Made by a program: the position numbers and the translations under genes. Shown here piece after piece: positions 1-64,000 of a DNA stretch of 64,000 nucleotides. The notes beneath the pieces were generated by a model that was given only the letters and a program-made list of their open reading frames with translations, was not told the DNA's origin and did no database searches. Source of the stretch: Roseibium aestuarii (GTDB taxonomy: Bacteria > Pseudomonadota > Alphaproteobacteria > Rhizobiales > Stappiaceae); assembly GCF_008477545.1 (NCBI RefSeq), contig NZ_VORA01000001.1, forward strand, positions 1,550,001-1,614,000, given 5' to 3'. The first letter of the stretch is position 1, and each line of letters begins with the position of its first letter.

Positions 1-1068
1 GGACGCCCAGGCCGGAAGGCCATATCGGACGGCCTGCAACAGCCAAAAGTTGTCCATGCTCGAGCTGTGAATAAACCAGGGACGGATCCAGTCATTGTAG
101 CCAATCCCGAAGAGCGGATGACGGTAGACCTCAGCGGTGCCGTATTTCCAAATGAACACCCGGTTGTAGGCGCTCCCCGTGTTGAAGGTCATGTAGCTCA
201 CGAAAACTTCAAACGGAGATCTGTTCGAAAGCAGATCGATGGTGATGTAGCAAGAGATGAAGATGATGATGATCATCTTCCACTTTTTCTCGTTTTTGCC
301 CATCACCATGCCCCACGTGAGCAGTATGATCTGGATCATCAGGCAGAGCAAAGCCCCCGTCGAGAGCGAAACGAAGGTGGCAACGGCGATAGCCGCGAAC
401 GCAACGACCTTTACTGAAGAGAACCGGTCCATCGAAAACAGCATGCCAACTGTGGAGCTGACGAAGATTCCGTAGAGAATTGGGTGTTCGAAAACGGACT
501 GAACACGCCGCAAACCCATGCGCGTGGGCATGTGGTGATCGTGGAAGACCGGCCCAAGCGCGCCGAAGATCCGGTTCAGAAGCGGATAGCCTTTCACAGT
601 TTCGAACAAGGCAAAGGGCAAAAGCGCGAGGACGAGCGCGAAGTGAAACCGCACGACCTTGCGAAGCTGGTCTTCATTCCGGACATAGATGCGGCCGACC
701 AGATAGCTGCCGAATGTCTGCAGCAGGACGATGGTCGCCGGCTCGGTTATGAACGACACGCCGTGAACCATTGCGAGGGCTATCGCGCACCACGCGCAGT
801 AGAAGAGCAGCAGCAGATCCGGAAGCTGAACGGTGGTTTGCTTGCCGGAAACCCACTTGAAGAACATCGGTGGAAACAATACGAGCAGCACCAGAAGAAA
901 GGGCGCGAGCCGAAGCGGACCGATGTTGAAGAAGAGCGGCACGCAAAGCGAGGCCATGAAAACATATGCCGCAACCGGATGGCCGGTGGTCTCCTCGGTC
1001 GTAGCCATTCTCCAGTTGGCTGGAGTGGAAGATGCAGAGGCGACGCCGGTTGATGCGGAGCTGTTCAC
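1..1068 (-). CDS. O-antigen ligase/polymerase-like membrane protein, 3' end outside window
   Basis: The reading frame runs leftward and is open to the window edge, so the C-terminus is missing. It encodes a very hydrophobic protein with many membrane helices. Near the end is a segment reading YNRVFIWKYG...HPLFGIGYNDW, the pattern of the Wzy_C/O-antigen ligase family, which joins or polymerises polysaccharide repeat units on the periplasmic face. No ATG has a good ribosome binding site: the ATG at 1008 has GGAG only one base away, while a GTG at 1068 has GGAA seven bases upstream, so I chose the GTG. The glycosyltransferase genes follow the same direction just upstream. Whether it is a polymerase or a ligase cannot be told. 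Confidence 0.72.
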   Translation of the reverse strand, partial: MNSSASTGVASASSTPANWRMATTEETTGHPVAAYVFMASLCVPLFFNIGPLRLAPFLLVLLVLFPPMFFKWVSGKQTTVQLPDLLLLFYCAWCAIALAMVHGVSFITEPATIVLLQTFGSYLVGRIYVRNEDQLRKVVRFHFALVLALLPFALFETVKGYPLLNRIFGALGPVFHDHHMPTRMGLRRVQSVFEHPILYGIFVSSTVGMLFSMDRFSSVKVVAFAAIAVATFVSLSTGALLCLMIQIILLTWGMVMGKNEKKWKMIIIIFISCYITIDLLSNRSPFEVFVSYMTFNTGSAYNRVFIWKYGTAEVYRHPLFGIGYNDWIRPWFIHSSSMDNFWLLQAVRYGLPAWAS

Positions 1069-1131
1069 GTTGCGGTTCCGGAAATTGGGCCAGTTTGGTT
1101 CAGTCTAGGAAAATCGCTCGCATCCCGCCAG

Positions 1132-2061
1132 TCAGCGGTTCCAGGAGGTGCTGGAGACGGCGCCGCCTTCGCGGGCGATCTGGGCCAGCATGCGTCTTGC
1201 GCGGAACAGGCGGATGATGGCAAGTCCCTTGAGCGCCCGCAGCCGTGGGCGCAGGCCGGAGATCCGGTCCGATGCGACAATGCGGGCAACTTCCCAGAGC
1301 GGGGATGCCGCCAGCGCCAGTGCCTTGATCACCCAGATCGCGCGGCTGCGCAAGTCGGGTTTGACCTCGGCATAATCATGGGCGATGTGCCGGTCCCACT
1401 TGGTGTAGAGCTCGTCCATCTTTTCGCGCGCCGGATGATAGGCAATCATCCCGGGCCGGTAATGGATCTTCAGGCCCAACCGGGTGGCGCGCTGGCCCCA
1501 GTCCCGGTCCTCGGCAACACCAATCCCGGCAAAGGGGCCGACCTGCGCGTGAACCGGACGTCGCATGGCCAGGTTGCCGGTGCCTGAGAACCCCTGCTTC
1601 TCGATGTACATCTTCTGCCGGTAGGCATAGACGGATTCATAGGCCTCGAGCGTCGTCAGGCGCTGCGGATCCTTCAGCGCGATGCGCACATCACCGCCGA
1701 CAACTTGCACGGAAGGGTCGCTGAAGGCATCGCGAATGTCTGCAACCCAGCCCGGATGGGCGAGGCAATCCGCATCGATGAAGGCGAGAAGTTCCGACCG
1801 GGCGAGCGAGATGCCATGGTTGCGGGCAGGCCCCGGACCCGGGGTCGCTTCCTGGGTCAGGCGCACGTCAAGGTGCGAGCCGGCACAGAGCGCGTGAGGG
1901 AGTTCCTTCGAGCCATTGTCGACCACGATGATCTCCACATCGTCCATCGCGGCGGTTTGCGCCTCCAGAGACCTCAGGCAATTCGCCAGATGCCCCGGCT
2001 GGTTGAGGTGGGGAATGACGATGGTGAGGGTGGGGGCGGACGCAGCAGTGGCGGAGGTCAT
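1132..2061 (-). CDS. Family 2 glycosyltransferase
   Basis: This 309-aa protein has the GT-A fold pattern of family 2 glycosyltransferases. It starts TIVIPHLNQ (residues 13-20), has IIVVDNGSK (44-52), and carries the nucleotide-sugar and metal binding FIDADC motif (94-99). It is expected to add one sugar to a lipid-linked repeat unit at the cytoplasmic membrane. No membrane helix is obvious except a weak one near residue 240. Its ATG overlaps the stop of the upstream GT4 gene by four bases, so the two are translationally coupled. Donor and acceptor cannot be inferred. Confidence 0.88.
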   Translation of the reverse strand: MTSATAASAPTLTIVIPHLNQPGHLANCLRSLEAQTAAMDDVEIIVVDNGSKELPHALCAGSHLDVRLTQEATPGPGPARNHGISLARSELLAFIDADCLAHPGWVADIRDAFSDPSVQVVGGDVRIALKDPQRLTTLEAYESVYAYRQKMYIEKQGFSGTGNLAMRRPVHAQVGPFAGIGVAEDRDWGQRATRLGLKIHYRPGMIAYHPAREKMDELYTKWDRHIAHDYAEVKPDLRSRAIWVIKALALAASPLWEVARIVASDRISGLRPRLRALKGLAIIRLFRARRMLAQIAREGGAVSSTSWNR

Positions 2062-3320
2062 TGCGAAGAAACCGGGACGTTGGAGGTCGCCGGAATGTCC
2101 CCGGCGGCGGGCAGCACATCCCGATAGGCGGCCAGCATGGCGTGCTTCTCCAGGCTCCAGTGGAATTCCCGCTGGGCCCGTTCCTGTCCATAGGCGCTCA
2201 TGCGCGCCCGCTTATCCTCGTCCGCCAGGAGTTCGGAAATCCCTTGCGCCAGGTCTTCCGGCTCTGTGCCGCTCACGATATGGGCGGCTTCGCCCGCATC
2301 GATGCGAGCCTGGGGCAGGTCAAACTGCACGAAGGGCAGGCCGAGGGCCATGTATTCGAAGACCTTGTTCATGGACAGCTTGTCGTTGCAGGCATTCGAC
2401 GGGTCGGGAATAACCCCGATGTCGCAGGCCGAAAGCTTGGCGAGCATCGGCTGGCCGCTCAGATAGCCGGTGAACTCGATGTAGTCTTCAAGGCCCCGGC
2501 TGGCGGAGAGCGCCTGAAGGCGCTCGTAGTCGGGACCGTTGCCGATAATGACGCAGCCGATATCCGAGCGGCCCTGGACATTCACGATCTGGTGCATGAC
2601 CTCGACGAGCAGATCCACACCGTCCTGGCGCGCCATGATGCCCACATAGCCGATCAGATGGTTCCGGCCCTTGCGGGTCGCCACGTCGGGTTCGGTGCGC
2701 TGGAATTTCTTCAGGTCCGGGAAGCTGCGCACCACCCACACCTTGTCCTTGGGCATGCCGCCCTGCTCGATGGCGCGGCGCTTCAGGGTCTCGTTGGTGG
2801 CCAGGCTCGCGTCCGCCGTGCGGAAGGTGCACGCTTCGAAGAACTGGAGCAGCTTGTGGAAGAAGCCTTTCCGGCCGAACTTGACCTCGAACAGCTCCGG
2901 GTTGATGTCGTGCTGGTCAAAGATGAATTTCTTGCCGAAGAGGACCTTGTGCACCAGGGCGACAAGGAAGATGAGATCCGGCGGATTGCAGGCATGGATC
3001 ACGTCGAAGCCGTGGCGGCGCAGGACCTTCAGCGACAGGCGCAGCTCATGGAAAAGCGCGGCCGAGTATTCGACCAGATAGCCAAGCGCACCCGAGGCCT
3101 CGAAGGGCAGGGGGTGGCGATAGACATGGATGCCGTCGATGGTTTCTTCGCGGGCCTGATAGTCGCGCCCGGTGGGGCAGATGACCGAAACCTCGTAGCC
3201 CGCATCCTTGAGGGCCGTTGCTTCCTGCCAGACACGCCGATCAAACGGGACGGGAAGATTTTCCACAATGATCAGGACCTTGCCCGGGGCGGCCTGACGC
3301 GGATTTGCCGAGTGAATCAA
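2058..3320 (-). CDS. Family 4 glycosyltransferase
   Basis: A GT-B protein with an N-terminal KVLIIVENLPVPFDRRVW block and a C-terminal GT4 nucleotide-binding block KVFEYMALGLPFV. It most resembles capsule or exopolysaccharide GT4 enzymes that retain the anomeric configuration. There is no ATG before the conserved domain. A TTG at 3320 has AAGGA eight bases upstream and gives 420 aa. The frame extends to another TTG at 3392, but that extension is AT-rich and lacks a ribosome binding site. The 3' end overlaps the GT2 start. Together with GT2 and the ligase-like gene it forms the leftward arm of the polysaccharide locus. Confidence 0.85.
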   Translation of the reverse strand: MIHSANPRQAAPGKVLIIVENLPVPFDRRVWQEATALKDAGYEVSVICPTGRDYQAREETIDGIHVYRHPLPFEASGALGYLVEYSAALFHELRLSLKVLRRHGFDVIHACNPPDLIFLVALVHKVLFGKKFIFDQHDINPELFEVKFGRKGFFHKLLQFFEACTFRTADASLATNETLKRRAIEQGGMPKDKVWVVRSFPDLKKFQRTEPDVATRKGRNHLIGYVGIMARQDGVDLLVEVMHQIVNVQGRSDIGCVIIGNGPDYERLQALSASRGLEDYIEFTGYLSGQPMLAKLSACDIGVIPDPSNACNDKLSMNKVFEYMALGLPFVQFDLPQARIDAGEAAHIVSGTEPEDLAQGISELLADEDKRARMSAYGQERAQREFHWSLEKHAMLAAYRDVLPAAGDIPATSNVPVSSQ

Positions 3321-3956
3321 CAAACCAATCCTTGATTGAGAAAATTCAAAAAAATAGGAGCTCAGGGTGGCCTCAAGCTCTTCCTGCGTCAACGGATTTC
3401 TGGGCCGGGCAGTGGTCCGGATTTGCCGCCGGCAACATCGCGAAAAAGATAGCTCCGCAAAAACAGCAAGTTAGGATGTTTACCAATAAAATCATTGTGC
3501 TTTGCCCCTGATTGCCTCCTAAATTAGGATGAGGATGGACCGGATCCGGGCCTCAAGCCGGGGCTGGGGTCAGGGTCAGGTCAGAGGCAGGGTCACAGGA
3601 CCTGGCGGGAGCCTGTTTCGGGCTTTTGCCGCACGCCTGCTCCTGCATCTTGACCCGTTCGGGTGCCCGGGCATGGTCCTCCCGGATCTCTCGTCTGGAG
3701 TGCGGGACGGCAGCGGGCGGCCCTGAGGCTGGTGGTCTCGCAGGGAGTGTGACCACGGCGCCTGATCGCTCACGCCGGAGAGGCTTCTTCTTGGTGGGGC
3801 GGCTGGCGGGCGAGCACCTTAGTGTGGGGGGAGGGCTGTTTGGCCTGCCCATGCGCCTCAGGAAGCCGTTTGGCGCAGCTGTTTGATTGCCGGGGCTTGC
3901 GATTTTTTGATCTGTTTCTTCCGCGTTTGCGGGCTGTTTTTGAGTGGTTCTTTTTG
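3321..3956. other. Divergent intergenic region between the glycosyltransferase and exosortase transcripts
   Basis: About 630 bases separate the leftward GT4 gene from the rightward exosortase gene. The left half (about 3420-3530) is AT-rich and contains TTAGGATG twice (near 3472 and 3524), a plausible regulatory zone for divergent promoters. The right half is GC-rich, with low-complexity GGGTCAGG-like runs. I see no convincing gene here. The exosortase frame extends upstream to a GTG at 3822, but that part does not look like protein. Confidence 0.4.
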
Positions 3957-5582
3957 ATGAGCATGGACATCCGCAAGGACGATCTTGGACCTTCCCGAAC
4001 CCTGTCCCGGCCGCAAGGCCTGGCGCCGCTTGCCGGCAAGGCCTGGCCCTGGCTTCTGGTGGCCTGTGTGGGCGCGGCTGCCTTTTTCTGGGATGGATTG
4101 ATCTCCCTGGGCGTTGCCTGGGCGCGGCCTGAGTATAGCTACGGTCCGATCGTGCCCCTGATCACCGGCTACATGACGCTTCGGGAGATCCACAGGCGAC
4201 CGATCCGCAAGGACGACGGGCGCCGTACCCTCGGGCTTCTGGTCTTTGTCCTGGCCCTGATCGTCGGTCTGGCTGGCAATCTCGTGCGCATTCCCGATGT
4301 CATCACCTATGGCTTCATTCTCTATATCGGCGCGATCATCCTGCTTCTTGCCGGCACGCGCGAAGGGTTCCGTTTCTGGCCGGGCTGGCTGCATCTCATC
4401 TTCATGCTGCCTCTGCCGAGCTTCATTTACCTCAAGGTCTCGACCCATCTGCAGTTCATTTCCTCGGAATTGGGGGTCTGGTTCATTCAGCTTGCCCAGA
4501 TCCCGGTCTTCCTCGATGGCAATGTGATCGATCTGGGGGACTACAAGCTTCAGGTCGCCGAGGCCTGCAGCGGGTTGCGCTATCTTTTCCCGCTCTTCAG
4601 CTTCGGCTGGCTCATGGCCGTTCTGTACAACGGCCCCAACTGGCATCGGGTGGTGATCTTCTTCTCCACCATCCCGGTCACCATCGTCATGAACAGCTTC
4701 CGCATCGGCGTGATCGGCGTTCTGGTCAATGCCTATGGCATCGAACAGGCGGAAGGGTTCCTGCATTTCTTCGAAGGCTGGATCATCTTCATCACCTGCA
4801 CGGCCATCCTCTATCTGGAGGCGGTGATCCTGTCCCGGTTCTTCCTCTTTGGCCGTCCCCGTCCCGAATACATCGTCTGGATGGATTTCGAGGGCGTGTG
4901 GGAACCGCTGAAGAAGGTGCCCACCATTCCGGCCGGCCGCGCCTTCATCCTTTCCGTTCTGGGGATTCTCGCGGCCGGAGCGATCTGGCAGACCCTGCCG
5001 GATACCAAGGCCTCCCATGTTGACCGTCTGCCGCTCGGGGTCTTCCCCATGCAGCTCGGCGCCTGGGAGGGGCAGTCCTCCATGCTGGAGCCCGCGATCG
5101 AGCGGGTGCTCGGGGCGGATGACTATCTTCTGGCGACCTATTCCAACGGGTCGGATCAGGCCAATCTGCTCCTCACCTTCTATCGCTCCCAGACCGAAGG
5201 GGAGGGCATCCACTCTCCCGAAATCTGCCTGCCCGGCGGCGGCTGGGAAGTGTCGGAGTGGCAGCAGGCGGACCTGCGGCTGACCGGTGCCCAAGGTGAG
5301 AAGACGGTTCATGCCAACCGGGCCATCATCCAGCTCGGTCTGGAGCGACAGCTCGTCTATTACTGGTTCGAGCAGCGCGGGCGTCAGATCACCAATGACT
5401 TCGAGGTCAAGTTCGTCTCCATGTGGGATACGGTCCGCCATGGCCGGTCCGATGGTGGCCTTGTGCGTGTCGTGGTTCCCATGGCGCCGGGCGAGCCGGT
5501 CGCGCGCGCAGAGGAGCGGGCAACTGCCTTCCTTGATCAGGTCTATCCCCAGATCCCGGACTATTATCCCGCCCTCGATTGA
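3957..5582 (+). CDS. xrtD: Exosortase of the XrtD type fused to an EpsI domain
   Basis: A 541-aa inner-membrane protein. Residues about 25-310 form the multi-helix exosortase domain with the expected catalytic set: Cys204 in AEACSGLRYL, Arg249 in NSFRIG and His270 in FLHFFEGW. After a last helix near 330, residues to 541 form an EpsI-like periplasmic domain with HSPEICLPGGGWEV. Exosortases cleave and process proteins with PEP-CTERM-like tails. The fused EpsI domain and the two VPLPA-tailed proteins in this locus (7532 and 13855) match the VPLPA-specific XrtD family. The start is uncertain: ATG 3957 and ATG 3963 both lack a clear ribosome binding site. Confidence 0.9.
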   Translation: MSMDIRKDDLGPSRTLSRPQGLAPLAGKAWPWLLVACVGAAAFFWDGLISLGVAWARPEYSYGPIVPLITGYMTLREIHRRPIRKDDGRRTLGLLVFVLALIVGLAGNLVRIPDVITYGFILYIGAIILLLAGTREGFRFWPGWLHLIFMLPLPSFIYLKVSTHLQFISSELGVWFIQLAQIPVFLDGNVIDLGDYKLQVAEACSGLRYLFPLFSFGWLMAVLYNGPNWHRVVIFFSTIPVTIVMNSFRIGVIGVLVNAYGIEQAEGFLHFFEGWIIFITCTAILYLEAVILSRFFLFGRPRPEYIVWMDFEGVWEPLKKVPTIPAGRAFILSVLGILAAGAIWQTLPDTKASHVDRLPLGVFPMQLGAWEGQSSMLEPAIERVLGADDYLLATYSNGSDQANLLLTFYRSQTEGEGIHSPEICLPGGGWEVSEWQQADLRLTGAQGEKTVHANRAIIQLGLERQLVYYWFEQRGRQITNDFEVKFVSMWDTVRHGRSDGGLVRVVVPMAPGEPVARAEERATAFLDQVYPQIPDYYPALD

Positions 5583-6048
5583 CAGGTGAGGGTCCGGGTT
5601 CCGGGATCCGGAGACTGACCGTTCTGCAGGTCGGGGCCTGCCAGTGCGGATTTCTCCCAGCCGGTGGCGGGCGTCGCAGAGATGGCGGCGAGTCATCCGG
5701 TCGGGAACTCTGTGGTCGTGGATGAGAGATGACGCCGGCGGCGCAGGTTTGCCCCTCATGGGGCGAATTTTCTGAATGTTCGAGGTCCCCTGTTGCGCTG
5801 CGGAGCGCGCACTCGCCGGCCTCTCTGACTTTGCGGAAAATTTTCCCGATTTCCGGAACTCCAGCCCCTTCGAAGGATTGCCTCCTCATGTGGTCTGTGT
5901 TAATTTTCCGTTATTAATACGTACCAATTTGAAATCCGGATTCGGATCTCAGACGCCTGTTTGCAACTTTTTAAATTGCGGCATCTCGCCCTTTCGGGCG
6001 GTTCTTTTGAGCAAATGCGGGGTCTCCTCAAAAAAGGGGGCATGTTTT
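5583..6048. other. Intergenic leader before the sugar transferase gene
   Basis: A gap of 466 bases. The first half is GC-rich and featureless. From about 5900 it becomes AT-rich and probably holds the promoter. A terminator-like hairpin (separate entry) sits about 40 bases before the start codon, inside the likely leader transcript. No other gene is seen. Confidence 0.4.
5987..6008 (+). terminator. Hairpin plus T-rich tail in the sugar transferase leader (possible attenuator)
   Basis: CGCCC (5987-5991) and GGCG-type arm GGGCG (5996-6000) form a 5-bp stem around a TTTC tetraloop, followed by GTTCTTTT. It lies about 40 bases upstream of the next start codon, so it may regulate that gene or end transcription from xrtD. 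Confidence 0.5.
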
Positions 6049-6999
6049 ATGACTTTTGACGTGACAATCGGTGGCTCACTTCCCGGCGACCGAAAATCTT
6101 TCCTTGCCTCGTCATCGACCTTCCCTGGAAAGTCTCATCGCCTCACGCTGATCACGGATCTTGCGAGAGAGCTCATTGGGTCCTGGCGTCTCTTCGGACC
6201 CAGGGGGGGTGGTCGCGCGGAAGAAAGCGGTTGGCGCCGCGGCGGAAGGTCCTCTGTCTCCATGCGGCTCGGAGAGGGCGAGGAGCGCCAGATCCGTGCG
6301 CTCGCGCCGGTCTATGCCGGGTCTTATGCGATGCGCATGCCCGACGTCGCCTTTGGCAGTCCGGACCTTCAGCCGAGTTCGGAACGCTCGCGGGCCTATC
6401 GCCTCCCGCTCAAGCGGACCCTCGATGTCGCGGGGGCAATCGGCGGACTGGTGATGCTGTCCCCCTTACTTGTGATTGTGGCGGCGACGATCCGGGTTAC
6501 CAGCCCAGGTCCGGTGCTTTTCAAGCAGTTGCGCTACGGGTTGAATGGCGAGCTTTTTACCGTTCTGAAGTTCCGGACCATGCATCTGGCCCAGACCGAC
6601 GAGAGCGGCGTTCAGCAGACCCAGAAGAACGATCCTCGCGTAACCCCGATCGGCCGGTTCCTGCGTCGCAGCAGCTTTGACGAGTTGCCGCAGCTCTGGA
6701 ACGTTCTGCGCGGAGACATGGCTCTGGTCGGGCCGCGACCGCATGTCCCGAACATGCTCGCTGCCGGCGTGCGCTACGAGGATTTCGACCACCGTTACAT
6801 GAACCGTCACAAGGTGCGTCCGGGCATCACCGGACTGGCCCAGGTGAATGGCTACCGTGGCGAGACGACGGATGCCCATGCTGCGCGTATGCGCCTTCGT
6901 TATGACCTTGAATATGTTGATGGATATTCGAACCGTAAGGACATCGAGATCCTCTTCAAGACGGTGTGGCGGGAGTTCTTCCGCGGCAGCGGCTATTGA
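6049..6999 (+). CDS. Polyprenyl-phosphate sugar phosphotransferase (WcaJ/ExoY type)
   Basis: A 316-aa protein that probably starts polysaccharide synthesis by moving a sugar-1-phosphate onto undecaprenyl phosphate. The C-terminal two thirds carry the bacterial sugar transferase signature: [15 protein letters not shown] with one membrane segment, [14 protein letters not shown], the [21 protein letters not shown] block and [17 protein letters not shown]. There is only one clear membrane helix, so it is the short ExoY/WbaP-core form without the CoA-binding-like N-terminal half. I chose ATG 6049 because GGGGG lies eight bases upstream. The frame is open further upstream to 5776 but reads as non-coding. 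Confidence 0.9.
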
Positions 7000-7531
7000 G
7001 CTGTGCGCCTAGGCGTGGCGCACCTCGTGTGCGGCGTTCGGAAGATCCGCAAGGGTTTCCCGCGTTCTAGCGGTTGGCAAGGAATTCATGCCCCGACGGA
7101 GTGCTCGCTTTCGGGGCGTGAGGGCAGACGGTAGGACGGGATTGACCGATCCTCCCGAGAGCCGGGAAGCTTCCACCTCCAAAGGGAAGCAGCAACCGGC
7201 TCAGCAAGATGTGACTGGAACAGGTCGTCGGGTCATCATGCCGGGTGTGGGTACGGGGCCGGACGTTGTTTCGGAGAGCATTGAACGACAACGGCACGCC
7301 GCGCGAGGCAGGTCGCCCCAGGAGGGAACTGGTCTGCTTCGCGTCACTGGAATTGGTGAATTTAACTATATGTCGAGTGAGACTTTGCGATTGGCACTCA
7401 ATCTCTTGACTCTCGCAACGGCAGGGGGTTAAAAAAACCTTAATGCGGCAAGCAGTTGTTTAATGATTGTGGGCCCTGTCCATCTTGTAGGGGTGGAGTG
7501 GGCGAGTTCCTGATTTTCGAAAGGAATAATT
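7000..7531. other. Intergenic region upstream of the first VPLPA-CTERM gene
   Basis: A gap of 532 bases. Near the 5' end is a 7-bp inverted repeat (7003-7009 with 7017-7023) without a T-run. The last 130 bases turn AT-rich and contain a good sigma-70-like promoter (separate entry). No gene is convincing in either strand. Confidence 0.4.
7406..7434 (+). promoter_or_regulatory. Putative sigma-70 promoter of the VPLPA-CTERM gene
   Basis: TTGACT (7406-7411) and TTAAAA (7429-7434) are separated by 17 bases, leaving a leader of about 90 bases before the start at 7532. The -35 box is close to consensus; the -10 box is weaker. Confidence 0.45.
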
Positions 7532-8086
7532 ATGCGTGTTCTGAATTCTCTCAAGAAGTTGGCAGCTGCTGCTGTTCTCGGCGTCGCCGTTCTCGGCGCT
7601 GCCGGCTCGGTTGAAGCTGCTCCGATCTCCGGCGCCATCAACATCCAGGGTAACGTCAACAACCCGACGTCCCTGACCGGCGTTGACTTTGCGTCTAACG
7701 CATTCGTTCTGGGTGCTCAGGGTGACTTCACCAGTGCACTGTTCCTGCCGGTTTCCATGACCGACATCGACTTCTCCAACCTCGGCCAGGTCTGGTCTGT
7801 GGCTGGCTTCAACTTCGCCCTGACCTCGCTCATCACCGCTCCGGTGCTGAACAATGCCAATGGCATCAACTTCGTCGCTCGTGGCCTGATCACCAAGGCT
7901 GGCTATGATGACACCTACGGCGTGTTCTCCTTCTCGAGCAACGCTGTCGGCAGCCTGGCGTCCTTCTCCTCCACCACCGCAGTTCCGCTTCCGGCAGGTC
8001 TCCTGCTGATCGGCACCGGCGTGGCAGGTCTCGGCCTGATGGGTCGTCGCAAGGCGAAGGCCGGCAAGGATCTCGTCGCCGCCTGA
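7532..8086 (+). CDS. Secreted VPLPA-CTERM sorting protein 1
   Basis: A 184-aa exported protein. It has a signal peptide (residues 1 to about 29, basic start then AAAAVLGVAVLGAAG, probable cut after VEA), a middle region of about 120 residues with no recognised domain and no cysteine, then the sorting tail: VPLPA (151-155), a hydrophobic helix (GLLLIGTGVAGLGLMG) and basic GRRKAKAGK. This is the expected substrate of the exosortase at 3957. AAGGA precedes the ATG, and a promoter and terminator flank the gene, so it is a single-gene transcript. Codon choice is strongly biased (many GCT, GGC and CTC codons), suggesting high expression. The role of the mature part is unknown. Confidence 0.85.
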   Translation: MRVLNSLKKLAAAAVLGVAVLGAAGSVEAAPISGAINIQGNVNNPTSLTGVDFASNAFVLGAQGDFTSALFLPVSMTDIDFSNLGQVWSVAGFNFALTSLITAPVLNNANGINFVARGLITKAGYDDTYGVFSFSSNAVGSLASFSSTTAVPLPAGLLLIGTGVAGLGLMGRRKAKAGKDLVAA

Positions 8087-8465
8087 GTGGTGCGTGACGG
8101 TTTCTGCTGACTGAACGGGAAACGGTGGTTGCTTTCCGGAAGGATCCGGTCAGAAGCCACCGTTTTCTTTTCGCCTGCCGACCGAGCTCATCGGTCTTCG
8201 GAAGATGTTTCGTATGCTGCAGGCGTGAACGAGAGTGGTGAAGACGGCACGATGCATGGGGGCGATCACGCGGGGGCGCCGATCTTAACCTCATCTTGCG
8301 ATTTGCCGGTCTAGCATCTTGGCGTGAGGTGGTTCTCGTGCATGATGTCCACCTGCCGCAGCCGTTTTCTGGCAGCGACATTTTGATGTTCCGATTCGAT
8401 TTTCACCGTTTCTTCGGTATAGTTCTGACCATACGTAAGTTTATTGATTTTTGGAGCTGAGTTTC
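8087..8465. other. Intergenic region with terminator
   Basis: A 379-base gap. The first 80 bases contain the terminator of the VPLPA gene. The last 70 bases are AT-rich and may contain the promoter for the TPR lipoprotein gene. Nothing else is recognised. Confidence 0.4.
8120..8170 (+). terminator. Terminator after VPLPA-CTERM gene 1
   Basis: AAACGGTGG (8120-8128) pairs with CCACCGTTT (about 8157-8165), followed by TCTTTT. The loop is long but can form an inner stem. Confidence 0.7.
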
Positions 8466-10949
8466 ATGCCCCCGGTCGGTTTTCGACGTGTCCAGTCCTC
8501 CCTTCGCATCGTCTCTCTCGCGCTCGCGCTGGGGGGCTCGCTTGTCCTGGCGTCCTGTGACTCCGCCGAGGAACGCGCAGAAGCACACTATCGTCGCGGT
8601 CTGGAACTCGCAGAGCAGGGGCAATACGCCAAGGCTGGGCTCGAATTCCGCAATTCGCTGAAGCTGCGCAAGGAGTCCATTCCCGCGCGCTACGAGTTGG
8701 CACGGGCCGAGGAGCGCGCGGGCAATCTCGAAACCGCCTTCAAGATCTACATGTCTGTCATCGAGCTGGATCCCAAGCATGTGGAGGCGCGCAATCGCGT
8801 AGCAGCCTTCCTGCTGGGCGGAAACCAGGTCGAGCAGGCTCGCAAGTTTGCCGACCAGGCCATGGCTCTCGCGCCTGAGGACCCCCAGGTCCTTGTCACG
8901 AATGCGGCCGTGGCCGTGAAGGAGCGCAAGGGCGCAGAGGCCGTTCGGCTGGCGAGGCTGGCTCTCGCCAAGGACCCGAGCCTCGCCGACGCCTATGTGG
9001 TGCTTGCGACGGAGCGCCTGAATGCAGGTGATCCGGCGGGCGTCCTGGAGGTCCTCAATGAGCGCCCTATCGCTGGGGAAACGGATATCGGTCTTCAGAC
9101 CCTTCGTCTTGCCGCGCTCGAGGCGACCGGAGACGAAGCCGGCGTGGAGGACATGTTTGCCCGACTTGTCGAGGCGTCTCCGGAGGCCGAAGCCTTCCGG
9201 GAAGGATGGGCGAAGTGGTATCTGAGCAAGAACCGCATTGACGATGCGGAGCGTGTCGTTCGTGATTTTGCGGAATCTCACCCGGGGGACGCCAAGGCCC
9301 AGCTCAATCTAGTCGGGTTTCTCAACTCGCAGCGCGGCATAACGGCCGCCATCGACGAGTTGAAGGCGATCATCGACCGGCGCAAGAGCGCGGCGGCCGG
9401 AGAGGGGACAGCAGCACTTGATCCCTTCGAACTCGAGATGCCCCTGGTGCAGCTGATGGTCAGGGGCGGGCAGATCGAGGAAGCCCGGGCTCTCCTTGAA
9501 GCCCTGGCCGAGCGCGAGAAGGATCCGGTTCGCGTTGCGCGCGTTCGCGTTCAGCTTGCAGCGTTGAAACTTCCCGAGCAGAAGATCGATGAAGCTCAGG
9601 AGCTTGTGGAGCGGGTGCTCAAGGACGATCCGCGCAATGTCGAGGCGCTTCAGGTTCGTGCGCAGGTCCGGTTGGCCCGCGAAGACGTGGCAGGTGCGTC
9701 GGAAGATCTGCGCGCTGCGATCAACGAGGCTCCGAACGATCCCCAGCTCCATGCGCTGCTCGCCAGCATCTATGAGCGCGGTGGCTCAACGGTTCTTGCC
9801 GAGGAGCAGTTCTCCAAGTCGGTGACCCTGTCGGAGTACAATCCGGAGATGGGGCTGCCCATGGCGCGGTTCCTTCTGCGCTATGGCAAGGTCGAGCAGG
9901 CGCGCCGCGTGCTGGAAAATGTTGTGCAGCGCTCGCCGCGCGATATCCCGTCCCTGAGCCTGCTGGCCCAGCTGCGGCTGGCATCCCAGGACTGGGCAGG
10001 CGCTCAGGAGATCTCCGAGCGGCTGCGCCAAGCGACCGTCGAGGGCGCCGGCACCGCTGCGGACCGCATTTCTGCCGCGGCACTGACCGGCATGAACCGG
10101 CATGCGGACAGCATCAAGCTGCTTGAAACGGCGGCGAGCGAGCGTCCGGACGATGCGGTGGTCCTGCCTGACCTGATCCGGTCCTATCTCCAGGCCGGGC
10201 GCGGGGATGCTGCGGCCGCCTATCTGGTCGATCTGATTTCGCGCGAGCCGGATCGGGTTGAGGCCCGTGTCTTGCTCGGATCGGTCTACATGTCGATGGA
10301 GAAGGCCGATGAGGCCGAGGCAGCCCTGAAGGAGGCCGCCGCGCGTGACACGGGGGCCCTGGGCGATACTGCACTTGCACAGTTCTACCAGAGCGCCAAC
10401 CGACTTGAAGATGCGGAGGCCGCTGTTCGTGGTGGCCTGAAGAAGGACAGCGCGAGCATGCCTCTTCGCCTGCTCCTGACCACCGTCTATCAGCGCCAGG
10501 GCAAGTTCGACGAGGCCATTGCCGAATACGAGGAGCTCTTCAAGGCTGACCCGGAATCGACGATCGCCGCGAACGACCTGGCGAGCCTGCTCTCCGAGCG
10601 GCGCGGCGATCCCGCATCCCTTGAACGCGCCTTCGAGATTGCCCAGCGGTTCCGCAACTCCGAGATCCCCCAGTATCTCGACACGCTTGGATGGATCTAC
10701 CATCTGCGCGGCGAGCATGCGTCGGCCCTGCCGCTTCTGAAGACGGCTGCGGAGAAGCTGCCGGATGTAGGCCTCATACAGTATCACTATGGCATGGCGC
10801 TGCTCGCTCAGCGCCAGGGGGACCGGGCGAAGCCGGTGCTGGAGCGTGCTTTGAAGTCCGGCGCCCTGATGACCGAGGCGGATCTGGAGCAGGCGCGGTC
10901 TGCCATTGCCCAGATCGAGGCGGGCACAGCAGCGACCGCGACACAATAA
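8466..10949 (+). CDS. prsT: PrsT-type TPR-repeat lipoprotein of exosortase systems
   Basis: An 827-aa lipoprotein. The N-terminus has a hydrophobic signal and the lipobox LASC with Cys31 as the lipidation site. The rest is built almost wholly of tetratricopeptide repeats (for example AEAHYRRGLELAEQG, LAQFYQSANRLEDAEAAV, YLDTLGWIYHLRGEHASAL). Length and layout match PrsT, a TPR protein that travels with exosortase and exopolysaccharide loci and probably acts as a scaffold for export. ATG 8466 has GGAG nine bases upstream, while the frame extends five codons to a TTG. It leads a probable operon with the chain-length protein and kinase. Confidence 0.88.
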   Translation: MPPVGFRRVQSSLRIVSLALALGGSLVLASCDSAEERAEAHYRRGLELAEQGQYAKAGLEFRNSLKLRKESIPARYELARAEERAGNLETAFKIYMSVIELDPKHVEARNRVAAFLLGGNQVEQARKFADQAMALAPEDPQVLVTNAAVAVKERKGAEAVRLARLALAKDPSLADAYVVLATERLNAGDPAGVLEVLNERPIAGETDIGLQTLRLAALEATGDEAGVEDMFARLVEASPEAEAFREGWAKWYLSKNRIDDAERVVRDFAESHPGDAKAQLNLVGFLNSQRGITAAIDELKAIIDRRKSAAAGEGTAALDPFELEMPLVQLMVRGGQIEEARALLEALAEREKDPVRVARVRVQLAALKLPEQKIDEAQELVERVLKDDPRNVEALQVRAQVRLAREDVAGASEDLRAAINEAPNDPQLHALLASIYERGGSTVLAEEQFSKSVTLSEYNPEMGLPMARFLLRYGKVEQARRVLENVVQRSPRDIPSLSLLAQLRLASQDWAGAQEISERLRQATVEGAGTAADRISAAALTGMNRHADSIKLLETAASERPDDAVVLPDLIRSYLQAGRGDAAAAYLVDLISREPDRVEARVLLGSVYMSMEKADEAEAALKEAAARDTGALGDTALAQFYQSANRLEDAEAAVRGGLKKDSASMPLRLLLTTVYQRQGKFDEAIAEYEELFKADPESTIAANDLASLLSERRGDPASLERAFEIAQRFRNSEIPQYLDTLGWIYHLRGEHASALPLLKTAAEKLPDVGLIQYHYGMALLAQRQGDRAKPVLERALKSGALMTEADLEQARSAIAQIEAGTAATATQ

Positions 10950-11038
10950 CAGGCTTCTTTCGGTCGACCTGACCGGCCGGAAGAGACGATGATGACGTGA
11001 GTGACGGGTCCGAACGGACCTCATTGAGTGGATTGACC

Positions 11039-12589
11039 ATGGAACAAGATCTGGACCTTCGCCGGTATTTCTCGATCGTGAAGCGGCGATATCTGTTCGT
11101 CATCCTTCCCGCGCTGGTCATCCTTGCCGCGACGGTCGCGGTGGCGTTTCTCCTGCCGAAGACCTATCTCTCGACCGCCACGATCCTGATCGAATCCCAG
11201 CGCATTCCCTCCGAGCTGGCGTCCTCCACCGTGACCTCGAACACCAATGAACGGATCAAGGTGATCGAACAGAGGCTCATGGCCCGCGACAGTCTTCTCG
11301 AGATTGCCGCGAAATACGATCTTTACACGACGAACGGTGAGCGCCCGTCTCCCACCGAAATCGTGGAGAAGATGCGCGGAGCCATTCTGATCGAGCAGAT
11401 CTCGGTGACGCTGAACTCCCGGCGCAACACGGAGATCGTCGGCTTCCACGTCTCCTTCGAATATGGGGAACCGCGCATGACGGCCCGGGTGACGAACGAA
11501 CTCGTGTCGTCGATCCTTGCCCAGAACGTCGAGACCCGATTGAACCGGGCGGCGGAGACGAGTGATTTCTTCAAGCAGCAGCTGACCCAGCTCGAATCCC
11601 GGCTTCTGGCAACGGAAGGCCGTCTCGCGGATTTCAAGCGCGAGAACGAGGCAGATCTTCCCGAGACCTTGGACACCCGTCGGGTGGAGCTTACCCAGGC
11701 CCTGACCGACCTGTCGACCGTGGATCGGGAGTTGCGACTGGCCGCGAGCCCGGACGCGACGACCGCCGTTGCAGATGGATCGGCTTCGCAGCAGCTGGCA
11801 TTTCGTCTTCAGGCGGAGCAGTTGAACTATGACTCTCTCGTCGAGCGTCGGAAGGTCCTGGAGCCTCTGCTGGCCAAGGGCTTTGTCCCGAAGAGCCAGA
11901 TCCTCGACCTGGACAAGGCGATCTCGCTCTCCGAGATCAACCTTCAGTCCATCAAGGCACAGATGTCTCAGCAGGGCTTCTCCGCCGATCCGGCCACCCG
12001 CCAGCAACTTCTGGAGGAAACAAGGGAGAAACTGGCGGCCAAGGTCGACGGGCTGAAGACGAGCATCGCCCGCACGCCCACGGTCGAGGTGGAATATGCT
12101 GCCCTGCAGCGCGAATACGCCAACCTCCAGGCCGAATACAATCAGACAAAGGCGAAGCTCGCGGAAGCCGAGACCGGCGAGCGGCTGGAGCAGGACCGTC
12201 AGGCGGAGCGCTTCGAGGTGCTGGAACAGGCGACCGTCCCTGAAACGCCAGCCAAGCCGGAGCGCGTAAAGATCATCCTGGCGGGTGGTTTCGGCGGGCT
12301 GGCGGTCGGGCTGGGTCTCGCCCTGCTTCTGGAACTTCTGGACAATTCCATTCGCACGTCTTCCGATCTGGAGCGCCGCCTGAAGCTGCGTCCCTTCGCA
12401 GTCATTCCCTATATCGAGACGGCCGCCGAGATGCGCCAGCGCCTGCGTCGCCGGATCATGATGGCCGGCGGTGTCGCGGTGGCGATCACCCTTGCCGTCT
12501 TTGCCGTTCATTTCCTTTACCTGCCCCTCGATCTCCTCGCGGAGCGCGGCTGGCAGATCATTCATGTCCGTCTGGCGAACCAGGTTTGA
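11039..12589 (+). CDS. Wzz-type polysaccharide chain-length determinant (exosortase-system form)
   Basis: A 516-aa inner-membrane protein. It has the Wzz domain (DLRRYFSIVKRRY then a first helix around residues 20-42), a long periplasmic coiled-coil region rich in Glu, Gln and Arg, a second helix (ILAGGFGGLAVGLGLALLLE), and an extra C-terminal helix near 480-500 (GGVAVAITLAVFAVHFLY). The extra helix is typical of chain-length proteins in PEP-CTERM loci rather than plain Wzz. It sets polymer length together with the kinase encoded next. The start may instead be the GTG at 10997, which adds 14 residues. Confidence 0.88.
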   Translation: MEQDLDLRRYFSIVKRRYLFVILPALVILAATVAVAFLLPKTYLSTATILIESQRIPSELASSTVTSNTNERIKVIEQRLMARDSLLEIAAKYDLYTTNGERPSPTEIVEKMRGAILIEQISVTLNSRRNTEIVGFHVSFEYGEPRMTARVTNELVSSILAQNVETRLNRAAETSDFFKQQLTQLESRLLATEGRLADFKRENEADLPETLDTRRVELTQALTDLSTVDRELRLAASPDATTAVADGSASQQLAFRLQAEQLNYDSLVERRKVLEPLLAKGFVPKSQILDLDKAISLSEINLQSIKAQMSQQGFSADPATRQQLLEETREKLAAKVDGLKTSIARTPTVEVEYAALQREYANLQAEYNQTKAKLAEAETGERLEQDRQAERFEVLEQATVPETPAKPERVKIILAGGFGGLAVGLGLALLLELLDNSIRTSSDLERRLKLRPFAVIPYIETAAEMRQRLRRRIMMAGGVAVAITLAVFAVHFLYLPLDLLAERGWQIIHVRLANQV

Positions 12590-12621
12590 TCGCCGTCATC
12601 GATTTTTCGGAGTAATTTCAA

Positions 12622-13467
12622 GTGCAGCACATCAAGAACGCTCTTGAAAAGGCCCGGCAGGCAACGCCCGGCCTGGGTGCCTTTTCGGCAGCACCGGTTG
12701 CGGGAACGGTGAGCGCGGGAGAGGCCGTTCGGCGACCCGAGGTGGCTCCTGTGCCTGTCGTCGAAGAGCCTGCGGAGAAGCTTCGCATCGTCAAGCTCGA
12801 TCCGACCCATCTGGAGCGTCGGCGCATTATTGCCCGCTCCATGAAGGACCCGAACCATGTATCGTTCAATCATCTGCGGACGCGAGTGCGCAAGACCATG
12901 CAGGACAATGGCTGGACGTCTCTCGCCCTGACGTCTCCGACACCGGCCTGCGGCAAGACGATGGTGACGCTCAATCTCGCGTTCAGTCTCGCGCGTGAGC
13001 CTGGGATCCGCACTGTCGTGGTGGATCTTGACCTGAAGAAGCCGGCCGTGGCCTCGACCCTCGGTGTCCGTCCGACCGGGTCGATCGGGCGTTATCTCCT
13101 CGGCGAGCAGGACGCACGCGATTGTTTCGTTCAGGTGGATCCCAATCTGATTGTCGGTCTCAATGCCGGGCATATTTCCGCGTCGTCCGAACTCATCCAG
13201 GGCGCGCGCATCCAGGAACTCTTCAATTACATCTACACGGCCCTCAAGCCCGAGCTCGTGCTCTTCGATCTTCCGCCCATGAAGAGCACGGATGATGCGA
13301 TCGCCCTGCTGCCGCACATCGATACGGCGCTTCTGGTGGTCGCCGCGGGTCAGACCACCACGGCAGAGGTCGATGAGTGTGAACTGCAGATGAGTGAGTT
13401 GAACAAGCTGCTGGGTGTGATCCTCAACAAGAGCGAAGATCTTCCGAGCAAGTATTACTATTACTGA
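12622..13467 (+). CDS. CpsD/CapB-type tyrosine autokinase of the exosortase locus
   Basis: A 281-aa cytoplasmic P-loop protein of the BY-kinase family, which autophosphorylates C-terminal tyrosines to control polysaccharide polymerisation with the Wzz partner. The Walker A region is SPTPACGKT (105-113), Walker A' is VVVDLDL (132-138), and a Walker B-like LVLFDLPPM lies near 210-220. The protein ends in SKYYYY, so the whole tyrosine cluster is the last four residues. The usual acidic/Gly P-loop (such as GEGKS) is replaced by PACGKT. The GTG start has CGGAGT upstream. It follows the Wzz gene by 32 bases. Confidence 0.88.
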   Translation: MQHIKNALEKARQATPGLGAFSAAPVAGTVSAGEAVRRPEVAPVPVVEEPAEKLRIVKLDPTHLERRRIIARSMKDPNHVSFNHLRTRVRKTMQDNGWTSLALTSPTPACGKTMVTLNLAFSLAREPGIRTVVVDLDLKKPAVASTLGVRPTGSIGRYLLGEQDARDCFVQVDPNLIVGLNAGHISASSELIQGARIQELFNYIYTALKPELVLFDLPPMKSTDDAIALLPHIDTALLVVAAGQTTTAEVDECELQMSELNKLLGVILNKSEDLPSKYYYY

Positions 13468-13483
13468 GCAAGACGGCTTGGAG

Positions 13484-13519
13484 AGCCGGCGTCTGGGGTG
13501 AGCCCGGCGCCGGCTTTTT
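13484..13519 (+). terminator. Terminator of the prsT-wzz-kinase operon
   Basis: AGCCGGCG (13484-13491) pairs with CGCCGGCT (13508-13515), followed by a T-run to 13519. It lies 16 bases after the kinase stop codon. Confidence 0.85.
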
Positions 13520-13854
13520 CGTGCGCAACTGCCTGCAGTTGTGCGCGGGCAGAGCTCCATCTCGCGCCGTCCTCCCACTTCGCTGCCCTGTGGCCGACAG
13601 GCGGGGCTGCGAAAAAGCAGGACGGCGAGGGCCTTGCCAATACACTGAACTCTCAGCGCCTTTTTTGGCTAGATGCGGGTACTCGAGTCCCAAGGTAAAA
13701 ATACCATACGTCTACGTTACTTTTAAAGAAGAGCCTTGGGTGGAAAGGTGTTGTTGTTTACGTTGTTTCAATATATTTCTGGGGTGCGGCGGGAAGTTGT
13801 GGTACACCCTCTCAGGTAGTGCTGCGTAAATTTTCTAGAAAGTGAGATTTTATC
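13520..13854. other. Intergenic region before the thioester VPLPA-CTERM gene
   Basis: About 335 bases after the operon terminator. From about 13690 it is notably AT-rich. TTGTTG (13751-13756) and TATATT (13772-13777) are 15 bases apart and could be a weak promoter, which would give the next gene its own transcript. No gene is seen. Confidence 0.4.
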
Positions 13855-14568
13855 ATGAAATTGAAACTCCTGGCCGCTGCGGCCCTGACTTCGGTCATGC
13901 TCGCGAGCGCTGCAAGCGCCGCTCCTGTGACTCTCACCAAGCAGTCCTCTGACGTCTTTGGCGGCGGTGGCAATGCGGGTGTCAAGGTGGAACTGGGTCG
14001 CAATGACTACACGGCACAGGCCGGTGGCTTCCGGCTCACCGATGGTGTCAACAACATCATCGCCTGGTGTCTCGATCTGTCGAACTCTCTGAGCTTGCCG
14101 GGCAACTACAACACCACCGAAACCCCGTTCTCCAACAGCTACGGACTGACCTCCACCCAGAAGGCCAATGTCGAGAAGCTGTTTGCCGCGAACTACGCGA
14201 CCCTGGATCTCAACAGCAATTCCCAGTCCGCTGGTTTCCAGCTGGCGCTCTGGGAGGTGCTTTATGAGACCTCGAGCACCTTCAGTCTGCTGAATGGCGC
14301 TTTTGAAGCTGTCACCCGTGGGCGGGACGCGACCCCGTCCAGTGTCGTGGGCTTTGCCAATCAGTTCCTGAGCAATCTGAGCGGCGCCACGACCGGCAAG
14401 TATGCCTTCACCTATTATGAAGGCGTGAACGGCCGCAAGGGCAGCCACTCCCAGAACCTGGTCAGCGTGACGCCGGTGCCGCTTCCGGCCGCAGGCGCTC
14501 TGCTCGGCTTCGGTCTCGTCGGCCTCTATGGCATGAGCCGTCGCAAGACCCGCGGCGCTGCTGCCTGA
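13855..14568 (+). CDS. Secreted thioester-domain-like VPLPA-CTERM protein 2
   Basis: A 237-aa exported protein: signal peptide 1 to about 22 (cut near ASA-AP), body, then VPLPA (208-212), a hydrophobic helix and basic SRRKTR. The body has AWCLDLSN with Cys72 and, 57 residues later, AGFQLALWEVLYE with Gln129. A Cys after aromatic/hydrophobic residues and a Gln in FQ-x-ALW are the hallmarks of bacterial thioester domains, which form an internal Cys-Gln thioester and bind surfaces covalently. Cys72 is the only cysteine in the mature protein. So this cargo may be a covalent adhesin or matrix crosslinker attached by the exosortase. The thioester call is inference from motif only. Confidence 0.82.
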   Translation: MKLKLLAAAALTSVMLASAASAAPVTLTKQSSDVFGGGGNAGVKVELGRNDYTAQAGGFRLTDGVNNIIAWCLDLSNSLSLPGNYNTTETPFSNSYGLTSTQKANVEKLFAANYATLDLNSNSQSAGFQLALWEVLYETSSTFSLLNGAFEAVTRGRDATPSSVVGFANQFLSNLSGATTGKYAFTYYEGVNGRKGSHSQNLVSVTPVPLPAAGALLGFGLVGLYGMSRRKTRGAAA

Positions 14569-15062
14569 GTGTACATGACGCTTCGGCCCTGCGTATCCGG
14601 GCCTGAGTGGGGAACAGGGGTCGGAACCGCAGGGTTCCGGCCCTTTTCCATGTCTGTTCTGGACAACGCACCTCCCAAGCGCCGGGAGGGCGGTGACGCG
14701 AGGAGCGTGGCGGCAGGGCAGGGCAAGCGCCGGTCGACGTCGCTGGCGCTCCAGACCTGGCGGATCGCGCGATGGAGATTTCGGCGCACGATGCCGTGCA
14801 GCACCATCCGACACCTGTCGGGACAATCGATCATCAAGTGTGTCCTGCGTGTTCTGTCTCGACCGTTTCCGCAGCGCCCACTTAACCCTTTCTCCACCAT
14901 GGGCTTGAATGATGACCCCCAGGGCGCGTATTGAAGAGGGGCGTGGCGCGGCCTGTCTCTGGCCCTCGGTGTGCGAAGCCTCTCCCTTCGCCGGTCGAGC
15001 CCGTTGCCGCCGATTTTTAAAGTGTTGCCTGACGGCCAGTCACCCTGACATTGGGGTCATTC
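14569..15062. other. Intergenic region between VPLPA gene 2 and the AAA ATPase
   Basis: A 494-base gap that begins with a strong terminator. The rest is GC-rich with short spurious frames in both strands. A small AT-rich patch near 15016-15025 (TTTTTAAAG) might be part of a promoter for the ATPase. I see no supported gene. Confidence 0.4.
14618..14647 (+). terminator. Terminator after VPLPA-CTERM gene 2
   Basis: GGGTCGGAACC (14618-14628) pairs with GGTTCCGGCCC (14633-14643) around a GCAG loop, followed by TTTT. One G-T pair; a strong hairpin. Confidence 0.9.
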
Positions 15063-15911
15063 ATGTATGAACCGTTTTACAGCCTGCTGAGAAAGCCCTT
15101 TGCCCTGATTCCGGATCCCCGGTTCATCTATTGGGGCGGGCCGCACAGCATGGCCTATGCCATGCTCGAGTATGGCATCGTCAATCACGCCGGCTTCACG
15201 GTCATCACCGGCGAAGTCGGGGCCGGCAAGACAACGCTGATCCAGCATCTGCTCGACAAGCTGCCCGGCGACATCTGCGTGGGCCTGCTCAGCAACACCG
15301 GCGGCGGCGGCGAGCTGCTGGAATGGGTGCTCATGGCCTTCGATCAGGAATTCGATGGCGGCAGCCGCGTGGTCCTGTTCAAGCGCTTCAAGGATTTCCT
15401 CACCCGCCAGTATGAGCTGGGGCGCCGCACGGTGCTCATCGTCGACGAGGCGCAGAACCTTGGCGCTGAGGCGCTTGAGGAGCTGCGCATGCTGACCAAC
15501 GTCAACAGCCATGCGCGGGAACTGCTGCAGATCGTGCTCTCCGGCCAGCCGGAGCTGAAGGAACTGCTCGCGTCCCCCAGCATGAAGCAGTTCGTGCAGC
15601 GCGTGTCCTCCGACTTCCATTTGCCCTATCTCTCCAAGCCCGACGAGGTCGCGAGCTACATCGATCACCGGCTGCGGGTTGCAGGCGCCAAGCGCACGCT
15701 CTTCACGCCGGAAGCCAGCGAGATGATCTTCCACGCGACCCAGGGCACGCCCCGTCTCATCAACCTGCTCTGCGACACGGCGCTTCTCTACGGCTATTCG
15801 ACTGAGGCCCCGGAGATCGGGCGCGAGATTGTGGAGCGCGTGCTGGAAGACAAGCGTCGCTTCGGTGTCTTCCCCATGCCCGGAGAGCAGAAGGTCCGCG
15901 TCGCCACCTGA
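15063..15911 (+). CDS. ExeA-like AAA ATPase of exosortase loci
   Basis: A 282-aa cytoplasmic ATPase beginning MYEPFYSLLRKPFALIPDPRF, the usual opening of the ExeA/GspA-like ATPases that accompany exosortase clusters. Walker A is GEVGAGKTT (about residues 50-58) and Walker B is TVLIVDEAQNL (about 126-136), with an arginine-rich sensor region TPRLINLLCDTAL near 225. It probably supplies energy or regulation for export or assembly of the polymer and cargo; its exact role is not known. The ATG at 15063 matches the family start. It is the last gene of the exosortase region. Confidence 0.85.
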   Translation: MYEPFYSLLRKPFALIPDPRFIYWGGPHSMAYAMLEYGIVNHAGFTVITGEVGAGKTTLIQHLLDKLPGDICVGLLSNTGGGGELLEWVLMAFDQEFDGGSRVVLFKRFKDFLTRQYELGRRTVLIVDEAQNLGAEALEELRMLTNVNSHARELLQIVLSGQPELKELLASPSMKQFVQRVSSDFHLPYLSKPDEVASYIDHRLRVAGAKRTLFTPEASEMIFHATQGTPRLINLLCDTALLYGYSTEAPEIGREIVERVLEDKRRFGVFPMPGEQKVRVAT

Positions 15912-15995
15912 CAGCAGACCCGGGCACATGGGTGGAACCGGGGTGCATCTCTGCCGTTCATCTCCGTGATACGTCCTGTCACCGGAGATCCACAG

Positions 15996-16451
15996 ATGCG
16001 CCTCTGGGCCTGCCTCGGCCTTTCCCTTTTGCTTCCCCTGGCTCTGGCCGCCTGCAACTTTCCCCAAGATCCTGAGGAGACCCTGGACAAGGTCCGGGGC
16101 GGAGAGCTTGTCGTCGGCGTCAATGGCTCGTCCAAGGCGGACCCGGCTGCTGGGCTTGAGAACCCGCGCGAACGGGCCATCCTCACCCGCTTCGCAGAGC
16201 GCCTCGACGCCAGGATCGTCTTGCGCCATGACGAATTTCATCAGCTTGCCGCCGCACTGGAGGAAGGCGAGGTCGACCTGATCGCGGGCGATTTACCGGA
16301 GACGACGCCCTTTGCCACCCGGCTCGGCCTGTCCCGGCCCATGTCCGAAACCCGGCTGCGGGGCGAGACGGTGAAGACGGTCTTTGCCGTCCGAAAGGGC
16401 GAGAACCGGTTCCTCAGCCTGCTTGAGACCGTGGCGGGAGAGGTGAAGTGA
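15996..16451 (+). CDS. Short lipoprotein with a partial family-3 solute-binding fold
   Basis: A 151-aa lipoprotein with signal MRLWACLGLSLLLPLALAAC and Cys20 in a lipobox. Residues 35-140 contain GELVVGVNG and LEEGEVDLIAGDLPET...GLSRPM, typical of the first lobe of family-3 periplasmic binding proteins. These usually run beyond 220 aa, so the second lobe is mostly absent; it is a small variant or a remnant. GGAG lies eight bases before ATG 15996. Its last bases overlap the GTG start of the CDF transporter (GTGA), so the two are coupled, hinting at a metal-related role, which is inference only. Confidence 0.7.
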   Translation: MRLWACLGLSLLLPLALAACNFPQDPEETLDKVRGGELVVGVNGSSKADPAAGLENPRERAILTRFAERLDARIVLRHDEFHQLAAALEEGEVDLIAGDLPETTPFATRLGLSRPMSETRLRGETVKTVFAVRKGENRFLSLLETVAGEVK

Positions 16452-17407
16452 GCGCAAAGACCTCCTATCCCCCTTTGCCTGAAGACAAGCGGGCGGCGCT
16501 GCGCAAGGCGGTCCGCATCGAGATCTGGACGCTCGGCTTCCTGGCGAGCATCGTTGCCGTGATGTATTTCATCATGGGGTCGAGCCAGGCCATGAAGACC
16601 GCGTGGATCGAGGATCTTCTCAGCCTTTTGCCGCCCTCGCTGTTCCTGCTCTCGGCCTGGGCAGAACGCAAGCCTCCTTCCGAGCGCTTCCCCTTCGGCT
16701 TCCACCGGGTGGGCTCCCTCGGCTTCTTTGCCGCCGCCTGCGCGCTGCTCGTCATGGGCGTCTTCCTGCTCTACGAGAGCATCACCACACTGGTGCGGGC
16801 CGAACATCCGACCATCGGAACGGTCGAGCTCTTCGGCGAAACCATCTGGCTCGGCTGGCTGATGATGGCAGGTCTCGCCTATTCAGTGATCCCGCCAGTC
16901 GTGCTCGGCCGGATGAAGAAGCAGCCGGCACAGAACCTCTCCGACAAGATCCTCAGCACAGATGCGGACATGAATGCGGCCGATTGGCAGACGGGGCTGG
17001 CCGGCATTGCGGGCATTGTCGGCATCGGCCTTGGCTTCTGGTGGGCCGATGCGGCCGCCGCCCTCATCATTTCCTTCTCCGTTCTCAAGGACGGGATCAG
17101 CAACTGCAAGATCGCGCTGGCCGAACTGCTCGACGGCGCGCCGCGCAAGCTGGATGCGGACGAGATCCATCCTGTGGCAGAGGCCTTGAGAGAAGAGCTC
17201 AGGCTCCGCTATCCCGGCCATGACGTGCGGCTGCGCGAGACCGGACGCTTCATCCGGGCCACAGTCGTTCCCTCGCTGGATCATGAGATCTGTGACGAGC
17301 TGCGCGCAGCTCTGGGGGGCAGCGACGAAGCCTGGCGCGTGACCGAGGTAAGCCATGTGCTGACCGACAGCCTCGCCGAGGCGCGGCCCAAGGCTCCGGT
17401 GATCTGA
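16448..17407 (+). CDS. CDF-family divalent metal cation transporter (first copy)
   Basis: A 319-aa inner-membrane protein of the cation diffusion facilitator family, which exports Zn, Fe, Co or Mn using the proton gradient. Six hydrophobic segments fall in residues 25-225. Metal-site candidates are Asp in WIEDLLSLLP and Asp residues in STDADMNAADW, with ERFPFGFHRVGSLGFFAA as the family loop. A soluble C-terminal domain follows (about 225-319). The histidine usually paired with the first Asp is not evident, so the ion is unclear. It overlaps the upstream lipoprotein gene. A second, distinct CDF lies at 44535. Confidence 0.85.
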   Translation: MSAKTSYPPLPEDKRAALRKAVRIEIWTLGFLASIVAVMYFIMGSSQAMKTAWIEDLLSLLPPSLFLLSAWAERKPPSERFPFGFHRVGSLGFFAAACALLVMGVFLLYESITTLVRAEHPTIGTVELFGETIWLGWLMMAGLAYSVIPPVVLGRMKKQPAQNLSDKILSTDADMNAADWQTGLAGIAGIVGIGLGFWWADAAAALIISFSVLKDGISNCKIALAELLDGAPRKLDADEIHPVAEALREELRLRYPGHDVRLRETGRFIRATVVPSLDHEICDELRAALGGSDEAWRVTEVSHVLTDSLAEARPKAPVI

Positions 17408-17422
17408 TCTGCAGAGATCAAA

Positions 17423-17454
17423 AGACCCGGCCCGTCGGATAACGGACCGGGTCT
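17423..17454. terminator. Hairpin between convergent CDF and amidohydrolase genes
   Basis: AGACCCGG (17423-17430) pairs with CCGGGTCT (17447-17454). It sits between two convergent stop codons and probably serves both. The T-run is short on both strands. Confidence 0.65.
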
Positions 17455-17497
17455 CTCGTTCAGGGTTTGCGACCAGGTGGCCGCCAGAGGCCTTGCC

Positions 17498-18919
17498 TCA
17501 GACGCGCGAGCCGGTGAGGGGAGAGCGGGCGCGCGGCACATAGCGGCCGGCCCCTTCATCCACCAGAGCGCCTTCGCTCATCACGGTCTTGCCCCGGACC
17601 AGCAGCCGCACCGGCCAGCCGGTGATCTCCATGCCCTCATAGGGCGTGTAGTCGGTCCCGTGCTGCAGCATGTCGTTGGTCAGAACCTGCTGGCGCCTGG
17701 GATCCCATAGGGCGATGTCCGCATCCGCGCCGACCGCGATGGTCCCCTTCTGCGGGTACATGCCGTAGAGCTTGGCGTGGTTGGTGGAGGTCAGCGCCAC
17801 GAAGCGGTTGAGATCGATGCGCCCCTTCACCACCCCCTCGGAGAAGAGAATGGGCAGTCGGGTCGCAACGCCCGGAATGCCATTGGGGATCCAGCGGAAG
17901 GTGCGCTTGCCCTTCTCGTTGAGCTTGCCTTCCGGATCATCGAAGCGGAAGGGGCAGTGGTCGGAGGAGAACAGGTCGAAGACGCCCTGTTCAAGCCCTT
18001 CCCAGCAAGCGTCCTGGCTCGGCTTGTCGCGGGGCGGCGGAGAGCAGACGAATTTCGCGCCCTCCAGCCCGTCCAGATCCAGATCGTCGGCGGTCAGCAC
18101 CAGATATTGCGGGCATGTCTCGCCGGCGATTTTCTGGCCCCGGACGCGGGCGCGGCGGATCTCTTCCATCGCTTCCCGGTTGGAGACATGGACGATGACG
18201 ATCGGCACATCCACAATTTCGGCCAGAGACAGGGCGCGGTGGGTCGCTTCCCGCTCGGCCGCCACGGGGCGGGTGGTGGCGTGGTATTTCGGCGCCGTCA
18301 GTCCCTCTTCCTCGTGCCGGCCGATGAGATAGCGGATCGCATCCTCGTTCTCGCAATGGACCATGACGAGGGCCCCGGTGCGCCGGGCGCTGTCCAGGGT
18401 CGCCAGGATCTCGTCATCGCGCAGCCGCAGCCCCTCGTAGGTCATGAAGACCTTGAGCGAGGTGTAGCCGTCCTCGACCAGGGCAGGGAGCTCCTGTCCC
18501 AGCACTTCCGGCGTCGGATCGGTGATGACCATGTGGAACGAGACGTCCACATGGCACTTGCCCTCGGCCTTGCCGTGATAGTCCTTCAGCGCCTCGCGCA
18601 GGGGCTGGCCCTTCTCCTGCATGCAGAAGGCCAGAACCGCGCTGTTGCCGCCGATGGCGGCCGAGCGGGTGCCGCTGTCGAAATCATCGGCCATGACAAT
18701 GCCCTCGCCGGAGGGCTGGTCCAGATGCACGTGGCTGTCGATGCCGCCGGGCATCACGTAGAGCCCGGTGGCGTCGATGATCTCCGTGTCCGGGCCGGCG
18801 CTGGCAGAAAGGCCCTCCGCAAGGGCGACGATGCGCCCTTCGCGGATCCCGACGTCGCTGCGGAACGTGTCGCTGGCGGTCACCACCGTGCCGTTCGCGA
18901 TCACCGTGTCGAATGTCAT
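17498..18919 (-). CDS. Dihydropyrimidinase/hydantoinase-type amidohydrolase
   Basis: A 473-aa cytoplasmic enzyme of the cyclic amidohydrolase family, which opens rings of dihydropyrimidines, hydantoins or related ureides. The binuclear metal site is complete: DSHVH (Asp61, His63, His65), the carboxylated Lys156 in GYTSLKVF, His188 in VHCEN, His244 in VHVSN and Asp320 in SSDHCPF. The start is ATG 18919, because AGGAG lies nine bases upstream, while the ATG at 18928 abuts that same AGGAG. It is the last gene of the leftward transporter operon, 28 bases after the PLP enzyme, suggesting the imported compound is a cyclic amide or ureide. The true substrate is unknown. Confidence 0.88.
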   Translation of the reverse strand: MTFDTVIANGTVVTASDTFRSDVGIREGRIVALAEGLSASAGPDTEIIDATGLYVMPGGIDSHVHLDQPSGEGIVMADDFDSGTRSAAIGGNSAVLAFCMQEKGQPLREALKDYHGKAEGKCHVDVSFHMVITDPTPEVLGQELPALVEDGYTSLKVFMTYEGLRLRDDEILATLDSARRTGALVMVHCENEDAIRYLIGRHEEEGLTAPKYHATTRPVAAEREATHRALSLAEIVDVPIVIVHVSNREAMEEIRRARVRGQKIAGETCPQYLVLTADDLDLDGLEGAKFVCSPPPRDKPSQDACWEGLEQGVFDLFSSDHCPFRFDDPEGKLNEKGKRTFRWIPNGIPGVATRLPILFSEGVVKGRIDLNRFVALTSTNHAKLYGMYPQKGTIAVGADADIALWDPRRQQVLTNDMLQHGTDYTPYEGMEITGWPVRLLVRGKTVMSEGALVDEGAGRYVPRARSPLTGSRV

Positions 18920-18947
18920 CCTGTCCATCTCCTGTCCTGCCGCGGCC

Positions 18948-20225
18948 TCAGCTGGCCTGACGCAGGCCGGTGTCGCCCGCCAGGATCCGATCGAGGGCTG
19001 CGGTGAATCGGTCCACTTCCTCAAGGGTGTTGTAGTGGACCATGGAGACGCGCACCATGCCGCCCAGATCGGTCAGGTCGAGATATTCGGCCAGGCGACG
19101 GGAGTGGAAGTCGCCGAAGCGGATGGCGATCCCTTCCGCGTCCATGGCCTTGCAGATCTCGCCCGCGTCGCGGCCCTCGAAGCGGAAGGCAATCGTCGGC
19201 ACCCGGGTGCTGTCCCGGTTAACGCTCTGGCCGATGATGCGGCAGTCGTTGCGGGCCCGCAGATAGGCGAGAAGCCGCTCGGTCAACGCATCCTCCTGGG
19301 CGGTGATCGCGCCATAGGCCGCGACGATCAGGTCGCGGGTGCTGCCCGTGGCTCCGGCGCGTCGCCCCAGCTCGCACAGATAGTCGACGATGCCGCAGGT
19401 GGCATAGGCGAGTTCGTAATTCGGGTTGCCCGGCTCCAGCTTGCCCGGAATTTTGTCCTTGCCGTAGAAGTAGTGATAGAGCGTGTCGAGCTCGGCCAGA
19501 TAGTCGTAACGCCCGTACATCATGGCAAAATGCGGACCGTAGGTCTTGTAGAGGCTGAAGACGTAGTAATCCACGTCGAGCGCCTGCACGTCGACGGCCC
19601 GGTGCGGGGCATAGGCCACCGCATCGACGCAGATGCGCGCGCCGCGGGCGTGGACGAAATCGGCAAAGCTGCGGATCGGGTTCACGGAGCCCAGGATGTT
19701 GGAGCAATGGGTGACGCAGACGAGCTTCGTCCGCTCGCTCATCAGGGGCTCCAGATCCGCCAGATCCAGCGTCAGCGTCTCCTTGTTGACCGGCCAGAAG
19801 CGCAGCACGATGCCCATGGCCTGCAGCCGGTCCCAGGGGCCGATGTTGGATTCATGGTCGCCGCTGCTGACGATGATCTCGTCACCCGGCTGCAGCTGGC
19901 TCTGCATCGCCTTGGCCAGGTTCTGCAGCAGAACGGTGGTGGAGCTGCCGAAGACGATCTCCTCCGGGCGGCTGGCATTGACCAGATCCTTGCCCGCGAC
20001 ACGGGCTTCGTAGAGAGCGGCCGCCGCATCGCGCGACACGTCATAGGTGCCGCCGATCTGCACGTTCTTCTCGATCAGGAAGGTGTTGATGCGGGCCAGC
20101 GCCGGGGCGACGATCTGCGACCCGCCGGCATTGTCGAAGAAGGTCCAGCCCCGGTCCAGGCCGGGAAACTGGCTGCGGGCATAGGCGAGATCGAGAGCGG
20201 AAGTTTGGGACATGGTCTGCGCCAT
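18948..20225 (-). CDS. Cysteine-desulfurase-like class V PLP enzyme (VC1184 family)
   Basis: A 425-aa fold-type I enzyme of the class V aminotransferase group. FDNAGGSQI (30-38), SSGDHESNIGPW (120-131) and the PLP lysine Lys227 in FSLYKTYGPH are visible. It lacks an obvious mobile catalytic-cysteine loop of true IscS/SufS, and the genes around it are not Fe-S assembly genes. The VC1184 family is named by similarity only; its reaction is not established. GGAGG stands nine bases before ATG 20225. It lies between the transporter ATPase and the amidohydrolase, so it probably handles the product or substrate of that amidohydrolase. Confidence 0.85.
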   Translation of the reverse strand: MAQTMSQTSALDLAYARSQFPGLDRGWTFFDNAGGSQIVAPALARINTFLIEKNVQIGGTYDVSRDAAAALYEARVAGKDLVNASRPEEIVFGSSTTVLLQNLAKAMQSQLQPGDEIIVSSGDHESNIGPWDRLQAMGIVLRFWPVNKETLTLDLADLEPLMSERTKLVCVTHCSNILGSVNPIRSFADFVHARGARICVDAVAYAPHRAVDVQALDVDYYVFSLYKTYGPHFAMMYGRYDYLAELDTLYHYFYGKDKIPGKLEPGNPNYELAYATCGIVDYLCELGRRAGATGSTRDLIVAAYGAITAQEDALTERLLAYLRARNDCRIIGQSVNRDSTRVPTIAFRFEGRDAGEICKAMDAEGIAIRFGDFHSRRLAEYLDLTDLGGMVRVSMVHYNTLEEVDRFTAALDRILAGDTGLRQAS

Positions 20226-20254
20226 TGCTGGCGTCCTCCGTTTGACGTGTGTTC

Positions 20255-21004
20255 TTAGTGATTGAGGACGGCGCGCAGGAAACCGCGCGTCCGTTCATGG
20301 CTGGGCCGGTCGAAGATCTCTTGCGGGGTGCCGGCCTCCACGAGGCGGCCACCATCCATGAAGATCACCCGGTCGGCGACCTGGCGGGCAAAGCCCATCT
20401 CGTGGGTCACCACCACCATGGTGACCCCGGTGCCTGCGAGCTGGCGCATCACGTCCAGCACCTCGCCGACCATTTCCGGGTCGAGCGCCGAGGTCGGCTC
20501 GTCGAAGAGCAGCACCTTCGGCTCCATGGCCAGCGCCCGGGCAATGGCGACGCGCTGCTGCTGTCCGCCGGAAAGCTGGCCGGGGAACTTGTCCGCCTGT
20601 TCGGCAATGCCCACGCGGGCCAGAAGCTCGCGGGCCTTGCGCTCGGCCTCTGCCGCAGACGTGCCGCGCACCCGCATGGGCGCCAGCATCACGTTGCGCA
20701 CCACGCTCATGTGCGGGAACAGGTTGAAGGACTGGAACACCATGCCGACTTCGGCCCGGACCTGAGCCAGCGCCTTGCCCGGCTCGACGCGAATGCCGTC
20801 GACCGTGATGGTGCTGTCGGGGGAGAAGGCCTCCAGATGGTTGATGCAGCGGATGAGCGTGGACTTGCCCGAACCGGACGGGCCGATCACGCAGACGACC
20901 TCGCCCTCGGCGATGTCCAGGTCGATCCCGTGCAGCACGGTGAAGGCATCATAGGCCTTGACCAGTCCGCGAATGGAGATGAGGGGGGCGGTTTGGGTGG
21001 TCAT
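20255..21004 (-). CDS. Polar amino acid-type ABC transporter ATPase
   Basis: A 249-aa ATPase with Walker [11 protein letters not shown]-loop [12 protein letters not shown], signature [15 protein letters not shown], Walker [15 protein letters not shown] and switch His in [10 protein letters not shown]. The sequence is typical of the GlnQ/HisP group. ATG 21004 shares one base with the stop of the permease gene (TGATG), so translation is coupled. It powers import through the adjacent permease using the binding protein encoded first in the operon. Confidence 0.93.
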
Positions 21005-21675
21005 CAGCTGCGTCCCCGGCTGAAGTGTTTCTCGAGGCGGCCGACAATGGCGACCATGGGCCACAGCAGGGCCACGTAGATGAGGGCGGCACCGATCAGC
21101 GGCGTCGGATTGGCCGACAGCGCCTGCGCCTGGGTCGCCTGCTTCAGAAGGTCCGGCATGGCGACCACGGAAGCAAGGGCGGTGTCCTTGAGCACGTTGA
21201 TGCAGTTGTTCGTCAGCGGCGGAATGACGATGCGGATCGCCTGGGGCAGCACCACATCCACCATCGTGTGGCGGTTGGAGAGGCCAAGCGCCGCCGAGGC
21301 CTCGAACTGACCCTTCGGGATCGCCTCGATGCCGGCGCGGAAGATCTCGGCCGTATAGGCGGCAGACACCAGCGACAGGGCGGTGACGGCGGAGAGGAAG
21401 GGCGACAGCCGGATGCCGACGAAGGGCAGGGCGTAATAGACGACGATCAGCAGGACGAGGAGCGGAATGGAGCGGAAGATGTCGATGTAGACCCGGATGA
21501 GCCCGCGGGCGAACCCGGGCGCATAGAGGCGGGTCACCGACAGGAACAGGCCGCCGATCAGGCCGCAGATGATGCTGGTGATGCCGATCTGCAGGGTGAC
21601 CAGCAGGCCCTGAAGCAGCTGGGGCAGGCTCGCCAGCAGCACCGGGCCGTTGAAGAAGGTATTGAGAAGGTTCAT
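21004..21675 (-). CDS. Polar amino acid-type ABC transporter permease
   Basis: A 223-aa inner-membrane permease of the HisM/GlnP group with about five helices. The coupling motif reads [29 protein letters not shown], the usual EAA loop. I start it at ATG 21675 (MNLLNTFF) because GGGGA lies ten bases upstream. The frame extends to 21753 with residues that look non-coding. There is only one permease gene, so it probably forms a homodimer. It lies between the binding protein and the ATPase. Confidence 0.9.
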
Positions 21676-21794
21676 GCCGAAAGGATCCCCGGGCAAGGCT
21701 GGACGATCCGGCCCGGCGGAGAGGCGCCGCCGGATCGTCCCTTGAGGTGTCAAAGCGGCCGGTCGTCCCGCGTGCGGTGACCGGCCGTCCGGAC

Positions 21795-22592
21795 TTACTT
21801 GAGCTTCGGCATGTCGAGGATGGAGACGGTGGAGGTGGTTTCCTCGGCCGGAGCACCGAACCAGGTCTCGTGCAGCTTCGCGATGAAGCCTTCCTTCTTG
21901 AGCGTCGTGATGATCTCGTTCACTTCCGTCGCGAGCGGATCATCCTTGTTGAACATGATGGAGTACTTCTCGCCGGTCGGGATGCGTTCCACGACCTTCA
22001 GCTCCGGCTTGTCCTTCACGTAGTAGAGCAGGGCCGGGATGTCGGAAATGTAGCCGTCCACGCGGCCGGCCACCAGGTCGAGCATGGCCGGAGCCAGGCC
22101 TTCGTAGCGGCGGATCTCGGACAGGCCGACGTCGCCCTTGTGCGCTTCGGCCCACATGTCACCGGTGGAGCCGGTGTCGACGCCGACAACCTTGCCGGAC
22201 ATGCCCTTCAGGCCCTCGATGCCCGACGCGGCAGTGACGGTCAGAGACTGGTCGCTGTCATAGTAGGGCTGGGCGAAGGTCACGGATTCCAGGCGCTTCT
22301 CGGTGATGGTGATCGAGGAGATCGCCATATTGATGCGGCCGGACTGAACCGCCGGGAAGAGGCCGTTGAAGGGCGTGTTGACGAATTCGACGGACTTGCC
22401 GAGACGGGCTGCGATCTCGTTGACGAGATCCACTTCGAAGCCGGTCACCTTCCCGCTGGCGTCTTCGAATTCCCACGGCACGTTGCCGATGTTTGCGCCG
22501 ACGGTCAGGTCGGCGGCATGCGATGCGGTCGCGCCGAAGGCGGCGACGAGGCCTGCGAGCAGGATCCCCTTGAAGCTGGTTGCGCTTGTCAT
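21795..22592 (-). CDS. Periplasmic solute-binding protein, family 3
   Basis: A 265-aa exported binding protein. The signal peptide [27 protein letters not shown] is followed by the two-lobed family-3 fold: [47 protein letters not shown] and [11 protein letters not shown]. This family binds amino acids and similar small polar compounds. AGGGGAA precedes ATG 22592. It is the first gene of the leftward operon and faces the GntR gene across a palindromic operator. The ligand is unknown; the amidohydrolase downstream suggests a cyclic amide or ureide. Confidence 0.92.
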
Positions 22593-22633
22593 GACTGTTC
22601 CCCTTGTGTTTTGAACATGACTCACTGTATGGC

Positions 22634-22662
22634 TGGTCCAACTGGTCAGACCAGTTAGACCA
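22634..22662. promoter_or_regulatory. 29-bp palindromic operator between the binding-protein and GntR genes
   Basis: The segment is a near-perfect palindrome centred on base 22648, with one mismatched pair (22639 against 22657). Its core TGGTCAGACCA fits the TNGTNNNACNA form recognised by FadR-type GntR regulators, and TGGTC half-sites also flank it. It is 42 bases from the binding-protein start and about 90 from the regulator start, so it could control both. Confidence 0.8.
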
Positions 22663-22749
22663 AACAAGCATGGCGGTTTGGACTTTGCAAGATGGCTCAT
22701 GAAAAATAGAGTGCACCTGCGAACAGATGCCTGGGAGACGGGACGGAAG

Positions 22750-23439
22750 ATGCTGAACAAGACCCTCGTGCCGCAATCGGTGGTCCGGGAAATCCAGGCG
22801 ATGATCCAGTCCGGAACCCTGAAGGCCGGAGAGAAGATTCCCTCCCAGCGCGAATTTGCCCAGAAGTTTGGCATCAGCCGGGCCTCCTTGCGCGAGGCGC
22901 TGCTGACGCTGGAGACCCTGGGCCTCGTCAAGACCGAGGCCGGGCGCGGCACCTATGTGACGTCGGGTCCGGGGGCGTCGTCGTCCGGCATGGCCCCCTG
23001 GCGCTATTCCGACATTCATTCCGCCTTCGACGTGTTCCAGACCCGCCTTATGCTGGAAGGGGAGATCGTGCGCCTCGCCGCCGGCCGTCTCACCCAGATG
23101 GATCTGGATGCCCTGCAGCGGGCCACCACCGCCATGGAGGAGGCCTGGGAGGCGCAGGATCTGGTCGCCAATGTCGAGGCGGATCTGGAATTCCACAAGA
23201 CCATCGTTTCGGCCTGTTCAAATTCCATGCTCAAGGCGCTCTATCAGACCGTGCGCGACCAGCTGGTGGAAACCCAGCGCCAGCCGATCCCCATGACGGA
23301 TCCTGAGCGCATGAAGCAATCGATTGCCGAGCACCGGCGCATCATCGAGGCCCTGCGGGCCAATGACGGGGCAGGCGCGCGGCGCGAGATGGAAACCCAC
23401 ATCCGCAACACCGCCCGCTGCGCCGGCCTGGATCCCTGA
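22750..23439 (+). CDS. FadR-subfamily GntR transcriptional regulator
   Basis: A 229-aa regulator. Residues about 8-72 are the winged helix-turn-helix (VREIQAMIQSGTLKAGEKIPSQREFAQKFGISRASLREALLTLETLGLV). Residues about 95-225 form an all-helical FCD ligand domain with DLEFHKTIVSACSN and a later EHRRIIEAL histidine, as in metal-binding FCD proteins. It is divergent from the five-gene transport operon and most likely represses it until an effector binds. I chose ATG 22750 for the GGA seven bases upstream; ATG 22699 is in frame. Confidence 0.9.
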   Translation: MLNKTLVPQSVVREIQAMIQSGTLKAGEKIPSQREFAQKFGISRASLREALLTLETLGLVKTEAGRGTYVTSGPGASSSGMAPWRYSDIHSAFDVFQTRLMLEGEIVRLAAGRLTQMDLDALQRATTAMEEAWEAQDLVANVEADLEFHKTIVSACSNSMLKALYQTVRDQLVETQRQPIPMTDPERMKQSIAEHRRIIEALRANDGAGARREMETHIRNTARCAGLDP

Positions 23440-23629
23440 ACCCAGATCCCTGACCCCCGTCCCCCGTTCCTGAGTCGCCGGTTCCGAGCCCGGATCTCCG
23501 GACACCGGCGCAGCTGCCCGCAGCGCGCATTGGGGCCGCCTGCCATTGAAGGAAGGGGACCCGCGTCCTATCATCGGGCTGCGGCCCTCTGCTTTCGCCG
23601 CAGCCAACCGATGCGGATCCGATCCACTC

Positions 23630-24487
23630 ATGGGTGACATGCTCCTGACCCACGAACCCGTTCTGCGCCTGTCCGTTTTCCTCGGCGTTCTGGTGGGGAT
23701 GATGCTGTGGGAACTGGCCGCGCCCCGCCGCCGCCTGGAGATCCCCCGGGTGCTGCGCTGGACCAACAATCTGGCGCTGGTGGCGATGGACACGGCCCTC
23801 TTGCGCCTGACGTTTCCGGTTCTGGCCGTCGGTGTCGGCGTCCTGGCGCAGGACAAGGGTTTCGGCCTCTTCAACATGGTCGAGCTGCCCGGCGCGCTGG
23901 CCTTTTGCGCCGGCATCCTGCTCCTTGATCTCGCCATCTATCTCCAGCACGTGCTCTTTCACGCGGTCCCGGCCCTTTGGCGGCTCCACCGCATGCATCA
24001 CGCTGACCTCGATTTCGACGTGACCACGGGCCTGCGCTTTCATCCCCTGGAAATCCTGCTCTCCATGGGGATCAAGCTGGCGGTCGTGGCAGCACTCGGG
24101 CTGTCCCCCGTCACGGTCCTCGTCTTCGAGATCCTGCTGAATGCCACCGCGCTCTTCAATCACTCCAACATCCGCCTCAGCCCCTCTGTCGACCGGTGGC
24201 TGCGGCTGGTGCTGGTAACGCCGGACATGCACCGGGTGCATCACTCGGTCGATCCGCGCGAGACCAACTCCAATTACGGCTTCTCCGTGCCCTGGTGGGA
24301 CCGGCTGCTCGGCACCTATGTGGCCCAGCCGGCGCTTGGGCACGAGTCCATGCAGATCGGCATCGAGCAGTTTCGCGAGCCCGCTGACCTGCGCCTTGAC
24401 CGGATGCTGATTCAGCCGCTGATCGGACCCGCCAGCGGCCACGCGCTCGATGTCTCCGGTGAGCATCGCGACGGCTCCCGCGACTGA
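23630..24487 (+). CDS. Sterol desaturase/fatty acid hydroxylase family membrane protein
   Basis: A 285-aa membrane protein with the three histidine boxes of the di-iron hydroxylase superfamily: HVLFHAVPALWRLHRMHHAD (HxxxH and HxxHH), FHPLE with NHSN, and HRVHHS. About four hydrophobic segments flank them. The family hydroxylates or desaturates lipids, sterols or carotenoids using oxygen; the substrate here is unknown. The start is uncertain: ATG 23630 and ATG 23639 are both possible. The gene stands alone, between the GntR regulator and the molybdenum hydroxylase. Confidence 0.87.
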   Translation: MGDMLLTHEPVLRLSVFLGVLVGMMLWELAAPRRRLEIPRVLRWTNNLALVAMDTALLRLTFPVLAVGVGVLAQDKGFGLFNMVELPGALAFCAGILLLDLAIYLQHVLFHAVPALWRLHRMHHADLDFDVTTGLRFHPLEILLSMGIKLAVVAALGLSPVTVLVFEILLNATALFNHSNIRLSPSVDRWLRLVLVTPDMHRVHHSVDPRETNSNYGFSVPWWDRLLGTYVAQPALGHESMQIGIEQFREPADLRLDRMLIQPLIGPASGHALDVSGEHRDGSRD

Positions 24488-24733
24488 TCCTCGCGAGTGA
24501 TTGCCACGATTGATGAATGCCGTTCAGCATAACGCTGAGCGAACGGCCCCTAGTCCGCGGGCAGTCTCACGCCATATCGGGTAAACGCTTCGGTGCACTC
24601 CCGAAGCCTTGATCAAGAATTGACCCGCCGGTCCGGCGGGAGAGGGCAGAGGCCTCCGTTTCCCGGGGACGCCGCGATCCGCATCGGATCGTGCCGGGGG
24701 TGGAGTGCGCCCATCCGAGCGAGGAGAGGATCC

Positions 24734-25180
24734 ATGCAACTGAACATTAATGGGGCGATGCAGCAGGTCGATGTGGAGCCGGATACCCCGCTGCTCTGGG
24801 TGCTGCGCGACACGCTGGGCATGACCGGCACGAAATACGGCTGCGGCCTGGCCCAGTGCGGTGCCTGCACCGTGCTGGTGGATGGTGTGGCAACCCGCAC
24901 CTGCGTGACCCCGGTGGAGGCGGTCGAAGGCTCCGAGATCACCACCATCGAGGCCATCGGCAATGACCCGGTCGGCCGCAAGGTGGTCGAGGCCTGGGTC
25001 GACAATCAGGTCCCGCAATGCGGCTATTGCCAGTCGGGTCAGGTCATGGCGGCCACCTCGCTTCTGAAGGAAACGCCGAACCCGACCGAAGAGGACATCG
25101 CCGCCGCGATGACCAATCTGTGCCGCTGCGGCACCTACAACGCCATTTCCGCCGCCGTGCGGCAGGCCGCCGAAGCGTGA
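24734..25180 (+). CDS. iorA: Two-[2Fe-2S] small subunit of a molybdenum hydroxylase (IorA type)
   Basis: A 148-aa iron-sulfur protein. The N-terminal plant-type ferredoxin cluster uses the cysteines in YGCGLAQCGACTV and TRTC. The C-terminal helical cluster uses CGYCQSG and LCRCGTY. It passes electrons from the molybdenum subunit. Length and order match the alpha subunit of isoquinoline 1-oxidoreductase-like enzymes. GGAGAGGA precedes ATG 24734. It is followed after 14 bases by the catalytic subunit gene. Confidence 0.92.
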   Translation: MQLNINGAMQQVDVEPDTPLLWVLRDTLGMTGTKYGCGLAQCGACTVLVDGVATRTCVTPVEAVEGSEITTIEAIGNDPVGRKVVEAWVDNQVPQCGYCQSGQVMAATSLLKETPNPTEEDIAAAMTNLCRCGTYNAISAAVRQAAEA

Positions 25181-25194
25181 GGGGGGACCGGTTC

Positions 25195-27411
25195 ATGAAA
25201 CACTCCGTAGAAGCGGCCCGTCCGCTCAACCTGTCCCGTCGCGGCTTCCTGGCCGGAACGGGCGCGCTGGTGCTTTCCGTGTCCGTGCCCATGGGCAGTG
25301 CCCGGGTGCAGGCCCAGCAGGCAACGCCGGCCGCCGCCGGCACCCGCATCGAGGCCTTCCTCGAGATCCTTCCCGACAGCACCGTGAAGTTCCGCAGCGC
25401 CTTCGTCGAAGGCGGGCAGGGCATCTACACCGCCATGGCCCAGATCGTGGGCGAGGAACTGGATGTGGAGCCGGCCAACTTCCATGTGGAAACCGCGCCT
25501 CCCGGCCCGGACTACCTGCTGATCGGCGGCCAGATGCGCTTCACCGGCGGCAGCATGTCCGTGCGCACCAGCTATGACGCCATGCGCAAGCTCGGCGCCT
25601 CCGCCCGTGCCATGCTGCTTGAGGCGGCCGCGGCCGAACTCTCCGTGCCGGTCTCGGAACTGACCACCGAGCCGGGCAAGGTCGTCCACGCCGCTTCCGG
25701 TCGGTCGCTGGCCTACGGCGATCTTGCAGAGGCAGCCTCCGCACTTCCCGTGCCCGAGACGGTCGAGCTCAAGGCCCGCGAGGACTTCCGCTACATCGGC
25801 AAGCCCGAGAAGCGCGTCGACGTTCTGGCCAAGTCCACCGGCAAGGCCCAGTATGCCATCGATCTCAAGGTGGACGGCATGCTCTATGCGGCCGTCCAGC
25901 ACGCCGGCCGCCTCGGTCAGAAGCCCGTCTCCCTGACCAACGAGGCGGAGGTTGCCGCCATGCCCGGCGTCCACTCCCTGCACAAGCTGAAGGGCGCGGT
26001 GGCCGTCGTCGCCGACAGCTGGTGGCGCGCTCGCCGCGCCGTCGAGACTCTGGAAGTCGAATGGGCCGAAGCGGGGGAGGGCACGCCCTTCGTCATGCCG
26101 GCGGACTATTCCACCGCTGCCCACATGGAGAAGCTCAAGACCACGGAAGGCGAAGGTCTTGCCTTCGAGAGCGAAGGCGATGCCGCGGCCGCTCTGGCCT
26201 CGGCCACCCGCAAGGTCTCGGCCGTCTATGACGCACCGCCGCTGGTTCATGGTCAGCTGGAGCCGCCGTCCGCGCTCGCCCGCTGGAACGGCGATGGCAC
26301 CCTGGAGCTCTGGCTGCCCAACCAGGCCCCGGAGATGTTTCAGGCCGATGCCGCCAAGATCGCCGGCGTCACTCCGGACAAGGTCATCATCCACTCGCCC
26401 ATGCTCGGCGGCTTCTTCGGCCGTCACTTCCTCTATGCGGCTGCCAGCCCCTATCCCCAGGCAATTGCCCTGTCGAAGGCTGTCGGCAAGCCGGTGAAGG
26501 TGCTCTGGAGCCGCGAGGAAGAGTTCCTGCGCGATGCCCAGCGCCCCATGGGTGTTGCCCGCTTCGAGGCGGCTCTCGACGATGCGGGCCAGCCGGTGGC
26601 GCTCTCCGCCGTCACCGTGGGCGAAGGTCCGATCGGCCGCTGGTTCGGCCGTCAGCCCGACAAGGTGGACAGCTCCACCGTGGAAGGCATTGCCGGCAAG
26701 CCTTATGCGATTGCCAACCGGCGCGTCGGCAACATCCTGGTGGAAGATCCGATGGTCATCGGCTTCTGGCGCTCTGTCGGTCACTCGATGAATGACTTCT
26801 TCTACGAGACCTTCTTCGACGAAATGGCCGACGCGGGCGAGCAGGATCCCTTCGAGCTGCGCATGAAGCTGCTGGAGGCAAGCCCGCGCCACAACACCCT
26901 GCTTCAGGCGGTGGGCGATCTGTCGGGGGGCTGGAAACGCGGTCCTTTCGAGGCGGAAGACGGCAGCCGCCGGGCCCGTGGCGTGGCCATGGCCTCGCCC
27001 TTCGGCTCGGAAGTCGCAACCATCGCGGAAGTCTCCCTCGAGGATGGGGAAGTGGTCGTCCATGACGTGTGGGTGGCCATTGATCCGGGATCCATCGTCA
27101 ATCCGGCGATTATCGAATCCCAGGTCAATTCCGCCGTGGCCCTCGGTCTGTCCTCGGCGCTCCTCGAAGGCGTCACCTATGTGGACGGCATGCCGGAGGC
27201 CCGCAACTACGACCTCTATCCCATCCTCTCGCCCGAGCGCATGCCGAAGGTGCATGTGACGATCGTCGAGAGCGGGGCGCCCATGGGCGGCATCGGCGAA
27301 CCGGGCCTGCCTGGCGTGCCGCCTGCGGTGGTCAACGCGGTCGCGGCCCTCACCGGCACCCGCATCCGCAGCCTGCCCCTGTCGAAGCACGACCTGACCG
27401 CCAAGGGCTGA
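25195..27411 (+). CDS. iorB: Molybdopterin catalytic subunit of a xanthine dehydrogenase-family enzyme (IorB type)
   Basis: A 738-aa enzyme with a twin-arginine signal (SRRGFLAG, Arg15-Arg16), so the folded heterodimer is probably exported to the periplasm together with the small subunit. The aldehyde oxidase/xanthine dehydrogenase molybdopterin-binding blocks include GKAQYAIDL, LGGFFGRH and the C-terminal GGIGEPGLPGVPPAVVNAV with the likely catalytic glutamate. There is no FAD subunit gene, as usual for IorAB, and no cytochrome gene is adjacent, so the electron acceptor is not apparent. The substrate could be an N-heterocycle or an aldehyde. Confidence 0.92.
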   Translation: MKHSVEAARPLNLSRRGFLAGTGALVLSVSVPMGSARVQAQQATPAAAGTRIEAFLEILPDSTVKFRSAFVEGGQGIYTAMAQIVGEELDVEPANFHVETAPPGPDYLLIGGQMRFTGGSMSVRTSYDAMRKLGASARAMLLEAAAAELSVPVSELTTEPGKVVHAASGRSLAYGDLAEAASALPVPETVELKAREDFRYIGKPEKRVDVLAKSTGKAQYAIDLKVDGMLYAAVQHAGRLGQKPVSLTNEAEVAAMPGVHSLHKLKGAVAVVADSWWRARRAVETLEVEWAEAGEGTPFVMPADYSTAAHMEKLKTTEGEGLAFESEGDAAAALASATRKVSAVYDAPPLVHGQLEPPSALARWNGDGTLELWLPNQAPEMFQADAAKIAGVTPDKVIIHSPMLGGFFGRHFLYAAASPYPQAIALSKAVGKPVKVLWSREEEFLRDAQRPMGVARFEAALDDAGQPVALSAVTVGEGPIGRWFGRQPDKVDSSTVEGIAGKPYAIANRRVGNILVEDPMVIGFWRSVGHSMNDFFYETFFDEMADAGEQDPFELRMKLLEASPRHNTLLQAVGDLSGGWKRGPFEAEDGSRRARGVAMASPFGSEVATIAEVSLEDGEVVVHDVWVAIDPGSIVNPAIIESQVNSAVALGLSSALLEGVTYVDGMPEARNYDLYPILSPERMPKVHVTIVESGAPMGGIGEPGLPGVPPAVVNAVAALTGTRIRSLPLSKHDLTAKG

Positions 27412-27737
27412 CGCCCCGCACGGTTGATCCTTGCGACGACCCACGACCTCCTGAACCCGGCGCCGGACCCGAAAGGGCCCGGCGCTTTGGTGTTTGAGGC
27501 ACAAACACGAAAAACCGGCCCCGAACCAATCGGAAAGCCGGACAAGACCTTGAACGTCACACTACGCCGTCACATGAGGTGACGATGCAGGATGAAGTTG
27601 TTTCTGGGAAAGAAAAAAGAGTTGGCTGGGGAACCTGGACCCTCATGGGGTGCGCAGATAAGCGTTTGATCTTGAAAAACATTCAGCGATTTCATAAAGG
27701 TAGGGTACATTCAACAGGGCATTTTGAGGTACATTCT
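27412..27737. other. Junction between the core genome and the integrated element
   Basis: These 326 bases contain a GC-rich hairpin (about 27459-27486) ending the iorAB transcript, then the left attachment site (27614-27639), then AT-rich element DNA before the integrase start. The integrase frame is open upstream to 27579, across the attachment site, but that stretch is not element coding sequence. Confidence 0.6.
27614..27639 (+). repeat. attL core of the integrated element
   Basis: A 26-base sequence that is repeated exactly at 34281-34306, in the 3' end of the tRNA-Gln gene. It includes the CCA end and T-arm side of the tRNA (TGGCTGGGGAACCTGG on this strand) plus AAAAAGAGT beyond it. The integrase gene starts about 100 bases inside. 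Confidence 0.9.
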
Positions 27738-29150
27738 TTGTCTCGAAGTCGTGCGCCGACCTACCTTGAGAAGATGAACAACGGTGGCTGGAGGGTGTCG
27801 GTTCCGGTCCCCCGAGAACTCGTCAAAGCCATCGGCAAGACCCGCCTGAAGCGATCCCTTGAGACGCACAGCCAAGCCGAAGCGGAACGGAAGAAACATG
27901 CCGTCGTGGCCGAGTTTCTCGCGATGATTCAAGCCGCCCGGGAAGGAAGGCTGCCGAAGGCCACAGTCGTGGGGATCGCCGCCGCGCCTTCCATGTCCGA
28001 CCGGGAGCTTACCAGTCTGGCCCTTGATCTTCGAAGCAATCTCCAGTCCCAAGACGAAGGCACCGACGATTTCGAACTGGAGAAAGAAGGCATCTTTCAG
28101 GTTGCCGAACTGATCAGGGGGCCTGAGATCGGGATTGATGAGGAGAGGGACAGCCCAGTTTTCGACCCGCACAGCGAGAAGAAGGCAGGTCAGTTTCTCC
28201 GAGTTGCCCTCGGAAAGGAGACACCAGTTCGTGAGCCGCTGGATCTCTTCCATGCGCAGGTGAAGTGGTCGCCGCGTACCAAGAGTGACAGCGGCAGGGC
28301 GATCAACGCGCTGGATGACTGGTGTAAGGACAAGCGTGTGCCCTTCGTTATCGAGGCTATTACCCGCAAGAGGGCTGGCCAGTTCATCGGCGACCTAGCG
28401 TCCAACCCTGACAGGCCGCTTACCAACCGGACCATCAACAAATATCTGTCCTGCCTGTCGCAGTTCTGGTTCTGGCTGGAGAAGCGCGGCTACGTCGAGC
28501 GTGATAGTTCTCCTTGGTCTCGCCAATCGCTGCCCAAGGTCCAGCCGAAGGAGGACGAGAAGGAGAGGCCATTCACTGACGACGAGATGGTGAAGCTGTT
28601 CAGCGGCCAACCCAATCAGCCCTATCTCAGGGATGTAATGTTAATCGGAGCCCTGACAGGTGCCCGCATCGATGCCATTATCAGCCTCAAGCGCAAGGAC
28701 ATCACCGAGGACGGAAACATCCGCTTCAAGCCGCAGAAACGGGAGAAGGCTTCCCGTCTGGTCCCTATCCACAGCGCCTTGAAATCGACCATGGAGCGGC
28801 TTGTGAAGGGCAAACAGCCCGATGATGATCTATTCCCCGAATGTCCTCCCGTGGCCGCTGACAAGCCGCAGGAACGGTCCATGCCGGCGGCGGTCAAGGC
28901 CTTCACCTACTACCGCAGGGCTTCCGGCATCGTTGATCCGGTGGAGGGCAAGCGCAGAGATCGCGTCAACTTCCACTCGTTCCGCCGATGGTTCATCACG
29001 AAGGCACTTCAAGCGGGCCAGCCAGAACTGGTGGTTCAGATCGTGGTCGGGCACAAGCCGCAGAGCGTGGCAGCTAGCGTGTACCTCGGAGGGCTGACCA
29101 TCGAGCAGATGCGAGAATGTGTGGAGGCGGTGAGGCTACCGCCGCTGTGA
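27738..29150 (+). CDS. int: Tyrosine site-specific integrase of the element
   Basis: A 470-aa phage-type integrase. The N-terminus (SRSRAPTYLEKMNNGGWRVSVPVPRELVKAIGKTRLKRSL) is the usual small DNA-binding head. A SAM-like core-binding domain spans about 170-300. The catalytic residues are in GALTGARIDAI (Arg), HSFRRWF (His-x-x-Arg), GHKPQSV and VYLGG (the Tyr nucleophile). It should recombine the 26-bp tRNA-Gln site. I chose TTG 27738, with GAGG eight bases upstream, since the open frame before it crosses attL. No excisionase gene is recognised. Confidence 0.87.
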   Translation: MSRSRAPTYLEKMNNGGWRVSVPVPRELVKAIGKTRLKRSLETHSQAEAERKKHAVVAEFLAMIQAAREGRLPKATVVGIAAAPSMSDRELTSLALDLRSNLQSQDEGTDDFELEKEGIFQVAELIRGPEIGIDEERDSPVFDPHSEKKAGQFLRVALGKETPVREPLDLFHAQVKWSPRTKSDSGRAINALDDWCKDKRVPFVIEAITRKRAGQFIGDLASNPDRPLTNRTINKYLSCLSQFWFWLEKRGYVERDSSPWSRQSLPKVQPKEDEKERPFTDDEMVKLFSGQPNQPYLRDVMLIGALTGARIDAIISLKRKDITEDGNIRFKPQKREKASRLVPIHSALKSTMERLVKGKQPDDDLFPECPPVAADKPQERSMPAAVKAFTYYRRASGIVDPVEGKRRDRVNFHSFRRWFITKALQAGQPELVVQIVVGHKPQSVAASVYLGGLTIEQMRECVEAVRLPPL

Positions 29151-29179
29151 TTTCAATTTTGTAGGAAATCCGACCAAGG

Positions 29180-29884
29180 TCAGCTATTGAGTGCCTTCTT
29201 TAAGGACTTAGGAAGCGCATCACTAACCAAGTCAAAATCACGATGATGGAGGCCCCGGTAGGTTTTCTCGGCAACGATACAAAACAAATAAAGTACTCTG
29301 CTGCAGGTTTCCGATATTGCCCCAAATGTTTCATTAGCCTCTTTTTCTAGATAACGAGGATACTCCCCAGAGGCTGTCACAAGCGCCATATGCGCGGCAT
29401 TGGACGTGTGGACGTATCCGCACAGTAGTGCGTATCTACTTCTTAGCACATTGAAGTAGCCGTATACTATTTTATCGTCTTTGATAGCTGGAACGCTGCT
29501 CACTAAGTCAAGGAGTTCATAGGTAGATTTTAGCGCAAGAACTGCCTGATCCTGAGATAGTCCCAAGCATCTCATCCAGTTCTCCAAGCCGCTCCTTAAG
29601 GAAAGTTGGGACGATTTGTATAATCCAGTGCTTGCCAAGAAAATGCTTTGGCATATATCTGAAATCGCCTCGCGGAAATAAACATGAAATTGTTCATTTT
29701 TTTCTTTTATTTTCCATGATGGCTTCTTGCTGAGGTTCGCCTCGAGAATAAGTAGGGGGTAATAGTGCTTAAATACCTTGCTTATGTGGCTTTGAAGTCG
29801 AGCGTCGTCCAGCAATGGTCCTATGTTGAACGACCTAAGGAACTGGCTGTACTCTAACTCTGCGGTTTTTGTTTTATGTTTCAT
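29180..29884 (-). CDS. Unknown alpha-helical protein, third gene of the ParA operon
   Basis: A 234-aa protein I do not recognise. It looks all-helical and soluble. A segment LYKSSQLSLRSGLENWMRCLGL and, later, RSRYALLCGYVHTSN resemble helical bundle proteins such as DUF5677 or HEPN-like families, but the Arg-to-His spacing does not fit a HEPN nuclease. The DNA is much more AT-rich than the host, with many A/T-ending codons, a sign of transfer. Its start overlaps the stop of the gene at 29874 by 11 bases, so it is co-translated with the ParA pair. Confidence 0.7.
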   Translation of the reverse strand: MKHKTKTAELEYSQFLRSFNIGPLLDDARLQSHISKVFKHYYPLLILEANLSKKPSWKIKEKNEQFHVYFREAISDICQSIFLASTGLYKSSQLSLRSGLENWMRCLGLSQDQAVLALKSTYELLDLVSSVPAIKDDKIVYGYFNVLRSRYALLCGYVHTSNAAHMALVTASGEYPRYLEKEANETFGAISETCSRVLYLFCIVAEKTYRGLHHRDFDLVSDALPKSLKKALNS

Positions 29885-30401
29885 CGACGCTACGCCGTGT
29901 CAGAATTTGTATCAGCTCGTTCCAGCTTTGGCTGTTGGCTCGTCGATCTGCTACTATAGCATCAATGCCCGGATCATCTTGAGTGACGCGGGTAATGGCT
30001 TCAACAAGACGACCAAGTCTTTGATCATCAAGCTTGGCGGTCTCGCAAACAATTAAGCCGATGAGTTCATAACGCGACCGCTTTTCCCAACGCGCGATGT
30101 TTAAGCCAAGGGCACCATTGGCAAAGTCGGCTATGTCTTCGTTGTTAGGAAAATACCGAGTATTGTTGAAAATTATAGGTAGGGAACCCACTAGGAACTG
30201 AATGTTTCCATTGCTGGAGCCGGCCTTGCGTAGTGACTCTGGAGGGGCAGTCTGAAAATTCGCCTCAGTCAGCATCTTAAAATCCAGATGGGAGTAGGAC
30301 TGGAGCAGCCATGATAGCTCCTCAAGAAACCGTCCAGCGGTTCGCACGTCACGGGTCTTTTCGGACCTCGTCGTAGATTTCTTCTCCGCCTTTTTAGCCA
30401 T
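29874..30401 (-). CDS. Unknown protein overlapping ParA
   Basis: A 175-aa protein without a recognised family. The N-terminus is very basic and flexible (MAKKAEKKSTTRSEKTRD), followed by a mixed alpha region (RFLEELSWLLQSYSHLDFKML, IADFANGALGLNIARWEKRSRYELIGLIVCETAKL). ATG 30401 overlaps the ParA stop by eight bases, so it is coupled to ParA. Small ParA partners often sit in this position, so it could be a ParA adaptor or centromere-binding partner, but no helix-turn-helix or ribbon-helix-helix motif is evident. The function is unknown. Confidence 0.72.
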   Translation of the reverse strand: MAKKAEKKSTTRSEKTRDVRTAGRFLEELSWLLQSYSHLDFKMLTEANFQTAPPESLRKAGSSNGNIQFLVGSLPIIFNNTRYFPNNEDIADFANGALGLNIARWEKRSRYELIGLIVCETAKLDDQRLGRLVEAITRVTQDDPGIDAIVADRRANSQSWNELIQILTRRSVDET

Positions 30402-31227
30402 TGGCTTTCTCCGCGAACTCCTTGGCAATACCGGTGATACCGCGCTTGAGGTCGTTGTCATCTAGATCAAAGATCAAGGCTTGGTGCCCTTGTCCTTTTG
30501 CGAGCTTAACTCGTTTAGGTAAAGAAGCCGCGTATCGCTTCCCTGCCCAGACGGGGTTCTTGTCCAAAAATTCTACGGCTTCCCGGTACACCACGGTGTT
30601 GGTTTCAACGATGGTCAGAACCACTCCGACGCATTCAATCGGATGTCCGTAGTTCTGAGAGAAGCGCTCAACAACACCTCGCAAAAGATCTATGCCGGTT
30701 CGAGATAGCGGCTCTGGCTTGACGGGAACTAAATAGCCATCTGATGCCAGAAGCGCCGCCATCATCCAGTGGGACGGTGTCGGTGGAGTGTCAACGATGA
30801 CAAAGTCATATATCTCCGCCGCGTTAATTGCTTCCAGATACCTCTTGAGCCGTTGTTCTCGGCCTTGCCCGCCTCCCATTTCCAGCCGATACAGCTCCAA
30901 GTCCCCGGGCAGAAGGTCAAAATTTTCCTTTATCCGCCAAGGCTTGATGTCCTTGAGTGCAATGGGGGCTTGCGGTTTGGCTCCTTCGACAGCGCTAACG
31001 GCCATGGGAGCGTCGTCAAAGATGCTAACGATTGTCGGCTGCCCAGCGGCCCGAGATTTCACATATTTTTCTGGCGAGATCAGACACTGAGTAGCGTTGA
31101 ATTGAGGGTCAAGGTCGACAAGTAAGACTTTGCGACCGTGTCGTCGTACCAATGTGTCGGCAAGATTGGTTGCCAGGGTTGTCTTTGCCACGCCCCCCTT
31201 CATGTTTACAACGCTGATAACTGCCAT
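30394..31227 (-). CDS. parA: ParA-family ATPase
   Basis: A 277-aa ATPase of the ParA/MinD class. The deviant Walker A is VNMKGGVAKTT (8-18) with both signature lysines, Walker A' is VLLVDLDPQFNAT, and Walker B is FVIVDTPPT. There is no N-terminal DNA-binding domain, so it is the short plasmid/orphan type. GGAGG lies five bases before ATG 31227, and the promoter is visible upstream. It is not adjacent to the ParB-domain gene at 32660; instead it overlaps two unknown genes. It may stabilise the element or position an unknown complex. Confidence 0.9.
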   Translation of the reverse strand: MAVISVVNMKGGVAKTTLATNLADTLVRRHGRKVLLVDLDPQFNATQCLISPEKYVKSRAAGQPTIVSIFDDAPMAVSAVEGAKPQAPIALKDIKPWRIKENFDLLPGDLELYRLEMGGGQGREQRLKRYLEAINAAEIYDFVIVDTPPTPSHWMMAALLASDGYLVPVKPEPLSRTGIDLLRGVVERFSQNYGHPIECVGVVLTIVETNTVVYREAVEFLDKNPVWAGKRYAASLPKRVKLAKGQGHQALIFDLDDNDLKRGITGIAKEFAEKANG

Positions 31228-31260
31228 ACTTGCCTCCCAGACCCAAATTCGATGTCAATG

Positions 31261-31287
31261 GGTATAAACTGCAAATTCAACTGTCAA
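31261..31287 (-). promoter_or_regulatory. Putative promoter of the ParA operon
   Basis: Read on the minus strand, TTGACA (31287-31282) and TATACC (31266-31261) are 15 bases apart, just upstream of the parA ribosome binding site. The pattern TTGACA...GAATTTG occurs twice in tandem here, which may be an operator for self-regulation. Confidence 0.5.
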
Positions 31288-31317
31288 TTGCTGTTCGCTC
31301 AGGGCTCTACCGGATAC

Positions 31318-31920
31318 TCAAAAAGCATTATCGCCCCCTCTGGAAGATGCGGAGAGGTTTTCTGTCCCCCTAAGGATCCTGAATACGCTGGAGCGGCTGA
31401 CCCCCAGAACCTCCACGATCTCTTCCGCAGTCTTTCCTTCGGCCCTTAGTCGCCTGACATCATCAGCCTTTCTTTGGGCTGTTGGTGCGCGGCCCTTGTA
31501 CTTGCCTTCTTCCTTAGCCTTGGCAATGCCTTCCCGCTGCCGCTCCAGCATGATTTCCCGTTCAAACTCTGCAATGGACCCTAGCAGGTTCATCATCAGC
31601 TTGCCGGTCGGTGTCGAGGTATCGATCCCAAGGGCCAGGATCTTGAGCGTCACGCCCTTAGCTTGAAGCGTATCCGTGATCCTGACCAGATCGGGCATTG
31701 AACGGGCAAGACGATCCAGCTTGGTGACTACGAACACGTCACCCTCACGGGCATACTCCAAGGCCCGCTCAAGTTCTGGCCTGTTCTTGTCCACTGAGGA
31801 AACCTGTTCCTGAAACACCTTCTCACAGCCAGCAGCCTCAAGGTCGCGAAGTTGGGCAGCGAGGCCATAGGTCTGGTCAATTGTCGAGGTGCGGGCATAG
31901 CCGATGATGGTAGAGGGCAT
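31318..31920 (-). CDS. Serine recombinase (resolvase/invertase)
   Basis: A 200-aa small serine recombinase. The catalytic domain starts IIGYARTSTIDQ with Ser12 as nucleophile and Arg10 beside it, and continues with FVVTKLDRLARSMPDL, GKLMMNLLGSIAEFEREIMLERQREG. The last 50 residues are a Hin-type helix-turn-helix (EGKTAEEIVEVLGVSRSSVFRIL). It cuts and rejoins DNA at a res or inversion site. GGAG precedes ATG 31920. A diverged inverted repeat directly upstream (31935-32003) could be its site. It probably resolves multimers or rearranges the element. Confidence 0.9.
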   Translation of the reverse strand: MPSTIIGYARTSTIDQTYGLAAQLRDLEAAGCEKVFQEQVSSVDKNRPELERALEYAREGDVFVVTKLDRLARSMPDLVRITDTLQAKGVTLKILALGIDTSTPTGKLMMNLLGSIAEFEREIMLERQREGIAKAKEEGKYKGRAPTAQRKADDVRRLRAEGKTAEEIVEVLGVSRSSVFRILRGTENLSASSRGGDNAF

Positions 31921-31934
31921 AGGTGAAGCTCCGA

Positions 31935-32003
31935 AGTGCCATATAAGTCATTGACCTTGTGATACCGTCAGTCTCAAAAGTCAATAACCACTCATGTGGC
32001 ACT
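31935..32003. repeat. Imperfect inverted repeat upstream of the resolvase, possible res site
   Basis: The left arm 31935-31955 begins AGTGCC and ends TCATTGAC. The right arm 31980-32003 begins GTCAAT and ends GTGGCACT. The arm ends pair well, the middles less so. Further TCAATGAC and GTCACTCC words follow to about 32020. Position next to a resolvase gene is typical of a recombination site. Confidence 0.45.
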
Positions 32004-32042
32004 ATCAATGACGTCACTCCGAGGGAGTCACTAGGGCGTGGT

Positions 32043-32408
32043 CTATTGGGACTGGTGTGCCTTCTGGGCGCTGCGGCGGCTCTTAGCGGTGCGGCTCCGT
32101 TCAAGTACCCGCTGCCGATACTCAGGGTCGCTGTGGTAGCGCCTCTTGTTCGCCTCACGGCTGACCTCCAGCCTCTTGGCTCGAAAGTCAGGGTCTGTCC
32201 TGTACCGCTCCTTGATGCGCTCCAGTTTCCGCTTCTGCTTCGCCTGATATGCTGCCTGCCTCTTCTCCAGCTTCGCCTGACGCGCTGCTTCGTCGTCCGA
32301 CCGCTGGGGGATCTTCTGGAGCTGGTGGTGCTGGTCGCAATGATCATGGGCTTTTGCCTCGTAGTCATCACCCCAGCGGAGATCGATCAGAATGTTGCTG
32401 TCGTCCAT
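32043..32408 (-). CDS. Small highly charged repeat protein
   Basis: A 121-aa protein with an acidic start (MDDSNILIDLRWGDDYE), then a long Lys/Arg/Gln/Glu-rich helical stretch. Two copies of a short unit are visible: RYRTDPDFRAKRLEVSREAN and RYHSDPEYRQRVLERSRTA. Such tyrosine-Asp-Pro repeats occur in small proteins of mobile elements and sometimes near HNH endonucleases, but no HNH motif is present. The high positive charge suggests nucleic-acid binding. AAGGA precedes ATG 32408. The function is unknown. Confidence 0.65.
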   Translation of the reverse strand: MDDSNILIDLRWGDDYEAKAHDHCDQHHQLQKIPQRSDDEAARQAKLEKRQAAYQAKQKRKLERIKERYRTDPDFRAKRLEVSREANKRRYHSDPEYRQRVLERSRTAKSRRSAQKAHQSQ

Positions 32409-32617
32409 GGTGTTCCTTCTAAGACGCCACGAGCAGCACTACCCCTGGAGGGGGGAGATCGCCATGGCTCTCTATATGATTGGGGGGAAGAATTTTTGCG
32501 GCAAAACACCGTGACCCCTCGTCAGGCTCGACCTCGAAGAAGGCGGCAGAGGGAACCCGACAATAGGCCACGAAGGGTGACCGGCAAGGGTGGCAAGAGG
32601 TGCCGGTCAGAGGGCGG

Positions 32618-32653
32618 GGTGTACAAGATGTACACCTCTAGAAATGTACACCC
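32618..32653. repeat. TGTACACC palindrome with a third half-site
   Basis: GGTGTACA (32618-32625) and TGTACACC (32629-32636) form a perfect inverted repeat around AGA, and a further TGTACACC lies at 32645-32652. It is next to the stop of the ParB-domain gene and upstream of the small charged gene. It has no T-run, so it looks like a protein-binding site, not a terminator. Confidence 0.6.
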
Positions 32654-32659
32654 TTGGCT

Positions 32660-33547
32660 TCAGAAGTCGGCTTCTTCCTCGTCGTCGGTGAAGCCATCCA
32701 GATCGCCTTCAGACAGCAGCCGTATGATGTCCTCGACTCTGCCCGGGCAAAGCTTCTCAATGGTAGCCGCCATGATCTCCGTGTTCTTGAAAAACTGGGG
32801 GCCAACGGCCCGTTGTATTCTGTCAGCGTATTCCTTCGCCTTCTGCTCCACGACATCCTCCCAATCCAAATCCATCTTGCATGTTCGGCCCTTGGCCAAC
32901 GACAGAGCCGCATTCCAAGCGGAAGGCAGCGTTTGATCCGCCTTCAACAACTCCTTCCTCACCTTCCGCATGTTGCCGATGGTGCTAGTAGGGAGCCCCG
33001 TAAGCTTGCTCTCCTGTTGTTTGGAGTAGATCCCAAGGCAGACCAGCATCCATGCATGGTTGCTCCTTTGTGCCGATGTGAGGGGAAGCTTGATGTCGAG
33101 GTGAGAACCAGTGGCGAAAGCTAGTGCGTCTTGAGGTGTGCCTTCAAACCAACTGACAGGGATCGTCACCGGCTTCCCGGTCCGCCTCCGATACAGCTTG
33201 TAGGCCTTCACGCGATGATGGCCATCAAGGAGGATGATCGAGCCACCGCATCTCCAAACAGAGATGGGTCTCAGATCGTCCCCAGTGGTCAGGGTGTAGA
33301 GCAGGCTCTCAACGTGTCTGTTGTCGATCTCCCCCGCTCCCCGTGCCTGAAACAGGGCTTCGATGTGGAGCAGATCGTTAGGGTTGATTCTGTCTGGCTT
33401 GGCGGGATCGTCGCGCCCCGTAGCTTTCACCTCCCCCAACACCTTCAGTATGTCGGCAGGATCTCGCGACGGCAAATCAGCCGGTAATGTTCCGGAACCC
33501 GCCAATGAGGGCGCTTTGTGTTCCTCGGTCGTCATCGTTGTTTCCAT
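32660..33547 (-). CDS. ParB/Srx-like domain protein of the element
   Basis: A 295-aa protein. Residues about 45-135 form a ParB N-terminal-like domain, with the key IILLDGHHRVKAYKL box and, before it, LRPISVWRCGG. The middle (STIGNMRKVRKELLK) may be a DNA-binding helix pair, and the end is strongly acidic (SEGDLDGFTDDEEEADF). Such proteins act as CTP-dependent partition proteins or as regulators or nucleases on mobile elements. The parA gene is 1.4 kb away with two genes between. The start could be ATG 33547 or ATG 33535; the latter has GGAAA close by. Confidence 0.82.
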   Translation of the reverse strand: METTMTTEEHKAPSLAGSGTLPADLPSRDPADILKVLGEVKATGRDDPAKPDRINPNDLLHIEALFQARGAGEIDNRHVESLLYTLTTGDDLRPISVWRCGGSIILLDGHHRVKAYKLYRRRTGKPVTIPVSWFEGTPQDALAFATGSHLDIKLPLTSAQRSNHAWMLVCLGIYSKQQESKLTGLPTSTIGNMRKVRKELLKADQTLPSAWNAALSLAKGRTCKMDLDWEDVVEQKAKEYADRIQRAVGPQFFKNTEIMAATIEKLCPGRVEDIIRLLSEGDLDGFTDDEEEADF

Positions 33548-33592
33548 TGATTGCCATGATGTTCGTTTTGTTGTTGTCGTCTCCACCACTGA

Positions 33593-33629
33593 CCAAAAAG
33601 AAACCCCGCAGTCGCAGGGACCACGGGGC
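33593..33629 (-). terminator. Minus-strand terminator ahead of the ParB-domain gene
   Basis: On the minus strand CCCCG (33629-33625) pairs with CGGGG (33609-33605), followed by TTTCTTTTT. It lies between the 58-aa ORF and the ParB-domain gene, so it ends the first transcript or attenuates the second. Confidence 0.65.
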
Positions 33630-33765
33630 TAAGCTGACAATGGAAACGTGAGCGGGACAGAGGCCAACTCTTAGGTGTCGAGTGGTCACATGGACCGGCC
33701 TTCTCTCTCCCTATGTGAGGGGCATTCGTGCCTCTTCCCTTTAGTGGCCGCAATCGGCCCGCCAC

Positions 33766-33942
33766 TCAGGCTGCACTGCCTTTCCTGTCGAAACACCAGT
33801 GTCGGACTCCGCCATTCTTCCCCTCGAACCGATCATGTCTCGACCAAAAGGCCTCGAACCAGTTCGTGCTGACATAGGCCCAGTGAGTCCCGGCGACCTC
33901 GACCAACAACTTCAAACCCAAAACATCAATATTCCAGCGCAT
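33766..33942 (-). CDS. Small 58-aa protein of unknown function
   Basis: A complete 58-codon ORF from ATG 33942 to TGA 33768-33766. It has a very good ribosome binding site, AAGGAG six bases upstream. The peptide starts MRWNIDVLGLKLLVEV and continues with THWAYVSTNWFEAFW and HWCFDRKGSAA. It is rich in tryptophan and aromatic residues with no signal peptide or transmembrane helix. A promoter-like sequence lies about 100 bases upstream and a terminator follows 140 bases downstream, consistent with a short transcript of its own. No family is recognised; small anti-restriction, anti-CRISPR or regulatory proteins have this size, but this is only a possibility. Confidence 0.55.
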   Translation of the reverse strand: MRWNIDVLGLKLLVEVAGTHWAYVSTNWFEAFWSRHDRFEGKNGGVRHWCFDRKGSAA

Positions 33943-34280
33943 GACTTCTCCTTCGGGCTGTGTGCCCGTTGCGAATGATGCCCCATAGAGGAGGCGTGAG
34001 GTCCTTCGAAGGTCAGGCGAAGAAGAAATGAAAATCAGGTTTATGTCAACAAAAACATGTATTTAACCCACGCGTGGGACAGTTGCAGTCGTGGGTGGAT
34101 CAGGTGTTTTTGCTGGGAGCAGCTTGTGTTGCCTCAGGTCCGGCCGGGAGCGTTTGGCGACAGTGCCGCTCACGGTTGGTCGATCTCTTGGGAGAGGCGG
34201 CTAGGAGAAGGCGCAGAGGTACATAACGGGGTACGATCTGAGGTACGCACCTGCCCATAAGTCATTGAATTTGCTAAGGC
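33943..34280. other. Right end of the element: promoter region
   Basis: These 338 bases lie between the 58-aa ORF and attR. A minus-strand TTGACA (34050-34045) lies in an AT-rich stretch with no strong -10 match. Just upstream is a perfect 12-bp palindrome CCCACGCGTGGG (34068-34079), a possible operator. From 34080 to 34280 I see nothing. Confidence 0.45.
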
Positions 34281-34306
34281 AAAAAGAGTTGGCTGGGGAA
34301 CCTGGA
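34281..34306 (+). repeat. attR core of the integrated element
   Basis: This is the exact 26-base copy of 27614-27639. It overlaps the 3' part of the tRNA-Gln gene (acceptor stem and part of the T-arm) and its 3' flank, so the tRNA remains whole after integration. Confidence 0.9.
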
Positions 34307-34363
34307 TTCGAACCAGGACTAACGGAGTCAGAGTCCGCGGGTCTACCGTTAACCTATTCCCCA
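34290..34363 (-). tRNA. glnT: tRNA-Gln (anticodon CTG)
   Basis: Read on the minus strand, the 74-nt gene starts TGGGGAATAGGTTAACGGT and ends GGTTCCCCAGCCA, with the CCA end encoded. The acceptor stem TGGGGAA pairs with TTCCCCA. The anticodon loop is CTCTGAC within GCGGA/TCCGT-type stem arms, giving anticodon CTG (glutamine). The T-arm has the usual GGTTCGAATCC. The element at 27614-34281 is integrated at its 3' end. The symbol is generic. Confidence 0.95.
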
Positions 34364-35250
34364 GCAAGCGAGCTGTCTCGCGTCCGGCGCTGGTGGCCGG
34401 TGCGGCGGGCCGTGCCGCCGTCGATGGCTGGGGTATATAACCAACCGGGCTTTCGGCGCAAGCGCCCCGCCGAACTTTTTTTGCCGACTTTCCACAGCCG
34501 GTCGACGTGGCCGGTCTGCGGGCGTTGCTCATCCCGCCTCGTGCCGGGACAGAGCACTGCGGCTCGTGCCCGGAAACCCTTGCGGAAACGCGCGAATTTT
34601 CAAAATGAAAACGTCGGGAAAGATCGGTTTGTCGCGCGCAGGAGCTGCCTGGGGATAACCGGATTGGCATCTGTGGTCGCTTGAGCAGGCCCCTCCGGCG
34701 TGCAGATTTTTCAACCGAATATGAATGAGGGTTGGCATTCGCATGCAGGGGAGGCGCGGGGAGGCGAGCGGGCGGGTCATCGCAGGCTCGACAAGGCCGA
34801 TGTCGTCAGCGGGGCCCATTGACTGGAGCGGGTGGAGCCGCGCGGACGGGCCCGGGGAAAGCGCGGGGCGCTCATGGGATGAGCCTGACCGATGCATTGA
34901 ACATATCATGACCTCGGCGGGTCGGGGCGGTTTCACCGCTGAGCCTGCTCCGAATGGGAGCAGGGAGGCATGAGATCGACATCCGCTGTGGTCCGGGTCT
35001 TGAGCTGGGGGGGGCACAGTGCGCGCCTCTCCGATGCCTCTTGTCTGTCAGTCTCGTCTGTCCGTCGCGCGCGCCGCTTTCCTGCGTCTGCCTGCCCTGC
35101 GTCCGCCGGGTCCCTGCCCAGGCAGGATCGCGGCGCGGACAGAAGCCTAGTCGACGGGCAGTCTTGCTGATAACATGTCAGCCAACGAAGAGACGCGTGC
35201 GAAAAATGGGGCTTCAGCTCCGGTTTCCCGCGCCAGACAAGGCATGAAAA
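34364..35250. other. Intergenic region between tRNA-Gln and the Ppx/GppA gene
   Basis: An 887-base gap. It holds the tRNA promoter near 34434-34461. The remaining GC-rich 750 bases have overlapping frames in both strands (for example a 162-codon minus-strand one at 34529-35017), but none has protein-like composition or a good start. I see no supported gene. Confidence 0.45.
34434..34461 (-). promoter_or_regulatory. Putative promoter of tRNA-Gln
   Basis: On the minus strand TTGCGC (34461-34456) and TATATA (34439-34434) are 16 bases apart, followed by a GC-rich CCCCAGCC discriminator, as common for stable RNA genes. It lies 70 bases before the tRNA 5' end. Confidence 0.55.
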
Positions 35251-37242
35251 GTGACTGATTCAGCACACGAGCCTCCCGAATCGCGTCGGGAAGCGGCTGA
35301 TCCGTCCGGACCCATTTCCCGCGCAGGTCAGCGGGCCAATTCCCGGCGCAAGCGGCGCCGGCGTCGCAACGGCAAGGCTGAAGGCGGAGGGGATATCTCC
35401 TCCACCGGTGCCGGCCACAGCGCTTCCGGTCGTCAGACCGGCGAGGCATCGGGTGCGTCCAGCGGCTCCAGAACGGGTCGCAAGGCGCAGCGCAAGGCTC
35501 TGAAAGGAGCGCCCCGAGGGCTCGAACCAAGTGCGGGCGACGGGACTTCGATCCCGGACCGGTCCGGGTCTCGCGCCGCCGAGGGTGGCGCAGAGGCCGG
35601 GTCCGCACCGGGCAAGCCCCCGCAGGGGCCCAGATCGCGACGTCGCGCGGCCCGCAAGGGCAAGGGGCGCAACGGCGGCGATGGGCGGCCCTCGCACAAG
35701 GGGACTGGTTCTGCACCCCGGCCGCTCTCGGCCGGTCAGGGCTCGGAGACCGTTGGAACATCTGGGACCGGACAGGGCGAACCGGATCGCCATGCGGCGG
35801 ATGCAGGGCCTGCAGACGGTGCGGGCGGTCGTGACCTCATGCCAGGCCGTGACCTTCTGTCAGGCATGGGTGCCGGGCATCCTGCCTCTTCAGCTCCTTT
35901 GGGGGCTGTTGCGGAGAAATCCGGGCTGACCGAGCACGGCCCCGTGCGCGCAAAAGGGCGTCGTCGCGGACGCAGGCGCGCAAGCGCCGGAGAGGGGACG
36001 GGCCACGCAAAGATCCCGTCGGGACAGGCACGCAGCGAGGCAGCTGCTCAAGGTCTGACGGGCGAGGACCGCGCGTCCCTGCCTGCGGGTGGCGTCCAGA
36101 CCCGGCAGGAACAGTCTTCTCCGGCGGCTCCTGGTGATGTTCGGGCAGACGTGCGGGCGGACATGCGGACTGGCTTGCGGCCCGGTGTGCGCGCCACCTC
36201 CGGGCGCGGGGTCGATCCGCTTTATGCCGCGCTGGATCTGGGCACCAACAATTGTCGGCTGCTGATTGCCCGTCCCGATGACCGGGGCTTCCGGGTGGTC
36301 GATGCCTATTCGCGCATCGTGCGTCTGGGGGAAGGGGTCGGCAGCACCGGCCTTCTCTCCACCCAGGCCATGGACCGGGCGGTCGAAGCCCTCGACATCT
36401 GCCAGCGCAAGCTGGAGGAGCGCGGGGTGGCCCGTGCCCGCCTGATTGCCACCGAGGCCTGCCGGGCCGCCGCCAACGGGCTCGACTTCATCGAGCGGGT
36501 GCGAGCGGAGACGGGCATGACGCTTGAGGTCGTCAGCCGCGAGACGGAAGCCCGTCTTGCGGTCGCGGGCTGCGTCACACTGGTGGATCCCGCCGCCGAC
36601 GGGGTCATCCTGTTCGATATCGGCGGCGGCTCGTCGGAAATCGTCTGGCTCGACCTGCGCAACCGCTGCGGGGCACGCGGCTTTGCGCTCACCCGCTTCA
36701 TCCGCTCCTGGGCGTCGCTCCCCGTGGGTGTGGTGAACCTGGCCGAGCGCCACGGCGGCGTGGATGTGACGCCGGAGGTGTTCGAGGCCATGGTCCGCGA
36801 CGTGGAAGGGCATCTCGCGGGTTTCGCGCTGGGAGAGGATCTGAGCGCGGCAATCCGGGGCGGGGGCGTGCACATGCTGGGCACTTCCGGCACGGTCACG
36901 ACGCTGGCGGGCGTGCAGCTTGGCCTCAAGCGCTATGACCGCCGCCGTGTGGACGGCGCGTGGCTGGAAAGCGGTCAGGTCAGCGAGATGATTGATCGTC
37001 TGCGCCAAATGTCTTACGAGGAGCGCGTGAACAATCCCTGCATCGGTGCCGACCGCGCCGATCTGGTGCTTGCCGGCTGCGCCATTCTTGAGGCGATCCG
37101 CCGGCGCTGGAACTGCGAGCGCCTGCGCGTCGCGGACCGGGGATTGCGCGAAGGCATTCTGACAGAACTCATGGCCGCAGATGGGGTGTGGTCGAAGGGA
37201 AAGGGCGGGCGCTGGGGCTCCCGCAACAAAGGCAAGACATGA
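35251..37242 (+). CDS. Ppx/GppA phosphatase with a long basic disordered N-terminus
   Basis: A 663-aa protein in two parts. Residues 1 to about 320 are low complexity: Gly, Ser, Arg and Ala rich, with basic patches such as [12 protein letters not shown] and [11 protein letters not shown]. Residues about 322-663 form an ASKHA-fold exopolyphosphatase/guanosine pentaphosphate phosphatase domain with [14 protein letters not shown] (phosphate 1), [18 protein letters not shown] and [14 protein letters not shown] (phosphate 2), and [12 protein letters not shown]. It should split polyphosphate or pppGpp. The GTG start has AAGG upstream. Its stop overlaps the rlmE start, so the two are coupled. The extension may bind RNA or polyphosphate, which is inference. 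Confidence 0.87.
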
Positions 37243-38027
37243 CCCGTTCGAGCAAGGGCACCGGTGACCGCGGCCTTCACGTGAAGGTGAAGACCGCGCG
37301 CGGCCGCCGTTCCTCCTCCACCCAATGGCTGCAGCGGCAGCTCAACGACCCCTACGTGCGCCGTGCCAAGGCGGAGGGCTGGCGCTCGCGCGCGGCCTTC
37401 AAGCTCATCGAGATCGACGACAAGCACAAGCTGCTCAAGCCCGGCTACCGGGTCGTCGACCTTGGGGCGGCTCCCGGTGGCTGGTGCCAGGTGGCGGCGG
37501 AGCGGGTGAAATCCGCTCCCGAAGCGCCCAAGGTGGTCGGCATCGACTATCTGGAGATGGACCATCTGCCCGGCGTGACCTTCCTGCAGAAGGACTTTCT
37601 GGACGATGACGCGCCGCAGATGCTGATCGAGGCCCTCGGCGGCTACGGTCCGGACGTGGTGATTTCCGACATGGCGGCGCCCACCACGGGCCACCGCCAG
37701 ACCGACCACCTGCGCACGACCCATCTCTTCGAGGTGGCGATCCATTTCGCCGAGCGCAATCTGGTGCCCGGCGGGTCGTTCCTGGCCAAGGTCTTCCGGG
37801 GCGGCACCGAAGGCGAGCTGCTGCAGGAGCTCAAGCGCTCCTTCAAGACGGTGGCTCATCTGAAGCCGCCGTCAAGCCGCAAGGAAAGCCCGGAACTCTA
37901 CGTCATCGCCAAGGGCTTCCGGGGCCGCGATGCGGATAATGCGCCGCTTGATGCCGGAAGTGCGGCCGGAAGGGCCTCAGCCGCAGAGGGCTTCGACCCG
38001 CGCGGCGAAAGCCACGACGACGACTGA
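37239..38027 (+). CDS. rlmE: 23S rRNA (uridine-2552-2'-O)-methyltransferase RlmE (FtsJ)
   Basis: A 262-aa RrmJ/FtsJ-type enzyme that methylates the A-loop of 23S rRNA in the 50S subunit. The SAM motif is [15 protein letters not shown], and the K-D-K-E tetrad is suggested by RSRAAFKL (Lys), [10 protein letters not shown] (Asp), FLAKVFRGG (Lys) and [14 protein letters not shown] (Glu). The N-terminal 35 residues are basic and longer than in the E. coli enzyme, and the C-terminal 35 are acidic and disordered. ATG 37239 overlaps the ppx stop in ATGA, preceded by AAAGG. Confidence 0.93.
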
Positions 38028-38106
38028 TCCGTCCCGTTCGGGGCTGGGGGCCGGGGCAAGGAACCTCTGGGCGACAGGAAAAACGCGGTGACAGGAAAAT
38101 CGGGTC

Positions 38107-38136
38107 CGGGGCGAGATTTTTGCCCCGCACCCTTTT
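38107..38136 (+). terminator. Terminator after rlmE
   Basis: CGGGGC (38107-38112) pairs with GCCCCG (38122-38127), followed by CACCCTTTT. It lies 80 bases after the stop and before the guaB promoter region. Confidence 0.55.
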
Positions 38137-38235
38137 CAGACTGTCACCTCCATGTTATTGACCCGCGCCAACTTCTCCGGCACAGCCGAAGCACATCCAT
38201 CGATGCGGGAACTCACCATTCCGGCGTCGTGTTGA

Positions 38236-39765
<1,530 letters not shown>

Positions 39766-39788
39766 TCAGGCCCATGACATTGGGAAAG

Positions 39789-39824
39789 GCGGGCGCCTGT
39801 CCCGGTTTTCTCAGGCCCGCTTTT
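39789..39824 (+). terminator. Terminator between guaB and rsmB-like gene
   Basis: GCGGGC (39789-39794) pairs with GCCCGC (39815-39820), followed by TTTT. It lies only 18 bases before the next start, so it may attenuate rather than fully stop. Confidence 0.55.
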
Positions 39825-39841
39825 CTCAGGAAGGTACGATC

Positions 39842-41134
39842 ATGAAAGACGGTGGACGTCTCTCTGCTGCCATTGAAGTTCTGACCGAGGTGGAAACCCG
39901 GCATCGTCCGGTCCAGCTCGCGCTCCGGGACTGGGGCACCGCCCACCGTTTCGCCGGATCCGGGGACCGCACGGTCATCGGCAATCTGGTGTTCGACGCC
40001 CTGCGTCATCGCGGTTCGCTGACCGAACGGCTCGGCCGTGACGATCCGCGCATGGCGGTCATCGCGACCTATGTGCTCACCTGGGATCAGGGGATCGACG
40101 GGTTCAAGGCGGCGGTGGAAGCCGATCGCCATGCCCCCGAGCCCCTGAGTGCCGAGGAAGAGGCGGCTCTCGAGGCAGCGCGTGAGGCCCAGGCAACGGG
40201 CGCGGCAGCCGCCGACGTTCCGGCCTGGCTCTGGCCGAGCTTCGAGGCGGTCTTTGCCGATCAGGCCGTGGCCGAAGGTCAGGCGCTCGCCGCGCGTGCG
40301 CCCATCGACCTGCGGGCCAACACCCTGAAATCCGACCGGGAGAAGCTTCTGAAGAAGCTCGCTCACGTGTCTGCCGGGGCGACCCCCCTGTCGCCGAACG
40401 GCCTGCGGATCTTTGCAAAGCCTGGCGCGGCGCGCATGCCCCACGTGCAGGCTGAAGAAGGCTATCAGAAGGGCTGGTTCGAGCTTCAGGACGAGGGCAG
40501 CCAGCTTGTGGCGGCCCTCGGGCTTGCCCGGCCCGGCCAGCAGGTGCTGGACTTCTGCGCCGGCGGCGGCGGCAAGACCCTCGCGCTCGCTGCGTCCATG
40601 GAAAACAAGGGGCAGATCTTTGCCTATGACGCCGAGCGTCTGCGGCTGGCTCCCATCCACGAGCGCCTGAAGCGGGCAGGGGTGCGCAACGTGCAGGTTC
40701 GTGACCCGGCCTCGTCCCGTCTGGACGAGCTGGAAGGCGCCATGGATCTGGTCTTCGTCGATGCGCCCTGCACGGGAACCGGTGTCTGGCGCCGTCGCCC
40801 GGACAGCAAGTGGAAGCTCACCGACAAGGCCCTGGCCGACCGTCTCGACGATCAGCGCAAGGTGCTCGATGCGGCAGCTGCCTACGTGAAGCCCGGCGGC
40901 CGTCTGGTCTATGTGACCTGCTCCGTCCTGCCGCAGGAAAACAGCGAGCAGATCACCGCCTTCCTCGAGCGCCACGACGACTTCGGGGCCGGCTCTGCGG
41001 CTGCAGCATGGTCTGCAGCACTTCCCGGTGTTGCGCTGCCGCGCTACGTGAACGAGCGCGGCGACGTGCTGCTCACTCCGGCCAGCACCGGCACCGACGG
41101 GTTCTTTGCCGCCGTGCTTCAGCGCCGCGCCTGA
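39842..41134 (+). CDS. RsmB/NOP-family rRNA (cytosine-C5)-methyltransferase
   Basis: A 430-aa RNA methyltransferase, probably of 16S rRNA (RsmB type). The N-terminal 140 residues are a NusB-like or RNA-binding region with RFAGSGDRTVIGNLVFDALRHR. The C-terminal SAM domain has VLDFCAGGGGKTLALAA, then FVDAPCTGTGVWRRRPD with the release cysteine and LVYVTCSVLPQENSEQ with the catalytic cysteine. Of the RsmB/RsmF group this is the alphaproteobacterial form, so I give no firm symbol. The start ATG 39842 follows AGGAAGG. Confidence 0.88.
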   Translation: MKDGGRLSAAIEVLTEVETRHRPVQLALRDWGTAHRFAGSGDRTVIGNLVFDALRHRGSLTERLGRDDPRMAVIATYVLTWDQGIDGFKAAVEADRHAPEPLSAEEEAALEAAREAQATGAAAADVPAWLWPSFEAVFADQAVAEGQALAARAPIDLRANTLKSDREKLLKKLAHVSAGATPLSPNGLRIFAKPGAARMPHVQAEEGYQKGWFELQDEGSQLVAALGLARPGQQVLDFCAGGGGKTLALAASMENKGQIFAYDAERLRLAPIHERLKRAGVRNVQVRDPASSRLDELEGAMDLVFVDAPCTGTGVWRRRPDSKWKLTDKALADRLDDQRKVLDAAAAYVKPGGRLVYVTCSVLPQENSEQITAFLERHDDFGAGSAAAAWSAALPGVALPRYVNERGDVLLTPASTGTDGFFAAVLQRRA

Positions 41135-41166
41135 CGCGAGCGTCTGAGACGACAACCGAGATGAAC

Positions 41167-41200
41167 AAAGGGGCGTGGTCCGGCAGGATCACGCCCCTTT
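41167..41200 (+). terminator. Terminator after the rsmB-like gene
   Basis: AAAGGGGCGTG (41167-41177) pairs with CACGCCCCTTT (41190-41200). It lies between convergent genes and may act on both. Confidence 0.85.
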
Positions 41201-41228
41201 GTTGTCTGGTCGGCTGCGCAGGTGCGGC

Positions 41229-42485
41229 TCAGCTGCGCGGATCCTGTTCGTCTGCGGCCTCGGCGTATCCCGCTTCGGCCTCGAGCTGAGCCTCCAGATC
41301 GGCCTCCGTCTCCCAGGGCGGCGTATCCGGCGCACCGGCCTGATCTTGCACAGGCTCCGCGGCAACGTCGGGTGCGGGCTCGGTCTGCATCTCGACCGGA
41401 GCGTCAGGGGCATGTTCCGGGTCCGCGTCACGCGCGAGGGGAGCGGAGCCATCCGGAGAGACCGCATCCGGAAGATCCGGGGCGGTTGCCTGTTCCGCGT
41501 CCGCGGCAGCCCGCGCGATGCGGGCCTTCAGGCCCTCGTCCAGATCCGAACCGCTGGAGGCGGCTGTCAGCACGGCGCGGGCCATGGCACCCTGTTTCAG
41601 TCCGGCAAGACAGGTTCCGAGTGCATTCAGGACACCGCTGTCCTGCGGGGCAAGCTGATAGGCCTGGAAGGCTTCCACCAGGGCGGCTTCCGGCTGGCCC
41701 GCCTTCCGCAGACAGGTCGAGAGCCGCAGCAGCAGGTCTGCCTGCTGATCCGGCGTGCAGATCGACAGGGCCTGATGCAGGGCGGCCTGTGCCCCGTCAT
41801 AGTCGCCGCCGAGGGTGCGGGCATCGGCCAGCACCTGCAGCGGTTCGATGGATTTCGCCGCGTGAGAGGCGGCCTGGGCCGCAAGCACCGCCGCCTCGTC
41901 ATAACGCCTGCGCTTGAGATAGAGCCGGGCGAGCCCGAGCATGGCCGGCAGATGGCCCCGGTCCAGCTCCAGCGCGCGCCGGTAGGCGGCAATCGCGGCA
42001 GAGGCCTGGACGTCATGGGAGAGTGCCCGGGCGTGCAGGGTGCGCACGTCGGCGTTGTCGGGCATCAGCCCCACGAGCCGTTCGGCCGGCGCAAGCGCCT
42101 GGGAGTCGCGCCCCTGATCGACAAGGATGCTGGCAAGGCCGTAGAGCGCGTTGCGATTGTCGGGCAGGGCATCCAGCACCGTGCGGAAATTGTTCTCCGC
42201 ATTGGTCATGTCGCCCAGAAGATACTGGCAGTTGCCGAGGCTGGCCCGTGCCTGATGGTGATCCGGGGCCACGAAGACGATGCGCCGCAGTTGCGACAGG
42301 GCCTCGTCCAGATGCCCGGCGCGCAGCAGGGCCGAAGCGGTGCGATAGGCGATTTCCAGGTCGTCGGGCGCTTCTTCCAGGGCCTGCAGATACGCGGCAA
42401 GCGCCGCATCCGGCTTGCCGTTGCGTTCGTAGTAGAGGGCGCGTTCGAAAGACGCGGCGCCGGGTGGTTGCATACGATCGCTCAC
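41229..42485 (-). CDS. Tetratricopeptide repeat protein
   Basis: A 418-aa soluble protein without signal peptide. Residues 10 to about 300 consist of roughly eight TPR units (ALYYERNGKPDAALAAYLQALEEAP, ASLGNCQYLLGDMTNAENNFRTVLDALP, LGTCLAGLKQGAMA...). Residues about 315-418 are acidic, Pro- and Ala-rich and probably disordered. It should be a protein-protein interaction scaffold; no partner is evident. It lies between two GMP-pathway genes on the opposite strand. GGTGAGC precedes the ATG weakly. Confidence 0.82.
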   Translation of the reverse strand: MSDRMQPPGAASFERALYYERNGKPDAALAAYLQALEEAPDDLEIAYRTASALLRAGHLDEALSQLRRIVFVAPDHHQARASLGNCQYLLGDMTNAENNFRTVLDALPDNRNALYGLASILVDQGRDSQALAPAERLVGLMPDNADVRTLHARALSHDVQASAAIAAYRRALELDRGHLPAMLGLARLYLKRRRYDEAAVLAAQAASHAAKSIEPLQVLADARTLGGDYDGAQAALHQALSICTPDQQADLLLRLSTCLRKAGQPEAALVEAFQAYQLAPQDSGVLNALGTCLAGLKQGAMARAVLTAASSGSDLDEGLKARIARAAADAEQATAPDLPDAVSPDGSAPLARDADPEHAPDAPVEMQTEPAPDVAAEPVQDQAGAPDTPPWETEADLEAQLEAEAGYAEAADEQDPRS

Positions 42486-42711
42486 CAGAAGGAATCAGTC
42501 CCGTTGACAGTCGCCCCATTGAAGCCTCTGCGCAGCGAAAAGGGAAACGCGCAAAGATGGTTCTCCAGAGGCCATTTCAAGGCAGTCCTCGGGGGTGGTG
42601 CAAAGCCATGGCCGTTCCGGCGTCGCGTCCGGCTGCCGAGCTTGCAAAAAACCCCTTGGCTGCCGGAAATTCGGCCTTCAATTTGATCCGGAGAGCAGGT
42701 AGAAGCAGCCC

Positions 42712-44271
42712 ATGATACAGCATGACCGCCTCCTCATCATCGACTTCGGGTCTCAGGTAACCCAGCTGATCGCCCGGCGTCTGCGCGAACTCAATGTCTA
42801 TTGCGAGATCCATCCGTACCAGAATGTCACGGATGCCTTCTTGGACGAGTTCTCTCCCAAGGCCGTGATCTTCTCCGGCGGACCGGACAGCGTGACCCGC
42901 GAGGGCTCGCCGCGCCCGCCGAAGAGCGTTTATGATCGGGGCATTCCGATCCTGGGCATCTGCTATGGCCAGCAGGTCATGATGCAGGACCTGGGCGGCA
43001 AGGTCGAGGCGGGCGAAAGCCACACCGCCGAATTCGGCCGTGCCTATGTGACCCCGACCGACGCCCGTCTGGAGCTGCTGGAAGGCTGGTTCCAGGCCGA
43101 GCGCGAGCAGGTCTGGATGTCCCACGGCGACCACGTGAGCGAGATTGCCCCGGGCTTCCAGGTCTTCGGCACCTCTCCCGGCGCGCCCTTTGCCATCACC
43201 GCCGATCCGGCCCGTCGCTTCTATGCTGTCCAGTTCCACCCGGAAGTGCACCACACGCCGAACGGCCGGATGGTCTACGAGAACTTCATCCGCATGGCCG
43301 GCTTCACCGGCGACTGGACGATGGGCGCCTATCGCGAGGATGCGATTGCCAAGATCCGCGAACAGGTGGGTGACAAGAAGGTCATCTGCGGCCTGTCCGG
43401 CGGCGTCGACAGCTCCGTGGCCGCGGTCCTCATCCACGAGGCCATCGGCGACCAGCTGACCTGCGTCTTCGTCGATCATGGCCTGCTGCGCCAGAACGAG
43501 GCGGAAGAAGTGGTCACCATGTTCCGGGACCACTACAACATTCCGCTGATTCACGCCGACGAGAGCGCGCTCTTCCTGGGCGAGCTGGAAGGCCAGTCCG
43601 ACCCGGAAACCAAGCGCAAGATCATCGGCAAGCTCTTCATCGACGTGTTCCAGAAATACGCGAACCAGATCGAAGGCGCCGAATTCCTGGCTCAGGGCAC
43701 CCTCTATCCGGACGTGATCGAGAGCGTTTCCTTCTCCGGCGGTCCTTCGGTGACCATCAAGTCCCACCACAACGTGGGTGGTCTGCCGGAAAAGATGGGC
43801 CTCAAGCTCGTCGAGCCCCTGCGCGAACTCTTCAAGGACGAAGTCCGCGCCCTTGGCCGCGAGCTCGGTCTGCCGGACCGCTTCATCGGTCGTCATCCGT
43901 TCCCCGGACCGGGCCTGGCGATCCGCTGCCCGGGCGAGATCACCCGCGAGAAGCTGGAGATCCTGCGCAAGGCGGATGCGGTCTATATCGACCAGATCCG
44001 CAAGCACGGTCTCTATGACGAGATCTGGCAGGCCTTCGTGGCGATCCTTCCGGTGCGCACCGTGGGTGTCATGGGCGACGGCCGCACCTACGACTATGCC
44101 TGCGCCCTGCGCGCTGTGACTTCGGTCGATGGCATGACGGCGGATTACTATCCCTTCAGCCACGACTTCCTCGGCGAGACCGCGACGCGGATCATCAACG
44201 AGGTCAAGGGCATCAACCGGGTGACCTACGACATCACGTCGAAGCCCCCGGGAACCATCGAGTGGGAATGA
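42712..44271 (+). CDS. guaA: GMP synthase (glutamine-hydrolysing)
   Basis: A 519-aa bifunctional enzyme making GMP from XMP with glutamine nitrogen. The N-terminal class I glutaminase domain has LGICYGQQ with Cys84 and QFHPEVHHT with His and Glu. The ATP pyrophosphatase domain begins near residue 200 with [11 protein letters not shown] (P-loop), and the C-terminal dimerisation domain ends in KPPGTIEWE, the normal terminus. Its own promoter must lie in 42486-42711, since the upstream gene is on the other strand. Confidence 0.98.
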
Positions 44272-44284
44272 TCCCTCTTTCATG

Positions 44285-44311
44285 AAAAAGGCGCCGTCAG
44301 GCGCCTTTTTT
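44285..44311 (+). terminator. Terminator of guaA
   Basis: AAGGCGCC and GGCGCCTT flank a GTCA loop (44288-44307), followed by six Ts. A strong intrinsic terminator 14 bases after the stop. Confidence 0.95.
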
Positions 44312-44416
44312 GTGTCCGGATCGGATGCAGGTCCCGGAGTGAGGTCGGGACGGCAGGGAGGGGAGCGTTAGGGCTGTGGGGCAACGGGCACGGGCCTTTC
44401 TCTCCACCCTCGCGCT

Positions 44417-44499
44417 GTCCCGGACGCAGGCGCATGCCGGAGATCCGGGACCCGGAATGCCTCCGGGACGCGATGCAGGTCCCGGCCCAGGGCCGGGAC
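44417..44499. repeat. REP-like palindromic repeat pair, copy 1
   Basis: Two palindromes: GTCCCGGA (44417-44424) with TCCGGGAC (44444-44451), and GTCCCGGC (44479-44486) with GCCGGGAC (44492-44499). The same pair, in the same order and with similar inner sequence, is found at 50451-50546. This is a dispersed intergenic repeat. Confidence 0.75.
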
Positions 44500-44534
44500 G
44501 GCGGGGAGAGGGCGCGGCCCGGCGCGGCAACCCC

Positions 44535-45491
44535 TCAGGCGTCGCGCATGCGCAGCTCTTCTTCGGCCTTCAGCATTTCCTCGTGGTGCCGGGCGGCCTG
44601 TACCTCGATGAAGAGACGGGTCACGTCCGGGTTCTGGCGCTTGATCGTCTGCTCCATGCCGTAGATCGCCTCTTCAACCGCGCCGGCCTTCACCTCATCC
44701 TCGAAATCGAGCGAGAGGGCGAGCAGGATGTCGTGCGGGCCCCGGTGCAGGGTGCGGATCTCGTTGACGGCGGTCACCGTCGGAGACGCCTCAACGATCT
44801 GGCGGATCGAGGCGACGATCTGGGGGGATGCCCCTTCGCCGATCAGCAGGCCCTTGGTCTCATAGGCCAGCAGCACGGCCGTGCCGCCCAGGATCAGGCC
44901 GATGACGATGGAGGCCGCCCCGTCGAGCCAGGGCAGGCCGAGCACCTCGGCGGCCACCAGGCCGATGGCCGCAACGATCAGGCCGAGCATGGCGGCGCTG
45001 TCCTCGAAAAGGACCGTGAAGAGCGTCGGGTCCTTGCTGTCGCGAACGGTCTGGAACAGGCTGCGGCCCCGGCGGGAGGCGTTGAATTCCTTCAGGGCGA
45101 TCCACCAGGCGACGGATTCAAAGGCAAAGGCCAGACCGAGCACGATGTAGTTGACCAGCGGATCACTGACCGGGTGGGGTTCCAGAACCTTCTGCACCCC
45201 TTCGTAGATCGACACACCGGCGCCGACGGCGAAGATCAGGATCGCCACCACGAAGGACCAGAAATAGAGTTCTGCCCCGTAGCCGAAGGGATGCTCCCGG
45301 TCGGCCGGCTGCTTGGACTTCTTCAGCCCGTAGAGCAGCAGGCCCTGGTTGCCCGTATCCACGAGCGAGTGAATGCCTTCCGACAGCATGGCCGAAGAGC
45401 CCGTGTAGGCGGCAGCGGCAAACTTGGTGACTGCGATGAGCGCATTGCCCGCTAGGGCTGCGAAGATGACCTTCTTGGATCCGGCCGCCAT
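44535..45491 (-). CDS. CDF-family metal cation transporter (second copy)
   Basis: A 318-aa inner-membrane transporter of the cation diffusion facilitator family. It has AMLSEGIHSLVDTGNQGLLLYG with the metal His and Asp in HSLVD, the REHPFGYGAE loop, a second metal half-site at FEDSAAMLG, and a C-terminal soluble domain with HDILLALSLDFED. Six helices lie in residues 10-215. AAAGGA lies seven bases before ATG 45491. It is not closely related in sequence to the CDF at 16448, so the two probably move different ions. Confidence 0.9.
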   Translation of the reverse strand: MAAGSKKVIFAALAGNALIAVTKFAAAAYTGSSAMLSEGIHSLVDTGNQGLLLYGLKKSKQPADREHPFGYGAELYFWSFVVAILIFAVGAGVSIYEGVQKVLEPHPVSDPLVNYIVLGLAFAFESVAWWIALKEFNASRRGRSLFQTVRDSKDPTLFTVLFEDSAAMLGLIVAAIGLVAAEVLGLPWLDGAASIVIGLILGGTAVLLAYETKGLLIGEGASPQIVASIRQIVEASPTVTAVNEIRTLHRGPHDILLALSLDFEDEVKAGAVEEAIYGMEQTIKRQNPDVTRLFIEVQAARHHEEMLKAEEELRMRDA

Positions 45492-45802
45492 GTCTGTTCC
45501 TTTCGGCTGCGTGTCGAGAGCGCACCAGTTGCGCCGCTGTTGGCGACAGCGCGCTACCGTCGACCGTGTGCAACGGCGCCTCGCTTCATCCCTAGCAGCA
45601 GATCGCAAGATCTGCCAAGGGCGAGGCGCGGGGCAGGTGCCTTCGCTGGGCCAACCCGCCAGCAGGCGATCCGTTCCTCGACAGCGGCGGCCAAATGGGG
45701 AACCATGCGGCCCTTGTCCGGTTTGCCGGAAGACCGACCCGTCTGCTGGTCCTGTCTCATGGCCCTCTCGTCGCCGTCTCAGCCTTAGTCTGGAGAGATC
45801 TC
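45492..45802. other. Divergent intergenic region between CDF and GST genes
   Basis: About 310 GC-rich bases with no recognisable promoter box, hairpin or gene. The GST frame is open upstream to 45695, but that stretch does not look like protein. Confidence 0.35.
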
Positions 45803-46465
45803 TTGCGCGTTCACTATCTGGAAAATTCCCGTGCCCATCGCATCCTCTGGCTGATCGAAGAGCTGGAGATCCCTTATGAGGTCGTCACCTACCGACGCGG
45901 CCCGGACATGCGGGCGCCCAGGGAGCTGCGGCAGATACATCCGCTGGGCAAGTCACCGGTGCTGGAAGACGGCGGCCGCATTATCGCGGAAAGCGGTGCC
46001 ATGATCGAGTATCTGCTCGACGTCTACGGGGCGGCCAAGGGACTGCGCCCTGAGCCAGGTAGCGACGCCCTCCTCGACTATCGCTACTGGCTTCATGCGG
46101 CCGAGGGCACGGCCATGCCGATGATCACCATGAAGCTCATCTTCACCATGCTGCCCGCTCGGGTGCCCTTCCTCGTGCGTCCTCTGGCGAAGTTGATTGC
46201 CAACGGCGCTCAAGCCCAGATCACCGATCCTCAGGCACGGGACCAGATGGCCCTGTGGGAAGAGACGCTGGCGCGTGGGCGCTGGTTTGCGGGCAATGCC
46301 TTTTCCGCCGCCGACATCGCCATGAGTTTCCCGGTCGAAGTGGCCATCGGCCGCTTCCGTCTCGGCGAGCCGGGTCCGGCAACCGCCGCATGGCTTGATG
46401 CGATCAGATCGCGTCCGAGTTATCTGCGTGCGCTGGAGCGTGGCCGTTACGCGATTGCAGGGTAG
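45803..46465 (+). CDS. Glutathione S-transferase family protein
   Basis: A 220-aa cytosolic enzyme. The N-terminal thioredoxin-like domain has VHYLENSRAHRILWLIEELEIPYE, HPLGKSPVLEDGG and ESGAMIEYLLD. The C-terminal helical domain contains GRWFAGNAFSAADIAMSFPV, the usual N-capping box. The Ser of ENSRAHR is the candidate glutathione-activating residue. The start is TTG 45803 with GGAGAG five bases upstream; no ATG fits. The substrate is unknown. It likely conjugates or reduces electrophiles. Confidence 0.88.
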   Translation: MRVHYLENSRAHRILWLIEELEIPYEVVTYRRGPDMRAPRELRQIHPLGKSPVLEDGGRIIAESGAMIEYLLDVYGAAKGLRPEPGSDALLDYRYWLHAAEGTAMPMITMKLIFTMLPARVPFLVRPLAKLIANGAQAQITDPQARDQMALWEETLARGRWFAGNAFSAADIAMSFPVEVAIGRFRLGEPGPATAAWLDAIRSRPSYLRALERGRYAIAG

Positions 46466-46474
46466 CGCCGCGCC

Positions 46475-47107
46475 TCAGGCGCGGATGAGCGCCAGAATGC
46501 CGTCCGCGATGAACTGGACGGACAGGGCGGCGAGGATGACGCCGAGAAGCCGGGTTACCACCAGCTGTGCCGTGTCGCCCATGAGCCGCTCGATCTTGTC
46601 GGCCAGCAGGAAGGCGGCCATGCAGGCGCCGAGGATCGACAGGATGACGAGGCCGAGCCCGGCATAGGTCATCGTGTCCGGCGCCTGGCCCGACAGCAGG
46701 ATGATCGCCGAAATCGCCGCCGGACCCGCGATCAGCGGGATCGCGAGGGGGAAGACGGCCAGCTCGTGCAGATCGGCCGGATCATGCTCCTCGATGGCCG
46801 CCTCCGCGGTCTCGGACTTGCGCTTCTGGCGCTTGCCGAACACCATTTCCACCGAGATCAGGAAGAGCAGCACGCCGCCGGCCACCCGGAAGGCGGACAC
46901 GGAGATGCCCAGGAGCTCCAGCACCGCATTGCCGGTGACGTAGAAGACCAGCAGGATGAGGAAGGCGGTGATCGTGGCGCGGATGGCGATCTGGCGCCGC
47001 ACCTGCTTGGAATATCCGGCGGTGACCGCAAGGAACATCGGGGCCAGACCGACCGGATCGATGGTCACGAACAGGGTCGCGAAGGCGTTGATGAGGAAGT
47101 CGGTCAT
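46475..47107 (-). CDS. MarC/UPF0056-family membrane protein
   Basis: A 210-aa integral membrane protein of six helices with the MarC signatures LFVTIDPVGLAPMFLAVTAG and LAVFPLAIPLIAGPAAISAIILLSG. Members are old annotations for multiple antibiotic resistance, but the role is not known. A basic and acidic loop (GKRQKRKSETAEAAIEEHD) separates the two halves. Start ATG 47107 has only a weak ribosome binding site; an in-frame extension to 47308 is not convincing. It converges with the GST gene at a 9-base gap. Confidence 0.87.
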   Translation of the reverse strand: MTDFLINAFATLFVTIDPVGLAPMFLAVTAGYSKQVRRQIAIRATITAFLILLVFYVTGNAVLELLGISVSAFRVAGGVLLFLISVEMVFGKRQKRKSETAEAAIEEHDPADLHELAVFPLAIPLIAGPAAISAIILLSGQAPDTMTYAGLGLVILSILGACMAAFLLADKIERLMGDTAQLVVTRLLGVILAALSVQFIADGILALIRA

Positions 47108-47347
47108 GAGCCAGTAAGCCTTGTGTGGACGCCCCCGCGAGGCGCTGGAAATCGGGCAATCGGGCGGCCCTTCTAGCGGTGATTTTGGCGTCCGGTGAGC
47201 CTCTTGCGCAAAAACAATTTTCTTGCCTGTGAATTGTTCCTGCAAGTCATTGATAACAGGGCAATAGCTGGGGGCGGGGCAGGGGTGCGCGATTTGGTCG
47301 GAGCGCATGAATCGGCTATAAACGGTTCAGCTATAACAAGATTATGA

Positions 47348-50164
47348 GTGCTATCCTTGGCTGACCAGGACAACAGTGTGTCGGGCGGCGGATCGTCCGA
47401 CATCAAGCCGATCTCCATCGTCGATGAAATGAAGAGCTCCTATCTCGATTACGCCATGAGCGTGATCGTGAGCCGCGCTCTGCCCGACGTGCGCGACGGC
47501 CTGAAGCCGGTACATCGCCGCATCCTGTTCTCGATGCACGAGAACGGTTACGAGTGGAACAAGCCCTATCGCAAGTCGGCCCGTGTGGTCGGTGACGTGA
47601 TGGGTAAGTACCACCCCCACGGCGACAGCGCGATCTACGACGCGCTCGTGCGTATGGCCCAGGACTTCTCCCTGCGTCTGCCCCTGATCGACGGTCAGGG
47701 CAACTTCGGCTCCGTCGATGGCGACCCTGCGGCCGCCATGCGTTACACCGAGTGCCGCCTGGAGAAGGTGGCCCACAAGCTTCTGGACGATATCGACAAG
47801 GACACCGTCGACTTCCAGGACAACTACGACAATTCCGAGAGCGAACCGACGGTTCTGCCCGCCAAGTTCCCCAACCTTCTGGTGAACGGCGCCGGCGGCA
47901 TCGCAGTGGGCATGGCCACGAACATTCCGCCCCACAATCTGGGCGAAGTGATCGACGCGGCCATCGCCATCATGGAAAACCCGGCGCTCACCCTGGAAGA
48001 GCTGATGGAGATCGTCCCCGGTCCGGACTTCCCGACCGGTGGCATCATCCTCGGTCGCTCGGGCATCCGCTCCGCCTTCGAGACGGGCCGCGGTTCGGTC
48101 GTCATGCGTGGCAAGGTCGAGGTGGAAGAGATCCGCAAGGACCGCTTCGCCCTGATCATTTCCGAGATCCCCTATCAGGTGAACAAGTCCTCGATGATCG
48201 AGAAGATCGCCGAGGCCGTGCGCGACAAGCGCATCGAGGGCATCTCCGACATCCGCGACGAGAGTGACCGCTCGGGCATGCGCGTGGTGGTCGAGCTGAA
48301 GCGCGACGCCGTGGCCGACGTGGTGCTCAACCAGCTCTACCGCTTCTCCCAGCTCCAGTCCTCCTTCGGCTGCAACATGGTGGCGCTCAACGGCGGCAAG
48401 CCTGAGCAGATGAACCTCTCCGACATGCTGAAGGCCTTCGTGTCCTTCCGCGAGGACGTCATCGGCCGCCGCACCCGCTTCCTGCTGAAGAAGGCCCGTG
48501 ACCGCGCCCATATCCTGGTCGGTCTCGGCATTGCGGTTGCCAATATCGACGAGGTGATCAAGCTGATCCGCTCCGCGCCCAATCCGGCGACGGCGCGCGA
48601 GCAGCTGATGGAGCGCAACTGGCCTGCTGCCGACGTGGAGGCGCTGATCCGCCTGATCGACGATCCGCGCCACATGATCCAGGAAGACGGCAGCTACAAG
48701 CTCTCCGAGGAGCAGGCCCGTGCCATCCTCGATCTGCGCCTGCAGCGCCTGACGGCCATGGGCCGGGACGAGATCGAGGAAGAGCTGAACAAGATCGGTG
48801 CGGAAATCTCCGACTTCCTCGACATCCTGCGCTCGCGCGCCCGCATCCAGGACATCGTCCGCACCGAGATGCTGGAGATCAAGAACGAGTTCGCCACCCC
48901 GCGCCGGACCGAGATCGTCGACGGCGGTGCCGATTTCGACGAGGAAGACCTGATCCAGCGCGAGGACATGGTGGTCACCGTGTCCCACACCGGCTACGTC
49001 AAGCGCGTTCCGCTGGCGACCTACCGTGCCCAGCGGCGCGGTGGCAAGGGCCGCTCCGGCATGGCGACCAAGGACGAGGATTTCGTCACCCGCCTCTTCG
49101 TGGCGAACACCCACACGCCGGTGCTGTTCTTCTCATCACGCGGCATCTGCTACAAGATGAAGGTTTGGCGCCTGCCCCTTGGCGGCCCGACCTCCCGCGG
49201 CAAGGCCATGATCAACCTGCTGCCCCTCGAACAGGGCGAACAGATCACCTCCATTCTGCCGTTGCCGGAGGACGAGGACACCTGGGGCAACCTGGATGTG
49301 ATGTTCGCGACCGTTCGCGGCACCGTCCGGCGCAACAAGCTGTCCGACTTCATCCAGATCAACCGCAACGGCAAGATCGCGATGAAGCTGGACGATGGCG
49401 ACGGCATTGTCGGCGTGGAGACCTGCTCGGAACATTCCGACGTCATGCTCACCACCTCGTCCGGCCAGTGCATCCGCTTCCCCGTCACCGATGTGCGCGT
49501 CTTTGCCGGCCGCAACTCGGTCGGTGTGCGCGGCGTCCGTCTGGCCGATGACGATCACGTCATCTCCATGCAGATCCTGCATCACATCGACGTCTCTGCG
49601 GAAGAGCGTGCGGCCTATCTCAAGATGTCCCGCGCCCTGCGCGGCGAAACGGATGAGACGGCAGGCGGCTCCGACGAGGAAGCCATGGTGGCCGGTGAAC
49701 TCTCGACCGAGCGCTATGCGGAAATGGGGGCGGCCGAACAGGTCATCCTCACCATCTCCGAAAACGGCTATGGCAAGCGCACCTCGTCCTACGAGTACCG
49801 GGTGACCGGCCGTGGCGGCAAGGGCATCACCGCCATGGCGGTGAATGCAAGAAACGGCAAGCTGATCGCCTCCTTCCCCGTGGAAGACCGGAACCAGATC
49901 ATGCTGGTCACCGATGGCGGTCAGCTGATCCGCTGCCCGGTGGAAGGCATCCGCATCGCCGGCCGCTCGACCCAGGGCGTGATCGTCTTCAAGACCGCCG
50001 CCGACGAGAAGGTCGTGGCCGTCGAACGCATCACCGATGTGGAGGATGACGAGGACGATCTGGCGGAAGGTGCCGTGGACGGTGCCGTTGAGGCCGACGG
50101 CTCCGCTCCGGAAACGCCCGAGGCACCCGAAGACGGCGCTCCGGAGTCCGGCGACGACGCCTGA
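47348..50164 (+). CDS. gyrA: DNA gyrase subunit A
   Basis: A 938-aa subunit that cuts and rejoins DNA for negative supercoiling. The active-site Tyr133 is in AAAMRYTE. The quinolone region reads [20 protein letters not shown], with the sensitive-type Ser and Asp at the positions of E. coli Ser83 and Asp87. The C-terminal beta-pinwheel (from about residue 540) has the GyrA box [10 protein letters not shown]. An acidic insert near 755-790 and an acidic tail follow. I take GTG 47348 as start, but TTG 47357 is also possible; neither has a clear ribosome binding site. Confidence 0.97.
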
Positions 50165-50191
50165 GACGTGTCTCAGACCGAATGACAGCGG

Positions 50192-50221
50192 GGGAGAAGA
50201 TGGCAACATCTTCTCCCTTTT
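50192..50221 (+). terminator. Terminator of gyrA
   Basis: GGGAGAAGATG (50192-50202) and CATCTTCTCCC (50207-50217) form an 11-bp stem around GCAA, followed by TTTT. Confidence 0.95.
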
Positions 50222-50269
50222 GCTTTCCGGCCACGCCCCGCTCCTGCTCCGACCTCTGATCCCGGTCAT

Positions 50270-50611
50270 CCCCGGCTTGACCGGGGAACTACTCACTTCC
50301 AGAGCGCCCGTAGGGGCCTGGAGCTGGTCCGCACGGAAGGGGCGGGACGGCGCGGAATGGATCCCGGACCGCGCTGCGCTTGTCCGGAATGACGGAGGAG
50401 AGCCATTACCGGTGGGGACAGCCTTTCGGAGTTTCAAAAACCTCTCCGCTGTCCCGGACGCAGCGCAAGCGGAGATCCGGGACCTCGCAACCCACGCGCA
50501 CATGGATCTTCGGGAGAAGGGTTGGGTCCCGGCTCAGGGCCGGGACGGCGCGGAGTGTGGGGCGATGCTTCGATAGGTCCCTCACCACTGTCATCCCGGC
50601 CTTGAGCCGGG
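50270..50611. repeat. Cluster of REP-like palindromic repeats, copy 2
   Basis: Palindromes: CCCCGG/CCGGGG (50270-50286), GTCCCGGA/TCCGGGAC (50451-50483), GTCCCGGC/GCCGGGAC (50526-50546) and CCCGGC/GCCGGG (50595-50611). The second and third repeat the pair at 44417-44499. The first and fourth are of the TCATCCCGG type that also occurs at 58110-58185. Confidence 0.78.
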
Positions 50612-50770
50612 ACCGGTGAGCCATAGAGACGCTTCCGGGTCACCGATCCCGGAGCGCGCTTGTGCTGGTCCGAGATGACCGAGGCAAGAGCGGTCGGACG
50701 GCGCTCGGGCCGTGAAATAGGGAAACGACTTGCAGAGACGCGGCGCGCGGAGAATGGACCGGAGAATATG

Positions 50771-50809
50771 AAAAAGCAGCGGCTGAGAGGTCTCAGGTCG
50801 CTGCTTTTT
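50771..50809. terminator. Bidirectional terminator after the exported small protein
   Basis: AAAAAGCAGCG (50771-50781) pairs with CGCTGCTTTTT (50799-50809), giving T-runs on both strands. On the minus strand it ends the gene at 50876. Confidence 0.88.
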
Positions 50810-50875
50810 GATACTCATCGATCTGGCGATCCGGCCCGATACGCAGGGCCCCGGGTACTGGCTGAAACAGGAGCA

Positions 50876-51331
50876 TCAGCCGTTGCTCGGAACCCGTGCG
50901 AGGATCGTCGTGTTCTGGGTGGGGGCCGGACGTTCGATGGTGCGGAAGGTCACGGCACGAACACTCGACTGGCCGGTGAGCGCTGCGGCGCAATCGGCGG
51001 AATAGGCGCCCCAGGCCTGGCCTTCACAGGCACCCGGCAGGGAGGACGTGGTCGACTGAACCGGCGTGGCGTCGGCAATCCGGTCGCCCTTGGTGGACAC
51101 GGCGCCCTGGATCTCGATGGCGGAGAGCTCGGTGCTGGCAGAGCCGGTGTCGGCGGAGACCGGCGAGAAGGCCAGCATGCTGGCAACGACGGCGGCAGCG
51201 CAGGCGGCAATCGTCAGGGTCGCCACATGGGTGGCCGCGAGCGGACGCATGGCCTTGACGTTGGAGCGGAAGACATCCTTGCCATACTTGGCCAGGAACG
51301 GATCGTTTTCGAAAGTATTCGCGGTGGTCAT
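50876..51331 (-). CDS. Small membrane-anchored hypothetical protein
   Basis: A 151-aa protein I do not recognise. Residues 1 to about 35 are polar (MTTANTFENDPFLAKYGKDVFRSNVKAMRP), residues about 37-58 form one hydrophobic helix (THVATLTIAACAAAVVASMLAF), and the rest, with two cysteines (PGACEGQ and SADCAAAL), should be periplasmic. The cysteines could form a disulfide. GGGAGA stands before ATG 51331, and a good terminator follows, so it is a real single-gene unit. The helix is too far in for a normal signal peptide, suggesting a type II membrane anchor. Confidence 0.72.
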   Translation of the reverse strand: MTTANTFENDPFLAKYGKDVFRSNVKAMRPLAATHVATLTIAACAAAVVASMLAFSPVSADTGSASTELSAIEIQGAVSTKGDRIADATPVQSTTSSLPGACEGQAWGAYSADCAAALTGQSSVRAVTFRTIERPAPTQNTTILARVPSNG

Positions 51332-51524
51332 TTGAATTCTCCCTGCAGGTGGCCTGCTGTTGACTTGTAAATGCAATGTCAACTTTTTGGTTCCCGGCCG
51401 CCGTGATGGCCGTCACACAAATGTCGGGTGATTCGTTTTTTCAAGCGGCAGTCCACCCGCGTGGAGCCGGGGAATTTCGCGGCAATCCGCCTTGTTTCCC
51501 TTGTTCCTTTTTCGCCGGCAGGCT

Positions 51525-52037
51525 ATGCAGACGCTCATGAAACGCATCGCCCTTTATCCCGGCTCGTTTGATCCGGTGACCAACGGACACATGGACATTC
51601 TTCGTCAGGCCCTCGGTCTGGCCGATGAAGTCGTCGTCGCCATCGGCGTTCATCCGGGCAAGCAGCCGCTGTTTTCCTTCGAGGAACGGGTGGCGCTGCT
51701 TCAGACAAGCGTGCGCGATGCCTTCGGTGCTGCCGCCGTGGACCGGCTGCGGGTCATCTCCTTCTCCGGACTTGTCGTGAATTGCGCCCGCGAGCAGGGG
51801 GCAACCCTGCTGCTGCGCGGCCTGCGCGACGGTACGGATCTGGATTACGAGATGCAGATGGCCGGCATGAATCAGGCCATGGCCCCTGACGTGCAGACGG
51901 TCTTTCTGCCCGCCAGCCCGACGAGCCGCCATATCACTGCCACGCTCGTGCGCCAGATCGCCAATATGGGGGGCGAGACATCCGCCTTCGTGCCGAAGGC
52001 CGTGGCAGGCCCCCTCAAGGACAAGACGCAACGGTGA
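51525..52037 (+). CDS. coaD: Phosphopantetheine adenylyltransferase
   Basis: A 170-aa nucleotidyltransferase that makes dephospho-CoA from ATP and 4'-phosphopantetheine. It has [17 protein letters not shown] with the T/HxGH-type box (TNGHMDI), [21 protein letters not shown], and [12 protein letters not shown] near the C-terminal ISSTxxR position. Length is normal. ATG 51525 or ATG 51537 could be the start. The gene order gyrA-coaD-PPIase-PPIase-queA-tgt is conserved in alphaproteobacteria. Confidence 0.95.
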
Positions 52038-52099
52038 TGCCCGCGACGGCCACGTGTCGTGCCGGCAGCCCTGCCAATCAGGAAAGAATGGAGTTCAGC

Positions 52100-52639
52100 G
52101 TGTTTCGACTGTTTTCCGTGTTTGCGGTTCTCGGCGCCCTTCTCTTCGCGCCGCTGTCTGCCAGTGCCCAGGGGCTTGACCCCGAAAACACCCTCTACAT
52201 GGACCTGAAGGACGGCCGGGTCGTCATTCGCCTGCGTCCGGATCTGGCCCCCAACCATGTGGCCCGCATCAAGGAACTCACCCGCGAGGGCTTCTACGAC
52301 GGCGTGGTCTTCCACCGGGTGATCGATGGTTTCATGGCCCAGAGCGGTGACCCCACCGGCACCGGCATGGGCGGCTCGGAAAAGCCGGACCTGAAGGCCG
52401 AGTTCACCGATGCGCCCTTCAGCCGCGGTGTGGTCGGCATGGCGCGGGCCGCCAGCCCGGACAGCGCCAACTCCCAGTTCTTCATCGTCTTTAACGATGC
52501 CTCCTGGCTGAACGGCCAGTACACGGTCTGGGGTGAAGTGGTGGAAGGCATGGAACATGTCGACGCCATCACCCGCGGCGAACCGCCGGCAGACCCCGAC
52601 AAGATCATCAAGATGCAGGTCGCTGCGGACGCCAAGTAA
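52100..52639 (+). CDS. Exported cyclophilin-type peptidylprolyl isomerase
   Basis: A 179-aa periplasmic cyclophilin. A signal peptide (MFRLFSVFAVLGALLFAPLSASAQG) precedes the domain with FYDGVVFHRVIDGFMAQSGD, GMARAASPDSANSQFFIVF and WLNGQYTVWGEVVEGM. Catalytic Arg (FHRV) and the QFFI core are present. GTG 52100 with GGAG six bases upstream fits best; ATG 52088 is in frame and adds four residues. Tandem with a cytosolic paralog 55 bases downstream. Confidence 0.93.
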   Translation: MFRLFSVFAVLGALLFAPLSASAQGLDPENTLYMDLKDGRVVIRLRPDLAPNHVARIKELTREGFYDGVVFHRVIDGFMAQSGDPTGTGMGGSEKPDLKAEFTDAPFSRGVVGMARAASPDSANSQFFIVFNDASWLNGQYTVWGEVVEGMEHVDAITRGEPPADPDKIIKMQVAADAK

Positions 52640-52694
52640 GGCGCGCGACCCGCATCCTCTTTGCCCGTGACGGGCCAACCCCCTGGAGAAGAAA

Positions 52695-53165
52695 ATGGCC
52701 GAAATCAAGGATCCCGAAAACACGCTTCTGATGGAAACCACCGTCGGTAATGTCGTGATCGAAATGAAGCCGGAACTGGCCCCGAACCACGTGGCCCGCA
52801 TCAAGGAACTGGTGCGCGAAGGCTTCTACGACGGCATCGTCTTCCACCGCGTGATCGAGGGCTTCATGGCCCAGACCGGCTGCCCGCACGGCACCGGCAC
52901 CGGCGGTTCCGGCAAGAAGCTCAAGGCCGAGTTCAACAAGGCCCATCATGGCCGCGGCGTGTGCTCCATGGCCCGTGCCCAGAACCCGGACTCCGGCGAC
53001 AGCCAGTTCTTCATCTGCTTCGCGGACGCCGGCTTCCTGGACGGCCAGTACACCGTGTGGGGTGAAGTGATCGAAGGCATGGAAAATGTCGACAAGATCA
53101 AGCGCGGCGAGCCGGTCCGCAACCCGGACAACATCATCTCCATGAAGGTCGCAGCCGACGCCTGA
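52695..53165 (+). CDS. ppiB: Cytosolic cyclophilin-type peptidylprolyl isomerase
   Basis: A 156-aa cyclophilin without signal peptide, catalysing proline cis-trans isomerisation in the cytoplasm. It has FYDGIVFHRVIEGFMAQTG, SMARAQNPDSGDSQFFICF and FLDGQYTVWGEVIEGM. It is very similar to the exported protein just upstream, so the pair arose by tandem duplication with gain or loss of the signal. GGAGAAGAAA precedes ATG 52695. A strong terminator ends the transcript. Confidence 0.95.
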   Translation: MAEIKDPENTLLMETTVGNVVIEMKPELAPNHVARIKELVREGFYDGIVFHRVIEGFMAQTGCPHGTGTGGSGKKLKAEFNKAHHGRGVCSMARAQNPDSGDSQFFICFADAGFLDGQYTVWGEVIEGMENVDKIKRGEPVRNPDNIISMKVAADA

Positions 53166-53205
53166 GGGCGCCGGATCCCTTGGCGATCCCCGTGATGAGC
53201 ACAAG

Positions 53206-53235
53206 ACGGCGCGGAGCCCCTCCGCGCCGTTTTTC
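53206..53235 (+). terminator. Terminator after ppiB
   Basis: ACGGCGCGGA (53206-53215) and TCCGCGCCGT (53221-53230) form a perfect 10-bp stem around GCCCC, followed by TTTTC. Confidence 0.96.
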
Positions 53236-53332
53236 GTGGAGGCCGCCGGTCGGTTGACCCGTTCCGGCCAAGGCGATAAGAGCGGCCCTTGCGGAGACGC
53301 CTCCGCGCGACCAGAACCAGAGCCGAAGCCTC

Positions 53333-54430
53333 ATGCGTGTAGACCTCTTCGATTTCGACCTGCCCAACGAGCGGATCGCCCTGCGTCCCGCCCGCCCGCG
53401 CGATGCCGCGCGCATGCTGGTGGTGCGTCCCGGCGCGGAGCCTGTCCTGAGCGACAGGGGCGTGCGCGATCTGCCGGGCCTGCTTGAGCCGGGCGACGCG
53501 CTGGTCTTCAATGACACGAGGGTCATCCCGGCCCAGCTCGAAGGCACCCGCACCCGGGGCGAGGCTGTCGCAAAGATTTCCGCGACCCTGCATCTGCGCA
53601 GCGGACCCGACCGGTGGAAGGCCTTTGTCCGCCCGGCCAAGAAACTGGCCGTCGGAGAGACCGTGGTTTTTGCCGCTGCCGACGGCTCGGCAACCCTGAC
53701 CGCCACGGCCGAGGCCAAGAACGACACGGGCGAGGTGCTCCTCGTCTTCGACCGCTCCGGCCCGGATCTCGATCAGGGGCTGGCGGAAGTCGGGCACATT
53801 CCCCTGCCGCCTTACATCGCGCTGAAGCGCGGCGAGGACGCGCAGGACCGGGAAGACTATCAGACCATCTTTGCCGACCGGAAGGGGGCGGTGGCCGCCC
53901 CGACCGCCGGCCTGCATTTCACGCCGGCGCTGCTTCAGGCCCTCTCCGAGCGGGGCATCGAGCAGCACAAGGTCACGCTGCATGTGGGCGCCGGCACCTT
54001 CCTGCCGGTCAAGGCCGACGACACGGACGCCCACCAGATGCACGCCGAATGGGGCGAGGTCTCGCCCGAGACGGCGGCCGCGCTCCAGGCCGTGCGCGCC
54101 CGCGGCAACAAGGTGGTGGCCGTCGGCACCACCTCCCTGCGCATTCTGGAAAGTGCCGCGCAAGGGGAGGGCGGTCTGGCGGCGTTTTCCGGCGAGACCG
54201 AGATCTTCATTACCCCTGGCTATCGCTTCCGGGCCATCGACGGGCTGATGACCAACTTCCATCTGCCCAAGTCGACCCTCTTCATGCTGGTCTCCGCCTT
54301 CTCGGGGCTCGAGACCATGCGGGCGGCTTACGCCCACGCCATTGAAACCGAATACCGCTTCTACAGCTACGGGGATGCCTCCCTGCTGTTCCCGCAAAGC
54401 GGCGCGATCGACGAAAGCCTCCTGCTATGA
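53333..54430 (+). CDS. queA: tRNA preQ1(34) S-adenosylmethionine ribosyltransferase-isomerase
   Basis: A 365-aa enzyme making epoxyqueuosine in tRNA from preQ1-tRNA and SAM. It has [77 protein letters not shown] and the C-terminal [17 protein letters not shown]. Length is normal. Its stop overlaps the tgt start by four bases, so the two queuosine genes are coupled. ATG 53333 is clear. Confidence 0.97.
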
Positions 54431-55638
54431 GCAACGCAAAGAAGATTGCCGATGACGCAAGGCTCGGCCCCGCCGTGCCGCCTCCGGCCCCCGAGGGCAC
54501 GAAGCACTTTTCCTTCAAGCTGCTGAAGACCGACGGCCGGGCCCGGCGCGGCGAGATCTCCACGCCCCATGGCACGGTGCAGACCCCGGCCTTCATGCCC
54601 GTCGGCACCCAGGCCACCGTCAAGGCCATGTTCATGGGCCATGTGGAGGCGACCGGCGCCGAAGTGGTGCTGGGCAACACCTATCACCTGATGCTGCGGC
54701 CCACCGCCGAGCGTGTGGCCCGGCTCGGCGGCCTGCACAAGTTCATGAACTGGAACAAGACCATCCTGACCGACAGCGGCGGGTTTCAGGTCATGTCGCT
54801 TGCCCAGCTGCGCAAGCTCGACGAGGACGGCGTGCGCTTCCAGAGCCACATTGATGGCCAGCGCTATCACCTGACCCCGGAACGCTCCGTCGAGATCCAG
54901 GGGCTTCTGGGGTCCGACATCCAGATGCAGCTCGATGAATGCATCAAGCTGCCGGCCGAACGCGCCGAGGTGAGCCGGGCCATGGAACTCTCCCTTCGCT
55001 GGGCGGTGCGCTCCCGCGAGCAATTCGAGCGCATGGACGGTCCGGCCAAGGGCCAGGCGCTTTACGGCATTGTTCAGGGCGGCGATGTGCCGGACCTGCG
55101 CATCCGCTCGGCCGAAGAGCTCGGCAAGCTGCCCTTCGAAGGCTATTCCGTAGGCGGTCTGGCGGTCGGCGAGCCCCAGCACGTGATGCTGGAAATGCTC
55201 GACATCACCCTGCCGGCCATGCCCACCCACAAGCCGCGTTATCTGATGGGCGTCGGCACGCCGGACGATCTTCTGGAAAGCGTGCGGCGCGGCATCGACC
55301 AGTTCGACTGCGTCATGCCCACCCGCGCCGGGCGTCATGGCCTCGCCTACACCCGCTTCGGCAAGGTGAACCTGAAGAACGCCCGTCATGCCGACGATCC
55401 GCGCCCCCTCGACGAGGCGTCCACCTGCGAGGCGACGAACCATTATTCCCGCGCCTATCTGCACCACCTTGTGCGCGCCGGCGAGGGGCTGGGCGCCATG
55501 TTGCTCACCTGGAATAACATCCACTATTATCAGGATCTCATGCGCGGCATGCGCGAGGCGATCGAGGCAGGAACCTTCGACGACTTCTATGCCCGCACCA
55601 AGGAAGACTGGGCCCGCGGCGACATCGCAGCGCTCTGA
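54427..55638 (+). CDS. tgt: Queuine/preQ1 tRNA-guanine transglycosylase, with degenerate zinc site
   Basis: A 403-aa (beta/alpha)8 enzyme that swaps G34 for preQ1 in tRNAs. The catalytic and substrate residues are in [26 protein letters not shown] and [13 protein letters not shown]. The zinc ligands of the usual CxCxxC...H site are mostly gone: the segment reads [18 protein letters not shown], so of the three cysteines only Cys334 remains (Ser332 and Thr337 at the others), and TWNNIHYYQ has Asn where TIHNLRYYQ carries the ligand His. The rest of the domain is intact, so the enzyme may work without zinc. An extra 30-residue N-terminus is present. Confidence 0.95.
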
Positions 55639-55673
55639 GCGCCGGGCGCGCGCATCGTCCGATAGTCAGGAAA

Positions 55674-55706
55674 TCGGGGCCGGTCCGCATGGCAGACCGG
55701 CCCCGA
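55674..55706. terminator. Hairpin between convergent tgt and SDR genes
   Basis: TCGGGGCCGGTC (55674-55685) pairs with GACCGGCCCCGA (55695-55706), a 12-bp perfect stem without a long T-run. It lies between convergent genes. Confidence 0.7.
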
Positions 55707-55727
55707 CTGCGTTTTGGGGTCGAGATG

Positions 55728-56486
55728 TCAGGCCTCGGTGCTGTCGCGGGCGATCTGCCATCCGCCCCAGGACTGGCTGACCGGCATCACCTCGATCGAG
55801 TTGAAGTTCAGATGCTTCGGCTGGGTCGCCACCCAGTAGATCGTGTTGGCGATGTCTTCCGGCTGAATGGCGTGCGCCCCCTTGTAGAGCGCGTCATAGG
55901 CCTGCTGGTTGCCGCCGGTGCGCACCAGGGTGAACTCGCTTTCGCAAAGACCGGGCTCCAGGGAAGTGACGCGCACGCCGGTGCCATGCAGGTCCGAGCG
56001 CAGGCCAAGGGAAAACTGGCGCAGGAAGGCCTTCGTTCCGCCATAGACGTTGCCCCCCGGATAGGGCCAGGTGGAGGCGATGGAGCACAGGTTCACGATC
56101 ATGCCCCGGCGCTCGATCAGGCCGGGCAGCATCCGGTCGGTGAGGGCCAGAACGGCGGTGATGTTCGTGTCGACCATGGTCTTCCAGTCCGACAGCTTGG
56201 TCTGCGGTGCGGGTGCCGTGCCAAGGGCAAGGCCCGCATTGTTCACCAGCAGGTCGATCTGGCGGAAGTCCTCGGGAAGGTCTTCGAGGGCCGCGGCCAT
56301 GGCCGCCTCGTCGGTCACGTCGAAACAGGCGCCATGGAATCGGTCACCGAGCTCGTCCTGCATCTCGGCCAGACGCTCGGCGCGCCGGCCGGTGCCGATC
56401 ACGCGCCAGCCCTGACGGGCAAAGAGACGGGCCGTTGCCTGGCCGAAACCGGCGGTCGCGCCGGTGATCAGAAGTGTTCCGGTCAT
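55728..56486 (-). CDS. Short-chain dehydrogenase/reductase
   Basis: A 252-aa NAD(P)-dependent enzyme of the classical SDR type, near YdfG-like 3-hydroxy acid dehydrogenases. It has GATAGFGQATA (cofactor), GRRAERL (a likely NADPH preference), LLVNNAGLALG, and a catalytic IVNLCSIAST...YGGTKAF with Ser, Tyr and Lys. ATG 56486 has AAGGA eight bases upstream. It is divergent from the aminotransferase gene; the two might act on related amino or keto compounds, but this is only from position. Confidence 0.9.
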   Translation of the reverse strand: MTGTLLITGATAGFGQATARLFARQGWRVIGTGRRAERLAEMQDELGDRFHGACFDVTDEAAMAAALEDLPEDFRQIDLLVNNAGLALGTAPAPQTKLSDWKTMVDTNITAVLALTDRMLPGLIERRGMIVNLCSIASTWPYPGGNVYGGTKAFLRQFSLGLRSDLHGTGVRVTSLEPGLCESEFTLVRTGGNQQAYDALYKGAHAIQPEDIANTIYWVATQPKHLNFNSIEVMPVSQSWGGWQIARDSTEA

Positions 56487-56684
56487 GCGGAAAAGTCCTT
56501 GAATGGAAGCGAGGGGATTGAGGTTGCAAGCAGTTTCGCCCGACCGCAGGCCGGGCACAAGAGCCATGGGTCCAGGGTGGCGCTCTGGCCTCATGGTTTG
56601 TGCGAACTGGCTCTAACCGGTGGGCGGCCACTCGCTCCAAATGGGCCAACCGAATTTCTTCGTCTGCACCACCGGGACCTCATC

Positions 56685-58007
56685 ATGACCCTTGCGCCGA
56701 TCAATATGGACCACCACTGGCTCCCCTTCACCAACAACAAGCTGTTCCACAAGGAGCCGCAGATGTTTGCCCGGGCCTCGGGCGTGCGCTACTGGACGCC
56801 GGATGGACGCGAGGTGCTCGATGGGTCCTCCGGTCTCTTCACCTGCGCCGCAGGTCATGGCCGCAGCGAGATTGCCGAGGCGGTCTATGCCCAGCTCCAG
56901 ACCTTGGACTACACGCCCCATTTCCAGCGCGCCGCGCCGATTTCCTTCGAGCTGGCGGAAAAGCTGGCCGGCATCCTGCCCGAAGGTCTAGACCGGGTGT
57001 TCTTCGGCTCCTCCGGATCGGAAGCCGTCGACAGCGCCATCAAGATCTGCATGGCCTATCACAAGGCCAATGGCGAACCCCAGCGCACCAAGTTCGTCTC
57101 CCGCTCCTGGGCCTATCACGGGGTCAATCTGGGCGGCACGTCGCTGGCCGGCATGGTCGGCAACCGCCGCGATTTCGGCGGCGTGACGGTGGACGTGGTC
57201 CACATGCGCCACACCTGGTCCGAAGAGCAGCGCTACACCTGCGGCATGCCCGATGACGGCGCCCATCTCGCCGACGATCTGGAAGAGATCGCCAAGACCT
57301 ACGGCGGGGAAACCATTGCGGCCGTCTTCGTCGAGCCGATTGCCGGCTCCATCGGCACCATCGTCCCGCCCAAGGGCTATCTCAAGCGCCTGCGGGAGAT
57401 CGCCGACAAATACGGCATCCTGCTCGTCTTCGACGAGGTCATCACCGGCTTCGGCCGCACCGGCGCGGCCTTCGCCGCCCAGGAATTCGGCGTCACGCCG
57501 GATGTCATGACCATGGCCAAGGCCCTGACCAACGGCGCCATTCCCATGAGCGCGGTCGCCGTGAAGACGGAGATCCAGAAGAAGGTCATCGAGAGCATCA
57601 CCGCCGACCGGCCGGAGCTGATGCACGGTTACACCTATTCCGCCCATCCGGTCGCCTGCGCCGCAGCGCTCGCCACCCTCGGCATCTACGAGCGCGATGG
57701 TCTCTTCGAGCGCGGCAAGGCCCTGTCGCCCACCTTCCTCGAAGGGGTCTTCTCCCTGCGCAACCTGCCCCAGGTCAGCGACCTGCGCGGCTACGGCATG
57801 CTGTCGGGCATCCAGCTTACCCCGGGAGCGGCTCCCGGCGCCAAGGGCTCGCTCGTCCAGCGCAAGCTGTTTGATGCCGGCCTACACGTGAAGGCCACCG
57901 GCGACGCCCTGATCTTCGCCCCGGCCCTGGTGACCGAGGAAGTCGATCTCTCCGCCATGGTCGAGATCCTGCAGAAGGTCCTCGGCCAGGCCGACCTGGC
58001 GGCCTGA
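56685..58007 (+). CDS. Class III aminotransferase (omega-amino acid:pyruvate type)
   Basis: A 440-aa PLP enzyme of fold type I, subgroup II. It has HHWLPFTNNKLFHKEP, GSSGSEAVDSAIKICMAYH, SWAYHGVNLGGTSLAG, VFVEPIAGSIGTIVPP, LVFDEVITGFGRTG and MAKALTNGA with the PLP Lys279. The opening and the SWAYHG region match beta-alanine/omega-amino acid:pyruvate aminotransferases, which move amino groups from terminal amines. GGGA precedes ATG 56685. The exact amine donor is unknown. Confidence 0.92.
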   Translation: MTLAPINMDHHWLPFTNNKLFHKEPQMFARASGVRYWTPDGREVLDGSSGLFTCAAGHGRSEIAEAVYAQLQTLDYTPHFQRAAPISFELAEKLAGILPEGLDRVFFGSSGSEAVDSAIKICMAYHKANGEPQRTKFVSRSWAYHGVNLGGTSLAGMVGNRRDFGGVTVDVVHMRHTWSEEQRYTCGMPDDGAHLADDLEEIAKTYGGETIAAVFVEPIAGSIGTIVPPKGYLKRLREIADKYGILLVFDEVITGFGRTGAAFAAQEFGVTPDVMTMAKALTNGAIPMSAVAVKTEIQKKVIESITADRPELMHGYTYSAHPVACAAALATLGIYERDGLFERGKALSPTFLEGVFSLRNLPQVSDLRGYGMLSGIQLTPGAAPGAKGSLVQRKLFDAGLHVKATGDALIFAPALVTEEVDLSAMVEILQKVLGQADLAA

Positions 58008-58411
58008 GGCCTGGCGCGACGGAGCGAAGAGGCGGTGAGCATGGCGGAGGGGCGATTGCGGCCTTGGCGGTGCCCGGGCTGTCGTCCACGCCTCTCTTTT
58101 TCTCGGTCATCCTCGGCCTTGTGCCGAGGATCCAGCCTTTGGCCTGAGAGCCACACGTCTCCTCGTCATCCCCGCGCAGGCGGGGTTCCAGTAACCGGCC
58201 GGGGTGGCGTTCTTTTCCGACAATTGGCACCGGGGATAGCGGATCCTCGTGTCAGGCCCGAGGCTGACGACGGAGAGGGAGGGCAGGCCTTTCCCCTGTC
58301 GGTCATGCCTGCCCTTTTCACTCGACCGGACCTCTCCTGCCTCATGCCATGGCGCGACCATGGCATTCATGCCGTGACCTCGCCGCCTCGCACGGCTTCA
58401 AGCGGGACCGG
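58008..58411. other. Intergenic region with repeats
   Basis: A 404-base gap between the convergent aminotransferase and DUF4864 genes. It contains the palindromes listed separately (58109-58185). Otherwise there is no recognised feature or gene. Confidence 0.5.
58109..58185. repeat. REP-like palindromic repeats, copy 3
   Basis: A palindrome TCCTCGGC/GCCGAGGA (about 58109-58131) and, further on, CCCCGC (58170-58175) with GCGGGG (58180-58185), preceded by CGTCAT and followed by TTCCAG. The TCATCCCCG word also occurs in the repeats at 50270. These are dispersed intergenic repeats. Confidence 0.72.
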
Positions 58412-58930
58412 TCACACGCCGAGGGCGGGGGATTTGGTCAGCATGCAGCCGGAGATCTTCCAGGTGCCGTCGTCCTGTTGCTCGAAGCTGTAGAGCGCCA
58501 GCCAGTCCTCGCCGTCCGGGCCGGTCACATAGACTTCCTGCACCGGACCCTGCTCGGTTTCCTTCATGCGGCCGAAGCTGACGGACTTCGGGCGATAGAC
58601 CGGGAGATAGCCCTGTCGGACCATGCCAATGAAGATCTCCGGCGTCTGGTAGAGCTGCTGCAGCGTGCGGGTGGCGAAGGAGAAGGCACCGGCCGCATCG
58701 CCCTGACGGAAGGCCTTCATCTGATCCTGGATGATCTGGCGGAAGGCGGGGGCGGGCAGCGTGGTCTCGGCGGCCAGGGTGGTCTGGGCCGTGTCGGCGC
58801 GGGCCGGAGCCGGAACTGCGCCCTGCGTCATGACGGCTGCGAGGCACAGGGCCAGTGCGGGGACCGACAAGATCCTTGCAGGGACGGACGATCGCGCAGG
58901 GCGATGGCGAAGACGAACAGGAAACCGCAT
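58412..58930 (-). CDS. DUF4864 family exported protein
   Basis: A 172-aa protein. The N-terminal signal (basic MRFPVRLRHRPARSSVPARILSV then ALALCLAAVM, cut near AARA-D) is followed by the DUF4864 pattern: IIQDQMKAFRQGDAAGAFSFA, TLQQLYQTPEIFIGMVRQGYLPVYRPKSVSFG and the end WLALYSFEQQDDGTWKISGCMLTKSP. The fold resembles NTF2-like domains; the function is unknown. AGGAG lies ten bases before ATG 58930. Confidence 0.85.
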   Translation of the reverse strand: MRFPVRLRHRPARSSVPARILSVPALALCLAAVMTQGAVPAPARADTAQTTLAAETTLPAPAFRQIIQDQMKAFRQGDAAGAFSFATRTLQQLYQTPEIFIGMVRQGYLPVYRPKSVSFGRMKETEQGPVQEVYVTGPDGEDWLALYSFEQQDDGTWKISGCMLTKSPALGV

Positions 58931-59066
58931 GACGGAACGCTCCTCTTGCTGGGGCAACGTTCAGTCTACGCGCATTTTCGGGAAAAGGATCTCCGGCAGT
59001 TTCCCCTAGGTCATTTTTGCCGGTGGTGCTGTCGCAGGATCAGCCTCATCCTTGCGGCGTTCGGCC

Positions 59067-60371
59067 TCACAGGCGCCAGAGCGTGATCGTCTCCGGTGTC
59101 TCCTGCCTGGGCAGCACCGCCGGAATGTCGGCCACCAGACAGCCGCCCTGCGGGGCCAGCTGGTTGATCAGGCCCCAGCCCCTGCCATCTTCCAGATAGG
59201 CCTGGTGCGGCACGGCCAGCACATAGGCATCGGCGCCAGCGAGATCCTCCAGACCGCTCAGCGCGAGCCCGTATTCCGCGTCCACATGGGCGGGATCGGC
59301 AAGGGGATCATGGACCTTCACCTGCGCGCCGAATTCCTTCAGTTCGCGGATCAGGTCGACAACCTTGGAATTGCGCGTGTCGGGTACATTGGCCTTGTAG
59401 GTCAGGCCAAGGACGGCGATCTTGAGGGGCAGGGGCCGGCCCAGCTTCACGCAGGTCTGGATCACCTTGGTGGCGACGAATGCGGGCATGTGCTCGTTGG
59501 TGCCACGACCGGCCAGAATGACCTGGGGTGTCAGGTTGAGCTCATGGGCCTTGTGGGTGAGATAATAGGGGTCGACGCCGATGCAGTGGCCGCCCACCAG
59601 CCCGGGCTGGAAGGGCAGGAAGTTCCACTTGGTGGCAGCCCCCGCGAGCACGTCGCGGGTGTCGAGCCCCATGGCGTGGAAGACCTGGGCCAGCTCGTTC
59701 ATGAGCGCGATGTTGAGGTCACGCTGGGTGTTCTCAATGACCTTGGCGGCTTCCGCCGTCTTGATGTTGGGCGCCTTGTGGATGCCGGCGGTGACGACCC
59801 GGCCGTAAAGGGCGGCAAGCGCCTCGGTGACAGCCGGCGTGTTGCCCGCCACCACCTTGACGATATCCTTGAAGTCCCGGTCCGGATCGCCCGGATTGAT
59901 GCGCTCGGGCGAGTATCCGAGCGAGAAGTCGGCCGGATAGGAGAGGCCCGAGGCCTCGCGCAGAATCGGCAGGATCACGTCTTCGGTGACACCCGGATAG
60001 ACGGTCGATTCGAAGACCACCGTCATTCCGGCGCGCAGGATGCCGCCCACGGTGCGGGCCGCGGCCTTCAGCGCGCTCATGTCCGGCCGCTTGGCCTGAT
60101 CCACGGGCGTGGGCACCGCCACGATGATCACGTTCGCGCTGGCCATGTCTGTCGCGGTTTCGCTGACACGCAGGGTCGGGACGCTGAGGCGTGCCTCGAC
60201 GACAGATCCAGTGCTGTCGCGGCCCTGTCGCAGCTCGGCAATGCGGGAGGCGTTGATGTCGAAGCCCAGAACCTCGTGTCCGGCTTCGGCAAAGGCGACG
60301 GCCACGGGCAGGCCCACATATCCAAGTCCGACAACGGCCAGACGGGGCAGGGTGGCGGCAGGATCGGACAT
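59067..60371 (-). CDS. Nucleotide sugar (UDP-GlcNAc/GalNAc-type) dehydrogenase
   Basis: A 434-aa enzyme of the UDP-glucose/GDP-mannose dehydrogenase family, oxidising C6 of a nucleotide sugar to a uronic acid. It has the NAD motif VVGLGYVGLPVA, IVAVPTPVD, FESTVYPGVTED, FSLGYSPERINPGD, LVGGHCIGVDPYYLTHKA with the catalytic Cys, and LGLTYKANVPDTRNS. The layout is closest to TviB/WbpO/WbpA types. ATG 60371 has GGAG upstream. It feeds exopolysaccharide or O-antigen. A galU gene lies just upstream on the same strand, behind a terminator. Confidence 0.93.
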   Translation of the reverse strand: MSDPAATLPRLAVVGLGYVGLPVAVAFAEAGHEVLGFDINASRIAELRQGRDSTGSVVEARLSVPTLRVSETATDMASANVIIVAVPTPVDQAKRPDMSALKAAARTVGGILRAGMTVVFESTVYPGVTEDVILPILREASGLSYPADFSLGYSPERINPGDPDRDFKDIVKVVAGNTPAVTEALAALYGRVVTAGIHKAPNIKTAEAAKVIENTQRDLNIALMNELAQVFHAMGLDTRDVLAGAATKWNFLPFQPGLVGGHCIGVDPYYLTHKAHELNLTPQVILAGRGTNEHMPAFVATKVIQTCVKLGRPLPLKIAVLGLTYKANVPDTRNSKVVDLIRELKEFGAQVKVHDPLADPAHVDAEYGLALSGLEDLAGADAYVLAVPHQAYLEDGRGWGLINQLAPQGGCLVADIPAVLPRQETPETITLWRL

Positions 60372-60492
60372 TCCGGGGCTCCAGGGAGAGGCATCGCGAA
60401 AAAAGACGGTTGTCCTGCACATAGGCGCAGGGCCCGACCAGAGCAAGCCTGATGTGAGGCGAGCCACCTCAAACCGGCGTCGGACCATGAAA

Positions 60493-60523
60493 AAGCCGGA
60501 ACGCGAGGGTCGCATTCCGGCTT
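60493..60523 (-). terminator. Terminator of galU (minus strand)
   Basis: AAGCCGGAA (60493-60501) pairs with TTCCGGCTT (60515-60523). Read on the minus strand it is followed by TTT, ending galU. Confidence 0.82.
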
Positions 60524-60563
60524 GTGTTCACGTCGGTCTGATGTCGATCGGCTCGCGTCCGGC

Positions 60564-61457
60564 TTATTCGGCGGCGAGCGGCAGGTCGATCATTTCCTGC
60601 AGCAGGGGCAGCAGCTCGGTGGCCAGTTCCCGGTCTTCCAGAGCGAAGGCGATGTTGGCGCTGAGGAAGCCTGCCTTGGACCCGCAGTCATAGGTCTTGC
60701 CGGTGAAGCGCAGGCCGGTGAAGGGCTGGCTGTCCATGAGGGTCAGCATGGCATCGGTGAGCTGGATCTCGCCACCGGCGCCCTTTTCCTGCTTGGCGAT
60801 GAGATCGAAGATCTCCGGCTGCAGGATATAGCGGCCGTTGATGTAGAGATTGCTCGGCGCGGTGCCTTGGGCCGGCTTTTCCACCATGCCGGTGATGCCG
60901 AAGGTCTTGGCGGTCTGTTCGCCGTCGATCTCGACGATGCCATACTTGTGGGTCTGGTCTTCCGGAACGGCTTCCACCGAAATGACGTTGCCGCCCTTTT
61001 CGTTATAGACCTCGACCATCTGGCTGAGGCAGCCCGGGTTGGACTTCATGATCATGTCCGGCAGCAGAACGGCGAAGGGCTCGTTGCCGATGATCTCGCG
61101 CGCACACCAGATGGCGTGACCGAGGCCGAGCGGCTCCTGCTGGCGGGTAAAGCTGGTGGACCCGGCCTTCGGACGCATGGACTGGAGCAACTTGAGGGCT
61201 TCCAGCTTGTTGCGGTTCTTGAGGGTCTCTTCCAGTTCATAGGCCCGGTCGAAATGGTCGGCGATCACGGTCTTGTTGCGTCCGGTGACGAAGACGATGT
61301 GCTCGATGCCGGCAGCGCGGGCTTCATCGACGACATACTGGATGATCGGTCGATCGACGATCGTCAGCATTTCCTTCGGCACCGCCTTGGTGGCGGGCAG
61401 AAAGCGCGTGCCGAGGCCTGCGACGGGAAGGACTGCTTTACGGATCGGTTTGGTCAT
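60564..61457 (-). CDS. galU: UTP-glucose-1-phosphate uridylyltransferase
   Basis: A 297-aa enzyme making UDP-glucose from UTP and glucose-1-phosphate, the donor for many polysaccharides. It has [71 protein letters not shown] and GEIQLTDAM. Length is normal. ATG 61457 lies before the conserved start, and the in-frame extension to 61520 is not needed. It is divergent from kdsA. Confidence 0.96.
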
Positions 61458-61867
61458 AGAGATGTAATCCACGAAAGGTTTTGTCCGCGACGGATACCGG
61501 TCGGACATGCGGTCCGTCATTGACGGGAGAAAAGCGACAGCAACGTGTCAACAACGCTTGAATTCGGAAATCGTTTCTAACAAATCCACAGCCGGATTTC
61601 ACGCTTCGCAACAATACGGGTACGGGCCGGGTCAAATCCCGATCCCGACCGGCAAGGCGATCGCCGACTGCAAGGTCATCTTATCCGAAACAGGCGCGGA
61701 AACCAAAGGTCAGCCTCCGCAAAAGCTGCATATTGTTAATTTCGGCGGTTTTTCGCGGGTCGGGCGGGCGGTCGCGCCTCATCTTGTTGCCCCTGGCCGG
61801 GAGACGCTGTAAGGAGAGGGCGATTTTTCCCCTCCGGCCTTGCCGCCCGTTTCAGGATCAGCCTCCC
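61458..61867. other. Divergent intergenic region between galU and kdsA
   Basis: About 410 bases with AT-rich patches near 61540-61600 and 61720-61750. A minus-strand TTGACA lies near 61552 (as TGTCAA), a possible -35 for galU, but no good -10 was found. No gene is supported; the kdsA frame is open upstream to 61733 without family similarity. Confidence 0.4.
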
Positions 61868-62710
61868 ATGTCCAGCGCCAACCGCGTCGTCCAGGTCGAA
61901 AATGTCAGCTTCTCCAACGAAGCCCCGTTCTCGCTGATCGCCGGTCCGTGCCAGATGGAAAGCCGCGCGCATGTGCTGGAATGCGCCGCCGCGGTGAAGG
62001 AGATCACGGGCAATCTCGGCATTCCGGTCGTCTTCAAGGCGTCCTTCGACAAGGCCAACCGCACCTCGCTCTCGGGCAAGCGCGGCGTCGGTCTCGATGA
62101 GGGCCTGAAGATCTTCGCCGAAGTGAAGGAAACCTTCGGCATGCCGGTGCTAACCGACATCCACAACGAGGCGCAATGCGCTCCGGTGGCCGAAGTGGTC
62201 GACATCCTGCAGATCCCGGCCTTCCTGTGCCGCCAGACGGATCTTCTGGTTGCTGCCGCCCGCACCGGCGCCGTGATCAACATCAAGAAGGGTCAGTTCC
62301 TGGCCCCCTGGGACATGAAGAACGTTCTGGCCAAGGTGGTGGACAGCGGCAACTCCAACGTGCTGCTGACCGAGCGCGGCGCCAGCTTCGGCTACAACAC
62401 CCTGGTGAGCGACATGCGGGCCCTGCCGATCATGGCCGAGACCGGCGCTCCGGTGGTCTTCGACGCGACCCATTCCGTGCAGCAGCCCGGTGGCCTCGGC
62501 GGCTCCTCGGGCGGTGACCGCCGCATGGTGGCCGTGCTGGCCCGTGCGGCCGTGGCGGTCGGTGTCGGCGGCCTCTTCATGGAAACCCATCCGGATCCGG
62601 ATGCTGCCCCCTCCGACGGCCCCAACATGGTGGCGCTGAAGGATCTGGGTGCGATCCTCAAGGAACTTCAGGCCATCGATCAGGTGGTCAAGGCGGCGCG
62701 CAAGGGCTGA
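61868..62710 (+). CDS. kdsA: 3-deoxy-8-phosphooctulonate synthase
   Basis: A 280-aa enzyme condensing phosphoenolpyruvate and arabinose-5-phosphate to Kdo-8-phosphate for lipid A inner core. It has [11 protein letters not shown] with Cys28 at the metal position, so it is the class II metal-dependent form rather than the E. coli Asn form. Further motifs are [35 protein letters not shown] and [15 protein letters not shown] 61868 has AGGA upstream. It is followed by eno, a common alphaproteobacterial order, showing a lipopolysaccharide-making outer membrane. Confidence 0.96.
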
Positions 62711-62826
62711 GGCCCGGCAGACCGGAAAATGACAGGGGCCGCTCCCGCGCTGGCGGGCAACCGGTGGTCCCGATACTGGGAGAAACAGGGCTCCTTCCTC
62801 TCATTGGGGCCCTCTTGAAGGAGTAG

Positions 62827-64000
<1,174 letters not shown>

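What the first reader, a model, noticed from the sequence alone, without database searches (positions are those of the whole stretch)
29180..31227. Overlapping ParA plus two unknown genes: candidate new partition or defence module
parA, a basic 175-aa protein and a helical 234-aa protein overlap in one AT-rich operon on a mobile element. The ParB-domain gene is elsewhere. The three-gene layout with overlapping starts suggests one complex. Uses could be stabilising the excised element, host control, or phage defence. This is the least explained set in the window.
Basis: inference. Interest (0 to 1): 0.7.

Follow-up and report, generated by a model that had tools for sequence, protein, structure and literature searches.

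The report
Mobile ParA–adaptor–HEPN-like gene trio
Three overlapping genes on a small mobile element turn out to be a conserved trio, shared by very different bacteria and their mobile elements, that may guard cells against viruses, although this has not been tested.

Summary
The three genes are real and overlap at the stated place. They sit in a 6.7-kb element at a tRNA-Gln gene: a 26-bp repeat of the tRNA 3' end flanks it, and it carries a tyrosine integrase. The trio is a conserved module. It occurs in the same order on a Plesiomonas plasmid, in an E. coli island, in viral contigs, and in Pseudomonadota and Bacillota genomes. A ParA subclade (signature DxDPQFNxTQ) marks it: in a genome sample not used to build the profiles, 7 of 18 signature ParAs have both partner genes and 11 of 18 at least one, against 1 of 53 without the signature. 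The third protein is predicted to be HEPN-like, with Arg97, Glu101 and His159 invariant in 32 of 32 loci. The middle protein has no recognised fold. Frequent neighbours are phage integrases and repressors; a few copies sit beside defence genes (type I RM with DarTG, PsyrTA). No repeat array was found upstream of parA in 32 loci. I favour an anti-phage or toxin–antitoxin-like module over partition. A ParA–HEPN gene pair was predicted in 2013, so I file this as a new three-gene variant. Function is inferred; nothing was tested at the bench.

The parts
30394..31227 (-). ParA/Soj-type ATPase of the DxDPQFNxTQ subclade, first gene of the trio
   Evidence: AAA_31 6.3e-35; ParA-like PHROG 164 4.9e-47; 43% identical to the ParA of the E. 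coli trio
29874..30401 (-). X, 175-aa helical protein, second gene (the longest frame starts at 30461)
   Evidence: PHROG 12497 of unknown function 6.3e-18; family alignment A5; model pLDDT 78; no Pfam match
29180..29884 (-). Y, 234-aa HEPN-like helical protein, third gene, putative effector
   Evidence: PHROG 12265 of unknown function 2.9e-14; model pLDDT 87.8; HEPN-labelled structures rank 1-3 at Z 10.9-9.7; R97, E101, H159 in 32 of 32
27579..29150 (+). tyrosine integrase of the element (the frame begins upstream of the att copy; the real start is probably further in)
   Evidence: Phage_integrase 2.8e-11, DUF6538 3.4e-10
27614..27639 (.). att copy, left end of the element
   Evidence: 26 bp identical to 34281-34306
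34281..34306 (.). att copy, right end of the element, overlapping the tRNA-Gln 3' end
34290..34363 (-). tRNA-Gln(CTG), integration target
   Evidence: ARAGORN
31318..31920 (-). serine resolvase of the element, not part of the trio
   Evidence: Resolvase 1e-45
32660..33589 (-). ParB-like protein of the element, not part of the trio
   Evidence: PHROG 1033 ParB-like 1.1e-11

Best explanation
A mobile-element-borne conflict (anti-phage or toxin-antitoxin-like) module of three proteins. Shown: a conserved operon of a ParA-type ATPase, a small helical partner X and an all-helical HEPN-like protein Y. Inferred: ParA-ATP and X form the sensing and restraining core. X would touch ParA through a basic tail or its conserved Trp-containing C-terminus, as small ParB-like partners touch ParA (recalled), and would hold Y inactive. 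A change in ParA's nucleotide or DNA-bound state during infection by a competing phage would release Y. Y would then act on RNA through His159, Arg97 and Glu101 and stop growth, so that the infection fails.
For: Same three-gene order in a Plesiomonas plasmid, an E. coli island, 42 of the 51 viral-contig loci examined, and named genomes such as Caenispirillum, Dyella, Variovorax, Rossellomorea and Lysinibacillus. Signature ParA with both X and Y by profile: 42 of 44 viral-contig loci with room downstream (the profiles were built from these, so circular) and 7 of 18 genome loci not used for the profiles; without the signature 0 of 6 and 1 of 53. Divergence of P, X and Y is correlated (r 0.82, 0.89, 0.75; 0 of 2000 permutations each, 32 loci). 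Y's model ranks HEPN-labelled structures 2hsb, 3o10 and 4nqf first (Z 10.9, 9.9, 9.7), then 1ufb (9.6; a HEPN protein by recall); Foldseek gives 1ufb probability 0.98 and the sacsin HEPN domain 0.85. Pfam HEPN matches 1 of 34 Y members at 5.1e-5. ExxxR/K in helix 2 in 29 of 32 and a His at the end of helix 3 in 32 of 32 fit the description of HEPN domains in PMC3710099 (passages read). Among 136 immediate neighbours of 37 loci, 12-13 match integrases, 5 S24-peptidase (CI/UmuD-like) and 6 a phage repressor family (the 25 commonest families shown). PsyrT-PsyrA lie directly upstream in Rossellomorea; type I RM and DarTG in E. coli; an integrase or integrase remnant beside prophage genes in other E. 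coli.
Against: No phenotype is known, and no enrichment of defence neighbours was tested. The Arg of the classical Rx4-6H motif is not conserved in Y, so RNase activity is uncertain. Foldseek gave no match at E <= 0.001 for X or Y, unrelated seven-helix receptors score close behind HEPN (Z 9.4), and in the Pfam scan unrelated families reached 0.0017. 7 of 18 signature genome loci have no X or Y by profile; all seven carry an X-sized frame but none has a Y-sized one at its place, so Y is not obligatory. In L054, L075 and L113 the middle frame does not match the X profile. One Y-like hit (L182) lies beside an AAA ATPase without ParA or X. In Caenispirillum the trio lies next to gyrB and an SMC/RecF-like gene. 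X and Y have no PADLOC match worth the name.
Confidence: 0.55

Rival explanations
1. A partition or maintenance cassette: ParA with X as the DNA-binding partner keeps the element (or its excised form) in the cell; Y is an accessory.
For: ParA is the hallmark ATPase of partition (established knowledge); on plasmid p11184 the trio follows the rep gene; an X-sized frame follows parA in all 15 incomplete signature loci looked at, with or without Y; X is on average basic (median pI 9.6).
Against: No excess of 8-base repeats in the 300 bp upstream of parA in any of 32 loci (exact repeats only, downstream not tested); in E. coli 67 of 68 places of one version are chromosomal, where partition is not needed; the element's ParB-like gene is separate from the trio.
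Confidence: 0.2
2. A plain addiction (toxin-antitoxin) module: Y is the toxin, ParA and/or X the antitoxin, serving only the element's persistence, as proposed for the ParA/Soj plus HEPN (MAE_18760) gene pair.
For: The pair and its TA reading are in PMC3710099 (passages read); overlapping genes on mobile elements are typical.
Against: Two partner genes accompany Y, and ParA with an X-like frame occurs without Y, which a simple TA pair would not predict; some copies stand among defence genes.
Confidence: 0.15
3. A lysogeny or host-control module of temperate phages (for example affecting induction of the prophage) without any defence role.
For: Integrases and repressor-like proteins are the commonest recognised neighbours.
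Against: Also present on a plasmid and in non-phage surroundings; a regulatory role does not explain a HEPN-like protein.
Confidence: 0.1

Closest known systems
ParA/Soj plus HEPN (MAE_18760) gene pair predicted as a toxin-antitoxin system (Anantharaman et al. 2013, PMC3710099; passages read)
   Same: A ParA/Soj-like ATPase gene adjacent to a HEPN-type gene, conflict-linked.
   Different: Here three genes, with a middle protein X; Y members gave no Pfam match named MAE at E <= 0.1; the Rx4-6H motif is incomplete.
Type I ParAB(S) partition systems
   Same: Intact ParA ATPase core, small partner encoded directly downstream.
   Different: X has no recognised fold, no repeat array found upstream, and there is a third, HEPN-like gene.
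MNT-HEPN (MntA-HepT) toxin-antitoxin
   Same: HEPN-fold protein with a nucleotide-binding partner; HepT is among Y's structural matches (Z 8.6).
   Different: ATPase instead of a nucleotidyltransferase; an additional protein; no canonical Rx4-6H.
PHROG families 12497 (X) and 12265 (Y)
   Same: Direct matches, 6.3e-18 and 2.9e-14.
   Different: Both are listed as unknown function.

Membership tests
ParA/MinD P-loop ATPase | AAA_31/ParA domain with deviant Walker A (KGGxxKT) | tested here: met
   AAA_31 6.3e-35; K10, G11, K15 in 32 of 32
HEPN superfamily | Four-helix HEPN bundle | tested here: inconclusive
   HEPN-labelled structures rank 1-3 (Z 10.9-9.7), but unrelated helical bundles reach 9.4; Pfam HEPN matches 1 of 34 members at 5.1e-5
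HEPN superfamily | Rx4-6H motif at the end of helix 3 | tested here: not met
   His159 in 32 of 32, but no conserved Arg at the three allowed positions 152-154
HEPN superfamily | Acidic residue of an Ex3[KR] motif in helix 2 | tested here: met
   E101 in 32 of 32, R/K105 in 29 of 32; helix 89-109 in the model
ParAB(S) partition system | Centromere-like repeat array near the operon | tested here: inconclusive
   None above shuffles in 300 bp upstream of parA in 32 loci; exact 8-mers only, downstream not tested
ParAB(S) partition system | ParB or other centromere-binding protein encoded beside parA | tested here: inconclusive
   X has no recognised fold; the element's ParB-like gene is separate
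ParA/Soj + HEPN (MAE_18760) pair | Partner is a MAE_18760-family HEPN | tested here: inconclusive
   No match of that name in 34 Y members; I did not establish that the library holds that model. Twelve loci of the related MAE_28990 family show no P, X or Y in the stretch held
Catalogued anti-phage system (PADLOC-DB 2.0.0) | Match of the trio's proteins to a system model | tested here: not met
   X and Y: only matches at E 0.018 or worse; ParA: short P-loop matches, best 1.2e-7 to PDC-M28B in L024, 1.2e-4 in the window
Anti-phage defence system | Protects cells against phage | not testable with these tools
   needs a phage challenge

The most novel reading that the evidence does not exclude
A new class of immune system in which a ParA-type ATPase, a protein family known for positioning DNA and cargo, together with a dedicated adaptor senses invading DNA and releases a HEPN-like effector. 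P-X would be a general sensing core to which effectors such as Y can be attached or from which they can be lost.
Probability: 0.3. Interest if true: 0.85.

Novelty: new variant of a known kind. Interest (0 to 1): 0.6.

Why it matters
If right, ParA ATPases, studied mainly for segregation, would have a second career in bacterial immunity. A trio annotated 'ParA family protein, hypothetical, hypothetical' in complete E. coli genomes (133 of 5426 for one version with its flank, 52 of 5426 for another) would gain a testable function in a laboratory species.

Tried and rejected
Partition was tested by looking for repeat arrays upstream of parA (none above shuffles) and by context, and ranked second. 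Two palindromes stood out from shuffles (L062, L098) but are not shared. X: Foldseek and VIA-align gave nothing convincing (best Z 5.6 and 5.1, a SAP domain at 3.8); my impression of a SAP/HeH-like helix-loop-helix comes from the letters and is untested. Y: Foldseek against viral models gave no match at E <= 0.001. Profile searches of X and Y against the sequences of solved structures gave nothing significant. Scans of viral contigs with single window proteins found no relative; tblastn of phage records gave no match. An attempt to reach the MAE_18760 family opened the MAE_28990 and DZIP3 models instead. An empty site could not be shown: in a congener the right flank and tRNA-Gln are conserved but no left flank matched. 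Promoter scan of 29000-32000 found none. Literature: searches showed no description of this trio in the held open-access library; passages of PMC9519451 and PMC13092281 hold no mention of ParA, and passages of PMC7159879 concern other ParA-like domains. Subscription papers and supplements were not searched, so 'not in print' is not claimed.

Rows dropped: the mirror-tree and residue counts use 32 loci of the 37 non-redundant ones (with L013, the window's own copy, replaced by the window); L021, L023 and L042 (close relatives), L045 (no good Y) and L109 (ParA in two pieces) were left out. L045, L055 and L080 were dropped from the Y alignment used for folding. The neighbour tally covered 136 proteins, up to two per side, of 37 loci, some of them related to each other; only the 25 commonest families were shown.

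Full report
What is there. The finding's three genes exist as described. On the minus strand, parA (277 aa) is followed by X (175 aa from the ATG at 30401) and Y (234 aa), with overlaps of 8 and 11 bp. They lie in an element of about 6.7 kb: a tyrosine integrase at one end, tRNA-Gln at the other, and a 26-bp exact repeat of the tRNA's 3' part at both ends. The element also has a serine resolvase and a ParB-like gene. X was found in 1 of 101 genomes of the window and its relatives, the window's own, in 1 of 398 with an early three-sequence profile (again its own), and Y in 2 of 397, one of them its own, with a better profile. It is rare in these samples.

It is a conserved module. Protein searches of plasmid records found X and Y on the same two records: a Plesiomonas plasmid, where rep, an interrupted parA, X and Y follow each other, and a 4.8-Mb record filed as an E. 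coli plasmid. The same E. coli trio is annotated in another strain as ParA family protein and two hypothetical proteins and lies beside type I restriction-modification genes and DarTG. 133 of 5426 complete E. coli genomes hold at least 80% of the 3-kb query around it, and 52 of 5426 hold at least 80% of another version. A scan with the ParA subfamily in viral contigs gave 56 loci; of the 51 listed, 42 have a downstream pair of frames of X's and Y's size in the same tight order.

How tight the link is. ParAs with NMKGG and DxDPQFNx[TS][QH] were compared with the other ParAs returned by the same scans, all with at least 1.1 kb downstream. In viral contigs 42 of 44 signature loci have X and Y by profile, against 0 of 6; the profiles came from these loci, so this is circular. 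In the genome set, not used for the profiles, 7 of 18 have both and 11 of 18 at least one, against 1 of 53 (that one, L109, has its ParA in two pieces); 4 viral and 9 genome loci without room were set aside. The 7 signature loci with neither were read: each has a frame of 176-208 aa overlapping or touching parA, ending in a W..[IVML]I tail like X, but no frame of Y's size at Y's place. An X-sized frame follows parA in all 15 incomplete signature loci, though in L054, L075 and L113 it does not match the X profile. So P with an X-like partner looks like the core, and Y the usual but not obligatory third part. In the reverse direction the Y profile hit 5 of 299 Bacillota genomes: the seed genome itself, two more with P-X-Y, one Y-like protein beside an AAA ATPase and no ParA (L182), and one weak hit. 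In Pseudomonadota the one hit besides the window has X next to Y at a contig end, where ParA would be cut off. A second Y in the Lysinibacillus genome also has P and X. Distances in P, X and Y are correlated across 32 loci, which shows common inheritance but not interaction.

What the proteins are. ParA has an intact ATPase core. X is helical with a confident core (residues about 70-140) and uncertain ends; no known fold was found. Y is a confident all-helical model (pLDDT 87.8). A structural second look ranks three HEPN-labelled structures and then 1ufb first, with 2.8-4.2 Å over 121-133 residues, and HepT at Z 8.6; unrelated receptor bundles follow closely (Z 9.4), so the fold alone is not conclusive. 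One of 34 Y members matches Pfam HEPN (5.1e-5) and one DUF5677 (0.0056), while unrelated families reach 0.0017 in the same scan. Arg97, Glu101 and His159 are invariant in 32 loci; Glu101 starts the Ex3[KR] motif that PMC3710099 places in helix 2, and His159 sits at the end of helix 3, where that paper places the catalytic His. The motif's own Arg is not conserved; the paper notes families in which other basic residues may have taken over. I therefore call Y HEPN-like, and its RNase activity is a hypothesis.

Where it lives. Among 136 immediate neighbours of 37 loci, 12-13 match integrases, 5 S24-peptidase proteins (CI- or UmuD-like) and 6 a phage repressor family, next to assorted tail and head genes (the 25 commonest families shown). 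In complete E. coli genomes the trio stands beside an integrase or integrase remnant and prophage genes (in 104 recognised by layout), or among several integrases with a DUF262 protein near. Defence neighbours: PsyrT-PsyrA directly upstream in Rossellomorea, type I RM and DarTG in E. coli, and one type II methyltransferase among the 136. Counter-example: gyrB and an SMC/RecF-like gene in Caenispirillum. No enrichment test was made.

Most likely function. Prophage ends and integrase-adjacent slots are known homes of lysogenic-conversion and defence genes (recalled; PMC9122126 seen in a search listing with the start of its abstract). With a HEPN-like third protein and a ParA ATPase, the nearest published idea is the ParA/Soj plus HEPN (MAE_18760) pair, read there as antitoxin and RNase toxin. 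I extend it: P and X sense and restrain, Y acts. Shown are the operon, its conservation, the ATPase core and Y's invariant residues; inferred are the complex, the restraint, the trigger and the RNase step. Partition is ranked second: a rep gene precedes the trio on the plasmid and an X-like frame follows ParA wherever looked at, but no repeat array was found upstream in 32 loci, and in E. coli 67 of 68 places of one version are chromosomal.

Novelty. X and Y have no Pfam or NCBIfam match over a curated cut-off and no PADLOC match worth the name in the members scanned, PHROGs list both as unknown, and the paper searches named under Tried and rejected showed no description. Because the ParA-HEPN pairing was predicted before, I file it as a new variant of a known kind; the sensing-core reading would be a new kind.

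Noticed in passing
L072, L074, L077, L078, L082, L085, L096 downstream of the signature ParA: A sister group with ParA and an X-like 176-208 aa frame but no Y; possible two-gene relative or carrier of other effectors.
   Followed up: partly
L054, L075, L113 downstream of the signature ParA: ParA and Y with a middle frame of X's size that does not match the X profile.
   Followed up: no
window 32660-33589 and 32043-32408: ParB-like protein and a small 121-aa frame in the same element, functions unknown.
   Followed up: no
window 27579-27645: The integrase frame extends upstream through the left att copy, so its GTG start would lie outside the element.
   Followed up: partly
G000:C11:1424186-1424785 (outside the window): A HEPN_MAE_28990-family gene in the same genome (7.5e-31).
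   Followed up: no
L002 3664-4479: The ParA of the Plesiomonas plasmid is interrupted in the deposited sequence.
   Followed up: no
L164 around 11600 (congener G015): tRNA-Gln and right flank conserved, no match of the left flank: the locus varies beyond this element.
   Followed up: partly
L182 1378-3538: A Y-like HEPN-type protein next to an AAA ATPase in a Bacillota genome, without ParA.
   Followed up: no
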